Assembly: GCA_003151335.1 (NCBI GenBank)
Contig: PLXE01000098.1
Span: 1-64,000 of the forward strand
DNA length: 64,000 nt
Origin: Acidobacteriaceae bacterium
GTDB taxonomy: Bacteria; Acidobacteriota; Terriglobia; Terriglobales; Acidobacteriaceae
Reading direction: 5' to 3'
The notes beneath the pieces were generated by a model. The model did not search any database. It was not told the DNA's origin and was given only the letters and a program-made list of their open reading frames with translations. The number at the start of each line of letters is the position of its first letter. Positions within the stretch are counted from its first letter, which is position 1. Position numbers and translations under genes: made by a program. This document shows positions 1 through 64,000 of this stretch, piece by piece.

Positions 1-1077
1 CGCGGCGGCAGCGGCCCGATTCAGGGCGGCACATTCCAAAACTTCCCCATTCCGCAAGAGGGTGGGTGCAACATTCCTACCACTGCCGCAGCGTACTCGT
101 TAAATGTTTCCGTCGTGCCGCAAGGTACGCTGAGTTACTTGACCATCTGGCCCACGGGTGAAGGCCGTCCTTTAGTCGCCACGTTGAACTCGATTGATGG
201 CCGTATCAAGGCCAACGCGGCGATCGTACCGGCAGGAACGAGCGGCGCCGTCAGTATTTACGTTACCAACACGACCAACGTGATCCTCGACATCAATGGC
301 TACTTCGCGCCTGCATCCGGCTCAACCTTGGCGTTCTATCCGCTGACACCCTGCCGCGTCGCCGACACGCGCTACAGCAGCTATCCCCCGGGACTGGGAC
401 CGCCGTTTCTGACGGGCGGCCAGGAACGGGCCTTCCCAATACTGAATGCCTCGACCTGCAACATTCCCGCGAGCGGCGTCGTTGCATACTCGCTGAACTT
501 CTCCGTCGTGCCCCACGGCTCGCTGTTTTACATGACGGTGTGGCCCACCGGTGAAACCCGGCCTACGGTTTCCACTTTGAACGATATCTCTGGTCGGATC
601 ATTCCCAACGCCGCCATCGTGGTTGCGGGCACCAGCGGCGAGGTCTCGGTTTACCCGACCAACGACACCGACTTGGTCATTGATATCAACGGCTACTTCG
701 CGCCCGCCGGGACGGGCGGGCTGTCCCTCTATGCCGTCGCGCCTTGCCGGGTCATCGACACTCGCCACGTGGGCAGCGGTCAGCCCTTCAGCGGAACCCT
801 GACGCCTCCCGTGGACGTGACGGGGAGTTTCTGTGGACCGCCCGCGACGGCGCAAGCGTATGTCTTCAATGCGACGGTTGTCCCGGTAGGCGCGCTGGGC
901 TACCTGACGCTGTGGCCGGACGGCGCCGAACGGCCTACGGTCTCGACCCTGAATGCCTTGGATGGATCGATCACCAACAACATGGCAATTGTACCTACCA
1001 CCAACGGCAAGGTCGATGCGTACGCGTCGGGGCTCACGCAACTGATCCTGGACATCTCCAGTTACTTTGCGCCCTAG
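1..1077 (+). CDS. C-terminal part of a repeat-module surface protein (5' end outside window)
   Basis: The frame is open from base 1, so the start lies upstream, and it ends at TAG 1075-1077. The visible part holds about three modules of roughly 115-120 residues. Each module begins with a C-R-V-x-D-T-R motif (the first is cut by the window edge), passes through a Y-L-T-x-W-P-x-G segment and an N-x-A-I-V segment, and ends in a D-I-N-G-Y-F-A-P-like strand. The same three modules, in the same order and with very similar sequence, form the C-terminus of the YVTN protein at 42683, so the two are paralogues. The function is unknown. A secreted or cell-surface role is inferred from the paralogue's signal peptide. 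Confidence 0.85.
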   Translation, partial: RGGSGPIQGGTFQNFPIPQEGGCNIPTTAAAYSLNVSVVPQGTLSYLTIWPTGEGRPLVATLNSIDGRIKANAAIVPAGTSGAVSIYVTNTTNVILDINGYFAPASGSTLAFYPLTPCRVADTRYSSYPPGLGPPFLTGGQERAFPILNASTCNIPASGVVAYSLNFSVVPHGSLFYMTVWPTGETRPTVSTLNDISGRIIPNAAIVVAGTSGEVSVYPTNDTDLVIDINGYFAPAGTGGLSLYAVAPCRVIDTRHVGSGQPFSGTLTPPVDVTGSFCGPPATAQAYVFNATVVPVGALGYLTLWPDGAERPTVSTLNALDGSITNNMAIVPTTNGKVDAYASGLTQLILDISSYFAP

Positions 1078-1092
1078 AGTGCGATACCCTTT

Positions 1093-1121
1093 CCCACCCA
1101 AGCAAAGGAAGCTTGGGTGGG
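1093..1121. terminator. Hairpin between convergent genes
   Basis: A perfect 11-bp stem (CCCACCCAAGC at 1093-1103, GCTTGGGTGGG at 1111-1121) with a 7-nt loop lies between the stop codons of the convergent surface-protein and HIT genes. There is no clear T-run, so it may be a bidirectional hairpin terminator or a copy of a dispersed palindrome. Confidence 0.6.
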
Positions 1122-1134
1122 GCACCCGTGCCAC

Positions 1135-1608
1135 CTAGAACTTTGCCTTCAGCCGTTGATACGTGGTTTCCAGCGACTCCGGCAACACGCGCGTCTCGCC
1201 GATGACGGTCATGAAGTTGGCGTCGGCCACCCAACGGGGCAGAACGTGCATGTGAATGTGCTCGGCGATACCGGCGCCCGCCGCTTTGCCAATATTCATT
1301 CCGACATTCACTCCATCCGGGCGATAGAGTTCGATGAGGGCCACTTCCAGGCGCTGCGACAAGGCCATCATTTCGGTTGCAGTCGGGGGCGCAAGCTTAT
1401 GCAGTCGGTTGACATGCTCGTAGGGCACGATCATGGCGTGGCCGCAGGTGTAGGGAAAGGCGTTCAGGATGACGAAGTTATGTTCGCCGCGGTAAACAAT
1501 CAGCGACTTTTGGTCGTCGCCGGCGCGCAGCAATTCGCAGAAGATACAGGCCGGCGCCTCGCCGGCACTGACGTAGGCATAACGCCACGGGGTCCAGAGA
1601 TAATCCAT
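1135..1608 (-). CDS. HIT-family nucleotide hydrolase/transferase
   Basis: This 157-residue protein carries the histidine-triad motif H-I-H-M-H-V-L near residues 117-123, preceded by an N-I-G-x-x-A-G-A-G-I stretch typical of the Ap4A-phosphorylase/HIT superfamily. Such enzymes act on nucleoside phosphoramidates or dinucleoside polyphosphates; the substrate here cannot be told from sequence. An N-terminal C-x2-C pair (CIFC) may hold zinc, as in some HIT proteins. It is divergent from rpsA and faces the surface-protein gene. The length is normal for the family. Confidence 0.9.
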   Translation of the reverse strand: MDYLWTPWRYAYVSAGEAPACIFCELLRAGDDQKSLIVYRGEHNFVILNAFPYTCGHAMIVPYEHVNRLHKLAPPTATEMMALSQRLEVALIELYRPDGVNVGMNIGKAAGAGIAEHIHMHVLPRWVADANFMTVIGETRVLPESLETTYQRLKAKF

Positions 1609-1673
1609 ATCACCAGCAGACTACCAAACGTCTTAGCGTTCCCCCAACGGTCTTATCGTTATCACACTGCCCG

Positions 1674-1768
1674 GTGCCGAGCGAACTTGACAGGCGCGTA
1701 AATAATCCTGAAAAAGCTTGTAAAATCAGTGCGAATATTGAACTTACGAGTTTGACACTGCTCGGCAC
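1674..1768. promoter_or_regulatory. Inverted 9-bp repeat in the HIT/rpsA divergent region
   Basis: GTGCCGAGC (1674-1682) and its exact reverse complement GCTCGGCAC (1760-1768) lie 77 bp apart. Both sit next to a TTGACA hexamer and both are preceded by the sequence ACACTGC. This could be an operator pair for the divergent HIT and rpsA promoters, but it is only two occurrences. Confidence 0.3.
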
Positions 1769-1780
1769 GGTTGTTATATT
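1752..1780 (+). promoter_or_regulatory. Sigma-70-type promoter for rpsA
   Basis: TTGACA (1752-1757), a 17-bp spacer and TATATT (1775-1780) make a near-consensus housekeeping promoter. Transcription would give a leader of about 165 nt before the S1 start codon, with a short C-C-C-G-C/G-C-G-G-G hairpin near 1842-1856. Confidence 0.75.
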
Positions 1781-1952
1781 CGAAGATGTTCCATGGCAGC
1801 GAAGCTCGCTTCGTGGGATTCGGCCGCTGGGTTGTCCAAACCCGCTATAGGCGGGCAATCACACCTGAAGATTCAAGCCAGCAGTCGGTTCTTATTTCTT
1901 ATTAAGGCTCTCTGCGTGTTTTCAAAACGCGCGAGTGTACATACGCAACCAC

Positions 1953-3893
1953 ATGTCTTTCGAAGAAGTCTCCAACGCCCCGACCACCCAAACCGAAGAC
2001 TCCGGCGCTCCTGAGCAGCCGCAAACCCAGCAGGCAACCGAGCCCAGCGCTCCTTCCGAGCAGCCTCACATCGAGCAACCCGCCGAGCCCAGCCCCATTG
2101 CCGAGCAGCCTCACATCGAGCAAGCCTCCGAGCCCAGCTCTCAACCTGCCGCGAGTACCGCTGCCGCCGCTCCTCGTTCCGAAAAAGAACCGTCGATGGA
2201 AGATTTTGCCACCGCCCTGGAAACCTTCGAACAGGAACAGGCCCAGACGGAAGCCGCGCTGAATGAAGAACAGATCGTTACCGGCACGGTGCTGAAGGTC
2301 ACGGCGCAGTACGTGGTCGTTGACATTGGCTACAAATCCGAGGGCGTGGTGCAGGTCGCGGAATTTACCGACTCCGAAGGCAACGTCACCGTTAAACGCG
2401 GCGACGAGATCGCGGTCATGCGCGAGCCCGGCCACACTGAGGAAGGCTACATCCACCTCTCGCACCAGAAGGCGCAGCGGTTGCACGCGTGGGACGAGAT
2501 TGAGAAGGCCTACACCGACAAGGCTTCGGTCAAGGCCCGCGTCATTGATCGCATCAAGGGAGGCCTGACGGTCGATATTCTGGGCGCTCACGCCTTCCTC
2601 CCGGGTTCGCAGGTCGATCTGCGTCCCGTGCGTAACCTCGACGGTCTGAAAGGCCAGGAGATCGAGGTCCGCATCATCAAGCTGAACAAGAAGCGCGGCA
2701 ACATCGTCGCCTCCCGCAAACAGTTGCTGGAAGAAGAGCAGTCGGAGAAGCGCACCAAGACCCTGGATCAGTTGCATGAAGACGGCATTCTCACCGGCAC
2801 GGTCAAGAACCTGACCGACTACGGCGCCTTCGTCGATCTGGGAGGCATTGACGGACTGCTGCACATCACCGATATGTCCTGGGGCCGCCTGACCCATCCG
2901 CGCGACCTGGTGCAGGTGGGCGACCAGATCCAGGTGAAGGTGCTGAAATTCGATCGCGAGAAACAGCGCGTGTCGTTGGGCTTCAAACAGCTCACGCCCG
3001 ATCCCTGGCTGGACGCAGCCGAGCGCTATCCCATCGGTGCGCATGTACACGGCCGCGTCATCAGCGTGACCGATTACGGCGCCTTCGTCGAGCTGGAACA
3101 GGGCATCGAAGGGCTGGTGCATGTCAGCGAGATGACCTGGTCCAAGCGCATGAAGCACCCCTCCAAGCTGGTCAATGTGAACGACCAGGTTGAGGCCGTG
3201 GTGCTGAACGTAAATCCGCAGGAGCGCCGTATCAGCCTGGGTCTGAAGCAACTGGAATCGAATCCCTGGGAGAGTCTGCACGAGAAGTTCCCGGTGGGCG
3301 CGGTGGTGGAAGGCAAAGTCCGCAACTTGACCGACTTCGGGGCGTTCATCGAAATCGAAGACGGAATCGACGGACTGGTCCACGTCAGCAACCTGAGCTG
3401 GACCAAGCGGGTGAAGCATCCCTCCGAAGTGTTGAAGAAGGGCGACAAGGTGAAGGCCATCGTACTGGCCATTGAGCCGGACCAGCGCCGCCTGTCACTG
3501 GGCGTAAAGCAGCTTCAGCCCGATGTCTGGGACACCTTCTTCGAGCAGCATCACGTGGGCGATGTCATCCACGGCAAGGTGCTGCGCCTGGCTAGCTTCG
3601 GCGCGTTCGTCGAAATTGCCGATGGCATCGAAGGCCTATGCCACAACTCGGAAGCGGCGGACCCTCAGGGCCAGCCGATCAAGCTGGAATCCGGCCAGGA
3701 GTTCGAATTCAAGGTCATTAAGATGAACCCGGCCGAAAAGAAAGTGGGACTCAGCATTCGTGCCGTGGGTGGCGTAGAGGCCACGCGCCGCGATGTCGAG
3801 GCCTACAAGGCTCCGGCGGCCACCTCCTCCGGCACGGGCTCGACCATTGGCGAGTTCATGTCGTGGAAGCGCGCCAGCAACGAAAACAACTAG
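1953..3893 (+). CDS. rpsA: 30S ribosomal protein S1
   Basis: The protein (about 646 residues) contains six consecutive S1 (OB-fold) RNA-binding domains. The four C-terminal ones carry the typical G-x-V-x-x-x-x-x-(Y/F)-G-A-F-V core and end in (R/K)-(V/I)-S-L-G-x-K-Q-L. It binds mRNA on the small ribosomal subunit. ATG 1953 is chosen because the protein then starts MSFEEV; a GTG at 1935 is in frame. Neither has a clear Shine-Dalgarno, which is also known for rpsA in other bacteria. The N-terminus before the first S1 domain is a disordered E/P/Q/S-rich tail of about 80 residues with a 15-residue tandem repeat. It is followed by a terminator and appears monocistronic. Confidence 0.96.
   Translation: MSFEEVSNAPTTQTEDSGAPEQPQTQQATEPSAPSEQPHIEQPAEPSPIAEQPHIEQASEPSSQPAASTAAAAPRSEKEPSMEDFATALETFEQEQAQTEAALNEEQIVTGTVLKVTAQYVVVDIGYKSEGVVQVAEFTDSEGNVTVKRGDEIAVMREPGHTEEGYIHLSHQKAQRLHAWDEIEKAYTDKASVKARVIDRIKGGLTVDILGAHAFLPGSQVDLRPVRNLDGLKGQEIEVRIIKLNKKRGNIVASRKQLLEEEQSEKRTKTLDQLHEDGILTGTVKNLTDYGAFVDLGGIDGLLHITDMSWGRLTHPRDLVQVGDQIQVKVLKFDREKQRVSLGFKQLTPDPWLDAAERYPIGAHVHGRVISVTDYGAFVELEQGIEGLVHVSEMTWSKRMKHPSKLVNVNDQVEAVVLNVNPQERRISLGLKQLESNPWESLHEKFPVGAVVEGKVRNLTDFGAFIEIEDGIDGLVHVSNLSWTKRVKHPSEVLKKGDKVKAIVLAIEPDQRRLSLGVKQLQPDVWDTFFEQHHVGDVIHGKVLRLASFGAFVEIADGIEGLCHNSEAADPQGQPIKLESGQEFEFKVIKMNPAEKKVGLSIRAVGGVEATRRDVEAYKAPAATSSGTGSTIGEFMSWKRASNENN
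2013..2147 (+). repeat. Three 45-bp tandem repeats inside rpsA
   Basis: Three in-frame units of 45 bp encode imperfect 15-residue repeats of the form E-Q-P-x-x-x-Q-x-x-E-P-S-x-x-x in the N-terminal tail of S1. Units two and three share long identical DNA stretches, which suggests recent duplication. Confidence 0.85.
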
Positions 3894-3915
3894 CTTGGGT
3901 TTCGCACACAGCGAT

Positions 3916-3943
3916 AAGGCCGCCAGCGATGGCGGCCTTTGAT
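3916..3943 (+). terminator. Terminator after rpsA
   Basis: A perfect 10-bp stem (AAGGCCGCCA / TGGCGGCCTT) with a GCGA tetraloop is followed by TGATTTT. This is a good intrinsic terminator 22 bp after the rpsA stop. Confidence 0.85.
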
Positions 3944-3968
3944 TTTGCGCCCAGGCTGACAGCTCCCC

Positions 3969-4352
3969 CTACTTGATCCGTAAAATGATGTTGGCCTTCT
4001 GCCGGTCGTCGAACTGGCTCAAGGTTTTCGTGTCACTCTTTTTGCCCTCGCGCTGCGCATAGACCTCATAATCCACATTGGGCGAGAGCTCCGGGAAGCG
4101 ATAGGCGCCGTCATTGCCGGCAATAACGGTTTTCACTGCTAGCGACTTCATGTTCTTCAGATAGACCACCGCATTGCTCACGGGAGCGTCGCTTTTGCCC
4201 AGCACCACGCCGGTAAGAGCGCGCGTGGTGACGCGAGTTTCCTTACGCCCGGTGTCGGAAGAAGACGATCCCCCTAGGGGCAGCGTCAATTGCCAGGCAA
4301 AACAATTCAGTGCAACCAGTAAAAACACGGCCGTGCCCAGCGTCTTCTTCAT
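3969..4352 (-). CDS. Secreted carboxypeptidase-regulatory-like (beta-sandwich) protein
   Basis: The protein is about 127 residues from ATG 4352, which has AAAGG seven bases upstream; an earlier in-frame ATG at 4376 lacks this. A signal peptide (K-K-T-L-G-T-A-V-F-L-L-V-A) is followed by a region with the pattern of a carboxypeptidase regulatory-like domain: a T-G-V-V-L-G start, V-S-N-A-V-V-Y-L-K, then N-D-G-A-Y-R-F-P-E-L and D-Y-E-V-Y-A. Such domains are common in acidobacterial exported proteins. No enzyme domain is attached. It is probably periplasmic, and its role is unknown. Confidence 0.75.
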   Translation of the reverse strand: MKKTLGTAVFLLVALNCFAWQLTLPLGGSSSSDTGRKETRVTTRALTGVVLGKSDAPVSNAVVYLKNMKSLAVKTVIAGNDGAYRFPELSPNVDYEVYAQREGKKSDTKTLSQFDDRQKANIILRIK

Positions 4353-4479
4353 TCGCTTGCCTTTCGGCAGTCTCAATTTTGCAGAGTATCTGCTTGCTTA
4401 GACTTACTTAGATGCAGGCTGACCTCTGTTAGCTCAATATCGTGAATATGGACTGTGATGTCAACCACCGCCGTCGGCC

Positions 4480-5148
4480 TTACTGCCGGTAGTGAGCGCC
4501 CCCATGGCGGACGTCGGCGCCGCGCACCCAGAAAATCACGTCTTCGGCGATATTGGTAGCGTGGTCGGCGATGCGCTCCAGGTTGCGCGAGATGAGCAAC
4601 ACATTGAGCGCCGAACGCGTCACCGCGGGTTCGTTGTGCATCTTCTGGACGAGCACAATGAAGGCTTCGTCTTTCATGCGGTCGACAATGCCATCCATCT
4701 GCAGAACCGCCTCGGCCACCTCGGCTTTGCCGTCGAGGAAGGCCTCCAGCGCCCGTTGCACCATGGTGCTGACGCTGTCGGCCATGCGCGGAATATCCAC
4801 CGGCAACTGCACCTCGGGTTCGCTGATCAGGTCGAGCACCCGTTGCGCAATGTTCACTGCCTGGTCGCCCACGCGCTCCAAATCGGCGTTGATCTTCAGC
4901 ACCGCCAGGATAAAGCGCAGATCGACCGCCATAGGCTGCTGCATGGCCAGCAGGTCGAGCGAGAGTTCATCGATCTCGCGTTCGGCGTCGTTGATCGCGC
5001 TCTCCCCGGTCAGCACCATCTGGCAATACTTGCTGTCGCGGGTGCGATAGGCTTCGGTTGCACGATCGATGGCCTGCTCGGCAAGGCCTCCCATCCGCAA
5101 CAGTTTCTCTTTCAGTTCGTCCAGTCCCTGCTGAAAGCGGCTGCGCAT
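4480..5148 (-). CDS. phoU: Phosphate transport regulator PhoU
   Basis: This 222-residue all-helical protein has two PhoU repeats, each with the metal-binding E/D-x-x-x-D pattern (A-D-L-E-R-V-G-D-Q-A-V-N and N-L-E-R-I-A-D-H-A-T-N). PhoU links the Pst transporter to the PhoR kinase and damps Pho signalling when phosphate is plentiful. Its ATG overlaps the pstB stop (TAATG), so it is translated with the Pst operon as the last gene. Confidence 0.95.
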   Translation of the reverse strand: MRSRFQQGLDELKEKLLRMGGLAEQAIDRATEAYRTRDSKYCQMVLTGESAINDAEREIDELSLDLLAMQQPMAVDLRFILAVLKINADLERVGDQAVNIAQRVLDLISEPEVQLPVDIPRMADSVSTMVQRALEAFLDGKAEVAEAVLQMDGIVDRMKDEAFIVLVQKMHNEPAVTRSALNVLLISRNLERIADHATNIAEDVIFWVRGADVRHGGAHYRQ

Positions 5149-5909
5149 TATCCAAACCTGCCTGTAATGTAGTCTTCGGTCCGCTTGTCGGCGGGGGTGG
5201 TAAATATCTTCTCTGTCTTGTCGTACTCGATCAGGCTTCCCATCAGAAAAAATGCCGTAAACTCGGCCACGCGCGCGGCCTGCTGCATATTATGGGTCAC
5301 GATGACCACGGTATAGTGCTGCTTCAACTGAAAAATCAATTCTTCGATCTTGCTGGTCGAGATGGGATCCAAGGCCGAGGCCGGCTCATCCATCAACAGC
5401 ACTTCGGGCTCGACCGCCAGGGCGCGCGCGATGCACAGCCGTTGCTGTTGCCCGCCCGACAGGCTGGCCCCCGACTTCTTGTGCAAAGAGTCCTTCACTT
5501 CATCCCACAAAGCCGCCAGTTTCAGCGAACGCTCCACCAGTTCGTTCATTTGTTTGCGGTTGCGAAAGCCGTTCAGCTTCAGGCCGGCCGCAACATTATC
5601 GTAGATCGACATGCTGGGAAAGGGATTCGGCTTCTGGAAGACCATGCCAATGCGCCGCCGCACCTCAACCGGATCGGAGCCGCTGCCGTAAACATCCATC
5701 TCGCCGACCTTGACCGAGCCTTCGGCGCGGGCCTCCGGAATGGTCTCGTGCATGCGATTGAGGCAGCGCACGTAGGTGCTCTTGCCACATCCTGAGGGAC
5801 CGATGACCGCGGTCACGTGGTTGGCGGCCACCGTCATGTCGATGGAGTTCAGCGACTGGTTCTTGCCATACCAGGCATTCAGTCCACGCACTTCGATTCC
5901 GACGCCCAT
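5148..5909 (-). CDS. pstB: Phosphate ABC transporter ATP-binding protein PstB
   Basis: This is a 253-residue ABC ATPase with Walker [10 protein letters not shown], signature L-S-G-G-Q-Q-Q-R-L and Walker B L-L-M-D-E-P-x-S-A-L-D. The P[18 protein letters not shown] region is diagnostic of PstB. It powers high-affinity phosphate import through PstA/PstC and lies 7 bp downstream of pstA. Confidence 0.97.
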
Positions 5910-5916
5910 AGGAGCC

Positions 5917-6795
5917 TTATGATCCCCCCTTCAACATTCCGCGGCTGGTGGTGATGCGGACGGCCGCCACCGCGCCCACGATCAAAACGATCAGGATCAG
6001 AGCTCCGGCCCACGCCTGCTTGTGCCAATCGTCATAGGGCGAAATGGCGTAGGTAAAAACCTGCAACGAGAGCGCCGCGGTGGGCTGATTCAATTTCAAG
6101 TTCCAAAACTGATTTCCAAAAGCGGTAAACAGCAGGGGGGCCGTTTCTCCCGCCACCCGGGCAAATGCCAGCATACAGCCGGTGATCACTCCAGCGGAAG
6201 CGGTGCGCAGCGAGATGGAGAGGGTGGTGCGCCACTTGGGGATGCCCAGTCCATAGGCGGCCTCACGGATCACGTTGGGCACCATCAGCAGCATTTCTTC
6301 CGTGGCGCGCGCGACCGTGGGAATCATCATGATTCCCAGGGCCACGCCCCCGGAAAATGCCGAGAAGTGCTTCTGCGGGACCACTACCAGCGAATAGGCG
6401 GCAATGCCGATAACGATCGACGGCACACCATTGAGCACGTCGGCGGTAAATCGCACCAGGTCACCAAAGCGATTGCGGCCATATTCCGCCAGGTAAATGC
6501 CCGAGCCGATGCCCAGGGGCACTCCGATGACGCTGGCCACCGCCAGGATGATTCCGGTGCCAATGATGGCATTGGCCATGCCGCCGCCCACCTCGCCCGG
6601 AGGTTTCGGCGTCTGCGTAAGGAAAGCCCAATTGACGGAGCCGATTCCCTTGATGACCAGGTAAGCGAAGATGGCCAGCAGCGGAACCAGCACCAGGATG
6701 GCGGCCGCAACCGCGAAGGTGGTCGCGCCTGCGTTGGTAAAACGGCGTACCAAGCCGACCTGCTGCGGAGCTGACTGGGCGGACAAATTAGGCAC
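5917..6795 (-). CDS. pstA: Phosphate ABC transporter permease PstA
   Basis: This 292-residue inner-membrane permease has about six transmembrane segments and a PstA-type EAA loop ([12 protein letters not shown]). It forms the phosphate channel with PstC. Its start overlaps the end of pstC by 8 bp, indicating coupled translation. Confidence 0.96.
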
Positions 6796-7861
6796 GCACC
6801 CTCGCAGTCCCGCCAGTGATGCTCCACACCAGCAGCCGGGCCAGGGCGTTGACGATGAGCGTCACGATAAACAGCGCCAGCCCGATCTCCACCAGCGCGC
6901 TCAGATACAAATCGCCGGTGGCCTCGGTGAATTCGTTGGCAATGACGCTGGCCATGGTGTAGCCCGGCGCGAACAGCGACTTGGCGATCTCGGGACGGTT
7001 GCCGATCACCATGGTAACCGCCATGGTTTCGCCCAGCGCGCGCCCCAGTCCGAGTATGATGCCGCCCACAATGCCAATGCGCGCATTGCGCAGAACGCCC
7101 ATGCGGATCATTTCCCAGCGGGTGGCGCCCAGCGCCAGCACGGCTTCACGCTGGTTCTGCGGAACCGCGGTCATCACCTCGCGCGTAATCGAAGCAATCA
7201 CCGGCACTACCATGATCGCCATGATGATGCCGGCCGCCAGCATACCCAAACCGTACATCGGGCCGGTGAACAGTCCGGTCCAGCCCAGGGTCCGCGCCAG
7301 AAATGGCTCGACGTATTCGCGTAGCAACGGAGCCAGCACGAAGATTCCCCACAATCCGTAGATCACGCTGGGAATCGCCGCCAGCAATTCCACCAGAAAC
7401 GAGATGATGGCGCGCAGCCGCTGCGGGCACATCTCGGTGACGTACACGGCCACTCCAATCGACAGGGGCACAGCCATCAGCAACGCCAGGAACGACGAAA
7501 CCAGCGTGCCGTAGATGAACGGCATCGCGCCGAAGCTGCCCGCCACCGGGTCCCAGTCGTGTCCGTAGAAGAAGCCGATCCCGAATTGGTGAAGCGACAA
7601 GCGCGACTTGTCGATCAACTCCCAAGCCACCAGCACCACAATCGCAAATACGGAAATCGCGCTGAGCAGAATAATCACGGCAAACACCGCGTCCGGAACG
7701 CGGCTGGCGCGCGGATGGCTGGTGCGAATCTTCTGCAGCACGGTGGAGGCTGCTGTCTTACGCTCCTTGCTGACCTGCGCCATGGACGGAATCGCGGTCG
7801 CGGGCTTCTGCAGCTTTCCCAGCGGTTCGGTCGAATTCATCGGGTCCACGCTATCAGACAT
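6788..7861 (-). CDS. pstC: Phosphate ABC transporter permease PstC
   Basis: This 357-residue permease has six predicted membrane segments, the E-A-V-L-A-L-G-A-T-R-W-E EAA-type loop and the G-R-A-L-G-E-T-M-A-V-T motif common to PstC. A polar N-terminal extension of about 60 residues precedes the first membrane helix. The chosen ATG at 7861 follows a Pho box by only 2 bp and has no clear Shine-Dalgarno, so an internal start (for example the ATG at residue 8) is possible. Confidence 0.95.
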   Translation of the reverse strand: MSDSVDPMNSTEPLGKLQKPATAIPSMAQVSKERKTAASTVLQKIRTSHPRASRVPDAVFAVIILLSAISVFAIVVLVAWELIDKSRLSLHQFGIGFFYGHDWDPVAGSFGAMPFIYGTLVSSFLALLMAVPLSIGVAVYVTEMCPQRLRAIISFLVELLAAIPSVIYGLWGIFVLAPLLREYVEPFLARTLGWTGLFTGPMYGLGMLAAGIIMAIMVVPVIASITREVMTAVPQNQREAVLALGATRWEMIRMGVLRNARIGIVGGIILGLGRALGETMAVTMVIGNRPEIAKSLFAPGYTMASVIANEFTEATGDLYLSALVEIGLALFIVTLIVNALARLLVWSITGGTARVRA

Positions 7862-7863
7862 GT

Positions 7864-7881
7864 GTTACAGGAGCGTTACAG
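7864..7881 (-). promoter_or_regulatory. Pho box upstream of pstC
   Basis: On the minus strand the sequence reads CTGTAAC, 4 bp, CTGTAAC. This is a perfect 7-bp direct repeat with the 11-bp period of PhoB sites, and each half fits the CTGTMAY half-site of the E. coli consensus. It touches the annotated pstC start, so transcription may begin very close or the true start may be further in. Confidence 0.7.
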
Positions 7882-7959
7882 GGCCGCGCTTGCGAGAACG
7901 CCAACTCCCGCTGAAAGCCGGGGGGAGTTGGCGGGTTTGGTATCAGGTAGATGAAGCGC

Positions 7960-8970
7960 TCAGGGCTTGATCTGTTTCGTGATGGCGGCCTTTTCCATCT
8001 CCACCACCTGCGCGGGCAGGGGAGCGTAAGACAGCGCCTGGGTCATGGTCTGGCCCTTGTCCAGCATCCAGAAGAGATACTCCTTCAGGATCTTCCCCTT
8101 GTTGGCATCCGTGGGACTGGTCGGAACCAGCAGCCAGGTGAAGCTGGCAATAGGATAAGCATCCTTGCCGGGTGGATTGGTGATCGACACCCGGAAGTCG
8201 GCCGGCATCTTCACTCCCACCGCGGCCGCCGTCGTCGAGTCCAGGCTGGCCTTGATGAAATTCTTCGACGAGTTCTGCACACTGCCGAACGGAATCTTGT
8301 TCTGCAGCGCGTAAATCAGTTCGATGTAGCCGATGGAGCCGGGCAACTGGCGTATGGAACCGGCCACGCCTTCGTTTCCTTTGCCGCCGATTCCTACCGG
8401 CCACTTCACCGAGGTACCTTTGCCGACATTGTTCTTCCAATCGGGACTAACTTTCGAAAGGTAATCGGTGAAGATGTAGGTGGTACCGCTGCCATCCGAT
8501 CGGTGCGCCACCGTGATGCTCTGGTCGGGAAAATTCACCCCTGGATTCACTGACGTGATCGCCTTGTCGTTCCACTTGGTAATCTTGCCCAGAAAGATTC
8601 CGGCCAGGGCGTCAGGAGTAAACTTCACCTCGCCACTCACTCCGGGGATGTTGTAGGCAGGCACGACCGAACCGAGCACAGTGGGAACGTGCAGCACCTT
8701 GACCTTGGACTCCGCGATCTGCTGATCGGTCATGGGGCCATCGCTGGCGCCAAAATCGACGGTCCCGGCCTGAACCTGGCGGATGCCGCCGCCGCTACCG
8801 ATCGACTGGTAATTGATCTCGATGTCCGAATGTTGGTTGTGATACTCGTTAAACCATTTGGAATAGATGGGGTAGGGAAAGGTGGCGCCGGCCCCGTTAA
8901 GCCTGGTCTGCGCAAAAGCGCAGCTCACCAACACAGCGATGCAGAGGAGCACCCTGAAAGAGCGAATCAC
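7960..8970 (-). CDS. pstS: Phosphate-binding periplasmic protein PstS
   Basis: This 336-residue protein has a signal peptide (R-V-L-L-C-I-A-V-L-V-S-C-A-F-A-Q) and the PstS fold motifs G-A-G-A-T-F-P-Y-P, F-G-A-S-D and S-G-T-T-Y-I-F, which contact phosphate. GTG 8970 is preceded by AGGAGG at good spacing. It captures phosphate for PstCAB and is the first gene of the block. A 98-bp gap to pstC holds a second Pho box, so pstS can be expressed separately. Confidence 0.97.
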   Translation of the reverse strand: MIRSFRVLLCIAVLVSCAFAQTRLNGAGATFPYPIYSKWFNEYHNQHSDIEINYQSIGSGGGIRQVQAGTVDFGASDGPMTDQQIAESKVKVLHVPTVLGSVVPAYNIPGVSGEVKFTPDALAGIFLGKITKWNDKAITSVNPGVNFPDQSITVAHRSDGSGTTYIFTDYLSKVSPDWKNNVGKGTSVKWPVGIGGKGNEGVAGSIRQLPGSIGYIELIYALQNKIPFGSVQNSSKNFIKASLDSTTAAAVGVKMPADFRVSITNPPGKDAYPIASFTWLLVPTSPTDANKGKILKEYLFWMLDKGQTMTQALSYAPLPAQVVEMEKAAITKQIKP

Positions 8971-9028
8971 GTAGTTTCCTCCTGGATTGGCCAGAGATGA
9001 GTTCCTCAGTTGGTTTTACCTACGGATT

Positions 9029-9046
9029 GTTACAACTCGGTTACAT
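9029..9046 (-). promoter_or_regulatory. Pho box upstream of pstS
   Basis: The minus strand reads ATGTAAC, CGAG, TTGTAAC, a 7-4-7 direct repeat matching the pstC box in six of seven positions of each half. It lies about 60-75 bp before the pstS GTG, a normal position for an activator site that replaces the -35. Confidence 0.7.
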
Positions 9047-9190
9047 GGGGATAAATTTCGCGTGAAGACAGCCACTTACGGCACGAGGAGGCTAAAGAAA
9101 TCAGGCCCAAGACCTCAACCGGCACAAGAAGGCATCGCAATCCTGATTTTCTGCTAGACCGCGTAGTACAAAAGCGGTCTAATTCTCCTC

Positions 9191-9745
9191 ATGGAAACAC
9201 TCGGGCTGTCCGGTTCGACTCCGCGGACCGAGGGGCGTCTCAAGAGCCTGTTCTGGCCTTCCATTCAAAACGGGACAGACGTTGATTATCTTGGCGTGCA
9301 AGGTTACTGGGTGTGCACGATCGTGGGCGTGTCCTCGTTAGTGTTTAACGCCTTATCAGGACAGACTATCGTCGGCATTTTCGTCCTGTTGTACTACTAC
9401 CTTGGCGGGGTCGGCGTACGGGAGCGCAGCCGCTACGCGGCCGTCGCAGTGCTTGTGTTCTACGTGGTGGACATGCTGTCGGGGGTGGGAGTACTCAAGG
9501 TGCTTTTCGCCGCACTCTTGCTCTCGAATCTACGGGCCACCTGGATTGCTTCAGGTTGGCAATCGGAATCGGAAGAAGCCGCACTGCCGCCCCGCCTTAA
9601 TGAAACTTGGGGCGACAAGTTTGCCGATCAACTTCCCATGTGGCTTTGGCCCAAGATCCGCTTGTTCTATTACATCTACTCCGTGTGTGTGCTCGTCCTG
9701 GTGGATATTGGGATCGCCGTGGGCTTTGCACACCGTGCCCGGTGA
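9191..9745 (+). CDS. Hypothetical membrane protein
   Basis: This 184-residue protein has four to five hydrophobic segments (near residues 40-58, 62-79, 85-115 and 158-178) and a polar loop around residues 120-150. I do not recognise the family. It is the only plus-strand gene inside the phosphate block. A 7-bp hairpin (AGACCGC 9156-9162 / GCGGTCT 9174-9180) lies just before its start and could be an operator. The ATG has no strong Shine-Dalgarno. Confidence 0.65.
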   Translation: METLGLSGSTPRTEGRLKSLFWPSIQNGTDVDYLGVQGYWVCTIVGVSSLVFNALSGQTIVGIFVLLYYYLGGVGVRERSRYAAVAVLVFYVVDMLSGVGVLKVLFAALLLSNLRATWIASGWQSESEEAALPPRLNETWGDKFADQLPMWLWPKIRLFYYIYSVCVLVLVDIGIAVGFAHRAR

Positions 9746-9770
9746 GGCTCCACACTCAGTAAACTCCACG

Positions 9771-10520
9771 TTATGGCTCGGTTCCGAGCTGTTGCTTCGC
9801 GCTCCCCTGACGCCGCTTCAGGTCTTCGATGAACATCTGCTCCATGGGCTTGTCGTAGGTGCGCAACACGTGGCGGACGCTGTGTCCGCTCACCAGATGG
9901 CAAACTTCCTCGGCGAGATTCTTGGCATGGTCGCCGCCCCGCTCCAGCGACTGGGTCATGAACAGCACGTGGAAGCTTTCCTGGCGGGGAGCGCCATCGT
10001 GATTTTCAATATGTCGCATAAAAATGAGGTTGCGCAGGCGATCCAGTTCTGCATCGGAACGCAGCACCGCCAGCGCGCGATTGAGATCGCGTTCCCGGAA
10101 AGCATCGTGCACATCGCCCAGCATTTTCTCCAGCCGCGATGCCATGACGGTGAGATCGCGGATGTCCTGCAGTTCGATACGGCTGCCCACTGCGGCGGCG
10201 CGATTGCTACAGTTCAGCAGCAGGTCGCCGATGCGCTCCAGGTCGATGATGAACTTGAGGCAGGCCAGCAGTTCGCGCGCATGTTCCTCGTCCACCTTGG
10301 TGATGATCGAGGTCACGCCCTGATCGATGAGGCGATCGAGCGTGTCGAGTTCCTTCTCGCGCTCGCGGACCCCGTCTGACAGGGAAGGCACGCCGGTGGC
10401 GATTCCTTCGGCGACAATGCCGGCTGCAATGCGGGCCACCTGACAAGCCTGCAAGGTCTGTTCCCGCAACTCTGCGCAAATCGTATCCGGGCTGGGCGAA
10501 ACCAATTCTGGCGAACTCAT
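9771..10520 (-). CDS. Second PhoU-like protein
   Basis: From ATG 10520 the product is about 249 residues. The PhoU repeat signatures F-I-I-D-L-E-R-I-G-D-L-L-L-N and Q-S-L-E-R-G-G-D-H-A-K-N-L-A-E-E are present, so it is a PhoU-family protein distinct from the one at 4480. The longer frame to 10667 adds an unlikely N-terminus. It follows phoR on the same strand after 182 bp, which suggests it tunes the PhoB-PhoR pair while the first PhoU serves the Pst transporter. That division is inference. Confidence 0.85.
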   Translation of the reverse strand: MSSPELVSPSPDTICAELREQTLQACQVARIAAGIVAEGIATGVPSLSDGVREREKELDTLDRLIDQGVTSIITKVDEEHARELLACLKFIIDLERIGDLLLNCSNRAAAVGSRIELQDIRDLTVMASRLEKMLGDVHDAFRERDLNRALAVLRSDAELDRLRNLIFMRHIENHDGAPRQESFHVLFMTQSLERGGDHAKNLAEEVCHLVSGHSVRHVLRTYDKPMEQMFIEDLKRRQGSAKQQLGTEP

Positions 10521-10702
10521 GATGGGATGTTTCGAGCTACCACCCGGCACGTCCGCGCCAATCCGATCCTTCGCGGCATCAGCGGGTAAATGGCGAGCTA
10601 TGGAAAGAAGACTAAATGGCGATTGTGAATTCTTGATGAAAGCTCCATGAAGTTCGCTTGAATTCACAGGCGGGCGTATTCCAATTGCATACGCCAGTAG
10701 CG

Positions 10703-12430
10703 CTACGCATTGACCGGCGCAGGCTGCCGAGGCAAAGTGAAATAAAAGGTGGAACCGTGATTCAGTTCACTCTCCACATAAATCGTCCCGGAGTGGGCGC
10801 GCACCACATGTTTGGCGATGGCCAAGCCCAGGCCGGTGCCTCCCGATTCGTGCGAACGCGCTTTGTCCACCCGGTAGAAGCGCTCAAATAGCCGCGGCAG
10901 ATGTTCGCTGGAGATGCCGGAGCCAAAATCGCGAACGTAAAATTGCACGCCTTCCTCGGCCTCACACGCCCCCACCAGGACCTTCCCGCCCCCGTCACCG
11001 TACTTCAGCGCATTGTCAATCAGGTTGGAAAGCACCTGATGAATGGCATCGCGATCGACCGCGACGGCGGAAGTTGCCGTGTTCATCAACGACAGCTCGA
11101 TGCCGCGGCTGGCCGCCCGGTCTTTAAAGGTCTCGACGGCATCCTCCAGCAACTCGCGCGGCGTGGCCGGTTGGAGATTGAGTTTCTGCTCCCCGGATTC
11201 GACCCGCGCCAGCACCAGCAAGTCCTCGGTGAGGCGGGCCATGCGCATGGCGTTCTTGCGGACAATCTCCAAGAAATCGCGCACGCCCTCGCCCAGATCG
11301 GGGTTGTCGAGGAGAGTTTCGGAATAACCCTGAATGGAAGTCAGTGGGGTGCGCAGCTCATGCGAGACGTTGGCAATGAAGTCGCGCCGGGTTTTCTCCA
11401 CCCGCTCGACTTCCGTCTGATCATGCAGCACGGCAACCGCGCCACCTCCGGGCATAGGCGCGGCGGTAACGTTGAAGATACGTCCCGAGAAAATCTTGGC
11501 GGCATTGGCCACCGTTACTTCACGCCTGCCGAGCGCGGATTGCACCGCCGTCAGGATCTCAGGGTCGCGCAACGATTGCACCAGCGGCGCTCCCAGGCGC
11601 AGTCCGCCCGGCAGCAGGCGTTCCATGCGCTGGTTGGCCCACAACACGCGCCCGTCCTGGGCCACCGCAATCACCGCTTCCTGCATCGAGTTCAGCAGAG
11701 CTTCCAGCGTCTGGCGGCTGTTCTCCAGGGCGCGAAATCCGTCCTCTAATTTGCGCGCCGTCTTATCGAGCGCGGCGGCGACGTGCGCAATTTCGTCACT
11801 CGCCTCCTCCTGAATGCGCGCCGAAAGGTCGCCGGCGGCGATACGTTCGGCGAAGTCGGTGATCCGCACCAGCCTGCGGCTGATGGAATACGTCGCCACG
11901 ATCGCCAACAACATGGCGATAAGCGCCGCCACCAGCGCCGCTTCCAGCAGATCACGCCCGATGTGGCGATTGGCCTCGCGGATCGCTGCTAGGGGATAGG
12001 CCAACCGCACGGCTCCGCCGGGAACCGGGGCCGCTACATACAGCAATTCCACTCCAATGGTGTGGCTCAAGCGGGTAGAGCTTCCCACCTGGCCATGCAA
12101 GGCGGCGATGAACTCCGGCCGCGTAACATGGTTCTCCATCGCGTCGGGATTGGCCTCGGAGTCGGCCAGCACCTTACCCGAGGAGTCAATGATAGTTACC
12201 CGCGCGTCGGCGGAGTCGGCGGCCTGCCTGGTAATTTGTCGGAGCGACGCCGGGGGAGCTTCCGCGACGCGGGAAGCAAACATCAGGGTCTTTTGCCGTA
12301 ACGAAGTCTCAATCTGGCCGCGCAGCATTCCCACCCAGGCATGATGCAGGAGCACAGCCATGGTGAGGGTGCAGGCGACGATGATCAACAGCGCCGCCAC
12401 ATACAACTTCAGGAAAATCCTGTTCTTCAC
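10703..12430 (-). CDS. phoR: PhoR-like sensor histidine kinase
   Basis: This 575-residue kinase has a transmembrane helix near residues 9-28, an extracytoplasmic sensor domain (about 30-160), a second helix (about 162-184), HAMP (about 185-235), a PAS domain (about 240-345), HisKA with His357 in N-V-S-H-E-L-R-T-P, and an HATPase with N, G1 (D-F-G-S-G-I), F and G2 (G-T-G-L-G-L-A) boxes. It would phosphorylate the adjacent response regulator. GTG 12430 lies 10 bp after the phoB stop. The phosphate role rests on position beside pst and phoU genes. Confidence 0.9.
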   Translation of the reverse strand: MKNRIFLKLYVAALLIIVACTLTMAVLLHHAWVGMLRGQIETSLRQKTLMFASRVAEAPPASLRQITRQAADSADARVTIIDSSGKVLADSEANPDAMENHVTRPEFIAALHGQVGSSTRLSHTIGVELLYVAAPVPGGAVRLAYPLAAIREANRHIGRDLLEAALVAALIAMLLAIVATYSISRRLVRITDFAERIAAGDLSARIQEEASDEIAHVAAALDKTARKLEDGFRALENSRQTLEALLNSMQEAVIAVAQDGRVLWANQRMERLLPGGLRLGAPLVQSLRDPEILTAVQSALGRREVTVANAAKIFSGRIFNVTAAPMPGGGAVAVLHDQTEVERVEKTRRDFIANVSHELRTPLTSIQGYSETLLDNPDLGEGVRDFLEIVRKNAMRMARLTEDLLVLARVESGEQKLNLQPATPRELLEDAVETFKDRAASRGIELSLMNTATSAVAVDRDAIHQVLSNLIDNALKYGDGGGKVLVGACEAEEGVQFYVRDFGSGISSEHLPRLFERFYRVDKARSHESGGTGLGLAIAKHVVRAHSGTIYVESELNHGSTFYFTLPRQPAPVNA

Positions 12431-12440
12431 GAATGGCTCG

Positions 12441-13136
12441 TCACGACTTAGGAATCTCGAAGCGGTAGCCCGCTCCCCGTACTGTCCTAAGATAACGCGG
12501 CTCGTCCGGATTCTCTTCTATTTTCTCGCGGATGCGGCGCACATACACGTCCACCGAGCGCGGGGTAACGTAGTGGGTGTCGCGCCACACCGCGTCGAGC
12601 ACTTGGTCGCGCGTGAATACCCGGCCGGGATGGCGGGCCAGATATTCCAGCAGCCGGAACTCGGTCGCCGTGCTCTGCGTCAGTTGCCCGCGCACGGTCA
12701 GAGTCATGGCGCCGCTGTCAATCTCAATATCGCCGGCTTTCACAATCGCGGGCGCCAGCGGACGTTCAAATCGACGCAGCACGGCCCGCACCCGCGCCAC
12801 CAGTTCGCGGGGGCTGAAGGGTTTCAGAACATAGTCGTCGGCGCCCAGTTCGAGCCCCATCACCCGGTCGGCCTCGCTGGTCTTGGCGGTCAGGAAGATC
12901 ACCGGGACCATGGCCAGCGACGAGGTCTGGCGAATGCGGCGGCAAAGCTCCAGTCCGTCTCCGCCGGGAACCATGATGTCCAGAAGGAAAAGCGCCGGGG
13001 CTTGTTTCTCGGCTTCGGCAATCACGCCCGCGGTTGCAGCAAACGTGCGCACCCCGTATCCGGCGGCCTCCAGGTGGTGGCTGACCAGCCGCGAAATGTC
13101 CTTGTCGTCTTCCACGGCAAAGATGGTTTGTTTCAC
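12441..13136 (-). CDS. phoB: PhoB-like response regulator
   Basis: The receiver domain has the acidic pocket (V-E-D-D), the phospho-acceptor Asp in F-L-L-D-I-M-V-P-G-G-D-G and the conserved Lys in L-K-P-F-S. The C-terminal OmpR/PhoB winged helix ends in L-R-T-V-R-G-A-G-Y-R-F. GTG 13136 is chosen because the protein then begins V-K-Q-T-I-F-A-V-E-D-D, the usual receiver start; the frame extends to ATG 13202 without family-like sequence. The leader holds one good Pho half-site (CTGTAAC on the minus strand, 13217-13211), hinting at autoregulation. Confidence 0.9.
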   Translation of the reverse strand: MKQTIFAVEDDKDISRLVSHHLEAAGYGVRTFAATAGVIAEAEKQAPALFLLDIMVPGGDGLELCRRIRQTSSLAMVPVIFLTAKTSEADRVMGLELGADDYVLKPFSPRELVARVRAVLRRFERPLAPAIVKAGDIEIDSGAMTLTVRGQLTQSTATEFRLLEYLARHPGRVFTRDQVLDAVWRDTHYVTPRSVDVYVRRIREKIEENPDEPRYLRTVRGAGYRFEIPKS

Positions 13137-13293
13137 GGCTGTATTGTAGCCGAGGGTGGGCGATAGACTGTCATGTGTCGGTATCACAGCAATACAGTAC
13201 ACATAACTGTGTTACAGGATGATGAAACCCGAGGCCGCGTATATCGGAGCGTATCTGCATCGGCACGGGCGCACAAGACGCAGAACGGCCCGT

Positions 13294-13617
13294 TCAATGG
13301 CCCGGATAGGTGGGCCACGCACGCGTCAGGTAGTCGGTCATAGTGAGCGAAAGCAACAGGAAAAGCCAGAACATGGCAGCGACGACGGTCGCCATGGTCA
13401 ACTTCGGGCTGTAACGGAGATGCATGAAGAACAGGACCACCAGGGTGCCTTTGATAGTCGCGATGACCAGTGCCACCACCACGTTCATTGGCCCGATATC
13501 GACCAGCGATACCAGGACTGTGGTGAGCGTGAGCGCCGTCAAAATGGCCCAAATTGCCACGTACAGTTTCGCCGGTGCAATGTGGCCCACGGAGCCGGTT
13601 TCCTTGTGTTCTGCCAT
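13294..13617 (-). CDS. ctaF: Cytochrome c oxidase subunit IV (small CtaF/CoxD type)
   Basis: This 107-residue protein has three hydrophobic helices and the K-G-T-L-V-V-L-F-F-M-H-L-R-Y motif of the prokaryotic oxidase subunit IV family. It is a small accessory subunit of the heme-copper oxidase and the last gene of the respiratory operon. Confidence 0.9.
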   Translation of the reverse strand: MAEHKETGSVGHIAPAKLYVAIWAILTALTLTTVLVSLVDIGPMNVVVALVIATIKGTLVVLFFMHLRYSPKLTMATVVAAMFWLFLLLSLTMTDYLTRAWPTYPGH

Positions 13618-13628
13618 GTGCTTTCTCG

Positions 13629-14327
13629 TTAGCCGCCGTGTTTCTTGCTGATCAAGTAGAGCATCGGAAAAAGATAAATCCAGACCAAGTCAACAAAGTG
13701 CCAGTACAGTCCGACGTTTTCGACCGGGTTGTAATAGTGAGGCGTGTAAGCGCCCATCAAGCCCGCAATGACCAGCCACGCCACCAGACCTATTCCGATC
13801 ACCATGTGCAATGCGTGCAATCCCGTCATGGCCCAGTACAGGGAGAAGTAGATCTCAGTATGCTGGGGATCGGTCGCGGGATGTGCCGGGTCACCGGTTT
13901 CGAAATGGAAGCTCGGTCCGGGAAATTCGTGATTCACCCAGTGCTCGTGGTACTCCACCGCCTTGATCCCAAGAAATCCAAAACCGAAGACGATGGTGAT
14001 CAGGAGCAGGATAACCATGAGCTTGGGTTTGCCCATCTGCGCCGCCCGTACCCCGAGCGCCATGGTCAGCGAGCTGCAAATCAGCACCGCCGTGTTGGTC
14101 GCGCCCAGAGTGATGTTCATCTTCTGGCTGCCCTCGACGAACGCATGGTAATAGGAAGCGCGATACACCAGATACGCACAGAACAGCCCGCCGAAAAACA
14201 TGATTTCGGTCAGCAGGAACATCCACATCCCGAAGGAAGCGGTGTCCCGCTGCTGCTCCATGTCGGCAAAGTGGTGTTGCAGCGCGCGCTCAGCGACTTG
14301 AATATCGCCTATATCGCTAGTGGCCAA
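13629..14327 (-). CDS. ctaE: Cytochrome c oxidase subunit III
   Basis: This 232-residue membrane protein has five or more helices and the family motifs [18 protein letters not shown] and Y-W-H-F-V-D-L-V-W. It stabilises the oxidase core. Its start overlaps the end of subunit I by 11 bp. Confidence 0.95.
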
Positions 14328-15948
14328 CGGTGATCTCCTCCTGCGGCTGATGTTCGTAGTCGTAAGCTTCCCAAGTCACAACCGGGGTCTCGTCAAAGTT
14401 GTGGGTCGGCGGAGGCGAGGAGGTCATCCACTCCAGTCCTGTCGCGTTCCAGGGATTCGGACCAGCGTCCTTTCCGTAACGGAGCGACCAAACGAAGTAG
14501 ATCATGGGTAAGACGTAGCCCACGGCCAGGATTGAGGCGCCCGCCGTCGACAGCACGTTCAGCACCTGAAATTCCGGCGGATAAGCATGGTAGCGGCGCG
14601 GCGAGCCCATATATCCCAGAATGAACTGGGGGAAGAACGTCGTGTTGAAGCCCACGAAAACCAGCAGCGCCGACAACTTGGCCCAGGCCTCGGGATACAT
14701 TTTGCCGGTCATCTTGGGCCACCAGAAGTGCAGCCCCGCCATGTAGGCCATCACCCCGCCACCCACCATCACATAATGGAAGTGCGCGATGACAAAGTAG
14801 GTATCATGGACGTGCACGTCGATGCCCAGCGAAGCCAGGAAAATGCCGGTCAGCCCTCCGACCGTGAACAAGCCGATGAACCCGAAGGCATAGAGCATCG
14901 GCGTGTTGTAGCTGATCGATCCCTTGTACATGGTCGCGGTCCAGTTAAAGACCTTGACCGCCGACGGGATGGCGACCAGGTAGCTCAACAGCGAGAACAC
15001 CAGAGCGGCATAAACCGAGATTCCGGCGACGAACATGTGGTGTGCCCAGACCAGAAAGCCGAAGACGGCAATCGCGATCGAGGCCAGGGCTACGAACTCA
15101 TAACCGAAGACGCGCTTGCGCGAGAAGCAGGCGACGATCTCGCTGATGACACCCATGCCCGGCAGAATCATGAGGTACACCGCCGGATGGGAATAGAACC
15201 AGAACAGATGCTGGAACAGGATCGGGTCCCCGCCAAGTCGAGGATCAAATATTCCGATGTGGAAGGCGCGCTCCAGCGCCACCAGCAGCAGCGTGATAGC
15301 GATGACCGGAGTGCCCAGCACCATGATGATAGCGGCGGCGTAGTTCGACCAGCAGAACAGTGGCAGCCGGCGCCATGTCAGGCCCGGCGCGCGCATACGA
15401 TGAATGGTGACGATGAAGTTCAGCCCGGTCAGGATGGAGGAAAATCCGGCGATGAAAATACCGATGGCCGCTCCAATCACATGGGTGTTGGAGTACGTGG
15501 TGCTAAACGGCGTGTAAAAGGTCCAACCGGTGTCCACGCCGCCGGTGACCATGGCGGTCAGCGCCGTGATGGCTCCCGCCATATAGAGGTACCAGCTCAA
15601 CAGGTTCACTCGGGGAAACGCCATATCTTTGGCGCCGACCATCAGGGGCACCACGAAGTTGCCAATCACCGCCGGCACCGCCGGAATCAGGAAGAAGAAA
15701 ACCATGATGATTCCGTGCATGGTGAACAGCTTGTTGTAGGTGTCGGACGAGACCAGGTCACCCGCGGGCGTCAGCAGCTCCAGGCGGATCATCATGGCGA
15801 AGAATCCGCCCAGCCAGAACATCGCGGTGATCGAGATCAGGTACAGGACCGCGATCCGCTTATGATCGGTGGTCAGCAGCCACGACTTGATGCCGTAGTT
15901 GGAATTCAGGTAATTCTCGCGCTCGACAGTCTGTACAGCGGTTGCCAT
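14317..15948 (-). CDS. ctaD: Cytochrome c oxidase subunit I
   Basis: This 543-residue, about 12-helix heme-copper oxidase core reduces O2 and pumps protons. The Y-S-H-P-A-V-Y motif carries the Cu-B histidine and the cross-linked tyrosine, followed by the W-A-H-H-M-F pair and the H-F-H-Y-V heme ligands. Y-S at the site where A1 enzymes have G-H-P-E places it in subfamily A2 (caa3-like), which lacks the D-channel glutamate. Confidence 0.97.
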
Positions 15949-15971
15949 GTCACACCTTTAGGTCCAATGCC

Positions 15972-16964
15972 TCATTGCAGCTTCGACGTATTCGGAGCGG
16001 ACGAACCATCGCCCGCCTCTCCCTTTGGCTGCGTTTGCGCCAGCGATTTGACGTAGGCCACCAGCGCCATCAGGTTCTCTTCCGAAACCTGCCCCTGGAA
16101 AGTGGGCATGATGGGCTTGAAACCCGAAACGATCTTGGCGCCCGGATTGAGAATGGATTCGCGAATGTAGTTCTCGTCGGCTATCACCGTGCGCCCGTCA
16201 TCCAGCAGCACCGGCTTACCGGAGAGGCCAACCAGGTTGGGACCGCGCCCTTGCGTATCGGAGCGATGGCAGGTCGCGCATCCCAGTTGCTGGAAAAGCT
16301 GCTGCCCGTTGGCTGCCAGCGTCCCCGTGGAGCCACCAGCACCCCCGCTCATCCATGCCTGGTAGTCGGTGGGGTCCATTACTATCACCTGGCCGATCAT
16401 GGCGGAGTGGTTGGTGCCGCAATATTGCGAGCAGAACAGGTGATAAGTTCCAACCTTGGTGGGACGGAACCAGGTGGTAGTAAATCGTCCGGGAAGCACG
16501 TCAGCCTTGATACGAAATGCCGGCACGAAGAAGCTGTGGATCGCGTCCTGCGAACTCATGATCATCTTGACGTCGCGGCCAACCGGCACGTGCAGCTGGT
16601 TGAGGTCTCGCTGTCCGTCCTCGTACTCGAACTTCCACATCCACTGTTTGGCTACGACGTAAACCTCCATCGCATCCTTCGGCGGGCGCGCCTCCTGGAA
16701 GTAGATCAGCGAGCCCCAGGCGAAGAGGATCATGCAGATTCCCAGAGGAATCAGCGTCCATGCCAGTTCCAGCGGCAGCGAGCCTTCAATCTGCACCGCA
16801 TGAGGATGGACTGAACGGCGGTACTTGACCGCGAAGTAGAAGATCGCTGCAAAAATCAGCAGCGTGAAAAACGCCGATACTGCGATCAGCAGAAAATAAA
16901 GTCCGTCCACCTGCCATGCCAGTGCCGAGGCACGCTCCGGAAAAAGTGGGAGGTTCTTCCACAT
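15972..16964 (-). CDS. ctaC: Cytochrome c oxidase subunit II with fused cytochrome c
   Basis: This 330-residue protein has two N-terminal membrane helices (about 18-48 and 66-90), the cupredoxin domain with the Cu-A site C-S-Q-Y-C-G-T-N-H-S-A-M, and a C-terminal cytochrome c domain with heme motif C-A-T-C-H. The c-domain fusion makes this a caa3-type enzyme, able to take electrons from Act cytochromes. It lies 2 bp from the Sco gene. Confidence 0.96.
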   Translation of the reverse strand: MWKNLPLFPERASALAWQVDGLYFLLIAVSAFFTLLIFAAIFYFAVKYRRSVHPHAVQIEGSLPLELAWTLIPLGICMILFAWGSLIYFQEARPPKDAMEVYVVAKQWMWKFEYEDGQRDLNQLHVPVGRDVKMIMSSQDAIHSFFVPAFRIKADVLPGRFTTTWFRPTKVGTYHLFCSQYCGTNHSAMIGQVIVMDPTDYQAWMSGGAGGSTGTLAANGQQLFQQLGCATCHRSDTQGRGPNLVGLSGKPVLLDDGRTVIADENYIRESILNPGAKIVSGFKPIMPTFQGQVSEENLMALVAYVKSLAQTQPKGEAGDGSSAPNTSKLQ

Positions 16965-16966
16965 AT

Positions 16967-17851
16967 CTATCGGGCCCGTCCTGTTCCGTTTTTGCTGCTG
17001 TGCGACTCCCGCCTGAACATCACGATGAGAAAGCCGCCGAGAATCAGCATGGTCGCGGCCCCTGCCAGCCGCATGATGTTGGTGACCACCGCGCCGTATC
17101 GCCCGGTTTTGGGATCGTAGTGGTAGCAGTACAGCGTCACCTGGTCGACCAGGGTGCCAATCTTGTCGCGCGAAGCCTCGATCAGGCCGAGGCGAATGTC
17201 TTTCGGAGAGAATTCAACTCCGTAGTAGTACTGGGCGATCTTGCCGGTCGGAGTCACGATCATGATGCCGGCGGCGTGAATGAACTGTCGGGTGAGCGGG
17301 TCGCGGCGGTAGTGGAAGCCCACCGCGTCCGCCAGTTGTTTGATCTCGGGCGGCTGACCGGTCAGGAAATGCCAGCCCTCGCCGTTGGTCTTGTGCTCCC
17401 GATGCTCGTTCATGCGCGCGATGTAGAGCTGCTTTTTCCCGGCCGCATCTTTGGGAGTCTCGTCTGGATTGAAGCTGACCGATACCACTTCGTACTCATT
17501 CCCCGGAGTAAATCGCAACACCCCAAGCGCGCTCGCCTCACCCGTTAATTCTTCACCGCACAGCATGGGGCAGGTGTAGTACACCAGGTTCAAAAGAACC
17601 GGCCGGCCCGACTTGAAGTAGTCGCCGAGCTGCACCGTCTTTCCCGTCTCGTCCTTAAACTGCAGATCGAGCGGCACCTGCTGGTCGAGCCGCTGCTCAA
17701 TTCCAATGTTCGACAGGTCGGCTGGGGTGACCTGGGAAGCGGCACTCGAGCTCTTGTCCTGGAAAGAAGAAGGCGGCTGGGCAACGGCAAAGGCGCCCGC
17801 TGTCAGCAGAATGGCCAATCCCTTCGAGATTTCCTGCAACCAACGTTTCAC
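16967..17851 (-). CDS. Sco1/SenC-family copper chaperone
   Basis: This 294-residue protein has an N-terminal signal/anchor, the thioredoxin-like fold with copper-binding C-P-M-L-C, and the partner histidine in the F-I-H-A-A-G-I-M region. A C-terminal membrane helix (A-A-T-M-L-I-L-G-G-F-L-I-V-M) anchors it. It delivers copper to the Cu-A site of subunit II, encoded immediately downstream. Confidence 0.93.
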   Translation of the reverse strand: MKRWLQEISKGLAILLTAGAFAVAQPPSSFQDKSSSAASQVTPADLSNIGIEQRLDQQVPLDLQFKDETGKTVQLGDYFKSGRPVLLNLVYYTCPMLCGEELTGEASALGVLRFTPGNEYEVVSVSFNPDETPKDAAGKKQLYIARMNEHREHKTNGEGWHFLTGQPPEIKQLADAVGFHYRRDPLTRQFIHAAGIMIVTPTGKIAQYYYGVEFSPKDIRLGLIEASRDKIGTLVDQVTLYCYHYDPKTGRYGAVVTNIMRLAGAATMLILGGFLIVMFRRESHSSKNGTGRAR

Positions 17852-17967
17852 AGCTTTAAATCCAATTCCTGCGCCGAGCGCATGTTACGAGAGCGATCGA
17901 AAATCTGTGCCGTCCCTCCACCACCCAAACAAGCCCGCCACGGCGGGGCGCTCGCTGGGGACCCCGG

Positions 17968-18465
17968 CTACGGGACGGTTTGCGTGTTGACCTCCGGCGG
18001 CGGCGAGTTGGGACGCACCGGCAAACCTCGCTCCTCGATGAGCTTCATGGCTTGCGAAATGGGGATGTGGACCGCCCCGCTCTGGTCCATGAACGGCTGA
18101 TCCGGATTCAGGGTCTTCTGCTCCGAATAAAGGAACGTGTTCATATCAGCTGCATCGCCGGTTTGCAGCCGCGGTTCCGGAAAGATCATGACGTCTTCCG
18201 GCGGATTGTTCTGCAGCACGGACCGCGGAGCAGGCGCGGGCGCAAGCCTTTGCGCGCTCATCATCGGATTGGGTTGAGCTTGCGGAAACAGGACATCGCT
18301 CTTCGCCATAAAGCGGAACATTCCCCACAGAACCAGCTCGATAAAAACCCCGGCCACCAGGAGTCCCACCAGGAACAGCACGATTCCCCGCGCACTTAGG
18401 TCGGCGCGCTCGTAATCAACCCCCGGATTCCGCAAAGGACCGTACTTGGAATTTTCAGTGGCCAT
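17968..18465 (-). CDS. Membrane-anchored protein of the Act-Cox operon, unknown function
   Basis: This protein of about 165 residues starts at ATG 18465, which follows AGAGGA closely. One membrane helix (about residues 22-44) precedes a proline-rich, soluble C-terminal part rich in P-x-P and Q. It overlaps the actF end by 11 bp and sits before the Sco gene. The domain is not one I recognise. Its place between the complex III and oxidase genes suggests an assembly or linking role; that is inference only. Confidence 0.75.
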   Translation of the reverse strand: MATENSKYGPLRNPGVDYERADLSARGIVLFLVGLLVAGVFIELVLWGMFRFMAKSDVLFPQAQPNPMMSAQRLAPAPAPRSVLQNNPPEDVMIFPEPRLQTGDAADMNTFLYSEQKTLNPDQPFMDQSGAVHIPISQAMKLIEERGLPVRPNSPPPEVNTQTVP

Positions 18466-19672
18466 GGGTCCTCTGGTGCAACAGGCTCGGTATCTGCGGT
18501 TCATACAGCGGCAACAATGGCCGCTGCCGTAGGTTGTAGAAGAAGTAGGTTAGCCACAACCCGCCCACCGCAATGGGCGCGACGATGTACCAGGGGCTGA
18601 GGTAGAAGTGTCCGTGTTCGTGGGCAAAGTTCGGAACTACATACCAATAGATGTCCACCAGCCGCATGAAGATGAGAAAAATTGCCAGGCCAATCAGGCG
18701 ACTGCCGGCGCGCTTGAGTTCCCGCGACAATAGCAGCGCGAAGGGCAGGGCAAAGTGAAACAGAATGATGATCAGTGCCACCACGCCCCATCCCCCGCGT
18801 ATGCGGCGCAGATACCAGCCAATCTCGTCCGGCAGATTGCCCGCCCAGATGATGAGCCACTGCGAAAAGGAGAAGTAGGCGAACAACATCACGAACGTCA
18901 GCATCAATTTGCCGATATCGTGGAACTGCATCGGCTTGATGATTTCGCGGTACGAGCTATAGCGCGTAAAGACGGTCAGCATCACAACCCCAAACGCCAG
19001 TGCCGACAGGCCTTGCCCGGCGATGAAGATGAGCCCATAGATGGTCGAGCCCCAGTGGGGATCGAGCGACATGACCCAGTCCACCACGGCGAAAGACACC
19101 GTCAAGGAATACAGCACCAGCCCCAGGCCGCTTAGCCCCTGGAAGCGGAGCGAAACGCCCGGCGGCAGAGGGCGGTCCTGTTGATCGCCACGGCGAATCA
19201 GCGTGAAGGCAAACCATCCCCAAATGACGAAATAAAGGATCCAGCGGGCGATCCAGCCGCCCAAGCCCGAGGTGTGCAGGTACCAACCATTGCGCGCGGT
19301 GAGCGCCGGATCGGTCATCCACGCGTAAAGGTGGTGGCGCCCGAACAGGATCGGCAGAAACAACACGAACATCAGCGGAAGGCATTTGCAGGCGGCTTCG
19401 AATACCCGGCGCAGCACTAAGCCCCACAGTCCGCCGGAAAGGTACTGCACCATCAACAAAGCCAGGCAACCCAGGCTGAGTCCCAGCCAGAAAATGTAGG
19501 CGATCAGATAACCGCGCAGGACCTGGTCCAACTGATCTCGTGAGATAACTGCGCCGATGACGCACAAGGCAGCGCCCACCACGCCGACCATCAGCCAGCG
19601 CTTCTGCCACTGCGCCGCCTGCGCGGGAACGGCGTATTCGGCTTGTCCGATCTGGGGAATCTCTTGGCTCAT
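18455..19672 (-). CDS. actF: Alternative complex III membrane subunit ActF
   Basis: This 405-residue membrane protein has about ten helices and resembles the quinone-proximal NrfD-like fold of ActC and ActF. ActF anchors alternative complex III, which oxidises menaquinol or ubiquinol. The ATG overlaps the actE stop in an ATGA. Family and order (actA to actF) match known Act operons. Confidence 0.9.
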   Translation of the reverse strand: MSQEIPQIGQAEYAVPAQAAQWQKRWLMVGVVGAALCVIGAVISRDQLDQVLRGYLIAYIFWLGLSLGCLALLMVQYLSGGLWGLVLRRVFEAACKCLPLMFVLFLPILFGRHHLYAWMTDPALTARNGWYLHTSGLGGWIARWILYFVIWGWFAFTLIRRGDQQDRPLPPGVSLRFQGLSGLGLVLYSLTVSFAVVDWVMSLDPHWGSTIYGLIFIAGQGLSALAFGVVMLTVFTRYSSYREIIKPMQFHDIGKLMLTFVMLFAYFSFSQWLIIWAGNLPDEIGWYLRRIRGGWGVVALIIILFHFALPFALLLSRELKRAGSRLIGLAIFLIFMRLVDIYWYVVPNFAHEHGHFYLSPWYIVAPIAVGGLWLTYFFYNLRQRPLLPLYEPQIPSLLHQRTHGH

Positions 19673-20421
19673 GGTTTGGCTTCGCCTCCGTTGGCCGGAG
19701 CCGCATTCGGCTTTGCAGGAGCCGGCGCCGCGGTGGTGGCCCCTTGCGTATCGAAGGGCGGCGAAACGTTAACGCCGGGCGGCGGCTGTTGGGCAATCTG
19801 CTCACCGGGTAGAACATCAGACTCGGTGGCGTGCTGGCTCAACTGCAAGGCTCGAATGTACGCCGCGATCGCCCAGCGGTCCTGCGGCGGAACTTGTTCC
19901 GCGTAGTCGGGCATGGCGCCAAAACCATTGGTCATGACGTCAAAGAAATAGCCGATCGGGGCCTTGCGCAGACGCTCGGTGTTGTACGAAGGCGGGTGCT
20001 TAAAACCACGCTGCACGATCATGCCGTTGCCGTCGCCCAGTTCCGAGTGGCAGGGTGCGCAGTAGATGTTGAAGCGCTGTTGCCCGCGCGCCATCACCTC
20101 AGCCGTCACTGGAAAGGGCATGTAATCGCCATCGTTGCTGCCGATTTTGCCGGTGTAGAAGTAGGTGTCGGCCTCCAAATGCCCACGCGCCACGGTGCCC
20201 TGGATAATGGGCCGCGCCGAACGTTTATCGGCGTAGAAATCGTTCTCGCGCAGCGGGCGATAGTAGGGCTGGTTCTGCATGTCTTCGCGGCAGCCCGAGA
20301 GCAACAACAGTGCTGACGCCAGCAGGATGTAAACCGCTGCCTTGCGGGTGCGCCGCCTGTTGTTTCCAGAGTGCTGGCTCGCGGTCGATGCCCCGCTGTT
20401 AAATTGTGCTGACCAATTAAT
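19669..20421 (-). CDS. actE: Alternative complex III monoheme cytochrome c ActE (probable ATT start)
   Basis: The product is a cytochrome c lipoprotein with the heme motif C-A-P-C-H and a distal N-G-F-G-A-M-P-D methionine segment. The signal is clear: R-R-R-T-R-K, then a hydrophobic stretch and the lipobox L-L-S-G-C. The only canonical start codon in the frame is TTG 20307, inside the hydrophobic core, which would destroy the signal. ATT 20421 lies 5 bp after GGAGGT and overlaps the actD stop, as the other act gene starts overlap their neighbours. I therefore annotate the ATT; a sequence error is the alternative. It passes electrons from ActA/ActB to the oxidase. Confidence 0.85.
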   Translation of the reverse strand: MNWSAQFNSGASTASQHSGNNRRRTRKAAVYILLASALLLLSGCREDMQNQPYYRPLRENDFYADKRSARPIIQGTVARGHLEADTYFYTGKIGSNDGDYMPFPVTAEVMARGQQRFNIYCAPCHSELGDGNGMIVQRGFKHPPSYNTERLRKAPIGYFFDVMTNGFGAMPDYAEQVPPQDRWAIAAYIRALQLSQHATESDVLPGEQIAQQPPPGVNVSPPFDTQGATTAAPAPAKPNAAPANGGEAKP

Positions 20422-20965
20422 GGGGCACCTCCGAAATCGACAGCGGCTTCAGGCTCTCCATGAATCGCTGCGTGTCCACCACATCGAACTTGGGATCGGC
20501 GGCTTCCACGCACAGGAAAAACTTGTCGCGGGTGACGGCGGAAAAGCGGTCCACGTTGAACAGCGGGTGATACGGCATGGGCAGGCCGTTCAAGGCGAAC
20601 ATGCCCAAGACCCCCGAAAGTCCGGCGAACAGAATGGTCATTTCGAACGTCGGAACAATAAACGCCGGCCAGGAATCGTATGGCTTCCCGCCGATGTTGA
20701 GCGGATAGGAAATCACGTTGATCCAATACTGCAGGCCGAACCCCGAAAGCCCGCCCAGCAGTCCACCCAGCAACACGATCAGCGGCACGCGGCTCTTGTG
20801 GAAGCCGATGGCTTCGCTGGCCTCTTCAATGGGAAACGGGCTGTACGCGTCCATCTTGCGGTAACCGGCGGCATAGGCGGCCCTGGCCGCATAGACCAGA
20901 TCGGTGGGCGAATCGAACTCGGCCAGAATACCGTAGATTGCCGGGGAGAGCGGTGCGTGACTCAC
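20417..20965 (-). CDS. actD: Alternative complex III subunit ActD
   Basis: This 182-residue protein has two membrane helices in its middle (about 61-85 and 105-125) and the N-terminal Y-G-I-L-A-E-F-D-S-P pattern of the ActD/DUF3341 family. It is a peripheral-to-membrane linker subunit. Its ATG overlaps the actC stop by four bases. Confidence 0.92.
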   Translation of the reverse strand: MSHAPLSPAIYGILAEFDSPTDLVYAARAAYAAGYRKMDAYSPFPIEEASEAIGFHKSRVPLIVLLGGLLGGLSGFGLQYWINVISYPLNIGGKPYDSWPAFIVPTFEMTILFAGLSGVLGMFALNGLPMPYHPLFNVDRFSAVTRDKFFLCVEAADPKFDVVDTQRFMESLKPLSISEVPH

Positions 20966-22356
20966 TTTGCTTTCACCTCCGCCTCAGGCAGCAGCGTGCG
21001 CATTTCGAAGATGGAAATGGCCGGCATGATGCGAATGAAGATAAAGATGGCCGCGGTGAAGAATCCGATGGTGCCGAAAAAGATCGCGTAGTCCCAGCGC
21101 GTAGCCACGTAATGGCCCCACGACGAGGGCAGGAAGTCGCGACTCAGGCTGGTGATGATGATGATGAAACGCTCCAGCCACATGCCTACCAGAATCACCA
21201 ATGAGATCAGGAAAAGCCATCTGGTGTTGGCGCGAATCTTCGGCGCCCAAAGGACCTGCGGTATGACCAGGTTGAAGAGAATCAGCGTCCAGTAAAACAC
21301 TGCATAAGGGCCGAACCAGCGGTTCTGCATCATGAAGCGTTCGTAAGTCGAACCGCTGTAGAAAGCCATGAAGGCCTCGAAGAAGTAACCGTAGGCAACG
21401 ATCAACCCGGTAGCCAGCATGATCTTGGCCGCGTTCTGCAAGTGGCGCATGGTGATCATGGACTCGAGGTGATAGTAGTGCCGGATGGGAATCGCCAGCA
21501 CCAGCACCATGGCAAAGCCCGAATAAATTGCGCCTGCAACAAAGTAGGGCGGGAAGATGGTGGTATGCCAGCCGGGAACGATGGAAATGGCAAAATCGAA
21601 GCTGACCACGGTGTGAACCGAGAGCACTAGTGGAGTTGCGATTCCGGCCAGCAGAATGTACAGCGCCTCGTAACGCTTCCAATGGCGGGCCGAGCCGCGC
21701 CAGCCCAATCCCAGAATTCCGTAAACCTTCTTGGTGAAAGGATGGCTGGCCTTCTCGCGCATGGTCGCAAAGTCCGGAACCAGGCCGACGTACCAGAACA
21801 CCGCTGAGATGGTGGCGTAGGTCGAAACTGCGAAGACGTCCCACACCAGCGGACTGCGGAATTGCGGCCAGACGCCCATGCTACTGGGGTAAGGGAACAT
21901 CCAGTAAGCCAACCAGGGACGGCCCATGTGCAATAGGGGGAACATCCCGGCGCAGGCCACGGCAAACAGCGTCATGGCTTCGGCGAAACGGTTGATGGAA
22001 TTCCGCCAGGTCTGCTTGAGAAGCAGCAGAATGGCGGAAATCAGCGTGCCAGCGTGGCCGATGCCGATCCACCAGACGAAGTTGATGATGGCGAAGCCCC
22101 AGCCCACGGGAATGTTGATGCCCCAGATTCCGACGCCAATCAGAAACAAGTAGGTGACCGCCGCCATCAGGATCGCGACCAAGCCCATGCCGATGGCCAG
22201 GCCCGCCAACCAACCCAAGCCGATTGGCCGGGTCAGCACGGCATCGGCAATGGTATCGGTCATCGAACCGAACGTCTGCCCCGGCCCTAATACCGGCGGC
22301 TCATCCGGCCAGGGCACGTCCATCAAAACCGTTTTTCCCTCTGGTCCCCGCTGCAT
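20962..22356 (-). CDS. actC: Alternative complex III membrane subunit ActC (NrfD-like)
   Basis: This 464-residue NrfD/PsrC-family integral membrane protein has about ten helices. The N-F-V-W-W-I-G-I-G-H-A-G-T and L-L-H-M-G-R-P-W segments are typical of ActC. It holds the quinol-binding site that faces the ActB iron-sulfur clusters. It begins 2 bp after actB ends. Confidence 0.95.
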   Translation of the reverse strand: MQRGPEGKTVLMDVPWPDEPPVLGPGQTFGSMTDTIADAVLTRPIGLGWLAGLAIGMGLVAILMAAVTYLFLIGVGIWGINIPVGWGFAIINFVWWIGIGHAGTLISAILLLLKQTWRNSINRFAEAMTLFAVACAGMFPLLHMGRPWLAYWMFPYPSSMGVWPQFRSPLVWDVFAVSTYATISAVFWYVGLVPDFATMREKASHPFTKKVYGILGLGWRGSARHWKRYEALYILLAGIATPLVLSVHTVVSFDFAISIVPGWHTTIFPPYFVAGAIYSGFAMVLVLAIPIRHYYHLESMITMRHLQNAAKIMLATGLIVAYGYFFEAFMAFYSGSTYERFMMQNRWFGPYAVFYWTLILFNLVIPQVLWAPKIRANTRWLFLISLVILVGMWLERFIIIITSLSRDFLPSSWGHYVATRWDYAIFFGTIGFFTAAIFIFIRIMPAISIFEMRTLLPEAEVKAK

Positions 22357-22358
22357 CG

Positions 22359-25403
<3,045 letters not shown>

Positions 25404-25462
25404 CTTCTCGTCGGTTTCCGGAAAAGGTCGTTCGTCAAACTACCGCAGTCGGCTCCACGCGA

Positions 25463-26164
25463 CTAGCGGTGACAGGTACTGCAACTGGTAATGCCTTCGA
25501 TGCTGCGAATGTTGTAGCGGTGCTTCAACTCGTTGCCCAGGGCGATCTGGTCGGTGAAGACACTGCCATCGTCCAGCTTCACCTTATTTTGCGAGCTGGG
25601 CGGTTCGTAGCGCATGTTAAACACCTGGTCGCGCGGACGAAGAAATTTTTCCGGCGCGCGATGACAGTTCAAACACCATTCCATCTGCAGCGAGTTGGCC
25701 GCGTAGGTCAGCGGCATCTTGTCCACCGGCCCGTGGCAACTCGCACAGCCAACGCCTTTATTGATATGAATGCTGTGGTCGAAATAAACGAAGTCAGGAA
25801 GGTCGTTGACCCTGGTCCAGATCAGCGACTGGCCGGTCCGATAACTTTCGCGCACCGGTTCCAGCATGGGCGCGTTGGTCCAGATCTGCGAGTGACAATT
25901 CATGCAGGTCTTGGTAGGAGGAATACCCGCGAAACTCGAATTCTCGACCGAGGTGTGGCAGTAGCGGCAGTCGATACCGTCGCCGCCCACGTGGTGCTGG
26001 TGGCTGAACGGCACGGGTTGCGCCTGCGCCACGTTCTGGTAGGTGGCATACGGCGAGCGCTGCACCTCCAGCGCCGCCCACAGCAACACCGACACGACCA
26101 CCACTACCCCGATGATCGACGCCCGTGCAATTGTGTTCGCGCTGCGATGAAAGACTTGGGCCAT
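25463..26164 (-). CDS. actA: Alternative complex III pentaheme cytochrome ActA
   Basis: This 233-residue protein has one N-terminal membrane anchor (about residues 12-32) and five C-x2-C-H heme motifs (C-R-Y-C-H, C-M-N-C-H, C-A-S-C-H, C-L-N-C-H, C-S-T-C-H). The count matches ActA of other phyla. It carries electrons toward the cytochrome c partner and is the first gene of the operon, 59 bp before actB. Confidence 0.95.
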   Translation of the reverse strand: MAQVFHRSANTIARASIIGVVVVVSVLLWAALEVQRSPYATYQNVAQAQPVPFSHQHHVGGDGIDCRYCHTSVENSSFAGIPPTKTCMNCHSQIWTNAPMLEPVRESYRTGQSLIWTRVNDLPDFVYFDHSIHINKGVGCASCHGPVDKMPLTYAANSLQMEWCLNCHRAPEKFLRPRDQVFNMRYEPPSSQNKVKLDDGSVFTDQIALGNELKHRYNIRSIEGITSCSTCHR

Positions 26165-26260
26165 TATTTATGAAGCTTTCCAGTGTTGCGGGTTGGGGAG
26201 CCGATTACCCCTTCGGCGCCCAGATTCGTGCGGTCCTGCGAAGTGCGCGTCTGAGCCTGA

Positions 26261-26292
26261 TGTGACGTGCATCACCCAAGCGAGTGATTATA
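26261..26292 (-). promoter_or_regulatory. act operon promoter with CRP/FNR-like operator
   Basis: On the minus strand an extended -10 (TGTTATAAT; TATAAT at 26292-26287) with a weak TTGCAC about 19 bp upstream faces actA. The palindrome TGTGA-N6-TCACC (plus strand, 26261-26276) is one base from the CRP consensus TGTGA-N6-TCACA. It lies about 11 bp downstream of the -10, so binding there would more likely repress than activate. Confidence 0.55.
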
Positions 26293-26511
26293 ACAAGGTG
26301 GGTTCCCCAATGTGCAAGTGGGACGCCAGAATCGGCGAAGAATCTTTCCTGGCGGGCGAATTCGACGAGAGTCACTTCCGATAAAAGAACGGCTCGGAGC
26401 CGCATAAAACAAGCATTCGCGTGCTTCCCGAATCGGGAATCGGAGGGCGATGGCTGCAAGAAAAAAGAGGACTGAATAATCCGGCTGCGAGATGACGGCG
26501 ACAAGGCATTT
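26293..26511. other. Intergenic region with no recognised gene
   Basis: Apart from the upstream half of the act promoter this stretch holds only very short open frames and no convincing start signal. Two short purine runs (AAAAAAGAGGA near 26461) are seen. It ends at a heptamer array. Confidence 0.5.
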
Positions 26512-26541
26512 GCTAAATGCTAAATGCTAATTGCTAGTTGC
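26512..26541 (+). repeat. Heptamer array A
   Basis: Four head-to-tail 7-bp units (GCTAAAT, GCTAAAT, GCTAATT, GCTAGTT, then GC) fit the GYYRRNN pattern shared with arrays B, C and D. The array overlaps the last codons and supplies the TAG stop of the minus-strand gene that ends at 26520. Confidence 0.8.
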
Positions 26542-28940
26542 TTCTTGAACGTGCGCAGCAACAGCATGGCCAGCACATACGCTGCTGCGCCGCAGGCCAG
26601 CGTGACATTCAATCCGAACTGAATCGCAATCACCATCGCCAACACTGAACCCAGCACGCTCGACGCAGCATTCATGGCCCACGCCCATTCCACCGCGCCA
26701 TGTTTGGCCATGGCACTCCGCTGGTTAGAATCCTGCGACGACAAGGCACGCAGGCCGCTGGGAAACGGCATTCCCATGGCGAAGCCCAGCGGAATCAGAA
26801 GTGCCGCGCTCAGCACCAGCTTCACTACGAAGGGAAGGCCCACCAGCGCCCCCAGCAGGTGTGGCAGAGTGAAAACATAGATCGCCAAGGCCGCCACGAT
26901 GAACGCCATCGCCGAAGCGACCCGAGTGGGCTCGTGGAACCATCGCCGCGAGAGCACGCTGCCCAATCCGCTGGACAGCAGCATGAGGAATATCACTACT
27001 GTAAGAGCGTAGGTTGGATTCCCCAGAAACAATACAAAGCGCTGAATGAGCGCGATCTCCACCAGGATGTACCCCAAACCGATGGCAATGAAATACAGCA
27101 GGCGAACGCTGCGGCCACTTCGCGCCTGTGACGACAGCAGGAGCGGTAGCACAAGAAAACCGATGACGGCGGCGACGGAGATGACCAACACCAGTCCCAG
27201 GATCGCGATGCCAAGGTTCACCTTCCAATCGATGCCGCCGCGGTCCTGGCCGCGGAACACCTGCCCGGGCTTTAGGGTGAAAAAGAAGAACGGCGCGTTA
27301 TCGGTGACCGGCGAAACATTAAACGCGTAATGTGCGGAGAAGCGACGAGCGTCCTGGCTGCGAATCAAATCCGCGAACGCGGGATGCGCCATGCCCGGCG
27401 TGGCAGCGGTGGCGGGCAGGTAAAGCACGTGCAGGTTCAGGTTCGAGTCTCCGGGCGTTTCCCCCTGGATGTGGTTCAGCACAGCCTGCTGCTCTGGCAA
27501 GGTGAAGGGCGACTTCTTCGCCAGCACCAGCACGGGACGCCCATCCACATTCAGCTCGCCGTCGCTGATCACGATGAAATTCTGCGTGCTGTCCGGGACG
27601 CCGAGTTGACGCAGCGCTTCCATGGCCTGCGAGACCACCCGCAGGGCCTCGCGAGGCTGGGTAAATTCCCAGCGCGTGATGGCGACCATGCCGTCGGGCT
27701 TCAGGTGCTCGAAGTACTCGCGGAAGGCCTCTACGGTGTACAGATTGTTTTCGCTGAGGGCAAACGCCCCGGCCGCGGTGGAAGCCCAGGTGTCAACCAG
27801 GGTCATCTGCACCACGTCGTAGCGATCGCGGCTGTTGCGCACGAAGGAGCGCCCATCGCTGACGTGCATGTGCACCTCGGGAATCTGGTAGAGGTGGTGA
27901 GCGTAGTCAGCGAACCCCCCGCGCATGATGTCGGTGGCAATAATGGGATTGATCTCGATGCCGGTGACGTTCGGGCTGCCGTTGGCGACGGCGCGCAGCA
28001 CATCCACTCCGCCGCCCGGGCCGATGATGGCGAAGTCTCCGCGGGGACGCAGCACATTGGCGATCGAGGACGCCGCCGACATCAGATTGCGGCGGTAAGC
28101 CTCATCCCAATGATAGGGATCGGAGTTCATGATGTAGGTGCTGGCGTCGGCGTCGATGACAATCGCCTTGGCGTCTCCCCACCTGTCCACCTCCACGCGC
28201 GAGAGCGCATTCCACTTGGCGTAGAGCGGGGTCTCGCGTTTCATGCCCTTGGCATAAACGATATCAATCAGTTTGCCGCGAAAGTTTGCCGCGATCAGCA
28301 CCAGCAACGCCAGCGCGAGGCCCGCTGGAATGCGACGGCTTCGCGAAGCGCCCCAAGCCGCGCCTGCCGAGGCGACTGCCACCGCCGCAAACAGGATGGT
28401 ATTGGGGCCGCCGATAAAGTTCAGCAGCGGCACCAGCGCCAGGCAGGCCAGCGATCCCCCCAGCAGATCGGCCCCATAGAGCTGGGTAATCCGTGCCGGA
28501 TGGCGCGCAAAGACAAGCGAAAACAATAGTCCCGTGACGAAAAAAGGAACGGCCGAAGCCAGGTAGAGCACCGAAAGGTGACGGAAGTTCGCCCAGTCGA
28601 GGTGCAGCGACACTTGGCTATGCAAAACGATCTCCAGCACGGCCAAGATGACCACTGCATTGGCCGCACACAACCATGCGCCGAGTTGTCCCACCCGCCA
28701 GCGCTCCAGCCACTCTCGCCGCAGATAAGCGAAAACGGCGCCTGCGCCCAGCCCGAGCAGCGCAATCGAGATAGCCAGGAAAGCGAAGTGATAGAAGAGC
28801 ACGACGGAGAAGAGGCGAGTGAGGCCTAATTCCAACAGCAAGGCAGAAAAGCTCATCAGTCCGATGCCGAGTGCGGCGCCGCGAGGCGAGACCGCAGCCG
28901 CCGCTTCGGCCGGGATGGCTTGTTCAGTTGTTCCGATCAT
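26520..28940 (-). CDS. Multi-helix membrane protein with fused spermidine-synthase-like domain
   Basis: This 806-residue protein has N-terminal membrane helices (about residues 20-230), a soluble domain (about 300-470) with the SAM-binding I-G-P-G-G-G-V-D-V-L loop, G-I-E-I-N-P and a D-G-R-S-F-V turn, and more helices at the C-terminus (about 570-790). The soluble part resembles polyamine aminopropyltransferases, but the usual catalytic Asp pair is not evident. Fused membrane/SpeE-like proteins are widespread and mostly uncharacterised, so no substrate is claimed. The last residues come from a repeat array. Confidence 0.85.
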   Translation of the reverse strand: MIGTTEQAIPAEAAAAVSPRGAALGIGLMSFSALLLELGLTRLFSVVLFYHFAFLAISIALLGLGAGAVFAYLRREWLERWRVGQLGAWLCAANAVVILAVLEIVLHSQVSLHLDWANFRHLSVLYLASAVPFFVTGLLFSLVFARHPARITQLYGADLLGGSLACLALVPLLNFIGGPNTILFAAVAVASAGAAWGASRSRRIPAGLALALLVLIAANFRGKLIDIVYAKGMKRETPLYAKWNALSRVEVDRWGDAKAIVIDADASTYIMNSDPYHWDEAYRRNLMSAASSIANVLRPRGDFAIIGPGGGVDVLRAVANGSPNVTGIEINPIIATDIMRGGFADYAHHLYQIPEVHMHVSDGRSFVRNSRDRYDVVQMTLVDTWASTAAGAFALSENNLYTVEAFREYFEHLKPDGMVAITRWEFTQPREALRVVSQAMEALRQLGVPDSTQNFIVISDGELNVDGRPVLVLAKKSPFTLPEQQAVLNHIQGETPGDSNLNLHVLYLPATAATPGMAHPAFADLIRSQDARRFSAHYAFNVSPVTDNAPFFFFTLKPGQVFRGQDRGGIDWKVNLGIAILGLVLVISVAAVIGFLVLPLLLSSQARSGRSVRLLYFIAIGLGYILVEIALIQRFVLFLGNPTYALTVVIFLMLLSSGLGSVLSRRWFHEPTRVASAMAFIVAALAIYVFTLPHLLGALVGLPFVVKLVLSAALLIPLGFAMGMPFPSGLRALSSQDSNQRSAMAKHGAVEWAWAMNAASSVLGSVLAMVIAIQFGLNVTLACGAAAYVLAMLLLRTFKKQLAISI

Positions 28941-29159
28941 GAAGAATTGAGATTACTACGAATGGCCCGCTCATTCGTCGCCTAGAGGTGGGAGACCCTA
29001 CGAAGAACCGATCAGGTAAAGGCAGGGGATCGCTTCCGTCTAACGCTTGCCTCCGCTTAACATTTGATCTTCATGTCACAGACAAATGCTGGCGCGTTGC
29101 GATAGACTTGGCAGGCAGCAAGATCTGTACCGATTCTGATGGCCCACGGAGGATGGCTC

Positions 29160-30833
29160 ATGTCTTGTCGTATTGCAGTAGCGCCCCAACGAGTTCTTGC
29201 CATATTTCTCACAACGGCGTTCGTGGTGGTTTTACTGGCTGCCGGTGCCACGGCGCAAAACGCGTATCAGCCAAGAGATGAAATCTTCGGCGGATATTCC
29301 TGGTTAGCGCCGAATGGATGGGGTGATCTCGACTATAGGATCAACAACATTCCAAAAGGCTTCGACGCTTCCAACACCTATTACTTTTGTGCCACGTGTA
29401 ATCTTGGCGTCGTGATAGATGGCAGCGGCCATTTTAGTGGAGCCACCACACCCGGGAATCCTTTTACTTCAAACGACAAAACTGGCGTCGGCTATGTCCT
29501 GGGCGGGCTCCAGTACAAGTACCACACAAACTCCTTGTCGCCATTTTTCCGTGGTTTCGTGGGAGTGGCAAATATATCTCCTGATTGCTGCCATGACACG
29601 GAGTGGAGTTTCGCGGCTGGCGGCGGCGGCGGACTCGATCTGAGGGTGAGCCCGCGGTTCTCGATTCGCCTGGTTCAGGCCGACTACATTTATTCACACT
29701 ACAGTCACATATTCGCAAGCACCCACTCGACCCAATGGAACAGTGTCCGTTTGGCGACCGGCGTAGTCTTCAACCTTGGCAACTGCGGCGCACCAGCACC
29801 GCTTTCCTGTACCGCGTCAGCGGCGCCCACGGAAGTTTGGGTAGGCGAGCCGGTACAGCTCAACGCTACCGGCACGAACTTTAACCCGAAACACACACCA
29901 ACCTACGGCTGGACCGCAGCCGGTGGCAAGCTTTCGGGCAATGCTGCCCAAACCGCCACAATTGATACGACCGGTATGGCGGCGGGCAGCTACACCGCCA
30001 AGGCGACCATCGCCGATCCGAAAATGAAGAAGAACGGCTCGGCCACGTGTACGGCATCTTTCAGCGTGAAGGAGCGGCCGCAGCCGCCGATGAATCCGCC
30101 CCAGGTGAGTTGCTCCGTCAGTCCGGCGAACGTGAAGGCCGGTGAGACCGTCACCATCGCAGCCACGGCGAGCAGCCCCGATAACGCGCAAATCACAGGC
30201 TACTCGTATCAAGCCACTGCCGGTAGCATCAACGGGAGCGGTGCGACGGCCACGCTGAACACCGCCGGGATTGCTTCTTCCGGCACCGTTACCATCTCCG
30301 TCGTTGCCACCGATGCCCGACAACTCACAGGCACAGGGACCTGTGCGGTTGAGGTCAATGTGGCGCCGCCGGTAACCGCCCGAACTCCCATCGAGTTCAT
30401 ACCGCGGCCGCATCAGCGGTACATACCGTGGCGGGTTGATAACGTGGCCAAGGCGATTCTCGACGACGACGCGAGCGCCCTGAAAAACGATCCTGGCGCG
30501 AAGCTGGTGATCGTTGGTTACGCTGACGACGAGAAGCCGCCTATGGTGGGCAAGGGCAAGAAGGCCGAGCCCATGAATCTGGCGGCACAACGCGCCGTAA
30601 ATGCAAAGGCATACCTGGTAGCGGCTCCGCCCGATGGGCAGGGCATCGATCCCGGCCGTATCGAGGTGCGGACCGGCGCCGGCAAACAGCACCTAGCTGA
30701 CATCTTCTGGGTGCCGCAAGGCGCGGACGTCAGCAGCTCGACTCTGCTGCAATCCACCGTGCCGGTGGACGAGACAAAGGTGAAGCCGAGCAACAACGCG
30801 TACCCGAAACCAAAATCGGCGGCGCACCAATAA
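29160..30833 (+). CDS. OmpA-family outer-membrane protein with Ig-like repeats
   Basis: The product is about 557 residues from ATG 29160, which follows GGAGG at good spacing. A signal peptide is followed by a beta-barrel-like N-terminal half (about 30-215), two Ig-like regions (about 220-320 and 325-405, each opening with a C-x-A/V-S-x-x-P pattern) and an OmpA-like peptidoglycan-binding domain (about 410-540) with A-A-Q-R-A-V-N-A-K and G-R-I-E-V-R-T-G-A. It probably links outer membrane and cell wall. A strong hairpin follows. Confidence 0.85.
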   Translation: MSCRIAVAPQRVLAIFLTTAFVVVLLAAGATAQNAYQPRDEIFGGYSWLAPNGWGDLDYRINNIPKGFDASNTYYFCATCNLGVVIDGSGHFSGATTPGNPFTSNDKTGVGYVLGGLQYKYHTNSLSPFFRGFVGVANISPDCCHDTEWSFAAGGGGGLDLRVSPRFSIRLVQADYIYSHYSHIFASTHSTQWNSVRLATGVVFNLGNCGAPAPLSCTASAAPTEVWVGEPVQLNATGTNFNPKHTPTYGWTAAGGKLSGNAAQTATIDTTGMAAGSYTAKATIADPKMKKNGSATCTASFSVKERPQPPMNPPQVSCSVSPANVKAGETVTIAATASSPDNAQITGYSYQATAGSINGSGATATLNTAGIASSGTVTISVVATDARQLTGTGTCAVEVNVAPPVTARTPIEFIPRPHQRYIPWRVDNVAKAILDDDASALKNDPGAKLVIVGYADDEKPPMVGKGKKAEPMNLAAQRAVNAKAYLVAAPPDGQGIDPGRIEVRTGAGKQHLADIFWVPQGADVSSSTLLQSTVPVDETKVKPSNNAYPKPKSAAHQ

Positions 30834-30850
30834 CCACCGGAACGAGAACA

Positions 30851-30886
30851 GACCGCATTATGCCGCGAAGGCGGCGTAATGCGGTC
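30851..30886. terminator. Long hairpin between convergent genes
   Basis: A 16-bp stem (GACCGCATTATGCCGC / GCGGCGTAATGCGGTC, one G-T wobble) with a GAAG tetraloop lies between the OmpA-like and JAMM genes. There is no strong T-run, so it may act in both directions. Confidence 0.7.
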
Positions 30887-30963
30887 GCCGTTACACCTTT
30901 GGTTGAGAATCAGGAAGAACGAGCGGCGCCGCCGCTTGCCAGTCGGCATCGTTCGCGCCCAGT

Positions 30964-31398
30964 CTATGGCTCGGTCACCAGCTCTTCCTCCACAAATGCC
31001 TTATCTTCCACGGTGCGGCCGGCGAGAGCGAACGAGCGCGTCAGTTGGGCCTGGCCATTCTCGATGCTGGTAATGACGTAGGAGCAGCCCAACCAATACG
31101 CCTCCGCGAGGTCGGTTGGCGACCAGTACGCGGGATGATCGGGATGCGAGTGATAAAAGCCGATAATGTCGAGTCCGCGGATCCGCGCGTCACGCTGGAT
31201 ACGCACCGCCTCCGCCGGATCAATTTCATAGCGATCGCTTGCCGAGTCTGCCCGCATGTTGCGGCAACGCACCGTCGCGCTCACCATTCGAGTATCGCCT
31301 TCGACCCTGCCCAATAGCGCGCCGCAGCATTCGTACGGATACGTTTCTTCGCCGTGGCGGCGAATCTCGTCATAAATAAGCTGGCGGAGTTTCAACAT
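30964..31398 (-). CDS. JAMM/MPN-domain metalloprotease (M67 family)
   Basis: This 144-residue protein has the full JAMM zinc motif: an upstream Glu in E-E-T-Y-P-Y-E-C-C-G, then H-S-H-P with S and D following (S-P-T-D). It is likely an isopeptidase or metal-dependent hydrolase. Bacterial members often sit with ubiquitin-like ThiS/MoaD or E1-like genes, but none is adjacent here. The substrate is unknown. Confidence 0.88.
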   Translation of the reverse strand: MLKLRQLIYDEIRRHGEETYPYECCGALLGRVEGDTRMVSATVRCRNMRADSASDRYEIDPAEAVRIQRDARIRGLDIIGFYHSHPDHPAYWSPTDLAEAYWLGCSYVITSIENGQAQLTRSFALAGRTVEDKAFVEEELVTEP

Positions 31399-31680
31399 GC
31401 GTCGCTGCCTTTTCTATCACGTCTACGGGCGATTTCCCGGAGAAAATGTTCTCCACTCGTGGCGCAACGACTGGTTAGGTTTGTGATTCCGGCCTCAACG
31501 CAGGTTGCCGTCTCCCCGTGCAGTGTGCGACAGTGTGAGTCTCTGCGATGCCGGCTCCAGTAAAGTGTGTTGGAAGCCGATGCAACATAAGTACGGTATT
31601 CCGGCATCGTAATCCATGGCCAAGACGGTCATGGCGACTCCCCTCTGACGGGGGCCGTTCGCGAAGGGTTATTGCGGAAG

Positions 31681-32142
31681 ATGACCAAGAAGATCAAGGC
31701 GAAATCGTACGAAGACACGCTGGCGTGGTTTCGCAGTCATGAATTTGACATACTGGAAGCTCCGGGCACCAGTAACCGGGTATTTCTGAAGAAGCACCAC
31801 TGCTCTGCCGCCATTGAGCGCACAGAGGATGGTGGGATCAAGCTATTCGCCTATCCCGGATACCTCCTCAATGGCGAGATCTCAAAGCTGGTCGATCACG
31901 GCTACCAGAAGGTCTTGAAGACCACCAAAGCCGAGTATCCTGCCACCGCCGACCACCTCAAAGCGTTGCACCAGTTCACTGAGGAGTTGAAGGAAGGGAT
32001 TGGCGCCATCAGTCTCTACAATGAAGGCCTGGGTACGGTAAGCGAGTCGTATATGTACGATCGCATGCGCGGACGCGATCTGCCGGAAGCGGAACGTCCC
32101 CAACGCCCGTGGCAAACGGCACCCGGTAAGCGCCGCGCATAG
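31681..32142 (+). CDS. Conserved hypothetical protein
   Basis: This basic protein of 153 residues has no membrane segment or signal peptide. ATG 31681 is preferred over an in-frame TTG nine bases earlier. The middle part alternates beta-like strands (R-V-F-L-K-K, I-K-L-F-A-Y) and a helix, and the C-terminus is proline/arginine-rich. I do not recognise the family. It is followed by a terminator. Confidence 0.6.
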   Translation: MTKKIKAKSYEDTLAWFRSHEFDILEAPGTSNRVFLKKHHCSAAIERTEDGGIKLFAYPGYLLNGEISKLVDHGYQKVLKTTKAEYPATADHLKALHQFTEELKEGIGAISLYNEGLGTVSESYMYDRMRGRDLPEAERPQRPWQTAPGKRRA

Positions 32143-32253
32143 CTTCTTCCTTCAATCCGCGATGTGTCCCGGCTTCGCCAGGTTGTAAGTGTCCCGCGAA
32201 TAAACCACCTCTCGCTCGCGCAAACCCGTTAGGGAAATCCGCCATCCAAATAC

Positions 32254-32280
32254 AGCGGTGGGCGCGGGCCCGCCGCTTTT
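32254..32280 (+). terminator. Rho-independent terminator
   Basis: A 10-bp stem (AGCGGTGGGC / GCCCGCCGCT, one wobble) with a 4-nt loop is followed by TTTT. It lies about 110 bp downstream of the hypothetical gene ending at 32142. Confidence 0.65.
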
Positions 32281-32310
32281 GGTACTGATCTAATTCCGTG
32301 TTGCCGCTGA

Positions 32311-32382
32311 ATCTCCGGGCCGCCCGCGATGGCAGCGACCCTCACCGATCACGTGTGGTCGCTGGCAGAACTGCTGTCCTAA
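32311..32382 (+). pseudogene. Relic of a transposase C-terminus
   Basis: An open stretch encodes P-A-M-A-A-T-L-T-D-H-V-W-S-L-A-E-L-L-S before TAA 32380. This strongly resembles the P-A-M-x-A-x-L-T-D-H-x-W-S-x-x-E-L tail seen at the end of IS1-like transposase proteins. A stop (32308) and no start precede it, so only the tail remains. The rest of this roughly 400-bp gap shows no gene. Confidence 0.45.
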
Positions 32383-32541
32383 AGGATAAGCCAGAGTAAT
32401 ATCTACGCAGACAAGAAGACCCGCCTGCAAACGGGTCTAACTCTGCGCGTCGGTGCGCGCTCGCTAAATGTCTGGACAGAAGTTTCGCGCACCCGCAGCC
32501 AAGAGTCAACGCTTAGTTTGCGTGCGGCGGAGGTGTGCGCG

Positions 32542-33477
32542 ATGGGTCTTTGGGCGGCTCATTTTCACTGGACTGTACTGCTTCGGTGGGACGTATTGGG
32601 ATGGAGCATCGGCATTCTCCTTGCGGTCGGGGGGTTAATGTTAACCTTCGACCAATACACCGGAGCGAATGTGTGTTTCGTGATTGTTGCCGCCCTTATC
32701 CTTACCAAGGCTACCGCCGCCACGATTGCTGCGCCTGATCCGCCATTAGGCAGAATTCTATTTACGTTCTTGATCTTTGGAATAGTTGGGGTTGGTATCG
32801 TGGAAACCGTTAGGGGCGTGAACCATTGGAGGTCAACCCGTCAAACCTCACAATCACAACCACCCCCAAGAAATATCTATCATGTGCCTTTGTCCGATAG
32901 AGTTGACGCTTCAGACGGGGTCAATGCAAAGAAGTCGAGAGCGCCGCAGCAATCCCTGACCGGCAAGAAGAATGGTCAGGTTGGCGGAGGCGTGACCGCT
33001 GGCCCGTGTAGCAATGTGCAAATCGGAGGAAGCAACAACCAGGCCACAACAAATTGCGTTCCCCCACCCCCGCCGGCCAGAACTCTAAGCAACACCGATT
33101 TAGAAAAATTACGAAAGGCGCTGACCGTAAATATTGTTCCGAAGCCGAAAGTAGCGGTGAAATCAGTCGGTGCAGACACTGACATGCCCGCGTTCCCGAA
33201 CCAGGTCACGCAGGCATTTAGCGGTGGGGGTTGGGACGTTATACCTATATGGAGCGGAAGCAGCGGCGTCCTTGTTCTTAAAAACGGGAGCGCGATTGCA
33301 CCATCGCAGGACGGTTTGCATTGTGCATTTCGTGACGCAGACGCAGACAGGCCGGAAGTGAAGCAGGTTCTACAAGCGTTCAAAAATGCGCACCTACCCT
33401 GTGAGCGAACTGATGACTCACCCGAAGGGGGTGCGCTGCTAATGGTCATTATCGGTCCCAAAATGTATCCGCATTAA
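32542..33477 (+). CDS. Hypothetical protein with N-terminal membrane helices
   Basis: This 311-residue protein starts at ATG 32542 with GGAGGTG eight bases upstream. Three hydrophobic helices (about residues 15-34, 38-57 and 68-86) are followed by a low-complexity linker with a C-S-N-V-Q-I-G-G-S-N-N-Q motif and a proline run, then a globular C-terminal domain with several cysteines. I do not recognise the family. Its composition and its place beside a transposase relic suggest an accessory gene. Confidence 0.6.
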   Translation: MGLWAAHFHWTVLLRWDVLGWSIGILLAVGGLMLTFDQYTGANVCFVIVAALILTKATAATIAAPDPPLGRILFTFLIFGIVGVGIVETVRGVNHWRSTRQTSQSQPPPRNIYHVPLSDRVDASDGVNAKKSRAPQQSLTGKKNGQVGGGVTAGPCSNVQIGGSNNQATTNCVPPPPPARTLSNTDLEKLRKALTVNIVPKPKVAVKSVGADTDMPAFPNQVTQAFSGGGWDVIPIWSGSSGVLVLKNGSAIAPSQDGLHCAFRDADADRPEVKQVLQAFKNAHLPCERTDDSPEGGALLMVIIGPKMYPH

Positions 33478-33491
33478 CGATCAGCATTCAT

Positions 33492-33815
33492 ATGCGAACC
33501 ATCGGGCTTGGAGCCATTTGCGTTGTCGGTCTCGCCGTTGTCGCATGGCTTTTCTTTGGCGGCGGCAGATGGGCGTTGTTCTACCTCCAGGCAACCGCAT
33601 CGAAAATACGGCGCGCAGTCTTCTCTGTCTTGTTGATCTGGGCGCTGGCCGACTCGGTTCTGACGTTCCGCGACTGGAAGGAACTCCCCCCGTTTTTCCG
33701 ACTGTGCGGCTTCGTCGGGAGCTTTCTTCTGTCATTCCTGTTTATTGGACTGCTGGCACTCGCCTGGGACTGGATCGCTCATCGCTGGGGCAGGAGAGCA
33801 GCAACATGGAATTAG
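33492..33815 (+). CDS. Small hypothetical membrane protein
   Basis: This 107-residue protein has three hydrophobic segments (about 5-22, 40-56 and 66-90) and follows the previous hypothetical gene by only 14 bp. The pair may form a small accessory unit. It has no family I recognise. Confidence 0.55.
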   Translation: MRTIGLGAICVVGLAVVAWLFFGGGRWALFYLQATASKIRRAVFSVLLIWALADSVLTFRDWKELPPFFRLCGFVGSFLLSFLFIGLLALAWDWIAHRWGRRAATWN

Positions 33816-33923
33816 GTCAGTACCCCGCTTTTTTGTCTGCGCCGTGGATCTCGCGCGGGTGTAGAATTCATCCGGATACAGGCGGTATCCCCGCCAGGCC
33901 GGGGAACTGCACTGGAGGACATC

Positions 33924-34811
33924 GTGAGTATCACCACCGGCGACTTCCGCTCGAAGATTACTTCTTCCACCCTTCTCGAAAAAAAACAGCGTAAGGAAAT
34001 CATTACTTGTCTGACCGCCTACGACTATCCCAGCGCGCGGCTGGTGGATGAGGCCGGCGTTGACATGGTCCTGGTCGGCGACTCTCTCGGCATGGTGATG
34101 CTGGGCTATGAAAATACCCTGCCGGTCACTATGCAGGAGATGCTGCACCACACGCGCGCAGTGAGGCGCGGCGTCAAACGGGCATTTCTGGTGGCCGACA
34201 TGCCTTTCGCCTCGTTCCATGTCACACAGCGCGATGCTCTGCGCAATGCTGCTCGCTTTATCAAGGAGGCGGGCGCCGAAGCGGTGAAGATCGAGGGCGG
34301 CGAGAAGCGCTCCCGCCTGGTCGAACGCATGGTCGAGGCGGAGATTCCCGTGGTCGGCCACATCGGACTTACGCCGCAATCGTTGCACGCCATGGGCGGA
34401 TACAAGGTCCAAGGCAAGACCCTGCAAGCAGTCGAGCAACTGATGCACGACGCGATCGCCCTGGAGCGCGCTGGCGCCTGTTGCATCGTTCTCGAAGGCA
34501 TCCCGCGCGAGGTCGCCGGCATGATCACGCGCGAGCTGGAGGTCCCGACCATCGGTATCGGCGCCGGCCCCGAGTGCGATGGGCAGGTTCTGGTCTTCCA
34601 CGATCTGCTGGGACTGACGTTTGCGCCGCCAGCCAAGTTCGTCCGCCGCTATGCGGACCTGGCATCCGTGATCGGCAATGCCGTGGTTGCTTTCAAGGAC
34701 GACGTGAAGGCCGGGAGCTATCCGTCCGACGCCGAGTCCTATCACCTGCCCAAGGAGACGCTCTCCGCGTTAGCGGGAATTGCGCAACGCAAGCGAGCTG
34801 TGCAACTGTAG
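33924..34811 (+). CDS. panB: 3-methyl-2-oxobutanoate hydroxymethyltransferase
   Basis: This 295-residue TIM-barrel enzyme makes ketopantoate, the first step of pantothenate and CoA synthesis. Seen motifs are L-T-A-Y-D-Y-P-S-A, V-G-D-S-L-G-M-V (Mg-binding Asp) and G-H-I-G-L-T-P-Q-S. GTG 33924 follows a GGAGG. It is the first gene of panB, a secreted gene and panC. Confidence 0.97.
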   Translation: MSITTGDFRSKITSSTLLEKKQRKEIITCLTAYDYPSARLVDEAGVDMVLVGDSLGMVMLGYENTLPVTMQEMLHHTRAVRRGVKRAFLVADMPFASFHVTQRDALRNAARFIKEAGAEAVKIEGGEKRSRLVERMVEAEIPVVGHIGLTPQSLHAMGGYKVQGKTLQAVEQLMHDAIALERAGACCIVLEGIPREVAGMITRELEVPTIGIGAGPECDGQVLVFHDLLGLTFAPPAKFVRRYADLASVIGNAVVAFKDDVKAGSYPSDAESYHLPKETLSALAGIAQRKRAVQL

Positions 34812-34816
34812 GAGAC

Positions 34817-35491
34817 ATGCGGCTGTTGCTGCGGGTTGTCATCTTGTCAGTCCTGGCGCTGGGCCTGCCCGCAGTTGCGGCCGGCCAGAAGCCTTCTACG
34901 CCTCCAGCGCCGCTCCGTAAGCCTGTTCCCAGAAAGCGTTACTGCCAGCCTGATGGCGGCTTCTGCTTCAAGTATCCGGGTTCCTGGACCATGCTGGGCA
35001 AGGTTTACGATGGCGATGGTGTGGTCGTAGCGCCTCCTCAAAAGCTGGACAAGGCACTGTGGGATGAAATCACGGTTGCGCTGATCACGCCACTGTCGGA
35101 AGGCGATGAAGAGGCGGTAAGCCTGGACGTGATGATCGAACAGGCGTCCAAGAGTATGCGCGAGGGCGGCCAGGCGTTCGAAACCTTGCAACGCCAGCAG
35201 CGCACGGTGGACCACAAACCGGCCCAGATGCTGAAGGTCCGCTATCACGAGAAGGCGACCGATCGCGATTGGGTCGAAGAGATAGTTTTTATTCAGGGCC
35301 CCGAGGGCGAGATATACTCCGTCGCCTTGAAATGTTCGCCGGAAAATCTGGCGCGTCTGGAACCGCTATTTACGGGGGTGCTGGAAAGCTGGATGCTGCC
35401 CGAGCCTGAACCTCCAGCAGGCGAGGAGGAGGATAAGCCCAAGCAGCCAACTCCACCTTCGAAAGCGGCGCCGCCCAGCCAGCCACACTGA
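34817..35491 (+). CDS. Secreted protein of unknown function between panB and panC
   Basis: This protein of about 224 residues starts at ATG 34817, whose Shine-Dalgarno overlaps the panB stop. A signal peptide (L-L-L-R-V-V-I-L-S-V-L-A-L-G) is followed by a domain with F-C-F-K-Y-P-G-S-W, then a proline/lysine tail. The F-x-Y-P-x-S-W pattern recalls the PsbP/LpqN-like superfamily, weakly. It has no obvious link to pantothenate. Confidence 0.7.
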   Translation: MRLLLRVVILSVLALGLPAVAAGQKPSTPPAPLRKPVPRKRYCQPDGGFCFKYPGSWTMLGKVYDGDGVVVAPPQKLDKALWDEITVALITPLSEGDEEAVSLDVMIEQASKSMREGGQAFETLQRQQRTVDHKPAQMLKVRYHEKATDRDWVEEIVFIQGPEGEIYSVALKCSPENLARLEPLFTGVLESWMLPEPEPPAGEEEDKPKQPTPPSKAAPPSQPH

Positions 35492-35503
35492 CGACATCAT
35501 CCC

Positions 35504-36358
35504 GTGAAACGCATTGCAACCATCGCCGAGATGAAGGCGGCTTGCCGTCAAGTGACCCGTAACGGCAAGACCCTGGGATTGGTGCCCACCATGGGCGCGC
35601 TGCACGAAGGCCATCTTTCGCTGGTGCGCGCGTCGAAGGCACGCTGCGATGTGACCGCCGTTTCCATCTTCGTTAATCCGCTGCAATTCGGTCCGGCGGA
35701 AGATCTGGACAAGTATCCGCGCACCATGGAACGCGATACTGCGCTGCTGGAGCAACTGGGCGCCGACCTTCTGTTCACGCCTGCCGTGGAGGAAATGTAT
35801 CCCCCAAGGGCGCAGACCTACGTGCTGGTCGAGGACCTGAGCAACAAGCTCGACGGCGCATCGCGCCCGGGACATTTCCGCGGCGTGGCGACCGTTGTGG
35901 CAAAGTTGTTCGAAATCGTCCGCCCCGATTTAGCCTTCTTCGGCCAGAAAGACGGTGCACAGGTAGCCGTGCTGCGCAAGTTAGTCAACGATCTCGATAT
36001 GGACCTGGAGGTCGTCGTCTGTCCCATCGTGCGTGAAAAAGACGGATTGGCAATGAGTTCTCGCAACGCCTACCTGACGTCCGAGCAGCGGCAGCAGGCG
36101 ACCGTGTTGTATCGGTCGCTGCTTCGGGTGCAGGCCGCCGTGGACCGTGGCGAGCGCGACTCCGCCAAGCTGATCGAGATTGGCAAGCAGGTGATAGCGC
36201 AAGAGGCTGGAGTGAAGCTGGACTACTTCGCCATCATCGATCTCGACACACTTGACCCAGTTGCAGATGTATCGCACTGCGCGCTGGTGGCCGTCGCGGC
36301 GTACATCGGCAGCACCAGGCTGATCGACAACATCCTGGTCACGCCTTCGTCACGGTAG
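35504..36358 (+). CDS. panC: Pantothenate synthetase
   Basis: This 284-residue enzyme joins pantoate and beta-alanine using ATP. The adenylate-forming signature is seen as P-T-M-G-A-L-H-E-G-H-L, with F-V-N-P-L-Q-F-G, F-F-G-Q-K-D and M-S-S-R-N-A-Y-L. GTG 35504 lies 12 bp after the previous stop. It overlaps the end of the convergent GT39 gene by 9 bp. Confidence 0.97.
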   Translation: MKRIATIAEMKAACRQVTRNGKTLGLVPTMGALHEGHLSLVRASKARCDVTAVSIFVNPLQFGPAEDLDKYPRTMERDTALLEQLGADLLFTPAVEEMYPPRAQTYVLVEDLSNKLDGASRPGHFRGVATVVAKLFEIVRPDLAFFGQKDGAQVAVLRKLVNDLDMDLEVVVCPIVREKDGLAMSSRNAYLTSEQRQQATVLYRSLLRVQAAVDRGERDSAKLIEIGKQVIAQEAGVKLDYFAIIDLDTLDPVADVSHCALVAVAAYIGSTRLIDNILVTPSSR

Positions 36359-37723
36359 CGCCTTTCTTCGTCTGATTCCTGATAACCATGCCCCGCCGAG
36401 AACCAGCACTACCGGGAAGCATTCCAACGTGTAGCGCGGCTCGGGGTTCTCCAGCGTGCCCAGGAACGCCGAGCGCAACAGCACCAACAACAACATGAGG
36501 GCGAGGTAGCGAGGCCGCGGCCCGCGCACCACTCCCATCGCTGCTGCGAACAGGAACAGCAGGTTGAGCACGCCCCAGAGTGTGGCTAGGACGCTGCTCT
36601 GAGTGTCGTTGGCGTACTCCCACCAGCGCGTGTTGAGCGGCAGCATCTCCGTGCGTGGGCGCAGCCACATGTCGGCGATGCGCAGCCCTGGCAACCAGAC
36701 GTAATAGCGAAACGGCGCTTGCTTTATGCGCTCATTCGCCAACTCCGCAAAGCGAGCGTTCAGTTCGGGATCGACAAAATGCGTCTTGGCGTAATCGTTG
36801 AAGATCGCTTGCGTCGTCTCGCGCTGCTGCGCGCTGTCGAACGCCCGCGAGGGTAGGTTCTGCAAAGTAACGTCATCGCCCGGAACCTGCCAGTAAACTT
36901 CCTCGGTGGAAACGTAGTCCACGACCCAGGTTCGCACCCACTTGTCGAAACCAGACGGCACAAACTCGTCCGGATCGCTGGCGTAACGTGGGGCCAGGGG
37001 TTGGAAGCGGTGGAAGTCGCGCCAGTTTCTCGCCGTCCACGGCGCCAGGGGAGCCAGCGAAACCGCCAGTACCAACGCTCCTGCCCAGAACAGACGGGTT
37101 CGCTCCGCTGGTCTTTGCCACATCCGCCACAGGAGGAACAGGCCCAGCGCCACCAGCAAAATGCCACCGTCGGGGCGAAGCAAGATTCCCGCCGCAACGG
37201 CGAAGGCGCAGCCCATCCAGGCGGGCCAGCAGGTGAGCCCTTCTGCCGCGGCCTGGAACGCGGTGACCGCGCAATCGAGCGCCACCGCAGTGAAGAAGAT
37301 GCTCAGCGTCTCAGCCAGCGGAGCCACGGTATAGTTGGCGGTAAAAGGACACAGCGCAGCCAGAAGAAATGCGAACCGCGCCGCTTGCGGCGACACCGTT
37401 CTACGCGCCAGGTCGGCGATGACGAAACAGCCCGCCACGTCGATGGCGATCTGCGCCAACAGGACGGCGTTATAATGCTCGCTTCCAAATAGCGCAAAGC
37501 AGACGGCCAGAAACGCGGGATAGCCGGGCAGGCGAATCCAGGTAGGCCGCGGCCCTTCGGCGTGGGTCAGGCCGTAGATGCCGTGCTGAAGCCAGTTCTT
37601 GGCGATGTCGCCGTAAACCAGCGAATCGCCGGTCACGTGCGGGAATCTAATGTAGAGGAAAATCCGCAGGGCAAAAGCCGCCAGTGTGACCAGCAGGAAG
37701 TACTTCCGAGACTCCCGCAGCAT
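36350..37723 (-). CDS. GT39-like membrane glycosyltransferase
   Basis: The protein is about 457 residues from ATG 37723 (upstream TTG and GTG are in frame but lack a Shine-Dalgarno). The first helix is followed by an acidic G-D-S-L-V-Y motif in the first loop, as in dolichyl-phosphate-mannose/ArnT-type transferases. About ten more helices follow. It likely transfers a sugar from a lipid carrier, but the substrate is unknown. Confidence 0.78.
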   Translation of the reverse strand: MLRESRKYFLLVTLAAFALRIFLYIRFPHVTGDSLVYGDIAKNWLQHGIYGLTHAEGPRPTWIRLPGYPAFLAVCFALFGSEHYNAVLLAQIAIDVAGCFVIADLARRTVSPQAARFAFLLAALCPFTANYTVAPLAETLSIFFTAVALDCAVTAFQAAAEGLTCWPAWMGCAFAVAAGILLRPDGGILLVALGLFLLWRMWQRPAERTRLFWAGALVLAVSLAPLAPWTARNWRDFHRFQPLAPRYASDPDEFVPSGFDKWVRTWVVDYVSTEEVYWQVPGDDVTLQNLPSRAFDSAQQRETTQAIFNDYAKTHFVDPELNARFAELANERIKQAPFRYYVWLPGLRIADMWLRPRTEMLPLNTRWWEYANDTQSSVLATLWGVLNLLFLFAAAMGVVRGPRPRYLALMLLLVLLRSAFLGTLENPEPRYTLECFPVVLVLGGAWLSGIRRRKALP

Positions 37724-37816
37724 GTTCCAGAATGGTGGCAGCTCCGTTCTCCTCAGCGAATTGCGCTCCGGTTCCAGCACGTGGCGAATATAGCAGCTTG
37801 CAGGTAGCAATTAACC

Positions 37817-37903
37817 TTTGGCATTTGGCATTTGGCATTTAGCATTTGGCCGGAGTGCCTTAACTAAATGCCAAATGCCAACTGCTAAGCGCTAACTGCT
37901 GCT
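37817..37903. repeat. Heptamer array B with inverted arms
   Basis: The left arm has five 7-bp units (TTTGGCA x3, TTTAGCA, TTTGGCC), then a 14-bp core, then a right arm of units GCCAAAT, GCCAACT, GCTAAGC, GCTAACT. The arms are largely complementary and could form a long imperfect hairpin. The array lies in the divergent region between the GT39 gene and the polysaccharide enzyme. Confidence 0.85.
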
Positions 37904-37921
37904 ACGATAAATTGGCCCTGC

Positions 37922-40900
37922 ATGCCTAAGTCGAAACCGATTTTCTTCGATCCCGACCGCAAGCGCTGGCGGCGTTTACGCTTGGTGCTCGATACCAGCG
38001 TGATCGTAGCCACGGTGCTGGTGGTGTTTTTTGTCGCGACCATCATTCGTGGATCGTCCGTTCCGGGCGTGCTCCTCCCTTTGGTGAAGAAGCCCTATCA
38101 CGCACTCAAGGAAAGCCAGAAGCACAAGCCGCCACGCCGGCTGAACACCCACCGCAAAACCAAGCGGCCCGCGTCGCAGGTGGTCCTGAACTCCGACGAA
38201 GGCATTCGTGGGGCGTTCTATGTGCAGTGGGACGCGGCCAGCTTCGCCTCGCTGAAAGAGTACTACCCGCAGATCGACCTGCTATTCCCCGAGTGGATGC
38301 ATGCGCTGACCGCGGACGGCCGGCTGCAAGCGGTCACTGAACTGAACACTCTGTACAACATGATGGACGACAAGGGCAAACCACGGTCGGTGGACGAAAG
38401 GGTGATGCCTTTTCTCAAGGGCGAGAAGGCGCAAACTGACGTCCTGCCTCTGGTCAACAACTTCGATCCCATCCGCAATGAGTGGCAACCCGACGTTACC
38501 GCGAAATTCATGGCCGATCCTGCGGCGCGGCAGCGCTTCCGCAGCGAGCTGATGAGTTTCCTGGCCACCGACCAGTACAAAGGCATCACGCTCGACATTG
38601 AGGCCTTCCCCGAAAGCTCACGTGGCGACTTCCGCGCGCTGGTGCAAGAACTCTACGCCGATCTCCACGCCAAGGGCCTGAAGCTATTTATCGCGGTCCC
38701 GGTCAACGACAAGACATTCGACTATCCCGCCATCGCGCAAGTCTCGGATGGCTTGATCCTGATGAACTATGACCAGCACTACCCCGGCGGCGGCTCCGGC
38801 CCAGTCGCCGGGCAGGACTGGTTCCTGAAGAACCTGCAGGACGCCCTCAAAGTCATTCCCAAGGAAAAAATCATTTGCGCGGTCGGCAATTACGGCTACG
38901 ACTGGGCGATGAAAAAGGGCCAAAAGAAAGGCACGCCGCCCGCCGAGGTGCACACCGTCTCGGTCCAGGACGCGTGGCTGGAAGCCGAAGACGCCGAGAC
39001 CGACGTGAATTTCGATGACGATGCCATGAATCCACACTTTGCCTATCTTGACGACAGCAATGTTCGCCACGACGTGTGGTTTCTCGACGGGGTGACCGTG
39101 CTCAACCAGATGCGGGCCGCTCATTCGTTAGGCATCCTCACCTTCGCATTATGGAGGCTGGGTTCGGAAGACCGCTCGCTGTGGGCGGTTTGGGACAAGC
39201 CATACGAGGCCAATGCGCCCGCCAAGCTAAGCACTGTCCCACCTGGTCAGGATGTGGACATTGAAGGGCAAGGCGAAGTCCTGCGCATCGCCTCGCGTCC
39301 GGCCTCCGGCGAACGCACGATCAAGGTCGACGCCAATACCAATCTGGTCAGCGACGAGGTCTTTAAGACCATGCCGTCGCCGTACGTAGTCGATATGTAC
39401 GGCGGGACCTCGCAAAAGAAAGTTGCCATCACCTTCGACGACGGCCCCGACCCGACGTGGACTCCCAAGATTCTCGACGTGCTGAAAGAAAAAAACGTCA
39501 AGGCCACCTTCTTCCTCATTGGGCTGGAAGTTGAAAAGTATCCCAGCGTGGCCAAGCGCATCTACAAGGAAGGCCATGAAATCGGGAACCACACCTTCAC
39601 CCACCCCGATATCAGCAACATCTCCAAGCGCTACTTCGAAGTCGAACTGAACCTCACCGAGCGGTTGTTCGAAGGCAAGCTGGGAGTCAAGCCGGTACTC
39701 TTCCGTCCGCCCTATTCGATTGACCAGGAGCCCGATACCGCCGACCAGGTGCGTCCCTTGGAACTCTCGCAGGACATGGGCTTCATCACCGTGGGAGACA
39801 AGATCGACCCCAACGACTGGCGCGATAATCCGCGGCGTTCCGCCGACGAAATCGTGGCCGACGTGTTCGCCAACCTGCCGCCCTGCCAGCCCGGCAATCT
39901 TAGCTGCGGGAACATCATCCTGTTGCACGATGGGGGCGGTAACCGCAGCCACACCGTCAAGGCGCTGGGCATGATGATCGACGGCCTGAAGGCCCGCGGC
40001 TACGAGATCGTTCCCGTCTCCGATTTGATGGGCAAGACACGCGCGGAAATCATGCCGCCCATTTCCACCAACGAACGCTGGGCCGCCTGGGTCGACGGCC
40101 TTAGCTTCGGTATGTTCGGATTCATCTCGTCGCTCATTATTTTCGTTTTCTTCGTCGGTGACGTGCTGATGAGCGGGCGTCTGGTGCTGGTCGGAACTCT
40201 GGCCATCTTCGACCGTTTCCATCGGCGCAAGAGCAACTTCGACCCCAACTACCAGCCCGCGGTGGCCGTGCTCATCCCCGCCTACAATGAGGCGAAGGTC
40301 ATCGAGCGCACCGTCCGCTCGGTCCTGGATTCCAACTACAAGGACCTGCGAGTGATTGTCATCGACGATGGTTCCACGGACGCGACTCTGGAGGTCACGC
40401 GCGCCGCCTTCCAGAATGAGATCGCGGCCGGCCGGGTCACGGTGTTGACCAAGCCGAACTCCGGCAAAGCCGACGCGCTGAACTTCGGACTGGAGCAAGT
40501 GACGGAAGAGCTGTTTGTCGGCATCGACGCCGACACCCTGGTTGCGCCCGATGCGATCTCGAAATTGGTTCCGCACTTTAGCAATCCGCGGGTGGCAGCC
40601 ATGGCGGGCAATGCCAAAGTCGGCAATCGGGTCAATCTGTGGACCCGCTGGCAGGCGTTGGAGTACATCACCAGCCAGAACTTTGAACGACGCGCGCTCA
40701 ACACGCTCAACGCCGTGAGCGTGGTCCCCGGCGCCATTGGCGCATGGCGCACCGCTGCGGTTCGCGCCGCCGGCGGTTATCAGCACGACACCGTCGCCGA
40801 AGACGCCGATCTGACCATGGCGCTTCTCCAGGCCGGCTATTGGGTCAATTACGAGGACCGCGCGCTGGCCTACACCGAGGCGCCAACCAAGGCGCGCGGG

Positions 40901-41416
40901 CTGATGCGGCAACGCTTCCGCTGGTCCTTCGGCATCATGCAGTCGGTGTGGAAGCACCGCGCGGCGGTGAAGCAGAAAGGAGCTCTGGGCTGGGTCGCGA
41001 TACCCAACATGGTCATCTTCCAGGTCCTGCTGCCGTTGGTTTCGCCGTTCATCGACATCATGTTCGTCGCCGGCACCGCCATCTACTTCGTTGACAAGTA
41101 CCGGCATCCCGAGTCGGCCAATCCGGCCGATTTCCACAAGTTGGTAGTGTACTTCGCATTGTTCATGGTGATTGATTTCATCGCATCGGCCATAGCCTTC
41201 ACGCTGGAACGGCAACAGCCCGGCGGAAAACGCGACTTCCTCTTGCTGGGCCATGTCTGGCTGCAACGCTTCGCCTATCGCCAACTGTTCTCCCTGGTAC
41301 TCCTCAAGACGCTCAAGCGCGCCATGGAAGGGGGCAGCTTTGCCTGGGACAAGCTGGAGCGCACGGCCAGCGTGAGGCAGCCCGTTGCCGTACGCCGTGA
41401 AAGAGAGGCGCATTGA
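37922..41416 (+). CDS. GH18 / polysaccharide deacetylase / GT2 three-domain enzyme
   Basis: This 1164-residue protein has a membrane helix (about 22-43), a GH18-like domain (about 95-430; T-L-D-I-E motif at 223-227), a NodB deacetylase (about 497-700; T-F-D-D-G-P-D, H557 and H561 in G-N-H-T-F-T-H, R-P-P-Y), a helix (about 728-750) and a GT2 synthase (about 778-1005; D-D-G-S-T-D, D-A-D, E-D-A-D, Q-R-F-R-W) ending in membrane helices. It would make, deacetylate and trim a GlcNAc polymer, like PgaC and PgaB in one chain. The polymer identity is inferred. Confidence 0.9.
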   Translation: MPKSKPIFFDPDRKRWRRLRLVLDTSVIVATVLVVFFVATIIRGSSVPGVLLPLVKKPYHALKESQKHKPPRRLNTHRKTKRPASQVVLNSDEGIRGAFYVQWDAASFASLKEYYPQIDLLFPEWMHALTADGRLQAVTELNTLYNMMDDKGKPRSVDERVMPFLKGEKAQTDVLPLVNNFDPIRNEWQPDVTAKFMADPAARQRFRSELMSFLATDQYKGITLDIEAFPESSRGDFRALVQELYADLHAKGLKLFIAVPVNDKTFDYPAIAQVSDGLILMNYDQHYPGGGSGPVAGQDWFLKNLQDALKVIPKEKIICAVGNYGYDWAMKKGQKKGTPPAEVHTVSVQDAWLEAEDAETDVNFDDDAMNPHFAYLDDSNVRHDVWFLDGVTVLNQMRAAHSLGILTFALWRLGSEDRSLWAVWDKPYEANAPAKLSTVPPGQDVDIEGQGEVLRIASRPASGERTIKVDANTNLVSDEVFKTMPSPYVVDMYGGTSQKKVAITFDDGPDPTWTPKILDVLKEKNVKATFFLIGLEVEKYPSVAKRIYKEGHEIGNHTFTHPDISNISKRYFEVELNLTERLFEGKLGVKPVLFRPPYSIDQEPDTADQVRPLELSQDMGFITVGDKIDPNDWRDNPRRSADEIVADVFANLPPCQPGNLSCGNIILLHDGGGNRSHTVKALGMMIDGLKARGYEIVPVSDLMGKTRAEIMPPISTNERWAAWVDGLSFGMFGFISSLIIFVFFVGDVLMSGRLVLVGTLAIFDRFHRRKSNFDPNYQPAVAVLIPAYNEAKVIERTVRSVLDSNYKDLRVIVIDDGSTDATLEVTRAAFQNEIAAGRVTVLTKPNSGKADALNFGLEQVTEELFVGIDADTLVAPDAISKLVPHFSNPRVAAMAGNAKVGNRVNLWTRWQALEYITSQNFERRALNTLNAVSVVPGAIGAWRTAAVRAAGGYQHDTVAEDADLTMALLQAGYWVNYEDRALAYTEAPTKARGLMRQRFRWSFGIMQSVWKHRAAVKQKGALGWVAIPNMVIFQVLLPLVSPFIDIMFVAGTAIYFVDKYRHPESANPADFHKLVVYFALFMVIDFIASAIAFTLERQQPGGKRDFLLLGHVWLQRFAYRQLFSLVLLKTLKRAMEGGSFAWDKLERTASVRQPVAVRREREAH

Positions 41417-41429
41417 TGGAGGCCAACTG

Positions 41430-42368
41430 GTGAGTCCTGCTCCGAAGCCCGCGCTGGATATGAGCGTCAACGTCGCGGGAATTACGCTCAAGAACCCGGT
41501 CATGGCCGCCAGTGGAAGTTTTGGCTATGGCGTGGAATTTGAGGACGTGGTCACGCTTGATCGGCTGGGCGGGTTCGTGGTGAAGGGACTTTCCCGCGAG
41601 CCGATGGCGGGCAATCCGCCGCCGCGGCTGTTTGAAACCGCTGCCGGCATGCTCAATGCCATCGGACTGCAGAATGTTGGGGTGCGGGCCTTTCTGGAAG
41701 AGAAGCTGCCGCTTCTGAACAACATCAAGAACATCGTTTTCTTCTGCAACGTCTTTGGGCATTCGCAGGAGGAGTACGAAGACGTGGTGCGTATGCTCAA
41801 CGACGGCGCGGGCATCGCCGCTTACGAGCTGAATGTTTCCTGTCCCAACACCAAGTGCGGCGGAATCAGCTTTGGCAGTGACCCCAAAATGCTGTTTGAC
41901 GTGGTCAGCGCAGTGAAAAAGATCGCCACCCGTCCGCTCATCGTGAAACTCTCGCCCAACGTCACCAGCATTCCGGAGGTGGCGCGGGCTGCTGAGGAAG
42001 CGGGCGCCGACGCCATCTCGCTGGTCAATACTTTTGTGGCCATGGCGATTGACGCCGAAACCCGCAAACCGCGCATCTCCAACGTCACTGCCGGACTGTC
42101 CGGCCCCGCCATCAAACCGATTGCCCTGCGCATGGTGTGGGAAGCGGCCAAAGCGGTGAAGATACCCGTCATCGGAATCGGCGGCATCAGCACCGCTGAA
42201 GATGTGGTTGAGTTCCTGCTGGCCGGCGCAACCGCCATCGAGGTCGGTACGGTGAATTTCTGGGACCCATGCGCCTGTGAGACGCTGGTCGATTCCCTGG
42301 AGAAATGGTGCCTGGAACACCGCATTGAGAAAATTAGCGATCTGACTGGCGGGTTGACGATCGAGTAA
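41430..42368 (+). CDS. pyrD: Dihydroorotate dehydrogenase
   Basis: This protein of about 312 residues starts at GTG 41430, which has GGAGG seven bases upstream. An earlier frame to 41385 overlaps the previous gene. Class-1 (B-type) motifs are seen: N-P-V-M-A-A-S-G-S-F-G-Y-G, E-L-N-V-S-C-P-N-T-K (catalytic Cys), K-L-S-P-N-V and G-I-G-G-I-S. It makes orotate in pyrimidine synthesis. Type 1B enzymes need a PyrK partner, not present in this window. Confidence 0.95.
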   Translation: MSPAPKPALDMSVNVAGITLKNPVMAASGSFGYGVEFEDVVTLDRLGGFVVKGLSREPMAGNPPPRLFETAAGMLNAIGLQNVGVRAFLEEKLPLLNNIKNIVFFCNVFGHSQEEYEDVVRMLNDGAGIAAYELNVSCPNTKCGGISFGSDPKMLFDVVSAVKKIATRPLIVKLSPNVTSIPEVARAAEEAGADAISLVNTFVAMAIDAETRKPRISNVTAGLSGPAIKPIALRMVWEAAKAVKIPVIGIGGISTAEDVVEFLLAGATAIEVGTVNFWDPCACETLVDSLEKWCLEHRIEKISDLTGGLTIE

Positions 42369-42406
42369 GTTGTCAGTTGCCAGTTGCCGGTTGCCAGTTG
42401 TCAGCT
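42369..42406 (+). repeat. Heptamer array C
   Basis: Five units (GTCAGTT, GCCAGTT, GCCGGTT, GCCAGTT, GTCAGCT) start directly after the pyrD stop. They fit GYYRRNN as do arrays A, B and D. Confidence 0.8.
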
Positions 42407-42417
42407 TCTACAGGTTG

Positions 42418-42458
42418 TCATCTCGACCGGAGCGAAGCGGAGTGGAGGGACCTGCTGT
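42418..42458 (+). repeat. Dispersed palindrome-type repeat, copy 1
   Basis: The sequence begins TGTCATCTCGACC and ends GAGGGACCTGCT. The same start and end pattern is seen in inverse orientation at 53034-53081. The following 42459-42682 holds no gene I accept; a right end resembling GGGGTGAC is near 42636. Confidence 0.6.
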
Positions 42459-42682
42459 TTCCTTCCAATGCAAAAGCTTTGCCTCCTCTCTCTACACAAC
42501 AACGGTGATCTCCGTCACTGACAGCTCGGTTGTTGCGGGGGACAATTCCATCGGCTTGCCACTTCAGCTTCACGGAGATCATCGGACAGACGGCGGTATC
42601 CCCCAGCTTGTGTGGGGCCGAATAGCCGCTTCTCGTCGGGGTGACTCCATCCCAAAAAGCTGATTGAGATCGGGAAATACCA

Positions 42683-45052
42683 ATGCCAACCCATCGTCGC
42701 GCTCTTTCCGCGTTGATTCTTATTGTCAGCTTCGCCGCCCTATCGCTGCCCGTCTTCGCGCAACAAGTGATTGCGACCGTACCGGTAGGCTTAGAACCCG
42801 ACAGTTCAGCGGTCAACACGGTCACCAATAAGATCTACGTAGCGAATCAGACCTGCCCTAGTTATCCCTGCCTAGGCAATGGGACGGTGACCGTCGTTGA
42901 CGGTGCGACCAACAACACCCTCTCCGTCAATGTGGGATACTCCTCCTACGGCATGGCGGTCAACCCGGCGACCAACAAAATGTACGTGCCAAATAGCTGC
43001 GGTAACGATCCAAACTGCGCGAGCGGCGGTACGGTGTCGGTGATCGACGGCGCCAGCAATACTGTCATTGCCACAGTCACCGTCGAGAATCACCCCTGGG
43101 TTGCAGTGGTCAACTCCGCGACCAACAGAATCTACGTCCTGAACGCTTGCGGCACCGACCCTTCCTGCGGTACCTACAACGGCACGGTATCGGTGATCGA
43201 TGGCGTGAGCAATACCGTTGTTGCCACCGTCCCCGTTGGGGTCAACGCTCACTGGCCGGTGGTCAACTCGGTCACCAACAAGATCTACGTTCCAAATGTG
43301 TGCGGCAACGATCCCTGCTTTCCCCCCTACGGTACCGGGACGGTGACGGTAATCGATGGCGCCACCAACAGTTCCACCTCCGTCAACGTGGGGATCCAGC
43401 CCTTCGCTTTAGACGTCAACACGGTGACGAACAAGATCTATGTCGCCAATCAATGCGGCGACGACCCCTACTGTAACAGGACCGCCACCATGACGGTGAT
43501 TGACGGCGCCACCCTTGCCACCACCGATGTCCCCATCGGCGGATATTATCCTCAGGCGTTAGCGGTCAATTCAGTCACCAACAAGATTTATGTTCCCGAC
43601 TATTGCGGCTACGATCCTTCCTGCCAATACGAGCTCAATGGGACGGTGTCGGTGATCGACGGTGGAACCCTTACTTACACCAGCATTCCTGTCGGGGTCG
43701 AGCCGGACACCATGGCGGTCAACTCGGTCACTAACAAAATGTATGTTGCCAACCGATGCGGCATCGATCCCTCCTGTCAGAGCAACGGGACAGTAACAAT
43801 CATTGATGGCACTACCCTTATGTTCACCAACATTGGCGTCGGGCACGACCCCCAGGGCTTGAGCCTCAACTCCGTCACCAACAGAGTTTACGTCCCCAAC
43901 TTTAACGACGACACCGTCTCGGTGATTGCCGACACTCCTCCTACCGCTCTGCAATTTGTCCCGCTGACCGCACCGTGTCGGGCAGTCGATACCCGGCCGG
44001 ATCGCGGTGGCAATGGGCCGATTGTGGGTGGTACCTTCCAAAACTTCTCCATCCAGCAGGAGGGAGGCTGCAACATTCCCCCCGCCGCAGCCGCCTATTC
44101 CCTGAACGTCTCGGTGGTTCCGAACGGACCGCTGGGCTATCTAACGGTGTGGCCCACCGGACAGCCGCGGCCTTTGGCTTCCGCTTTGAACTCGCTGGAT
44201 GGCCGCATCAAGGCCAATGCGGCGATTGTGCCGGCCGGCGCCAGCGGCGACGTCAGCGTGTACGCCACCAACACGACCAATGTGATTCTCGATGTCAACG
44301 GCTACTTCGCGCCGGTCTCTGGTTCCACGCTGGCCTTCTATCCTCTGACGCCCTGCCGCGTCGCGGACACGCGCAAGAGCACCTTTCCCCAAGGCCTGGG
44401 GCCGCCGTCCCTCACGGGCGGCCAGGAACGGCAATTCCCCATCCTGAATGCCACCACAACCTGCAACATTCCCGCGAGCGGCGTCGCCGCATACTCGCTG
44501 AACTTCTCGGTCGTGCCCCACGGCTCGCTGTTTTACCTGACGGTGTGGCCCACGGGTGAAACCCGGCCTACGGTTTCCACGTTGAACGATGTCCCGGGTC
44601 AGATCGTCGCCAATGCCGCTATCGTGACTGCGGGCACCAGCGGCGATGTCTCGGTCTATCCCACCAACGACACCGACTTGGTAATCGACATCAATGGCTA
44701 CTTCGCGGCAGCGGGTCCAAGCGGACTTTCGCTGTATGGAGTATCGCCTTGCCGGGTCATCGACACGCGCAAGATTGGCAGCGGTCAGCCCTTCAATGGA
44801 CTTCTGAGTCCGCCGGTCGATGTGGTAAACAGTCCATGCGAACCGCCGCCCACGGCGCAGGCCTATGTCTTCAACGCCAGCGTGGTGCCGATCGGCGCGC
44901 TGGGCTATCTCACGCTGTGGCCAGACGGTGCTACCCAGCCGCTGGTTTCGACGCTGAATGCACTGGACGGGTCGATCTCGTCCAACATGGCCATCGCGTG
45001 CCCAGCACCGACGGAACGGTCGACGCTTATGCGTCTGGGCTCACGCAACTGA
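42683..45052 (+). CDS. YVTN beta-propeller surface protein, frameshifted near its end
   Basis: This 789-residue protein has a signal peptide, about eight YVTN-type blades (about 35-415; V-N-x-x-T-N-K-I-Y-V followed by V-I-D-G), most with an inserted C-G-x-D-P-x-C loop, and three modules of about 120 residues that are paralogous to the gene at 1-1077. A CG duplication at 44995-44998 shifts the frame. The last 16 codons are out of frame; without it the protein would run to TAG 45082-45084 and end in S-S-Y-F-A-P like its paralogue. Secreted or surface-attached; partner unknown. Confidence 0.85.
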   Translation: MPTHRRALSALILIVSFAALSLPVFAQQVIATVPVGLEPDSSAVNTVTNKIYVANQTCPSYPCLGNGTVTVVDGATNNTLSVNVGYSSYGMAVNPATNKMYVPNSCGNDPNCASGGTVSVIDGASNTVIATVTVENHPWVAVVNSATNRIYVLNACGTDPSCGTYNGTVSVIDGVSNTVVATVPVGVNAHWPVVNSVTNKIYVPNVCGNDPCFPPYGTGTVTVIDGATNSSTSVNVGIQPFALDVNTVTNKIYVANQCGDDPYCNRTATMTVIDGATLATTDVPIGGYYPQALAVNSVTNKIYVPDYCGYDPSCQYELNGTVSVIDGGTLTYTSIPVGVEPDTMAVNSVTNKMYVANRCGIDPSCQSNGTVTIIDGTTLMFTNIGVGHDPQGLSLNSVTNRVYVPNFNDDTVSVIADTPPTALQFVPLTAPCRAVDTRPDRGGNGPIVGGTFQNFSIQQEGGCNIPPAAAAYSLNVSVVPNGPLGYLTVWPTGQPRPLASALNSLDGRIKANAAIVPAGASGDVSVYATNTTNVILDVNGYFAPVSGSTLAFYPLTPCRVADTRKSTFPQGLGPPSLTGGQERQFPILNATTTCNIPASGVAAYSLNFSVVPHGSLFYLTVWPTGETRPTVSTLNDVPGQIVANAAIVTAGTSGDVSVYPTNDTDLVIDINGYFAAAGPSGLSLYGVSPCRVIDTRKIGSGQPFNGLLSPPVDVVNSPCEPPPTAQAYVFNASVVPIGALGYLTLWPDGATQPLVSTLNALDGSISSNMAIACPAPTERSTLMRLGSRN

Positions 45053-45093
45053 TCCTGGACATCTCCAGCTACTTCGCGCCGTAGATAGATTAA

Positions 45094-45115
45094 GCGGCGC
45101 TCCATAAAGCGCCGC
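45094..45115 (+). terminator. Hairpin after the YVTN gene
   Basis: A perfect 8-bp stem (GCGGCGCT / AGCGCCGC) with loop CCATAA lies 10 bp after the restored stop codon at 45084. This supports 45084 as the ancestral gene end. Confidence 0.6.
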
Positions 45116-45168
45116 CGCTCCACTCTATGCCTCAAGTGTGAACTGCTCTAAGCCGCCGCACGGAGACT

Positions 45169-45549
45169 TCACGCCGTTGCGCTCGCTGCCGTCGCATCGG
45201 CGTCCTGAAGCTTCTTTACGCTGGTAACCAGGTCGGGATCGATCGCCAGAATCGCCTTGGTGTGGGTGATCTCAAACAGGCGCTTCACTTGATCGCTGGG
45301 GCCGGCAACGCGGAAGTGCCCCCCTTGCTGACCAATCTCTCCAAAGATATGCATGATGATCCCGAGGCCGGCGCTGTCCACGAACTCGACGTGGGTGAGG
45401 TCAAGCACCAGTTTGCGCGCGCCTTGCTGAATCAGCGAATTGAACAGCGCTTCGGTTTCGCTGAGGCGCGTCCCCAGCGTGAAGCGGCCCGCGCAGGAGA
45501 CCCCGGTGATATCCGGTTCGAATTGGAAGACCTCGGTTTCCAACATCAT
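45169..45549 (-). CDS. STAS-domain anti-sigma-factor antagonist
   Basis: This 126-residue STAS protein of the SpoIIAA type has the phospho-acceptor Ser in F-V-D-S-A-G-L-G. It would bind and neutralise an anti-sigma kinase when unphosphorylated. No partner kinase or sigma gene is adjacent. The start has AAAGGA at moderate spacing. Confidence 0.85.
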   Translation of the reverse strand: MMLETEVFQFEPDITGVSCAGRFTLGTRLSETEALFNSLIQQGARKLVLDLTHVEFVDSAGLGIIMHIFGEIGQQGGHFRVAGPSDQVKRLFEITHTKAILAIDPDLVTSVKKLQDADATAASATA

Positions 45550-45983
45550 GGCTGCGTGGTTCCTTTGGCGAAGTTTGGGTTTCTAAAGTATCACGATGTC
45601 CTGACGAGGGCGAAGGAAAGCTAGATCGGCCTGCCGGTCGGGTAATTCCGTCGCCCTGAAGGGTCGAAGCGTCAATGTTACACTTTAGTTCTACAATTAA
45701 GGTTATGGTGTAAAACTTACGTGACAACCATATAGACCACCATTTGGCTATCATGATGGTCTCATAAAATACCATTTAAATGCGCTGGCGAGCCCGTAGG
45801 CAGCGTTTTGCGGTTGCGGACGGCCCGAAGTACCTCCGGATCGTCTGCGGTGGCTACAAACTCCTCTAAACGCGAAATCTGGAGTCGGCGCAATTCTGGC
45901 GCATTTCCCGATTTGGGCCGGATCGCAACTTCCGCTAGAGCCTGCGAAGCGCCTCACCCGACCTTTTTCAGCAGCTCCATAGT
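45550..45983. other. AT-rich intergenic region with an imperfect palindrome
   Basis: This 434-bp gap includes AGACCACCAT (45734-45743) and ATGATGGTCT (45753-45762), a one-mismatch inverted repeat. Its AT-rich part (45680-45780) may carry the STAS promoter. On the minus strand 45980-45762 is a 73-codon frame starting ATG and broken only by one TGA at codon 9; no family was recognised. Confidence 0.35.
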
Positions 45984-46550
45984 CTAGGGCGCCGAGAACA
46001 GCTCCCACTCGCCCTGCACGTAATTGAAGATGAAATCGACGAGGTTCGCGCCGCCGCACCGCTTGTTCTTGACCTGGGCCACCAAGATCGCCTGGCGCAC
46101 GCCGTTGCGCACCGTCTCGCTGGCAGCGGTGCGAACCTTTTCCGAGCGGGTCAGCAGCTCGCGGTCCGAGCAGGCGCGCGAGCTGGCGTCTAGCTTGATG
46201 GGGGTGTCGATGCAGGAAGAGTCGAACAGCTTGCAGTAGAGGTCGCGGCGATGCGACAACTGCTCTTCGACCTCGGCTCGGCTCACCGGCTTGGCTTGCG
46301 GGCCAACGTGAAGCCCTTCCTCGGGCACGTAGGACAAGAACTTCCTGGCGTTCCCTTGGCGAAGGGCGGCGAAGAAATCGCGCTGCAGGGCCGCGGTTTG
46401 CGGCGTGATCGAAGCGTGTGGCGCCTTCGATGCACCTGGCGGGGAAGCTGACTGGGCTGCGGCGGAGGTCGTCTGCGTCGTCAGCATGGACGAAAGCATC
46501 GCGCTGAAAATGACGGCACCACGCAGGCCAGCTCTCCACTTCATCTTCAT
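45984..46550 (-). CDS. Hypothetical secreted protein
   Basis: This 188-residue protein has a signal peptide ending near A-A-A-Q. The body contains two cysteine pairs (D-L-Y-C, S-S-C-I and R-A-C, R-C-G) that could form disulfides, and an N-terminal part like the SnoaL/NTF2 shape (F-F-A-A-L-R-Q-G-N-A-R-K-F-L-S), weakly. It overlaps the MmcQ-like gene by 4 bp. Confidence 0.7.
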   Translation of the reverse strand: MKMKWRAGLRGAVIFSAMLSSMLTTQTTSAAAQSASPPGASKAPHASITPQTAALQRDFFAALRQGNARKFLSYVPEEGLHVGPQAKPVSRAEVEEQLSHRRDLYCKLFDSSCIDTPIKLDASSRACSDRELLTRSEKVRTAASETVRNGVRQAILVAQVKNKRCGGANLVDFIFNYVQGEWELFSAP

Positions 46551-47026
46551 CTACGCCGGCCCGCCTTCGTACTCTTGGTTTTGGCCGCCAACTTGGTTTT
46601 GACGGCTGACTTCCGCGATGCAGGCTTTGGTTTGCGAACTGCCGGTCGCTTTGCGCCTGCCGCTGCGCCGCTCTCCAACTCAACCCGCCTCTTCATCGGC
46701 AGGCGCTCCCACACCAGTCGATAGGATTCTGAGATCATTTCGCGCAGCTCCGCATCGGGCAGTGCGTTCAGCCGTTCCAGGCTGACCCACTGCGCGCGCG
46801 CCATGTAGGGTGCAGGAATGATTTCAGGACGCTCGCACAGCTCGGCAAAGTTCTCGGGCGTGCACTTGAAAGAAATCCGTTGCGGCACCATCTCCATCGC
46901 CGCCACTACGAACAGCTTGCCATCCACTTTGAAGCACAGGTCGGCTCCCCACTGCACGATTTCAGTGGTGTGCGGGAATTGGAGGCAATACTTGCGAATC
47001 GCTTCAATGTCCACCGTCTCCTCCAT
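46547..47026 (-). CDS. MmcQ/YjbR-like DNA-binding protein with basic tail
   Basis: This protein of about 159 residues starts at ATG 47026. The first about 115 residues match the MmcQ/YjbR fold (F-P-H-T-T-E-I-V-Q-W-G, F-K-V-D-G-K-L-F). The last about 40 residues are a lysine/alanine/proline-rich tail like histone H1, not usual for the family, which suggests nucleic-acid binding. Confidence 0.8.
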   Translation of the reverse strand: MEETVDIEAIRKYCLQFPHTTEIVQWGADLCFKVDGKLFVVAAMEMVPQRISFKCTPENFAELCERPEIIPAPYMARAQWVSLERLNALPDAELREMISESYRLVWERLPMKRRVELESGAAAGAKRPAVRKPKPASRKSAVKTKLAAKTKSTKAGRRR

Positions 47027-47224
47027 GGCGCGACAATGCTTCCACGCATTCCGACAATTGCCACCAGCGGAGCCAGTTCGAGATAAGCCGGCTACGCGGC
47101 CACTAGATGCCGACGATAAATTCCGAATGGCCAACCGGAGCTATGGCGTGGGACGTCCGGCCGCTGTGTGCCGAAGTTGGGTCACCGCACGCGGGCGCTG
47201 CCTTTGCTTTGCGACCAAACGCTA

Positions 47225-47527
47225 TCATTCGTGCTCGCAAATCTCAGCTTCGTGGATAGCGTGGTTGAGATGCTCGATCGCTTTCTCGCGATGGCCATGA
47301 AAATTGCCCTGAGCCTGCTGCAGATGTTCCCTGGCGTTTCGCATCGCTTCTATCGCCTCGTGTATGCGGGGGCGTCTATAGTCTTGGGTCGTGGCAGCAG
47401 CCGCGGGGCTGGCGGGGCTAGCCACGGGAGCCGCCAGCGCCTTTGGACCGGTTGCCGCCGCCGGAAAGGCCAGGGTTAATAGAAGAGTTGCCGTGATCAA
47501 CAGAGTCAGGAATACAAGCTTCTTCAT
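47225..47527 (-). CDS. Small secreted helical protein
   Basis: This 100-residue protein from ATG 47527 has AGGAGAAG upstream and a clear signal peptide (K-K-L-V-F-L-T-L-L-I-T-A-T-L). The mature part is alanine-rich, then helical with many histidines (H-E-A-I-E-A-M-R and H-L-N-H-A-I-H-E-A-E) and a lone Cys. A periplasmic metal-binding role is possible but unproven. Confidence 0.65.
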   Translation of the reverse strand: MKKLVFLTLLITATLLLTLAFPAAATGPKALAAPVASPASPAAAATTQDYRRPRIHEAIEAMRNAREHLQQAQGNFHGHREKAIEHLNHAIHEAEICEHE

Positions 47528-47701
47528 GTGCTTCTCCTTGTCCGAATTTCGGCGCCCGTAGCCGGCGAAGCAATGGCTATTCCCATGTCGCCCGATGGAC
47601 GCCCGCAATAACCGACAGACGTTAGCACATGCCGGAAGCCAGCGGCAACCGGGGCAAAGCGGGACAGTGCGCAAGTTTCCGGGTGGTCCCCATGAGCTTC
47701 C

Positions 47702-47791
47702 TTATTCGATGCGCAACGCCTCCACAGGCTCAACGCTGGCTGCCCGTCGCGCCGGGAGGAAGCCCGCCAATGCTGCCGCCAGCGACTAGTG
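47702..47791 (-). pseudogene. C-terminal relic of a MacB/FtsX-like ABC permease
   Basis: The minus strand encodes A-L-A-G-F-L-P-A-R-R-A-A-S-V-E-P-V-E-A-L-R before its stop at 47702. This is the typical end of MacB-type permeases (P-A-x-R-A-x-x-x-x-P-x-x-A-L-R). A stop precedes it in frame, so only about 28 codons remain. Confidence 0.6.
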
Positions 47792-48178
47792 CCCGCCCAG
47801 CACGGACGGCGATTGACCGGGCAAGAAAGCAGAAATCGCAAGAGTGTTCGCTTGACCCAAAGGTAGAAAGGGAGCTTTGAAGCTGTGCCTGCCAGCGGAG
47901 CTTTTTCTCGCTCGACAATCAGCGCAGCGCTGTTAAGCCAACCGTGACCGCCGTGACTGATAGCGATGGTGGGAGCGCGTCCTTCGTCGAGGCCCCGCGC
48001 TTCCACCATCCCCGCCTTGCTGCGCAGCCTAAGCGGCATTGTTGGTACTATCGGCCATCGTCGGCCAGTCCTTTAGTGGCGCCTTGATACCGCTTCCCAC
48101 CCGGATCTGGATCCAAGTGCTTGAGAAGCCCACCATGTGGTAACCGGCCACGACTGCCATGTGGTACCTTTTTTAGCC
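47792..48178. other. Gene-free region
   Basis: This 387-bp stretch between the permease relic and the SDR gene contains no frame with both coding-like sequence and a start signal. It looks like decayed DNA. Confidence 0.4.
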
Positions 48179-48955
48179 ATGCCATCGGTTCCGACTTTAT
48201 CGCTTGAAGGACGGGTCGCCTTAATCACGGGAGGCTCGCGCGGCATTGGCGCGGCGACTGTCCGCCTGTTCGTTCGCGCCGGGGCTAGGGTCGTCTTCAA
48301 TTACAAAAGCGCGCAATCTGAAGCACAACGTCTGGTCGAGGAATGCGGCGTCGATCACTGCCATGCCGTGCAGGCCGATCTCACGGGAACCGCGAACGCC
48401 GCAGCTCTGGTGCGCGCGGCGGTCGAGCACTTCGGATCGCTCGATGCGCTGGTCGTCAACCACGGTATCTGGCTATCGGAGGAAGTTGACATCGACCAGA
48501 TGACGGACGGGCAGTGGCGCACCACGCTGGCCATCAACCTCGACAGCACATTCGCCTTAGTGAAACACGCGGTGGCGCAAATAAAGCGGCAGGCGCGCAG
48601 CGGGCACGTCGTGCTCGTCAGCTCCACCGCAGGGCAGCGCGGTGAGGCCGGCCACGTCGATTACGCGGCCACCAAGGGCGCAATCATCAGCATGACCAAG
48701 GGGCTCTCCACCGAGCTCGCCCCGCATGGCATTTACGTCAACTGCGTTGCGCCGGGATGGGTTGACACGGACATGACGGCCGGCGCTCTCTCTGATCCTG
48801 CCCGGCGCGAGAGAGTCTTCGCTGCGATTCCGCTGGGGCGGGTGGCGACGCCGGAAGAGATTGCCGCGCCCATCCTGTTTCTCTGCACCCGGCACGCGGG
48901 GTTCATCACCGGCGAGGTCTTCAACGTAAATGGGGGCGCGGTGCTGGTGGGGTGA
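48179..48955 (+). CDS. Short-chain dehydrogenase/reductase (FabG-like)
   Basis: This 258-residue classical SDR has the nucleotide loop T-G-G-S-R-G-I-G, N-H-G and catalytic S-S and Y-A-A-T-K (Y-x3-K). It oxidises or reduces an alcohol/ketone with NAD(P). The C-terminal G-E-V-F-N-V-N-G-G ending resembles FabG, but context does not fix the substrate. Confidence 0.9.
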   Translation: MPSVPTLSLEGRVALITGGSRGIGAATVRLFVRAGARVVFNYKSAQSEAQRLVEECGVDHCHAVQADLTGTANAAALVRAAVEHFGSLDALVVNHGIWLSEEVDIDQMTDGQWRTTLAINLDSTFALVKHAVAQIKRQARSGHVVLVSSTAGQRGEAGHVDYAATKGAIISMTKGLSTELAPHGIYVNCVAPGWVDTDMTAGALSDPARRERVFAAIPLGRVATPEEIAAPILFLCTRHAGFITGEVFNVNGGAVLVG

Positions 48956-48975
48956 GTTCTGGCGTAAGGTGAGCG

Positions 48976-49245
48976 CTACTTGTCGCTAGGCGATTCGGCG
49001 AAGCCCATTTCTGCCAGCTGAGATTCCGGAATGTCCACCAAGGCTTCGGTGGTGCGCCCGCTGGCGCGGAGTTCCCCCAGCATGGCCTCGACCTCACTCT
49101 CGGGTAGCGCCCAACTGTGGCGCAGAAACTCATCGAGACCAGGGGCGTCGAAAACCCGCACCCACGAATTCGCGCCGATGTTGATGTTCGCCTGGTATTG
49201 CGGTGGATCGGGTTTCAGGCGAAAGATGTGCAAGGTTCCGGGCAT
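48976..49245 (-). CDS. Small hypothetical protein
   Basis: This 89-residue acidic cytoplasmic protein lies 18 bp downstream of carD and is likely in its operon. No family was recognised; the beta-rich start (T-L-H-I-F-R-L-K-P) precedes a helical end. Confidence 0.6.
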   Translation of the reverse strand: MPGTLHIFRLKPDPPQYQANINIGANSWVRVFDAPGLDEFLRHSWALPESEVEAMLGELRASGRTTEALVDIPESQLAEMGFAESPSDK

Positions 49246-49263
49246 GTGCTTTCCGAGGAAAAC

Positions 49264-49794
49264 TCAGGCTTCCATGCTTGACGCTTCAGGAAAGCGCAGC
49301 TTGGATTTCGACAACGATTTGTTGAGCAGGTCCTCGACCTCCGCCTCTGCCCGGTTCTTCGACATCGCCAACTCGCTCACCAGCAGGTAGCGGGCCCGCT
49401 CCAGCATCTTCTTTTCCCGGAAGCTGAGCGGTTTGGATTGGGCCAGAACCAGCAGGCCTTTGAGGACCACGGCAACGTCAAGCAGCGAACCAGTGCGCAT
49501 CTTATCGGAGTTTTCCTTGAACCGGTATTTCCAATCGGCGTGGTTTTCGCACTTTCCGTCGTTGAGGAAATCGAGAATCTTCTGCACCTCGCCGTTGCGC
49601 ACCACTTTTCGCAGCCCAACAGTGCCGACGTTGTGAAAGGGCACCATGACCTTTAAACTGCTGGCCTTGATCTTTAGCAGGTAGAATTTTTCGACTTGAG
49701 TACCGATGGTGCGGCTGCTGATCTGCTCGATTACGCCCACCCCGTGGTTCGGGTAAACGACCTTGTCTCCGATGCTGAAACTTAGGTTATGCAT
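49264..49794 (-). CDS. CarD-family transcription regulator
   Basis: This 176-residue protein has an N-terminal CarD/TRCF RNA-polymerase-interacting domain (F-S-I-G-D-K-V-V-Y-P-N-H-G-V-G-V-I) and a helical C-terminal DNA-binding domain. CarD proteins bind the polymerase beta subunit and stabilise open promoter complexes. A good promoter precedes it. Confidence 0.93.
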   Translation of the reverse strand: MHNLSFSIGDKVVYPNHGVGVIEQISSRTIGTQVEKFYLLKIKASSLKVMVPFHNVGTVGLRKVVRNGEVQKILDFLNDGKCENHADWKYRFKENSDKMRTGSLLDVAVVLKGLLVLAQSKPLSFREKKMLERARYLLVSELAMSKNRAEAEVEDLLNKSLSKSKLRFPEASSMEA

Positions 49795-49865
49795 GAGGGC
49801 CGGAGTACTACACCCAGAGACTGGACCTGGGTTTTACGGGGAAGAGCGGCTCTTTCGCTGCTAGT

Positions 49866-49895
49866 AGTATATCCCGATTTCTCCGAAGGGGTCAA
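49866..49895 (-). promoter_or_regulatory. Promoter for carD
   Basis: On the minus strand TTGACC (49895-49890), an 18-bp spacer and TATACT (49871-49866) face carD, about 70 bp before its start. Confidence 0.6.
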
Positions 49896-50032
49896 TTGAC
49901 GCGGTGTTAGGGGAATTGCCCGTCCGGCGCTATGTCCCGAAGCAACCCAGGACGGACCAAGCTACTCGCCATTTCACGTCTTAGCGTGCTGCCAGGCCAC
50001 CTCCGTTCACGTGGCGGAATGCTCCCTCGTCG

Positions 50033-50038
50033 TATAAT
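50033..50038 (+). promoter_or_regulatory. Likely -10 of the greA promoter
   Basis: A perfect TATAAT lies 55 bp before the greA ATG. No strong -35 is seen at 16-18 bp. Confidence 0.4.
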
Positions 50039-50092
50039 GATGCAATGCTTTCGGGAGGCGTCCCGTCGGCCCGAAGCCATCAAACCCGAAGT

Positions 50093-50563
50093 ATGCCTGA
50101 ACACATCAAGAAGAAGCTGTCGGCAGAGATTACGGTTCTCGAGCACGAGCTCAATCACGAGCTGCCCAAAGAGCTGAAGAAGGCGGTAGCCATGGGCGAT
50201 CTCAGCGAGAACGCCGAGTACCACATGGCCAAGCAGCGGCAGGAGTTTGTCCGCGCCCGCCTGGGTCAACTCAAGCAGCGCATGGCTGACCTCTCGATGA
50301 TCAATATGGCGAACATTCCCCGCGATCGCGCCGCCATTGGCTCGACCTTGTTGGTCTATGACTCCACCAAAGAGGAAAAAATCGAGTACAAGCTGGTGAC
50401 CAGCGAAGAATCGGACGTGACCAAGGGGTTGATCTCTACCACTTCCCCGATCGGCCGCGCCCTCATGGGGAAGAAAGTAGGCGACGTCAGCGAGGTCGTC
50501 ACCCCGGCCGGCAAGCGCGAACTAGAGGTGCTGAAACTGACTACCATTCACGATGAAGGATGA
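50093..50563 (+). CDS. greA: Transcription elongation factor GreA
   Basis: This 156-residue protein has the N-terminal coiled coil with the acidic tip (D-L-S-E-N-A-E-Y) and the C-terminal FKBP-like domain (S-P-I-G-R-A-L-M-G-K-K-V-G-D). It rescues backtracked RNA polymerase by stimulating transcript cleavage. The frame continues upstream, but ATG 50093 gives the family start. Confidence 0.95.
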   Translation: MPEHIKKKLSAEITVLEHELNHELPKELKKAVAMGDLSENAEYHMAKQRQEFVRARLGQLKQRMADLSMINMANIPRDRAAIGSTLLVYDSTKEEKIEYKLVTSEESDVTKGLISTTSPIGRALMGKKVGDVSEVVTPAGKRELEVLKLTTIHDEG

Positions 50564-50572
50564 TGACGCGCA

Positions 50573-51235
50573 ATGACCTGGACGAGCGCAGTCGGGCGGT
50601 CCTGCAATTGGCTCTTGTACAAGATTGTCCACGGCCTTGCGCTGACCCGAATTTCGCCTAACGCGCTCACCTTCATTGGTTTGCTGATCAACGTGGTGGC
50701 TGGCATCCTGTTCGGCTATGCCCATGCCGAGAACCAGCGCCGCATGTTCCTCTACGCCGGCTTGGTGATTATTGGGGCCGGCATTTTCGATATGGTGGAT
50801 GGCCGGGTGGCCCGCGCCACCAACCAGGTCACGCAATTCGGCGGCTTCTTCGATTCCATCATCGATCGCTATAGCGATGCCGCCCTGTTTTTCGGGCTGC
50901 TGGTGTATTACGCCCGCGCCAACCGGTTCTTCTACGTGGTGATGGTGGCGCTCGTCATGATCAGCTCGGTGATGGTGAGCTACGCCCGCGCCCGCGCCGA
51001 GTCGCTCATCCCCAGTTGCAAGGTCGGCTTCATGGAACGGCCCGAGCGCATCGTGCTGATCATCATCGGAGCGCTGTTCAATCGCATGGGCCCGGTGCTG
51101 TGGGTCATCGCCGTGCTTAGCACGATCACGGTCATTCACCGCATCAGCCACACCTATCAGGTCCTGAAAGTGATTGAACCGCCCCCCAACCCCGTGCCGC
51201 CCGATCCCCTGAAATTCGAAGAGATGGTGGGCTAG
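50573..51235 (+). CDS. CDP-alcohol phosphatidyltransferase
   Basis: This 220-residue membrane protein has the complete signature D-M-V-D-G-R-V-A-R-A-x8-G-x3-D-x3-D. It transfers a phosphatidyl group to a polar alcohol in phospholipid synthesis; whether to glycerol phosphate or inositol phosphate is unclear. It lies 9 bp after greA. Confidence 0.9.
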   Translation: MTWTSAVGRSCNWLLYKIVHGLALTRISPNALTFIGLLINVVAGILFGYAHAENQRRMFLYAGLVIIGAGIFDMVDGRVARATNQVTQFGGFFDSIIDRYSDAALFFGLLVYYARANRFFYVVMVALVMISSVMVSYARARAESLIPSCKVGFMERPERIVLIIIGALFNRMGPVLWVIAVLSTITVIHRISHTYQVLKVIEPPPNPVPPDPLKFEEMVG

Positions 51236-51262
51236 CAGGCGTTATTCATGAACATTATGAAT

Positions 51263-51409
51263 TGTCATCCTGAGCGAGCGTAGCGAGTCGAAGGACCCCT
51301 ATAGCTGCGAGAAATCACGGTGTAGCCGCGTGGTCGAGGGGATTGCTGGCGACCAAAGGGTTCCTTCGACTCCTCGGTCGCCACGGCGACCTCGTCGCTC
51401 AGGATGACA
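51263..51409. repeat. Dispersed palindromic element
   Basis: The left end TGTCATCCTGAGCGAGCG (51263-51280) and the right end TCAGGATGACA (51399-51409) are inverted, with inner GTCGAAGGACCC / GGGTTCCTTCGAC arms. The 147-bp element lies between the CDP-alcohol gene and malQ. This type of palindrome is widespread in bacterial genomes. Confidence 0.75.
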
Positions 51410-51445
51410 CCCAAGAAAATTACCTGCGCTCATGGATAATCCAGG

Positions 51446-52966
51446 CTAACGCTCGTAGGTTTCCGCCAATTGCCTTAGCCGTGCGCTTATCGCCCCCGTC
51501 AGATCCTCCTGGCGGAAGCGCCAGCGCCAGTTTCCCGAGGAGGTGCCCGGCAGGTTCATCCGGCCTTCGCTGCCAACACCCAACACATCCTGCAACGGAA
51601 ACAGCACGGTGTCGGCGACCGATGCCATTAGAGTTCGAATCATTACCCAGTTAATTTCGTGGCCGTCGGTGTGCAAGTAGCGCCGCGCATACTCCATCTC
51701 TTCCGCGACGTCGGCGGAGGTGCGAATACTCCCGCCTCCCGCGGTGCCCGTCCACCAGCCCACGGCGGTGTCGTTGTCGTGCGTGCCCGTGTAGGCCACC
51801 AGATGATGCGGGTAGTTGTGGGGCTTGAAGTCCGGAGCTTGCGGATCCTTGCCAAAGGCGAACTGCAGAATCGCCATACCCGGAAATCCGAAGCGTTCGC
51901 GCAGCGCTTCGACTTCCGGCGTGATCACGCCCAAATTTTCCGCCACGATGGGCAGCCTGCCCAGCGCGTTCTCCAGCGCCTCAAATAGCGCGGCCCCGGG
52001 TCCTTTGACCCACGCACCGTTAACCGCCGTCATCTCGCCCCCGGGAATTTCGTAGTACGCCTCAAATCCGCGGAAGTGGTCGAGGCGAATCAGGTCGAGC
52101 ATTTCCAGGGAACGGCGCAGGCGGGCGATCCACCAGGTATATCCGGTCTTAGCGTGGGCTTCCCAGCGGTAGATGGGGTTGCCCCACAGTTGGCCGGTGG
52201 CGCTGAAATAGTCAGGCGGCACGCCGGAGACGACTCTTGGCCGGCCCGACCCGTCCAGTTCAAACAACTCACGGTTGGCCCATACGTCCGCGCTATCGAG
52301 AGCGACATAGATGGGCACGTCACCCATGATGCGTATATCGTTGCGCCCGCAATGCGCCTTCAGATCGTGCCACTGCCGCTCGAATTCAAACTGGATGAAC
52401 TTATGGCATTCAATCTGGTCGCGCAACTGGTTGCGTGCACGCTCAATGGCATCCGGCTTATGCAGCGCCAGATCGGCATCCCAGAGCGTCCACGCAACAT
52501 TATCGTGAGTTTCTTTGAGCGCCATGAACACGGCAAATTCGTCGAGCCAGCCGGAGTGCCTTTCGCAGAAAGCCGCGAAGGCTTCGCGCTCGGCCGGCGA
52601 ACTGCGTTGAAACGACCGGAAAGCATGGCGCAGCAAGGGGACCTTCCATGCGATTACGGCGCCGAAATCCACTTGGCCGGCGGAAAATTCCGGGCGCGAG
52701 TCCAGCTGTCGAGAATCGAGATAACCGCGCTCCACCAACGTGTCGAGGCTGATCAAGAGAGGATTGCCGGCGAAGGCGGAGAAACACTGATAGGGAGAGT
52801 CGCCGTATCCGGTCGGCCCCAGCGGCAGGACTTGCCAGATTCGCTGGCCGGCATCGCGCAGGAAATCGGCGAAGCCATGCGCCTCAGCCCCTAGCTCGCC
52901 GATGCCGTACGCCGACGGAAGAGAAGTTGGATGTAACAGGATGCCACTGGATCGTGGAAAGCTCAT
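51446..52966 (-). CDS. malQ: 4-alpha-glucanotransferase
   Basis: This 506-residue GH77 enzyme transfers maltosyl and longer glucan chains in glycogen/maltodextrin metabolism. The catalytic Asp is in I-R-L-D-H-F-R-G-F, the acid in I-V-A-E-N-L-G, and the transition-state Asp in Y-T-G-T-H-D-N-D-T. The N-terminal R-S-S-G-I-L-L-H-P-T-S-L-P is typical. Confidence 0.96.
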   Translation of the reverse strand: MSFPRSSGILLHPTSLPSAYGIGELGAEAHGFADFLRDAGQRIWQVLPLGPTGYGDSPYQCFSAFAGNPLLISLDTLVERGYLDSRQLDSRPEFSAGQVDFGAVIAWKVPLLRHAFRSFQRSSPAEREAFAAFCERHSGWLDEFAVFMALKETHDNVAWTLWDADLALHKPDAIERARNQLRDQIECHKFIQFEFERQWHDLKAHCGRNDIRIMGDVPIYVALDSADVWANRELFELDGSGRPRVVSGVPPDYFSATGQLWGNPIYRWEAHAKTGYTWWIARLRRSLEMLDLIRLDHFRGFEAYYEIPGGEMTAVNGAWVKGPGAALFEALENALGRLPIVAENLGVITPEVEALRERFGFPGMAILQFAFGKDPQAPDFKPHNYPHHLVAYTGTHDNDTAVGWWTGTAGGGSIRTSADVAEEMEYARRYLHTDGHEINWVMIRTLMASVADTVLFPLQDVLGVGSEGRMNLPGTSSGNWRWRFRQEDLTGAISARLRQLAETYER

Positions 52967-53033
52967 GCCGTGATGTTAGATCGCAATCGCTGGTGCGACG
53001 TTGGTCGAAGGCACCGCGCAACCGAGCGGAAAA

Positions 53034-53081
53034 AGCAGGTCCCTCGACCCGCCCGTCGCGGCGGGTTCGCTCGGGACGACA
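53034..53081 (-). repeat. Dispersed palindrome-type repeat, copy 2
   Basis: Reading the minus strand, the sequence begins TGTCGTCCCGAGC and ends GAGGGACCTGCT, matching copy 1 at 42418 in both termini. It lies downstream of ssb. An inner CCCGCC/GGCGGG pair gives a short hairpin. Confidence 0.6.
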
Positions 53082-53119
53082 GCAATAAACGAGACAACAG
53101 CAACAGAGAGATTACGCCC

Positions 53120-53584
53120 TCAAAACGGAATATCTTCGTCCGTGATCTCCGCGCCGGATGGCGCCTGCGAATGTTCCGGCTCGGGGGTGCGCTGGTCCAT
53201 GCCGCTGGACTTGCCCTCGCGTCCGCCGCCGGCATCGCCGCCGGCATCGCGTCCCCCCAGCAGCACCAAATCGTTGATGATGATCTCGGTCTTGTACTTC
53301 TTCTGGCCAGTCTCCTTATCGTCCCAGGAGTCGCTGTGCAGACGGCCTTCGACATAGACCGAGCGCCCCTTCTTGAGGTACTCGGCGGCGATCTCGGCAG
53401 TGCGCTGGAAGGCCACCAGGTTGTGCCACTCGGTGCGGTCCTGCCAGTTGCCGTCCTTGTCCTTGAAGCGCTCGTTGGTGGCCAGCGAGAAGCGCGCTAC
53501 GGCCATGCCGGTTTGGGTGTATTTCACTTCCGGATCTTTTCCGAGATTGCCGATGAGAATGACTTTATTGACGCTCTTAGCCAT
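53120..53584 (-). CDS. ssb: Single-stranded DNA-binding protein
   Basis: This 154-residue OB-fold protein (V-N-K-V-I-L-I-G-N-L-G-K-D-P-E start, E-W-H-N-L-V-A-F) has the disordered glycine-rich tail and the acidic tip D-E-D-I-P-F that recruits repair proteins. It binds ssDNA as a tetramer. ATG 53584 is chosen as the family start. Confidence 0.96.
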   Translation of the reverse strand: MAKSVNKVILIGNLGKDPEVKYTQTGMAVARFSLATNERFKDKDGNWQDRTEWHNLVAFQRTAEIAAEYLKKGRSVYVEGRLHSDSWDDKETGQKKYKTEIIINDLVLLGGRDAGGDAGGGREGKSSGMDQRTPEPEHSQAPSGAEITDEDIPF

Positions 53585-53668
53585 GAGGACCGCTCCTGTG
53601 CTTAAGGAATGGGGGTAATCAAAAGCCAAATATAGCAGAAGGCCGGGCGGAAGCCGCTTCCTTTTACT

Positions 53669-54172
53669 TTACTTGCTTTTCGTTCTCACTTTTCGCCCGG
53701 CGCCGTTACCCTTCGCCGCCGGTTCGGCCTGTTTCTTCTTGCGGGCTGCGGCCCGTGCCATCTTCTTCAATTCTTCCGGAGAGTACATGCTCCCCCGGCA
53801 ACTTTTGCTGCCGCAGGAACAGGGCGCCTCGTCGTCGCCATCGTAGAGGCAATAGTCGTAGGTAAGTTCTTCGCCGGCGGCAATGTCGCGAATGGCGGCG
53901 ATGTAAACCCGTCCCGCTTCTTCGTCGGTCTCGCAGTTGGGATCGCAAGAATGGTTCACAAACATCGCCATCCCGTGGCCGTCGATCACCACCTCGCCGT
54001 CGCCCAGGCCGAACAGATAGGTGAACGGGCGGCCTTCATAGCGGATGTCGCCTTCGGCCTTGGTAATGCGCTCTCCCGTGTATTCCAGGATGCGCGTGCG
54101 CTTGGGGATATTTTCGAGGGCGAAACAGCCAGCAGCGTGAATGTCGGAGGAACGAATGATGAGGCGCGGCAA
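53669..54172 (-). CDS. SET-domain lysine methyltransferase
   Basis: This 167-residue protein has the SET core (R-S-S-D-I-H-A-A-G-C-F-A start, F-V-N-H-S-C-D-P-N-C and E-E-L-T-Y-D-Y) and a post-SET cysteine group C-S-C-G-x3-C. A lysine/alanine-rich tail follows. The set of motifs is eukaryote-like and the methylation target is unknown. Confidence 0.9.
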   Translation of the reverse strand: MPRLIIRSSDIHAAGCFALENIPKRTRILEYTGERITKAEGDIRYEGRPFTYLFGLGDGEVVIDGHGMAMFVNHSCDPNCETDEEAGRVYIAAIRDIAAGEELTYDYCLYDGDDEAPCSCGSKSCRGSMYSPEELKKMARAAARKKKQAEPAAKGNGAGRKVRTKSK

Positions 54173-54373
54173 GAAGAAGTGCTCCCGGTGAATTTGGTTT
54201 GCAGTATAACCCAGTGGAGGTTGCGAAGGAGCGCTTCATGGCGCGCGCACCTTCAGCACCCAATCGCTTCGCTGTCAACACCCTTCGTCACAGAGATCGG
54301 TTGCATTTCCGGGTTCACATTTGGCTGGAGATTTCGTATCTTGGAGGAGACGATTCGATTGGGAGGCGCTCTC

Positions 54374-54670
54374 ATGGTGCATGTGCTGGTCCGCCACAAG
54401 GTGGCGGATTACAACCGCTGGAAGCAAGCGTTCGATTCTCACCTCAATACCCGCAAGCAAGCAGGCGAAACCGCGTTCCGCATTTTTCATAGCGTTGACG
54501 ATCCCCGCGAAGTGGTCCTGTTCTTCGATTGGGAGAGCGTGGAGCAGGCGCGCAAGTTTATGAACTCCGAGGACCTGCGTAAGGCAATGCAGCAGGCCGG
54601 AGTCGAGGGCCCTGCCGATGTGCAGTACATCGAGGACGCCCGTACGGTCCATCGCACAGCGGCCGACTAA
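54374..54670 (+). CDS. Small monooxygenase-like dimeric alpha/beta-barrel protein
   Basis: This 98-residue protein starts at ATG 54374 after GGGAGG. The beta-alpha-beta pattern (H-V-L-V-R-H-K-V-A-D-Y-x2-W, then V-L-F-F-D-W) resembles ABM-type dimeric proteins. The longer frame upstream to 53951 runs antisense to the SET gene and is rejected. Confidence 0.75.
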   Translation: MVHVLVRHKVADYNRWKQAFDSHLNTRKQAGETAFRIFHSVDDPREVVLFFDWESVEQARKFMNSEDLRKAMQQAGVEGPADVQYIEDARTVHRTAAD

Positions 54671-54783
54671 TCCGTCTGTGGTCCTGGTTTCGAAAATGTT
54701 TTCGCTGGGTCTTGACACCAGGCGAAGTTTGGTTGCCAAATTATCGCCTGGTTGCAGCCCCCGAACCCCGCTGGAGGTTTCTC

Positions 54784-54891
54784 ATGGCTGACCTCGGATT
54801 GCTTCCAAAGCCGCGAGGCACAAGGGTTCCGCGAGATCTGGCACTCTGTCAAGAAATTTTTCGCAGATTTTTCCCGGGACGCCGCAACTAA
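54784..54891 (+). CDS. Possible 35-residue leader ORF before purC
   Basis: ATG 54784 follows GGAGG with good spacing and the frame runs 35 codons to TAA 54889. The peptide is arginine-rich, with a lone Cys. It lies before the purC promoter and its own transcript is uncertain, so it may be chance. Confidence 0.25.
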   Translation: MADLGLLPKPRGTRVPRDLALCQEIFRRFFPGRRN

Positions 54892-54904
54892 TTTTCATCA
54901 GACA

Positions 54905-54932
54905 TTGACAAACCAGAAGGGGGATTTAGAAT
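54905..54932 (+). promoter_or_regulatory. Promoter for purC
   Basis: TTGACA (54905-54910), a 16-bp spacer and TAGAAT (54927-54932) give a short leader of about 28 bp before the GTG start of purC. Confidence 0.55.
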
Positions 54933-54966
54933 ACCCGACGACTTCTCCGATTCGATTTGCGCCGCC

Positions 54967-55881
54967 GTGACAGAATCAGCTCAAATTTCCGACGTTCTCT
55001 TGCACACCGATTTTTCCGGGCTCGAGCTCTATGCCAGCGGAAAAGTCCGCGACCTTTACCAGATTGGCAGCGAGCATTTGCTCTTCGTAGCCACCGATCG
55101 CCTCTCCGCCTTCGACTACGTGCTGGCGACCGGCATACCGCAAAAGGGACGAGTGCTGACACAGCTCTCGCTTTTCTGGTTCGAGTTCCTGAAGCGCATC
55201 GTCCTCAATCATCTGGTCACCGCCGATGTGCGCAAGTACCCGCCGGAGCTGCAGAAATACTCCGCCCAGTTGCATGGCCGCTCCATGCTGGTGGTGCGGG
55301 CCGACATGATCGGCATCGAGTGCGTAGTGCGTGGCTATCTTTCCGGCTCGGGCTGGAAGGAGTACAAGGCCAGCGGCTCGGTCTGCGGCATCAAGCTGCC
55401 CGCGGGGTTGCGCGAATCGGACAAACTGCCGGAGCCGATTTTCACCCCCGCCGTCAAGGCCAGCAGCGGTCACGACGAAAACATCTCGTTCGATCGCATG
55501 GTGACCATGGCGGGCCGCGAACTCAGCCAGCAGTTGCGCGAGTTGAGCGTGCAGATTTACCAGACGGCTGCGGATTACGCGGAGACGCGCGGCATCATCA
55601 TCGCCGATACCAAGTTTGAATTCGGCCGTACCGCTGCCGGACTGGTGCTGGCGGATGAGGTGCTCACCCCGGACTCGTCGCGCTTCTGGCCCAAGGACAA
55701 GTATCAGCCCGGTGGGCCACAGGACTCGTACGACAAGCAATATGTGCGCGACTATCTGGAAGCTATCAGGTGGAACAAACAGCCGCCCGCCCCGGCGTTA
55801 CCTCCGGAGGTGGCGGCCCGAACGAGTGAGAAGTATGTGGAGGCTTACACCCGATTGACCGGGCATCCGCTGCCGGCCTAG
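54967..55881 (+). CDS. purC: SAICAR synthetase
   Basis: This 304-residue enzyme condenses CAIR with aspartate in purine synthesis. Motifs seen are G-K-V-R-D-L-Y, D-R-L-S-A-F-D and S-G-H-D-E-N-I-S-F. GTG 54967 is used. The length is that of the longer (yeast-like) PurC type. Confidence 0.95.
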   Translation: MTESAQISDVLLHTDFSGLELYASGKVRDLYQIGSEHLLFVATDRLSAFDYVLATGIPQKGRVLTQLSLFWFEFLKRIVLNHLVTADVRKYPPELQKYSAQLHGRSMLVVRADMIGIECVVRGYLSGSGWKEYKASGSVCGIKLPAGLRESDKLPEPIFTPAVKASSGHDENISFDRMVTMAGRELSQQLRELSVQIYQTAADYAETRGIIIADTKFEFGRTAAGLVLADEVLTPDSSRFWPKDKYQPGGPQDSYDKQYVRDYLEAIRWNKQPPAPALPPEVAARTSEKYVEAYTRLTGHPLPA

Positions 55882-55891
55882 GAAAAGCCGA

Positions 55892-56455
55892 ATGATGGGC
55901 GTCTCTATCCTCGACTGGGTCATTCTGCTCATCATTGTGTTGTCGGTGTTACAGGCCAGCGCACAGGGATTCTTTTACGAATTCTTTTCGCTGGCGGGCG
56001 TGATCGTCGGATATTTGCTGGCTGCATGGGAGTACCCGCGGGTGGCCGCATGGTTTGCGCCTCACGTGAACTCCCAGTGGGCGGCGGATATCGCTGGGTT
56101 CTTTACCATATTCGTGGTCGTCGTGGTGCTGGCGGGAGTGCTGGGACGGATTGCGCGCTGGGCGGTGCATGGCGTCGGACTGCGCTGGTTTGACCGTCTT
56201 CTGGGCGCGGCATTTGGGTTTCTGCGCGGCGCGGTGGTCAGCACGGTCGTGGTGCTGGCGCTGGCCGCTTTCGCGCCGCAGTGGGGACGGTTGCAGCAGT
56301 CTCGGATCGCGCCTTTCCTGCTGGTCAGCGGCCGCGCCTTGATCTGGGCGGCGCCGGCGGAATTGCGGCAGCGCTTTCGCCAAGGCTGGGAGCTGTTACG
56401 GACCGTTCCCCAGCACGTATCCGGGCACGGCGACGGCAGTGATCGTTACCCGTGA
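55892..56455 (+). CDS. CvpA-family membrane protein
   Basis: This 187-residue protein has four hydrophobic helices, the first with I-L-D-W-V-I-L-L-I as in CvpA. The family is linked to colicin V secretion and envelope stress, but the biochemical role is unknown. It lies 10 bp after purC and its stop overlaps a GTG of the next frame. Confidence 0.85.
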   Translation: MMGVSILDWVILLIIVLSVLQASAQGFFYEFFSLAGVIVGYLLAAWEYPRVAAWFAPHVNSQWAADIAGFFTIFVVVVVLAGVLGRIARWAVHGVGLRWFDRLLGAAFGFLRGAVVSTVVVLALAAFAPQWGRLQQSRIAPFLLVSGRALIWAAPAELRQRFRQGWELLRTVPQHVSGHGDGSDRYP

Positions 56456-56502
56456 AGCTGTGGTCCATTTGCGGCCTTACCGAAGCAAAAGAGAGAGGCG
56501 TT

Positions 56503-56781
56503 GTGAAAGATCAATTGGAAGCTTTGATCCTGCAGATGTACAAAAACGGCATAACTTATTCCGAGGGCGTGTGTGAATTCAAGAAGCGATTCATTCTCGC
56601 GGTGCTGCAGGAATGCAAGGGCAATCAGTGCAAGGCCGCGCGCCAACTGGGTATGCACCGCAACACCCTGAGCCGTGCCATCGCCGAACTTAAGCTGGAT
56701 GCCAAAGGCCTGCGTCACGGTACGCGCCGGCCGCCGCGCAGTGCCCATGCGGTCGCGGTGGACAGGAAAGTCGCCCGTTAG
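56503..56781 (+). CDS. Fis-family helix-turn-helix protein
   Basis: This protein of about 92 residues starts at GTG 56503, which follows AGAGAGAGG. A longer start (GTG 56452) overlaps cvpA. The C-terminal Fis-type HTH reads C-K-A-A-R-Q-L-G-M-H-R-N-T-L-S-R. The protein is likely a DNA-binding regulator. A basic tail follows. The 251-bp gap after it shows a weak hairpin with T6 near 56904-56909. Confidence 0.82.
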   Translation: MKDQLEALILQMYKNGITYSEGVCEFKKRFILAVLQECKGNQCKAARQLGMHRNTLSRAIAELKLDAKGLRHGTRRPPRSAHAVAVDRKVAR

Positions 56782-57032
56782 ACCTGCTCCAGCCTGCTGT
56801 GCGCTATCCAGAACGGCCAATTCAGGTTCGCTGGCACTGCCTGACCTCCAAGCTGTCTAAAATATCAATGGCTTCGTTCCGCCGAGACACCTGGAAGTCG
56901 GTTTTTTCAGCAGGCTCGTCGACCGCTGAGGTAACGCATTTACCTTTTCCAAGTCTTTCAGTAGCCTGTAAGCTTGCTGCCGTTCGTACCGGGTTCTAAT
57001 CGTTCGCGCGGCCTGCAGAGGAGAGACGAGCC

Positions 57033-57389
57033 ATGCCATTACCGGAATTCAAGCAGCTGGTCGACGAAGCCAGCTCGCAGATCAGCGAAATCGGTCCCAA
57101 TGATCTCAGACGCATGCAGCAATCGGGCGAAGACTTCACCCTCGTCGACGTGCGAGAGCGCGACGAACAGGCCAAGGGAATCATCCCTGGGGCGGTCAGC
57201 CTGCCGCGCGGCATTCTGGAAGTGAACATCGACAAGATCACAACCGACAAGGACCGCAAGCTGGTTTTGTATTGCGGCGGAGGCAGCCGTTCGGCGCTCG
57301 CCGCCCTCAATCTCAAGAAGATGGGCTTTCGTAATGTGTTCTCGCTCGCCGGCGGCTATCACGACTGGCGCGAAGGTGACACATACTAG
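57033..57389 (+). CDS. Rhodanese-like sulfurtransferase
   Basis: This 118-residue single rhodanese domain has the active loop Y-C-G-G-G-S-R-S, where Cys carries the persulfide, and the V-D-V-R-E-R-D-E start. GAGGAG precedes the start. It is one of several thiol- or metal-related genes here. Confidence 0.9.
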   Translation: MPLPEFKQLVDEASSQISEIGPNDLRRMQQSGEDFTLVDVRERDEQAKGIIPGAVSLPRGILEVNIDKITTDKDRKLVLYCGGGSRSALAALNLKKMGFRNVFSLAGGYHDWREGDTY

Positions 57390-57431
57390 AGCTTCGTCAC
57401 ACGGTTTTCCGCTCCGCAATCGAGGTGAACC

Positions 57432-58142
57432 ATGGACCTGCAAGGAAACCGCATTACGTGGCTGGGCCATGCCACATTCCGTATTGCAACCAAAGATGGC
57501 GTCGTCGTGTACGTGGATCCCTGGGTGATGGGCAATCCGGCATGTCCGGAAATCGAGAAGCAGGTGAAAAAGGCCGACGTACTGATCTGTACCCACGGTC
57601 ACATGGACCACATCGGCGACGCCGTGCAGATTGCCAAACAGCACAACCCCATCGTGGTCGGGATCTTTGAGCTCTGCACCTGGATGGGTAAGAAGGGCGC
57701 CCAGCAGATCGCCCCCATGAACAAGGGCGGGACGCAGACCGTCGCCGGCATCAAGGTTACAATGACGCACGCCGTGCACTCCTGCGGCATTCAGGACGAC
57801 GATGGCAGCATCGTGTACGGCGGCGAGGCCTGCGGCTATGTTCTCGAGTTGCCCGGCGGAGTGAGGCTCTATCACGCCGGCGACACCGCCGTGTTCGGCG
57901 ATATGCAGATCATCCACGATCTCTATTCGCCCGAGATCGCAATGCTACCCATCGGCGATCACTTCACCATGGGCCCGCGCGAGGCGGCCTACGCATGCAA
58001 GCTGCTGCAGCCCAAAACCGTCATCCCCATGCACTTCGCGACGTTTCCCATGTTGACCGGTCGGCCTGATGATCTGAAGAAATTGCTGGGGACGGGCGGT
58101 CCGGAGGTGGTCGAAATGAAACCCGGACAGACGTTGAGCTGA
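57432..58142 (+). CDS. UPF0173 metal-dependent hydrolase
   Basis: This 236-residue metallo-beta-lactamase fold protein has T-H-G-H-M-D-H-I-G-D as the metal site, then Y-H-A-G-D-T and an end histidine. It belongs to UPF0173 with unknown substrate. It lies 42 bp after the rhodanese gene. Confidence 0.92.
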   Translation: MDLQGNRITWLGHATFRIATKDGVVVYVDPWVMGNPACPEIEKQVKKADVLICTHGHMDHIGDAVQIAKQHNPIVVGIFELCTWMGKKGAQQIAPMNKGGTQTVAGIKVTMTHAVHSCGIQDDDGSIVYGGEACGYVLELPGGVRLYHAGDTAVFGDMQIIHDLYSPEIAMLPIGDHFTMGPREAAYACKLLQPKTVIPMHFATFPMLTGRPDDLKKLLGTGGPEVVEMKPGQTLS

Positions 58143-58158
58143 GGAGTGAATACCCCCG

Positions 58159-58818
58159 ATGAAGAGCTTTACCGATGAACGCGTCGAGAACTATCTCTAC
58201 GCTATGCTTCCCGAGCGCGAACCCGTCTTGCAGGAGATGGAACACGAGGCGAAGGCGCGCGACATCCCCATCGTGGGGCCCGCGGTCGGCCGCCTGTTCT
58301 ATCAATATGCGCGGCTGATCAACGCCAAGACGGTGTTCGAGTTGGGCTCAGCGATCGGCTATTCCACCATCTGGTGGGCCAAGGCGGTGGGTGAAGGCGG
58401 CAAGGTCCATTACACCGATGGCAGCCGCAAGAATGCCGACGAAGCGCGTGGCTACTTCGAGCAGGCGGGCGTCGCTGATCGCATCCAGATCCATGTTGGC
58501 GATGCGCTGGAAGTTCTGTCGGAGCGCAAAGAGGAGTTCGACATCGTATTCAACGACGTGGACAAGCATGACTATCCCCGTGTCTTCAATATGGCGGCGG
58601 CGCGCGTGCGCAAGGGCGGGCTCTTCATCACCGACAATGCCTTGTGGAGCGGCAATGTAGCGTACGCAGCTGGCAATCCAGAGTTGGCAAACAGCGCCGA
58701 GCCTGACAAGTACGCCAAGGGCGTGGTGGAGTTCAATCGGTTGCTCTACTCGTCGAAGGATTGGTTTACCACGATCGTTCCGCTACGCGACGGTGTCGCC
58801 GTGGCGATGCGGCTGTAG
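58159..58818 (+). CDS. Class I SAM-dependent O-methyltransferase
   Basis: This 219-residue protein resembles catechol/caffeoyl-CoA type O-methyltransferases: an E-L-G-S-A-I-G-Y-S-T SAM loop, D-G-S, then N-D-V-D-K and D-N-A-L-W-S-G metal site residues. The acceptor is unknown. It lies 16 bp after the UPF0173 gene. Confidence 0.88.
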   Translation: MKSFTDERVENYLYAMLPEREPVLQEMEHEAKARDIPIVGPAVGRLFYQYARLINAKTVFELGSAIGYSTIWWAKAVGEGGKVHYTDGSRKNADEARGYFEQAGVADRIQIHVGDALEVLSERKEEFDIVFNDVDKHDYPRVFNMAAARVRKGGLFITDNALWSGNVAYAAGNPELANSAEPDKYAKGVVEFNRLLYSSKDWFTTIVPLRDGVAVAMRL

Positions 58819-58824
58819 CCCTTT

Positions 58825-59595
58825 ATGCCTGACGAGCCACACTGCGACATCCTGGCCATCGCCGCCCATCGCGACGACGTCGAGCAGACTTGCGGCGGCA
58901 CGCTGCTCAAGATGGCGCAGCGCGGACACCGCACCGCCATCCTCGACCTCACGCAGGGCGAGATGGGCACGCGCGGCAGCGTTGACGACCGGGCACGTGA
59001 GGCCGCCGAGGCGGCGCGCATCCTCAAAGTCAGTTGGCGACGAGCGCTCGACATTCCCGACGGCCGCGTCGAGAACATCTTTAGCAATCGGATCAAGGTC
59101 GCAAGCGTCATTCGTGAGCTGCGCCCGCGCGTGCTGATTCTTCCCTATTGGCAGGCGCGGCATCCCGACCACGCCACCGCGTCAGCGCTCGGCTATGAAG
59201 CCGCGTTCCTCGCGGGATTAGCGAAACTCGGCCACAGCGGCGCGACCGCGAACATTCCGCCCGAGGAGTTGAAGGCGCTGTGCTCTTTTCCGCCCCACCG
59301 CCCTTACAAGATCGTCTATGCCAGCCTCTACGCCGACGCGCGCCCGTCCTTCGTTGTGGACATCTCCGAGCAGTTTGAGACACGCTTCGCTGCTCTGATG
59401 GCCTACCACTCGCAGTACCAGGACCAGCCGGCGGGAAGCGGACTCTTCCCGCGCCAGACGGAAATCCGCGAGCGACTCGCCGCCATGGCCGCCTTCTACG
59501 GCCTGCTCGCGGGCGTCCAATACGCCGAGCCCTTCGTCCAGAAAGAAGTCGGGCTGGTGGAGGATCTACTGGCCATACCAGTGCAGTCGCTGTAG
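58825..59595 (+). CDS. bshB1: BshB1-like LmbE/PIG-L deacetylase
   Basis: This 256-residue protein has the zinc motif in variant form A-H-R-D-D-V-E (usually A-H-P-D-D), the T-x-G-E-M-G-T-R-G segment, and H-P-D-H. BshB1 removes the acetyl group of GlcNAc-malate in bacillithiol synthesis. The function is inferred from these motifs; no bshA or bshC is in the window. Confidence 0.82.
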   Translation: MPDEPHCDILAIAAHRDDVEQTCGGTLLKMAQRGHRTAILDLTQGEMGTRGSVDDRAREAAEAARILKVSWRRALDIPDGRVENIFSNRIKVASVIRELRPRVLILPYWQARHPDHATASALGYEAAFLAGLAKLGHSGATANIPPEELKALCSFPPHRPYKIVYASLYADARPSFVVDISEQFETRFAALMAYHSQYQDQPAGSGLFPRQTEIRERLAAMAAFYGLLAGVQYAEPFVQKEVGLVEDLLAIPVQSL

Positions 59596-59627
59596 CTGAC
59601 GGCACAGTCGCTTGAGGATATACACTC

Positions 59628-59652
59628 CTTTACATTATGTTAGAATGTAAAG
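59628..59652 (+). promoter_or_regulatory. Palindromic operator before vapB
   Basis: CTTTACATT (59628-59636) and AATGTAAAG (59644-59652) form a perfect 9-bp inverted repeat with a 7-bp spacer, ending 2 bp before the vapB ATG. It is the expected place for antitoxin autoregulation. Confidence 0.7.
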
Positions 59653-59654
59653 CG

Positions 59655-59876
59655 ATGGCGGAAGCAACCCTCTCAGCGAAGAACCAGATTGTGATCCCAC
59701 GCGAAGCACGCGCAGCCCTTGGTCTGAAGCCCGGCGACAAGATACTCGTGGTGCTTCGTGGCGAACGGGTGCTCATCTTGCAAAAGCCTAAGGCCCATCA
59801 TGTGGCCATTCGAGGCTTGGCTCGCCGCGCCTATCCCAGCGGCCATCTGCAAAAGGAACGCCAGAGTTGGGATTAG
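59655..59876 (+). CDS. vapB: AbrB/MazE-type antitoxin
   Basis: This 73-residue protein from ATG 59655 has the SpoVT/AbrB swapped-hairpin domain (A-E-A-T-L-S-A-K-N-Q-I-V-I-P-R-E-A-R, then L-G-L-K-P-G-D-K). The C-terminal part likely covers the toxin. It overlaps vapC by 10 bp. Confidence 0.88.
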   Translation: MAEATLSAKNQIVIPREARAALGLKPGDKILVVLRGERVLILQKPKAHHVAIRGLARRAYPSGHLQKERQSWD

Positions 59877-60319
59877 AGCATCTGCGCGCCTTCCTGCGGC
59901 GTCATCGCCGGATCGCTTTGGATACCAGCATCTTCATTTACCAACTCGAAGCCAACCCACGTTATGCAGCCCTTACCGATCATATTTTTTCCTGGTTGGA
60001 GCACCCAGGCAGCAGTGGAGTCACCTCAACTATCACTATGACGGAGTTGCTGGTCCAGCCTTATCGTGATTCTGACGAGCAGCGAGTGGATGAGTTCTAC
60101 GGCCTGCTGTCCACCTGTCCCAACTTGGAGTGGATCGCTCCCAACCTGGAAATTGCCGACCTCGCGGCGCGGATTCGCGCCATCCACCGCCTGCGAACTC
60201 CCGATGCGCTGCAGGCCGCCACCGCCGTGCAGGCAGAGGCTACCGGCCTTATCACGAACGATCCGGTCTTCGAAAGGGTGAAAGACTTTGAGACGCTGCT
60301 ACTGGACCGGCTTCTCTGA
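59867..60319 (+). CDS. vapC: PIN-domain toxin VapC
   Basis: This 150-residue PIN nuclease has the acidic set: D in A-L-D-T-S-I-F, E in T-E-L-L, D in T-P-D-A-L-Q-A-A-T-A and D in I-T-N-D. It probably cleaves RNA when freed from the antitoxin. The start is TTG 59867, overlapping vapB, so translation is coupled. Confidence 0.88.
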   Translation: MGLEHLRAFLRRHRRIALDTSIFIYQLEANPRYAALTDHIFSWLEHPGSSGVTSTITMTELLVQPYRDSDEQRVDEFYGLLSTCPNLEWIAPNLEIADLAARIRAIHRLRTPDALQAATAVQAEATGLITNDPVFERVKDFETLLLDRLL

Positions 60320-60365
60320 GCAATTGTCCAGTAAGGCTATTCGGAGAGGGCAGGCCACCTGCCGC

Positions 60366-61271
60366 TCACTTCTTCCTCTCCACCAGAAACCTTGCGATCT
60401 CGCGAAGGGTGGCGGCGCGATCGCCGAATTGGTCGAGCGCAGCCTCGGCGGCGGCGACCAGATCGTCCGCCTGCTTCAGCGAAGCGTCGATACCGAACAG
60501 CGCGGGATACGTCGCCTTGTCGTGCGCGGTGTCTTTGCCTGCGGTCTTGCCCAACTGCTCCGAAGTCTGGGTCACATCCAGAACATCGTCCACAATCTGA
60601 AACGCCAGCCCGATGTTCCGGCCAAAGTCGCGCAGGCTCTGGAGCTGCGACGCATTCGCGCCCGCATACAGGCCGCCGGTGACGACGCTCGCCGTCAGCA
60701 GAGCGCCCGTCTTGGAGCGATGGATGTATTCCAGCGTCTTTGCGTCGGGATGAACGTGCTCGGCCTCGAGGTCCATCACCTGGCCGCCGATCATGCCGCC
60801 GATGGTGCCGGTGGCGTGCGCAATCTCGGCGATGATGGCGACCCGCGCCTCCGCCGGACACTGCAACTTAGCCAACACTTCGTAGGCATAGGTCTGCAGG
60901 GCGTCGCCGGCAAGGATGGCCGTGGCCTCGCCAAATGCCTTGTGGCACGTGGGACGCCCGCGGCGCAGGTCATCGTTGTCGAGCGCGGGAAGGTCGTCGT
61001 GGATGAGCGAGTAGGTGTGCAGCATCTCCAGCGCCGCGCCCAACTCCTCGACGCCCTGGGGAATACGGCCCTGAATCATCTGCGCGGCTTCCATGCAGAG
61101 GATCGGCCGCAGGCGCTTGCCTCCGGCAAAGACGCTGTGCCGCATCGCCTGATGAATCGACCCGGGATATTGCGAACCTGGCGGGAGCAGGCGCTCCAGC
61201 GTTTTGTCGGTGACGGTCCGGCCTTGTTGCAGCGTGTCCTTGAGCATGAAAGGGCAGTATAACAATCGCAA
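60366..61271 (-). CDS. ispA: Polyprenyl (farnesyl-type) diphosphate synthase
   Basis: This 301-residue trans-prenyltransferase has the first Asp-rich motif D-D-L-P-A-L-D and the second D-D-V-L-D, plus G-G-K-R-L-R-P. The two-residue insert in the first motif is typical of bacterial FPP synthases. Product length is inferred as C15 to C20. Confidence 0.92.
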   Translation of the reverse strand: MRLLYCPFMLKDTLQQGRTVTDKTLERLLPPGSQYPGSIHQAMRHSVFAGGKRLRPILCMEAAQMIQGRIPQGVEELGAALEMLHTYSLIHDDLPALDNDDLRRGRPTCHKAFGEATAILAGDALQTYAYEVLAKLQCPAEARVAIIAEIAHATGTIGGMIGGQVMDLEAEHVHPDAKTLEYIHRSKTGALLTASVVTGGLYAGANASQLQSLRDFGRNIGLAFQIVDDVLDVTQTSEQLGKTAGKDTAHDKATYPALFGIDASLKQADDLVAAAEAALDQFGDRAATLREIARFLVERKK

Positions 61272-62321
61272 CTACTTCGTTACCCGCTCCGCAATCCAGT
61301 GCGCGCACTCGCGCGTGCCTAGCAGGCCTCCCACATCCACGGTCGTCTTCCGCTCGCGGACCGCATCCAGCACCGCGTTCTCGATCTTCTGCGCTTCGGC
61401 GTTCAGGCCCAGGTGCGCCAGCATCATGGCCGCGGTCAGAATTGAGCCCATGGGGTTGGCAATGTTCTTTCCCGCTATCGTGGGGGCCGAGCCATGCACC
61501 GGCTCGAACATCGAAGTGCGGCCGGGATGGATGTTGCCGCTGGCAGCCATGCCGAGCCCGCCTTGCAGCGCGGCCGCCAGGTCGGTGACGATGTCGCCGA
61601 ACATGTTGTTGGTGACGACGACATCGAGCGAGCGCGGCTCGCGCACCATCTGCAGGCAGAGCGCGTCCACGTACATGTGCTGCGTCTGGATATCGGAATA
61701 TTCTCTGGCCACTTCCTTGAAAACGCGCTGCCACAGGCCGCCGGCGTAGGTCATCACGTTTGACTTGTCGGACATCATGACCTTCTTGCGGCCGTTGGCG
61801 CGCGCGTATTCGAAGGCGAAACGAATGACGCGCTCGACACCCTTGCGCGTGTTGATGTCCTCCTGCGTGGCGACTTCATCGGGTGTGCCAACCTTGAAGC
61901 TGCCGCCCATATCCATGTAAACGCCTTCGGTATTCTCGCGAATCACGGTGAAGTTGATGTCGTCAGACGTGGCGTTTTTCAGCGGGCACAACGAGGCATC
62001 GAGCAGGCGCACCGGACGCACATTGGCGTAAAGGTCCATCTTGAAGCGCATGCCCAACAGAATTTCCTTGGCGTGGATATTGCTGGGCACGCGCGGATCG
62101 CCCAGCGCTCCGACCAGGATTGCGTCGAAATCACGCGCCAGCATCGCAAAGCCGTCTGGCGGGACCGTGGTGCCGTCGAGCAGGTAGCGGTCGGCGCCCC
62201 AGTCAAAGCTGGTGAACTCGACCGCCGCCCCGCTGGCGCGAACTACTTGGAGAGCGTTGGGAATAACTTCTTTGCCGATGCCGTCTCCGGGAACCACTGC
62301 GATGCGTTTGGTGGTAGGCAC
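61272..62321 (-). CDS. leuB: Isopropylmalate/isocitrate dehydrogenase family protein
   Basis: This 349-residue enzyme has G-D-G-I-G-K-E-V, R-E-N-T-E-G-V-Y and the metal site with D in V-T-N-N-M-F-G-D-I and E-P-V-H-G-S-A-P. The motifs fit 3-isopropylmalate dehydrogenase, but tartrate/D-malate dehydrogenases are close. It abuts ispA with no gap. Confidence 0.8.
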   Translation of the reverse strand: MPTTKRIAVVPGDGIGKEVIPNALQVVRASGAAVEFTSFDWGADRYLLDGTTVPPDGFAMLARDFDAILVGALGDPRVPSNIHAKEILLGMRFKMDLYANVRPVRLLDASLCPLKNATSDDINFTVIRENTEGVYMDMGGSFKVGTPDEVATQEDINTRKGVERVIRFAFEYARANGRKKVMMSDKSNVMTYAGGLWQRVFKEVAREYSDIQTQHMYVDALCLQMVREPRSLDVVVTNNMFGDIVTDLAAALQGGLGMAASGNIHPGRTSMFEPVHGSAPTIAGKNIANPMGSILTAAMMLAHLGLNAEAQKIENAVLDAVRERKTTVDVGGLLGTRECAHWIAERVTK

Positions 62322-62334
62322 GGGAAAATAGTAG

Positions 62335-62473
62335 CACTCAGCAGTTCGCTGTCAGCTATCAGCCATCAGCTGTCAGTGTTCGATGTCGGAAGGGCGAACT
62401 CAAATCGGCACATCTGGCAAAGCTGGCCGCTAATGGCTGATGGCTGACAGCTGAGTGCTGACTGCTGAATGCT
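62335..62473. repeat. Heptamer array D with inverted arms
   Basis: The right arm (62429-62473) has six units GCTAATG, GCTGATG, GCTGACA, GCTGAGT, GCTGACT, GCTGAAT. The left arm (62335-62378) reads, on the minus strand, GCTGATG, GCTGATA, GCTGACA, GCGAACT, GCTGAGT. The arms flank an approximately 50-bp unique core. The whole lies between divergent leuB and ygfZ. Confidence 0.88.
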
Positions 62474-62507
62474 CCTTCCCTTCCTTCGCTATAATCAAAG
62501 ATTCGGT

Positions 62508-63581
62508 ATGAGTGTTACCACCTTTCAAGAGAAGCTTGCCGCCGGCGGCGCGCGCCTAGGCATGTACCGCGGCGCGGAAACCCCGGCGGATTTCGGCGAT
62601 TCCGCGACTGAATTTCAAGCGCTGCTGCAGGGCTGCGCCCTCCTCGACATGAGCTGGCAGGCCAAGCTGGTGCTGGCCGGAGAGGACCGCGTGCGCTGGA
62701 TGAATGGCATGGTCACCAACAATGTCCGCGACCTGGCACCGGGGCATGGCGTGTACAGCTTCGTCCTAAGCGCGCAGGGGCGCATTCAGGGAGATCTGGT
62801 TGCCTACAACCGCGGCGACTACCTGCTGGTCACCACCGACCGCGAGCAAGCGCCTACGATAGCTGAGATCTTCGATCGCTACATCATCATGGACGATGTC
62901 GAGGTCGCCGACATCAGCGACAAGCTGGCCGCGATTGGCGTGGTTGGCCCAATATCAAAGTCGCGCGAGATTTTGGCGGCGGCTAGTCTCGACGTCTCGC
63001 AGCTCGAACCCGGGCAGGTGATCGACGCAGTGTGGCGCGGAGTTGGCGTCTCGGTTGCGCGCAGCGCGCAGCCGCAGATGGATGGATTCGAGATCTGGTT
63101 CGCTTCCGAGAACATGGACGTAATCTGGGACGCGCTGGTCGCGGCCGGCCTCACGCCCGTCGGCAGCAATGCCCTCGAACTCTATCGCATCGTCAGAGGA
63201 ATACCGCGCTTCGGAGTTGATCTTCGGGAACGCGATTTGCCGCAGGAGACGGGACAGCAGCACGCCTTGAACTTCACCAAGGGCTGCTACATCGGGCAGG
63301 AGATTGTGGAGCGGATTCGCTCGCGCGGCAACGTGCATCGCGTGTTCACCGGCTTCGAAGTGCAAGGGCATCCGGCTGCCGAGCTTCCTGCGCCGGGAAC
63401 CAAGGTCCGTGCGAACGACAAGGATGTGGGAGAGATAACCAGCGCGGCGCGGATTCCATTTCCGAGTGGCGAGCGGACGCTGGCGCTCGGCTATGCGCGG
63501 CGCGAAGCCGCGCCTCCCGGCGCTACGGTGCAGATCGGCGAGCAGAGTGCCGCCGTCCGGAACCTTCCATTTAGCGAGTAA
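62508..63581 (+). CDS. ygfZ: Folate-binding YgfZ/GcvT-like protein
   Basis: This 357-residue protein starts at ATG 62508 and has the YgfZ signature K-G-C-Y-I-G-Q-E-I-V-E-R-I. YgfZ aids iron-sulfur cluster enzyme maintenance with tetrahydrofolate. The N-terminal part matches the GcvT fold. Confidence 0.92.
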   Translation: MSVTTFQEKLAAGGARLGMYRGAETPADFGDSATEFQALLQGCALLDMSWQAKLVLAGEDRVRWMNGMVTNNVRDLAPGHGVYSFVLSAQGRIQGDLVAYNRGDYLLVTTDREQAPTIAEIFDRYIIMDDVEVADISDKLAAIGVVGPISKSREILAAASLDVSQLEPGQVIDAVWRGVGVSVARSAQPQMDGFEIWFASENMDVIWDALVAAGLTPVGSNALELYRIVRGIPRFGVDLRERDLPQETGQQHALNFTKGCYIGQEIVERIRSRGNVHRVFTGFEVQGHPAAELPAPGTKVRANDKDVGEITSAARIPFPSGERTLALGYARREAAPPGATVQIGEQSAAVRNLPFSE

Positions 63582-63588
63582 ACAACTT

Positions 63589-64000
63589 ATGGCCGACAAA
63601 GAGAAGAAGCCTGAATTCGTAGTCACCGATCGCCGCTTATTCAGCACCGATGGCGAGTTGCGCCAGGACGTGGTGGAAGACGAAGAACGCCGCTCCGAAC
63701 GCGAACGCGAGAAAAGTGAAGCGCAGCGAGTGGTCAACGAGGAGCGCGCCGCACAACAACAACCTGCGCCACCAAGCGCCGCGCAAACCTCCTCCATTGT
63801 GACCGAGGAAGCCGCTCCCGAAGGGCCCAGCGCTCAGGAACAACACGACTCGGCCGCGGCCTACCGGGAATCGACACGCGAGATCGACGAAAGCATCGAG
63901 AAGGAGATGCGCAAGCAGGGACAGCCACACCGCGCGCAAGACTTCGAGATGACCTTCGACAAGTTTGTCGCCTCGCTTTACATGAGTTCGCTGATGCAGC
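63589..64000 (+). CDS. DUF1844-like protein, 3' end outside window
   Basis: The frame is open from ATG 63589 to the window end, about 137 codons. The N-terminal about 110 residues are charged and low-complexity (E/R/Q/A-rich), then F-E-M-T-F-D-K-F-V-A-S-L-Y-M-S-S begins a domain like DUF1844. Function unknown. It lies 7 bp after ygfZ. Confidence 0.75.
   Translation, partial: MADKEKKPEFVVTDRRLFSTDGELRQDVVEDEERRSEREREKSEAQRVVNEERAAQQQPAPPSAAQTSSIVTEEAAPEGPSAQEQHDSAAAYRESTREIDESIEKEMRKQGQPHRAQDFEMTFDKFVASLYMSSLMQ

Follow-up and report, generated by a model that had tools for sequence, protein, structure and literature searches.

Poly-GlcNAc is a biofilm glue, and in the best-known machines that produce it the tasks of synthesis, deacetylation and hydrolysis fall to several proteins. 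A layout in which GH18, NodB and GT2 domains share one chain is presumably the one described by the CDD families GH18_trifunctional (cd06549) and CE4_GT2-like (cd10962), which hold uncharacterised bacterial proteins. The closest characterised machine is Streptomyces MatB, a CE4-GT2 chain making PNAG; PMC5972031 reports it as a PNAG producer with two functional domains, an extracellular CE4 and a cytoplasmic GT2 separated by a membrane helix, the CE4 being nearest to PgdA/NodB and the GT2 to PgaC. In the part of PMC4928363 consulted, GT2 and deacetylase domains are said to occur alongside GH domains and the GH18-CE4-GT2 architecture is not named; GH18 is not mentioned in the corresponding part of PMC9693552, and the two CDD family names are absent from the main text of PMC6902481 as far as it was covered. 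Among the open-access PMC matches listed, no title or abstract opening names the three-domain protein, which may have appeared in print elsewhere.

The window analysed here, a 64-kb (64,000-nucleotide) stretch of DNA from an Acidobacteriaceae bacterium, carries such a protein at 37922-41416 on the forward strand, an ORF of 1164 aa with an ATG start and the coordinates given in the original prediction. Three Pfam families were matched above their curated cut-offs: Glyco_hydro_18 at aa 196-414 (53.9 bits vs 29.6), Polysacc_deac_1 at aa 495-600 (122.8 vs 23.1) and Glyco_tranf_2_3 at aa 779-1004 (115.1 vs 27). The domains follow one another as GH18 (aa ~92-436), CE4/NodB (~495-706) and GT2 (~779-1012), and alignment shows the catalytic motifs of all three to be present in the window copy. 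The AlphaFold2 (AF2) model has a mean pLDDT of 86.2 and a pTM of 0.66, which makes the relative placement of the domains tentative. The proposal that hydrolase, NodB and GT2 domains are joined in a single protein is thus borne out by the ORF, Pfam and the AF2 model; the relatives are likewise unbroken ORFs of similar length. At the level of RNA, no Rfam family reached its gathering score in the 64-kb window.

To assess conservation, 215 loci with a match were considered; seven partial ones (<1040 aa) were excluded, and the remaining 208 gave 193 unique sequences, which together with the window form an alignment of 194 full-length rows. Own-genome copies and paralogues (L001-L010, L140-L156) stand outside it. 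A 98-row set omits L117 and L136, in which an antisense ORF is longer, and both are included in the neighbour counts; the 44-row alignment used with the model omits L119, L129, L132 and L137, where the match overran a stop. Both large trees, the one defining the window clade (52 loci) and the one built without GH18 columns, are FastTree trees.

Of 150 genomes sampled from Acidobacteriaceae, the family of the window, 126 contain a strong match, and near-full-length copies were found in Cyanobacteria, Pseudomonadota, Bacillota, Bacteroidota, Deinococcota and Planctomycetota, whereas none of the 22 phage records matching at 1e-20 reached 80% coverage. The three-domain layout is therefore not new: it is widespread and common in bacteria, and little studied. 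A case in Sulfitobacter sp. OXR-159, annotated as two genes, was considered as a working split homologue. Its first gene ends within CE4 (main alignment to residue 144 of the 222-residue query) and IS genes lie nearby, so it was read as a broken gene.

How is the chain arranged in the membrane? An N-terminal helix (aa 14-43, 37961-38050; hydropathy 2.57 at aa 21-39) is preceded by six Lys/Arg and followed by one. CE4 is separated from GT2 by a long hydrophobic helix (aa 716-766, 40067-40219), single and continuous in the AF2 model. C-terminal helices follow at aa 1021-1136 (40982-41329), hydrophobic at 1021-1061 and 1068-1094, the last one (1102-1136) being an AF2 helix unflagged by hydropathy. 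Of the membrane helices predicted to lie between the domains, the one separating NodB from GT2 is present. By hydropathy and the AF2 model none separates GH18 from NodB; a small, conserved, beta-rich linker occupies that position instead (aa 437-494, 39230-39403; strands at 444-494). Given the 6/1 distribution of Lys/Arg and the continuous CE4-GT2 helix, the most economical reading of sequence and model is that GH18 and CE4 would lie outside and GT2 inside, with coupling across the membrane.

The synthase domain (aa 779-1012, 40256-40957) carries D815 D816, DAD 869-871, EDAD 960-963 and QRFRW 997-1001. Together with the flanking membrane helices, these DD, DxD, ED and QxxRW motifs are those of a processive GT2 synthase, and the modelled fold is close to hyaluronan synthase (Z 31.8 to 8snc). 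D816, D869, D871, E960, D961, D963, Q997 and W1001 are present in 194/194 rows and D815 in 189. The CE4/NodB domain (aa 495-706, 39404-40039) also has a nearly invariant active site: within its TFDD, HxxxH, RPPY and LHD motifs, D506, H557, H561 and R595 occur in all 194 rows and D507, H669 and D670 in 193, and Foldseek matched the Bc1960 deacetylase (4l1g/5o6y).

These data suggest a one-chain, membrane-spanning polysaccharide synthase-modifier, a reading that we hold with moderate confidence on the strength of sequence and model. The cytoplasmic GT2 would polymerise GlcNAc from UDP-GlcNAc, the chain would pass through the protein's own membrane helices, and CE4 would partly de-N-acetylate it as it emerges. 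The adjacent GH18 barrel may bind and guide the nascent chain and, with its Glu intact as in the window, could also trim or release it. In the Granulicella/Bryocella clade, where that Glu is lost (see below), the barrel would be a binding-only (pseudo-hydrolase) module. By analogy with MatB, the product is probably a partly deacetylated poly-GlcNAc of beta-1,6 or beta-1,4 linkage.

The linkage is where a competing explanation enters. GH18 and NodB/PgdA-type CE4 enzymes classically act on beta-1,4 chains and therefore fit a beta-1,6 product poorly; moreover, the GT2 scores 175-178 bits against the PgaC/IcaA equivalog TIGR03937, far under its curated cut-off of 422, which counts against the synthase-modifier reading. 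The protein could instead make a beta-1,4 chitin- or chitosan-type polymer or oligosaccharide, a NodC-plus-NodB-like logic in one chain with GH18 as a chitinase setting chain length, a possibility that we consider real but rather unlikely. It agrees with the CE4, whose nearest references outside the fusion family in BLAST are the Streptomyces CE4-GT2 protein (43%) and then NodB (33-38%), with the chitinases and SleL among the structural neighbours of GH18, and with the Glu retained by most copies. The GT2 argues the other way, with 96 bits against the NodC model compared with 175 for PgaC_IcaA. Its AED.DLT and QR.RW..G..Q..WKH motifs are common to the fusion family and the Streptomyces protein, while three NodC carry GEDRHLT and QQLRWARS instead. 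In BLAST outside the family, the GT2 shares 40% with the Streptomyces protein, 34% with Halorussus, 35% with PgaC, 29% with IcaA, 30-31% with NodC and, over a shorter aligned stretch, 37% with Roseomonas. In a quick GT2 tree of modest support NodC sits on a long branch, though PgaC/IcaA do likewise. A clade-wide loss of the GH18 Glu, described below, further suggests that cutting is inessential in places.

Another important question is whether the GH18 domain (barrel at aa 92-436, 38195-39229) acts as a hydrolase at all. Its fold is that of a GH18 enzyme (VIA gives Z 34.2 with the chitinase 5jh8), and it carries GITLDIE (D225, E227), MNYD (Y283, D284), W300 and W411. In alignments with 5jh8, YdhD (3cz8) and SleL (4s3j), the Glu of their DFE motifs is the counterpart of E227, and the DxE pair, a catalytic Glu with an Asp two residues earlier, is complete in the window. 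A domain stripped of all catalytic residues, the outcome named as fatal to the original prediction, was not what we found: the residue at E227 is Glu in 182 rows, Gln in 11 and Lys in one. The pair is broken at E227 in the 11 Gln rows and in L127, and at D225, replaced by His, in L093.

All 11 Gln rows (11/11) form one exclusive clade of Granulicella/Bryocella in the tree built without GH18 columns. This Q clade retains all near-invariant positions of CE4 (35/35), GT2 (60/60) and the linker (5/5, aa 437-489). Of the 24 near-invariant GH18 positions, 19 are intact in ten or all eleven rows; the others survive unevenly (D225 in 9/11, E227 in none, D284 in 4, W300 and W411 in 7 each), and retention of near-invariant GH18 positions is 0.89 vs 0.99 in the sister clade. 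The GH18/GT2 dN ratio is 2.43 in the Q clade (11 rows) and 2.42 in the sister clade (16 rows), so that relative to GT2 the GH18 domain is not more relaxed. In absolute terms, all three domains show a slightly higher dN/dS in the Q clade than in the sister clade (0.18 vs 0.14 for GH18, 0.12 vs 0.08 for CE4 and 0.09 vs 0.07 for GT2), dS being high or saturated in many pairs. With the catalytic Glu lost and GH18 no more relaxed relative to GT2, cutting seems, from these sequences, to be dispensable in the Granulicella/Bryocella clade, and the domain does not.

Glu-to-Gln substitution is the crystallographers' means of trapping chitin oligomers; it lowers activity and need not abolish it. An example, the E115Q chitinase with NAG4 (3alg), is among the structures matched to GH18 in the fold search. 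We tentatively suggest, as an idea with somewhat less than even chances, that the enduring role of GH18 is non-hydrolytic, gripping the nascent chain and steering it past the deacetylase, with cutting an optional extra. If so, Granulicella/Bryocella form a natural series with the crystallographers' swap in which selection still maintains the domain, at a strength that, measured against the synthase domain, is no less than in active sisters. A wall-directed role, in which a peptidoglycan- or cortex-type hydrolase (SleL/YaaH/YdhD-like) opens the wall for polymer exit, appears improbable: YdhD and SleL are indeed among the GH18 sequence relatives with structures, but the best match, 5jh8, is annotated as a chitinase, the fusion has no peptidoglycan-binding domain (Pfam, E 0.001), and a domain retained after clade-wide Glu loss better fits binding. 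As for the predicted coupling of synthesis, deacetylation and cutting across the membrane, domains, motifs and helices fit it, whereas cutting is not general, since the Q clade lacks the Glu.

Upstream of the fusion, on the reverse strand, lies a divergent GT-C glycosyltransferase gene (36350-37810; PMT_2, 54 bits). The shared intergenic region contains an inverted repeat of TTTGGCA-like units (37818-37886); scanning 37600-38000 gave one sigma-70-like site vs 0.2 expected and no terminator. In the window's acidobacterial clade the GT-C gene is a conserved neighbour, upstream on the opposite strand at 40 of the 43 loci with at least 1.5 kb of upstream sequence. The same arrangement occurs in L047 and L105; in L048, L050 and L129 the gene is found on the fusion's own strand, downstream of it. 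This pairing, and a fusion copy in a Bacillus (J33), an organism without an outer membrane, would suit a system in which both proteins act on a lipid-linked or cell-envelope glycan and not on free exopolysaccharide. We regard this as unlikely: the neighbour profile matches only 5/48 loci outside the window clade, and with no such gene found near the other 43, some in short stretches, GT-C is not a required close neighbour; QxxRW, besides, is a processive-synthase motif. One large neighbour each of L102, L104, L113, L116, L125 and L136, all outside Acidobacteria, had no GT-C family match; these six comprise a peptidase M3, an F5/8 type C protein, a PG_binding_1+Pur_ac_phosph_N protein, a MASE1 protein, a LigD/DNA ligase and a chemotaxis receptor with PAS.

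On the synthase-modifier reading, a soil bacterium's single membrane protein probably makes an aminosugar chain inside, deacetylates it on exit and handles or cuts it outside. One chain with all three functions across phyla would offer a compact test bed for the coupling of synthesis and modification, with the Q clade as natural controls separating cutting from chain handling. In PMC6252331, acidobacterial GH18 genes are counted as chitinases, and none is tabulated for Bryocella elongata. In most sampled genomes of the family, one GH18 is joined to a synthase and is probably little tied to chitin feeding. Our analysis adds the near-invariant CE4 and GT2 active sites, the Glu-to-Gln clade and the GT-C pairing in the window's acidobacterial clade.

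Compared with known systems, the fusion shares its set of activities (synthase, deacetylase, hydrolase) with E. coli PgaABCD, where, as the original prediction held, they reside on separate proteins. The fusion is nevertheless not a rearranged PgaB plus PgaC. A PgaB-type hydrolase was rejected, the fusion hydrolase being GH18 by Pfam and that of PgaB GH153 according to PMC5933820; GH18 does not match PgaB at E 1, and CE4 does so only at E 0.7. In the genome, a draft of 121 contigs with completeness given as 100, the best PgaA and PgaB scores were 37.1 vs 366.65 and 39.4 vs 321.9 bits, and no PgaA-like porin over the cut-off supplies an outer-membrane route, a point against the synthase-modifier reading. 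Staphylococcal IcaA/IcaB likewise combine a GT2 synthase and a deacetylase for PNAG, although on separate proteins, and IcaB has no match to the fusion CE4 at E 1. Rhizobial NodB and NodC pair a NodB-type deacetylase with a GT2 GlcNAc polymerase, but from separate genes, with other GT2 motifs and no GH18 among the neighbours listed. The compared Streptomyces protein comes from an unannotated plasmid record and is not necessarily MatB, and its lack of GH18 is from BLAST at E 1. The single-chain order of CE4, membrane helix and GT2 is that of MatB, to which, as far as MatB's published description was covered, the fusion adds a GH18 domain.

The fusion gene is a single open reading frame that runs for 1164 codons without interruption (37922-41416, + strand); in its product, Pfam detected GH18 (196-414), Polysacc_deac_1 (495-600, the NodB-type CE4 deacetylase) and GT2 (779-1004), each above its cut-off. 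Among the NCBIfam matches listed (25 of 37 families), none reached its own cut-off on the fusion; the top models were PgaC_IcaA for GT2 (175 bits, cut-off 422) and PdaB for the deacetylase (148, cut-off 237). An AlphaFold2 model built on 44 sequences had a mean pLDDT of 86.2 and a pTM of 0.66, too low to over-read the mutual placement of the domains. In the model, a single N-terminal helix is followed by the GH18 barrel (93-430; Z 34.2 versus 5jh8 and 33.4 versus SleL 4s3j), a beta-rich linker (444-494), CE4, a long helix (716-766) and GT2 with C-terminal helices, the last part being similar to hyaluronan synthase (Z 31.8 versus 8snc). Hydropathy concurs with the N-terminal helix, 727-766 and two segments C-terminal to GT2. 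Of the membrane helices that the original prediction placed between the domains, the one between NodB and GT2 is borne out, while GH18 and NodB are separated by the beta-rich linker instead. The possibility that the GH18 region lacks all catalytic residues does not hold for the window copy, since D225, E227, Y283, D284 and W411 are kept and E227 aligns with the DFE-motif Glu of chitinase 5jh8, YdhD and SleL. The CE4 residues D506, D507, H557, H561, R595, H669 and D670 and the GT2 residues D815, D816, D869, D871, E960, D961, D963, Q997 and W1001 are also present.

The window's own genome contains 12 matches to the fusion, one of them full length. At E <= 1e-200, matches were found in 52 of 297 genomes sampled across the phylum (31/31 in the window's family, 21/266 in the remainder) and in 126 of 150 genomes of a denser family sample (97/110 good assemblies), some of the latter matches being truncated where a contig ends. 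Scanning genome contigs yielded at least 594 matching stretches, at least 580 of which were relatives. Among the best 80 retained, Acidobacteriota were in the majority; the other hosts were a cyanobacterium, Competibacter, Accumulibacter, Dyella, Rhodanobacter, Frateuria, Hyphomicrobium, Caulobacter, Phenylobacterium, Hephaestia, a Planctomycetota MAG, Taylorbacteria and Bacillus sp. J33. The nearest named relative among the matches listed was an Acidobacteriaceae MAG (locus L060, 85%). Plasmid records gave 25 hits at 1e-60 (coverage of at least 80% in 21), in Sphingobium, Sulfitobacter, Novosphingobium, Sphingomonas, Deinococcus, Prevotella, Limimaricola and Streptomyces, with matches of half length or less in Streptomyces and one Sphingomonas. 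For 19 of these 25 hits, the sole annotation was "glycosyltransferase". In Sulfitobacter sp. OXR-159 (L250, 3602-7015), the fusion is split over two ORFs; the first stops within CE4 and IS elements lie nearby, so this is probably a decaying copy. In L242 (G424), two consecutive matches on one contig cover query 4-644 and 682-1152, with alignment gaps at CE4 H669 and D670.

Of 194 unique rows, 182 kept the GH18 catalytic Glu 227, 11 had Gln in its place (the Q rows) and one had Lys (L127, Hyphomicrobiaceae). D225 was kept in 191, being absent in two Q rows and in an Edaphobacter copy with Glu 227 intact (L093); D284 was kept in 187 and W411 in 189. Each CE4 or GT2 residue that was counted was present in 193 or 194 rows, except D815 (189). 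In a tree of CE4 and GT2 columns only, the 11 Q rows formed one exclusive clade (support 100), and the whole E/Q/K pattern required two changes. Among the clade's named members are Granulicella paludicola, G. sapmiensis and Bryocella elongata. One MAG named Granulicella (L086) fell outside the clade with Glu kept, so the label does not span everything so named. Pfam, run on two Q-clade proteins, still detected GH18 in one (L081, 42.6 bits) and did not detect it at 1e-3 in the other (L071). A further member, L074, also carries CE4 D507 -> Gly, and from its sequence is possibly a copy without hydrolase and deacetylase activity.

Of the 24 near-invariant GH18 positions (conservation of 97% or more across the 183 non-Q rows), 19 were kept in at least 10 of the 11 Q rows. 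The five others were D225, E227 and D284, which are part of the GH18 motifs, and W300 and W411, tryptophans that presumably line the cleft. All near-invariant positions were kept in CE4 (35/35) and GT2 (60/60). With the sister clade, too, removed from the reference, the mean share kept in the Q clade versus the sister clade was 0.89 versus 0.99 for GH18, 1.00 versus 1.00 for CE4 and 0.98 versus 0.99 for GT2. The GH18/GT2 dN ratio was 2.43 in the Q clade and 2.42 in the sister clade, so that, relative to GT2, GH18 evolved no faster in the former. Absolute dN/dS was slightly higher in the Q clade in all three domains (GH18 0.18 versus 0.14, CE4 0.12 versus 0.08, GT2 0.09 versus 0.07), with high dS. 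The position losses, together with the similar dN ratio, are read as loss of GH18 catalysis in a domain still under selection.

Divergent from the fusion gene lies a GT-C (PMT_2) gene (36350-37810). Among loci of the window's clade with 1.5 kb or more of upstream sequence, 40 of 43 have this gene upstream in the opposite orientation (the exceptions are L061, L130 and L132), as do 2 of 42 outside the clade (L047, L105). In three other loci outside the clade (L048, L050 and L129), it is downstream on the same strand. Proximity retained despite a changed arrangement suggests that the two genes are functionally linked in these Acidobacteria; judging from its absence elsewhere, GT-C would not be essential to the fusion. 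Between the two genes, an inverted repeat of TTTGGCA-like units (37818-37886) could be a putative operator or hairpin. Its exact 14-mer has three copies genome-wide, all within the repeat; with up to two mismatches, it has six matches in the window (five within the repeat), where 0.59 were expected. The gene order in 35504-41416 is panC, GT-C, fusion, and in Prevotella nigrescens (Bacteroidota; L253, 1951-7051) it is panC, aspartate decarboxylase, fusion; the shared upstream panC is probably a coincidence. A 789-aa protein with YncE-like beta-propeller repeats (42683-45052) is encoded behind a dihydroorotate dehydrogenase gene (41385-42368).

The fusion is real and conserved: a probably active polysaccharide synthase and deacetylase in a single chain, which also carries a GH18 domain. 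It is a member of a widespread family and no new kind of system; CDD cd06549 and cd10962 presumably represent such GH18-NodB-GT2 proteins, already described as uncharacterised, and our literature searches found no experimental paper on the GH18-CE4-GT2 family. The new, testable element is that GH18 hydrolysis appears separable from the retained role of the domain.

How close is the fusion to known systems? In domain BLAST against fetched references, with family members left out of the ranking, a Streptomyces CE4-GT2 protein was nearest for both GT2 (40%) and CE4 (43%). For GT2, it was followed by Halorussus and Roseomonas glycosyltransferases, PgaC (35%), IcaA (29%) and NodC (30-31%); for CE4, by NodB (33-38%). 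PgaB matched this CE4 at E 0.7, and IcaB gave no match at E 1. The motifs AED.DLT and QR.RW..G..Q..WKH are common to the fusion family and the Streptomyces protein, whereas NodC differs at both. The GT2 tree placed the Streptomyces and Halorussus proteins among the fusion family, a weak placement because PgaC/IcaA and NodC sit on very long branches. PgaA and PgaB gave no match over the cut-off in the window's genome, and the PgaB hydrolase is assigned to GH153 (PMC5933820), unlike the GH18 of the fusion. Streptomyces MatB, a reported PNAG maker, shares with the fusion the CE4-helix-GT2 layout described for it (PMC5972031) and is the best functional guide.
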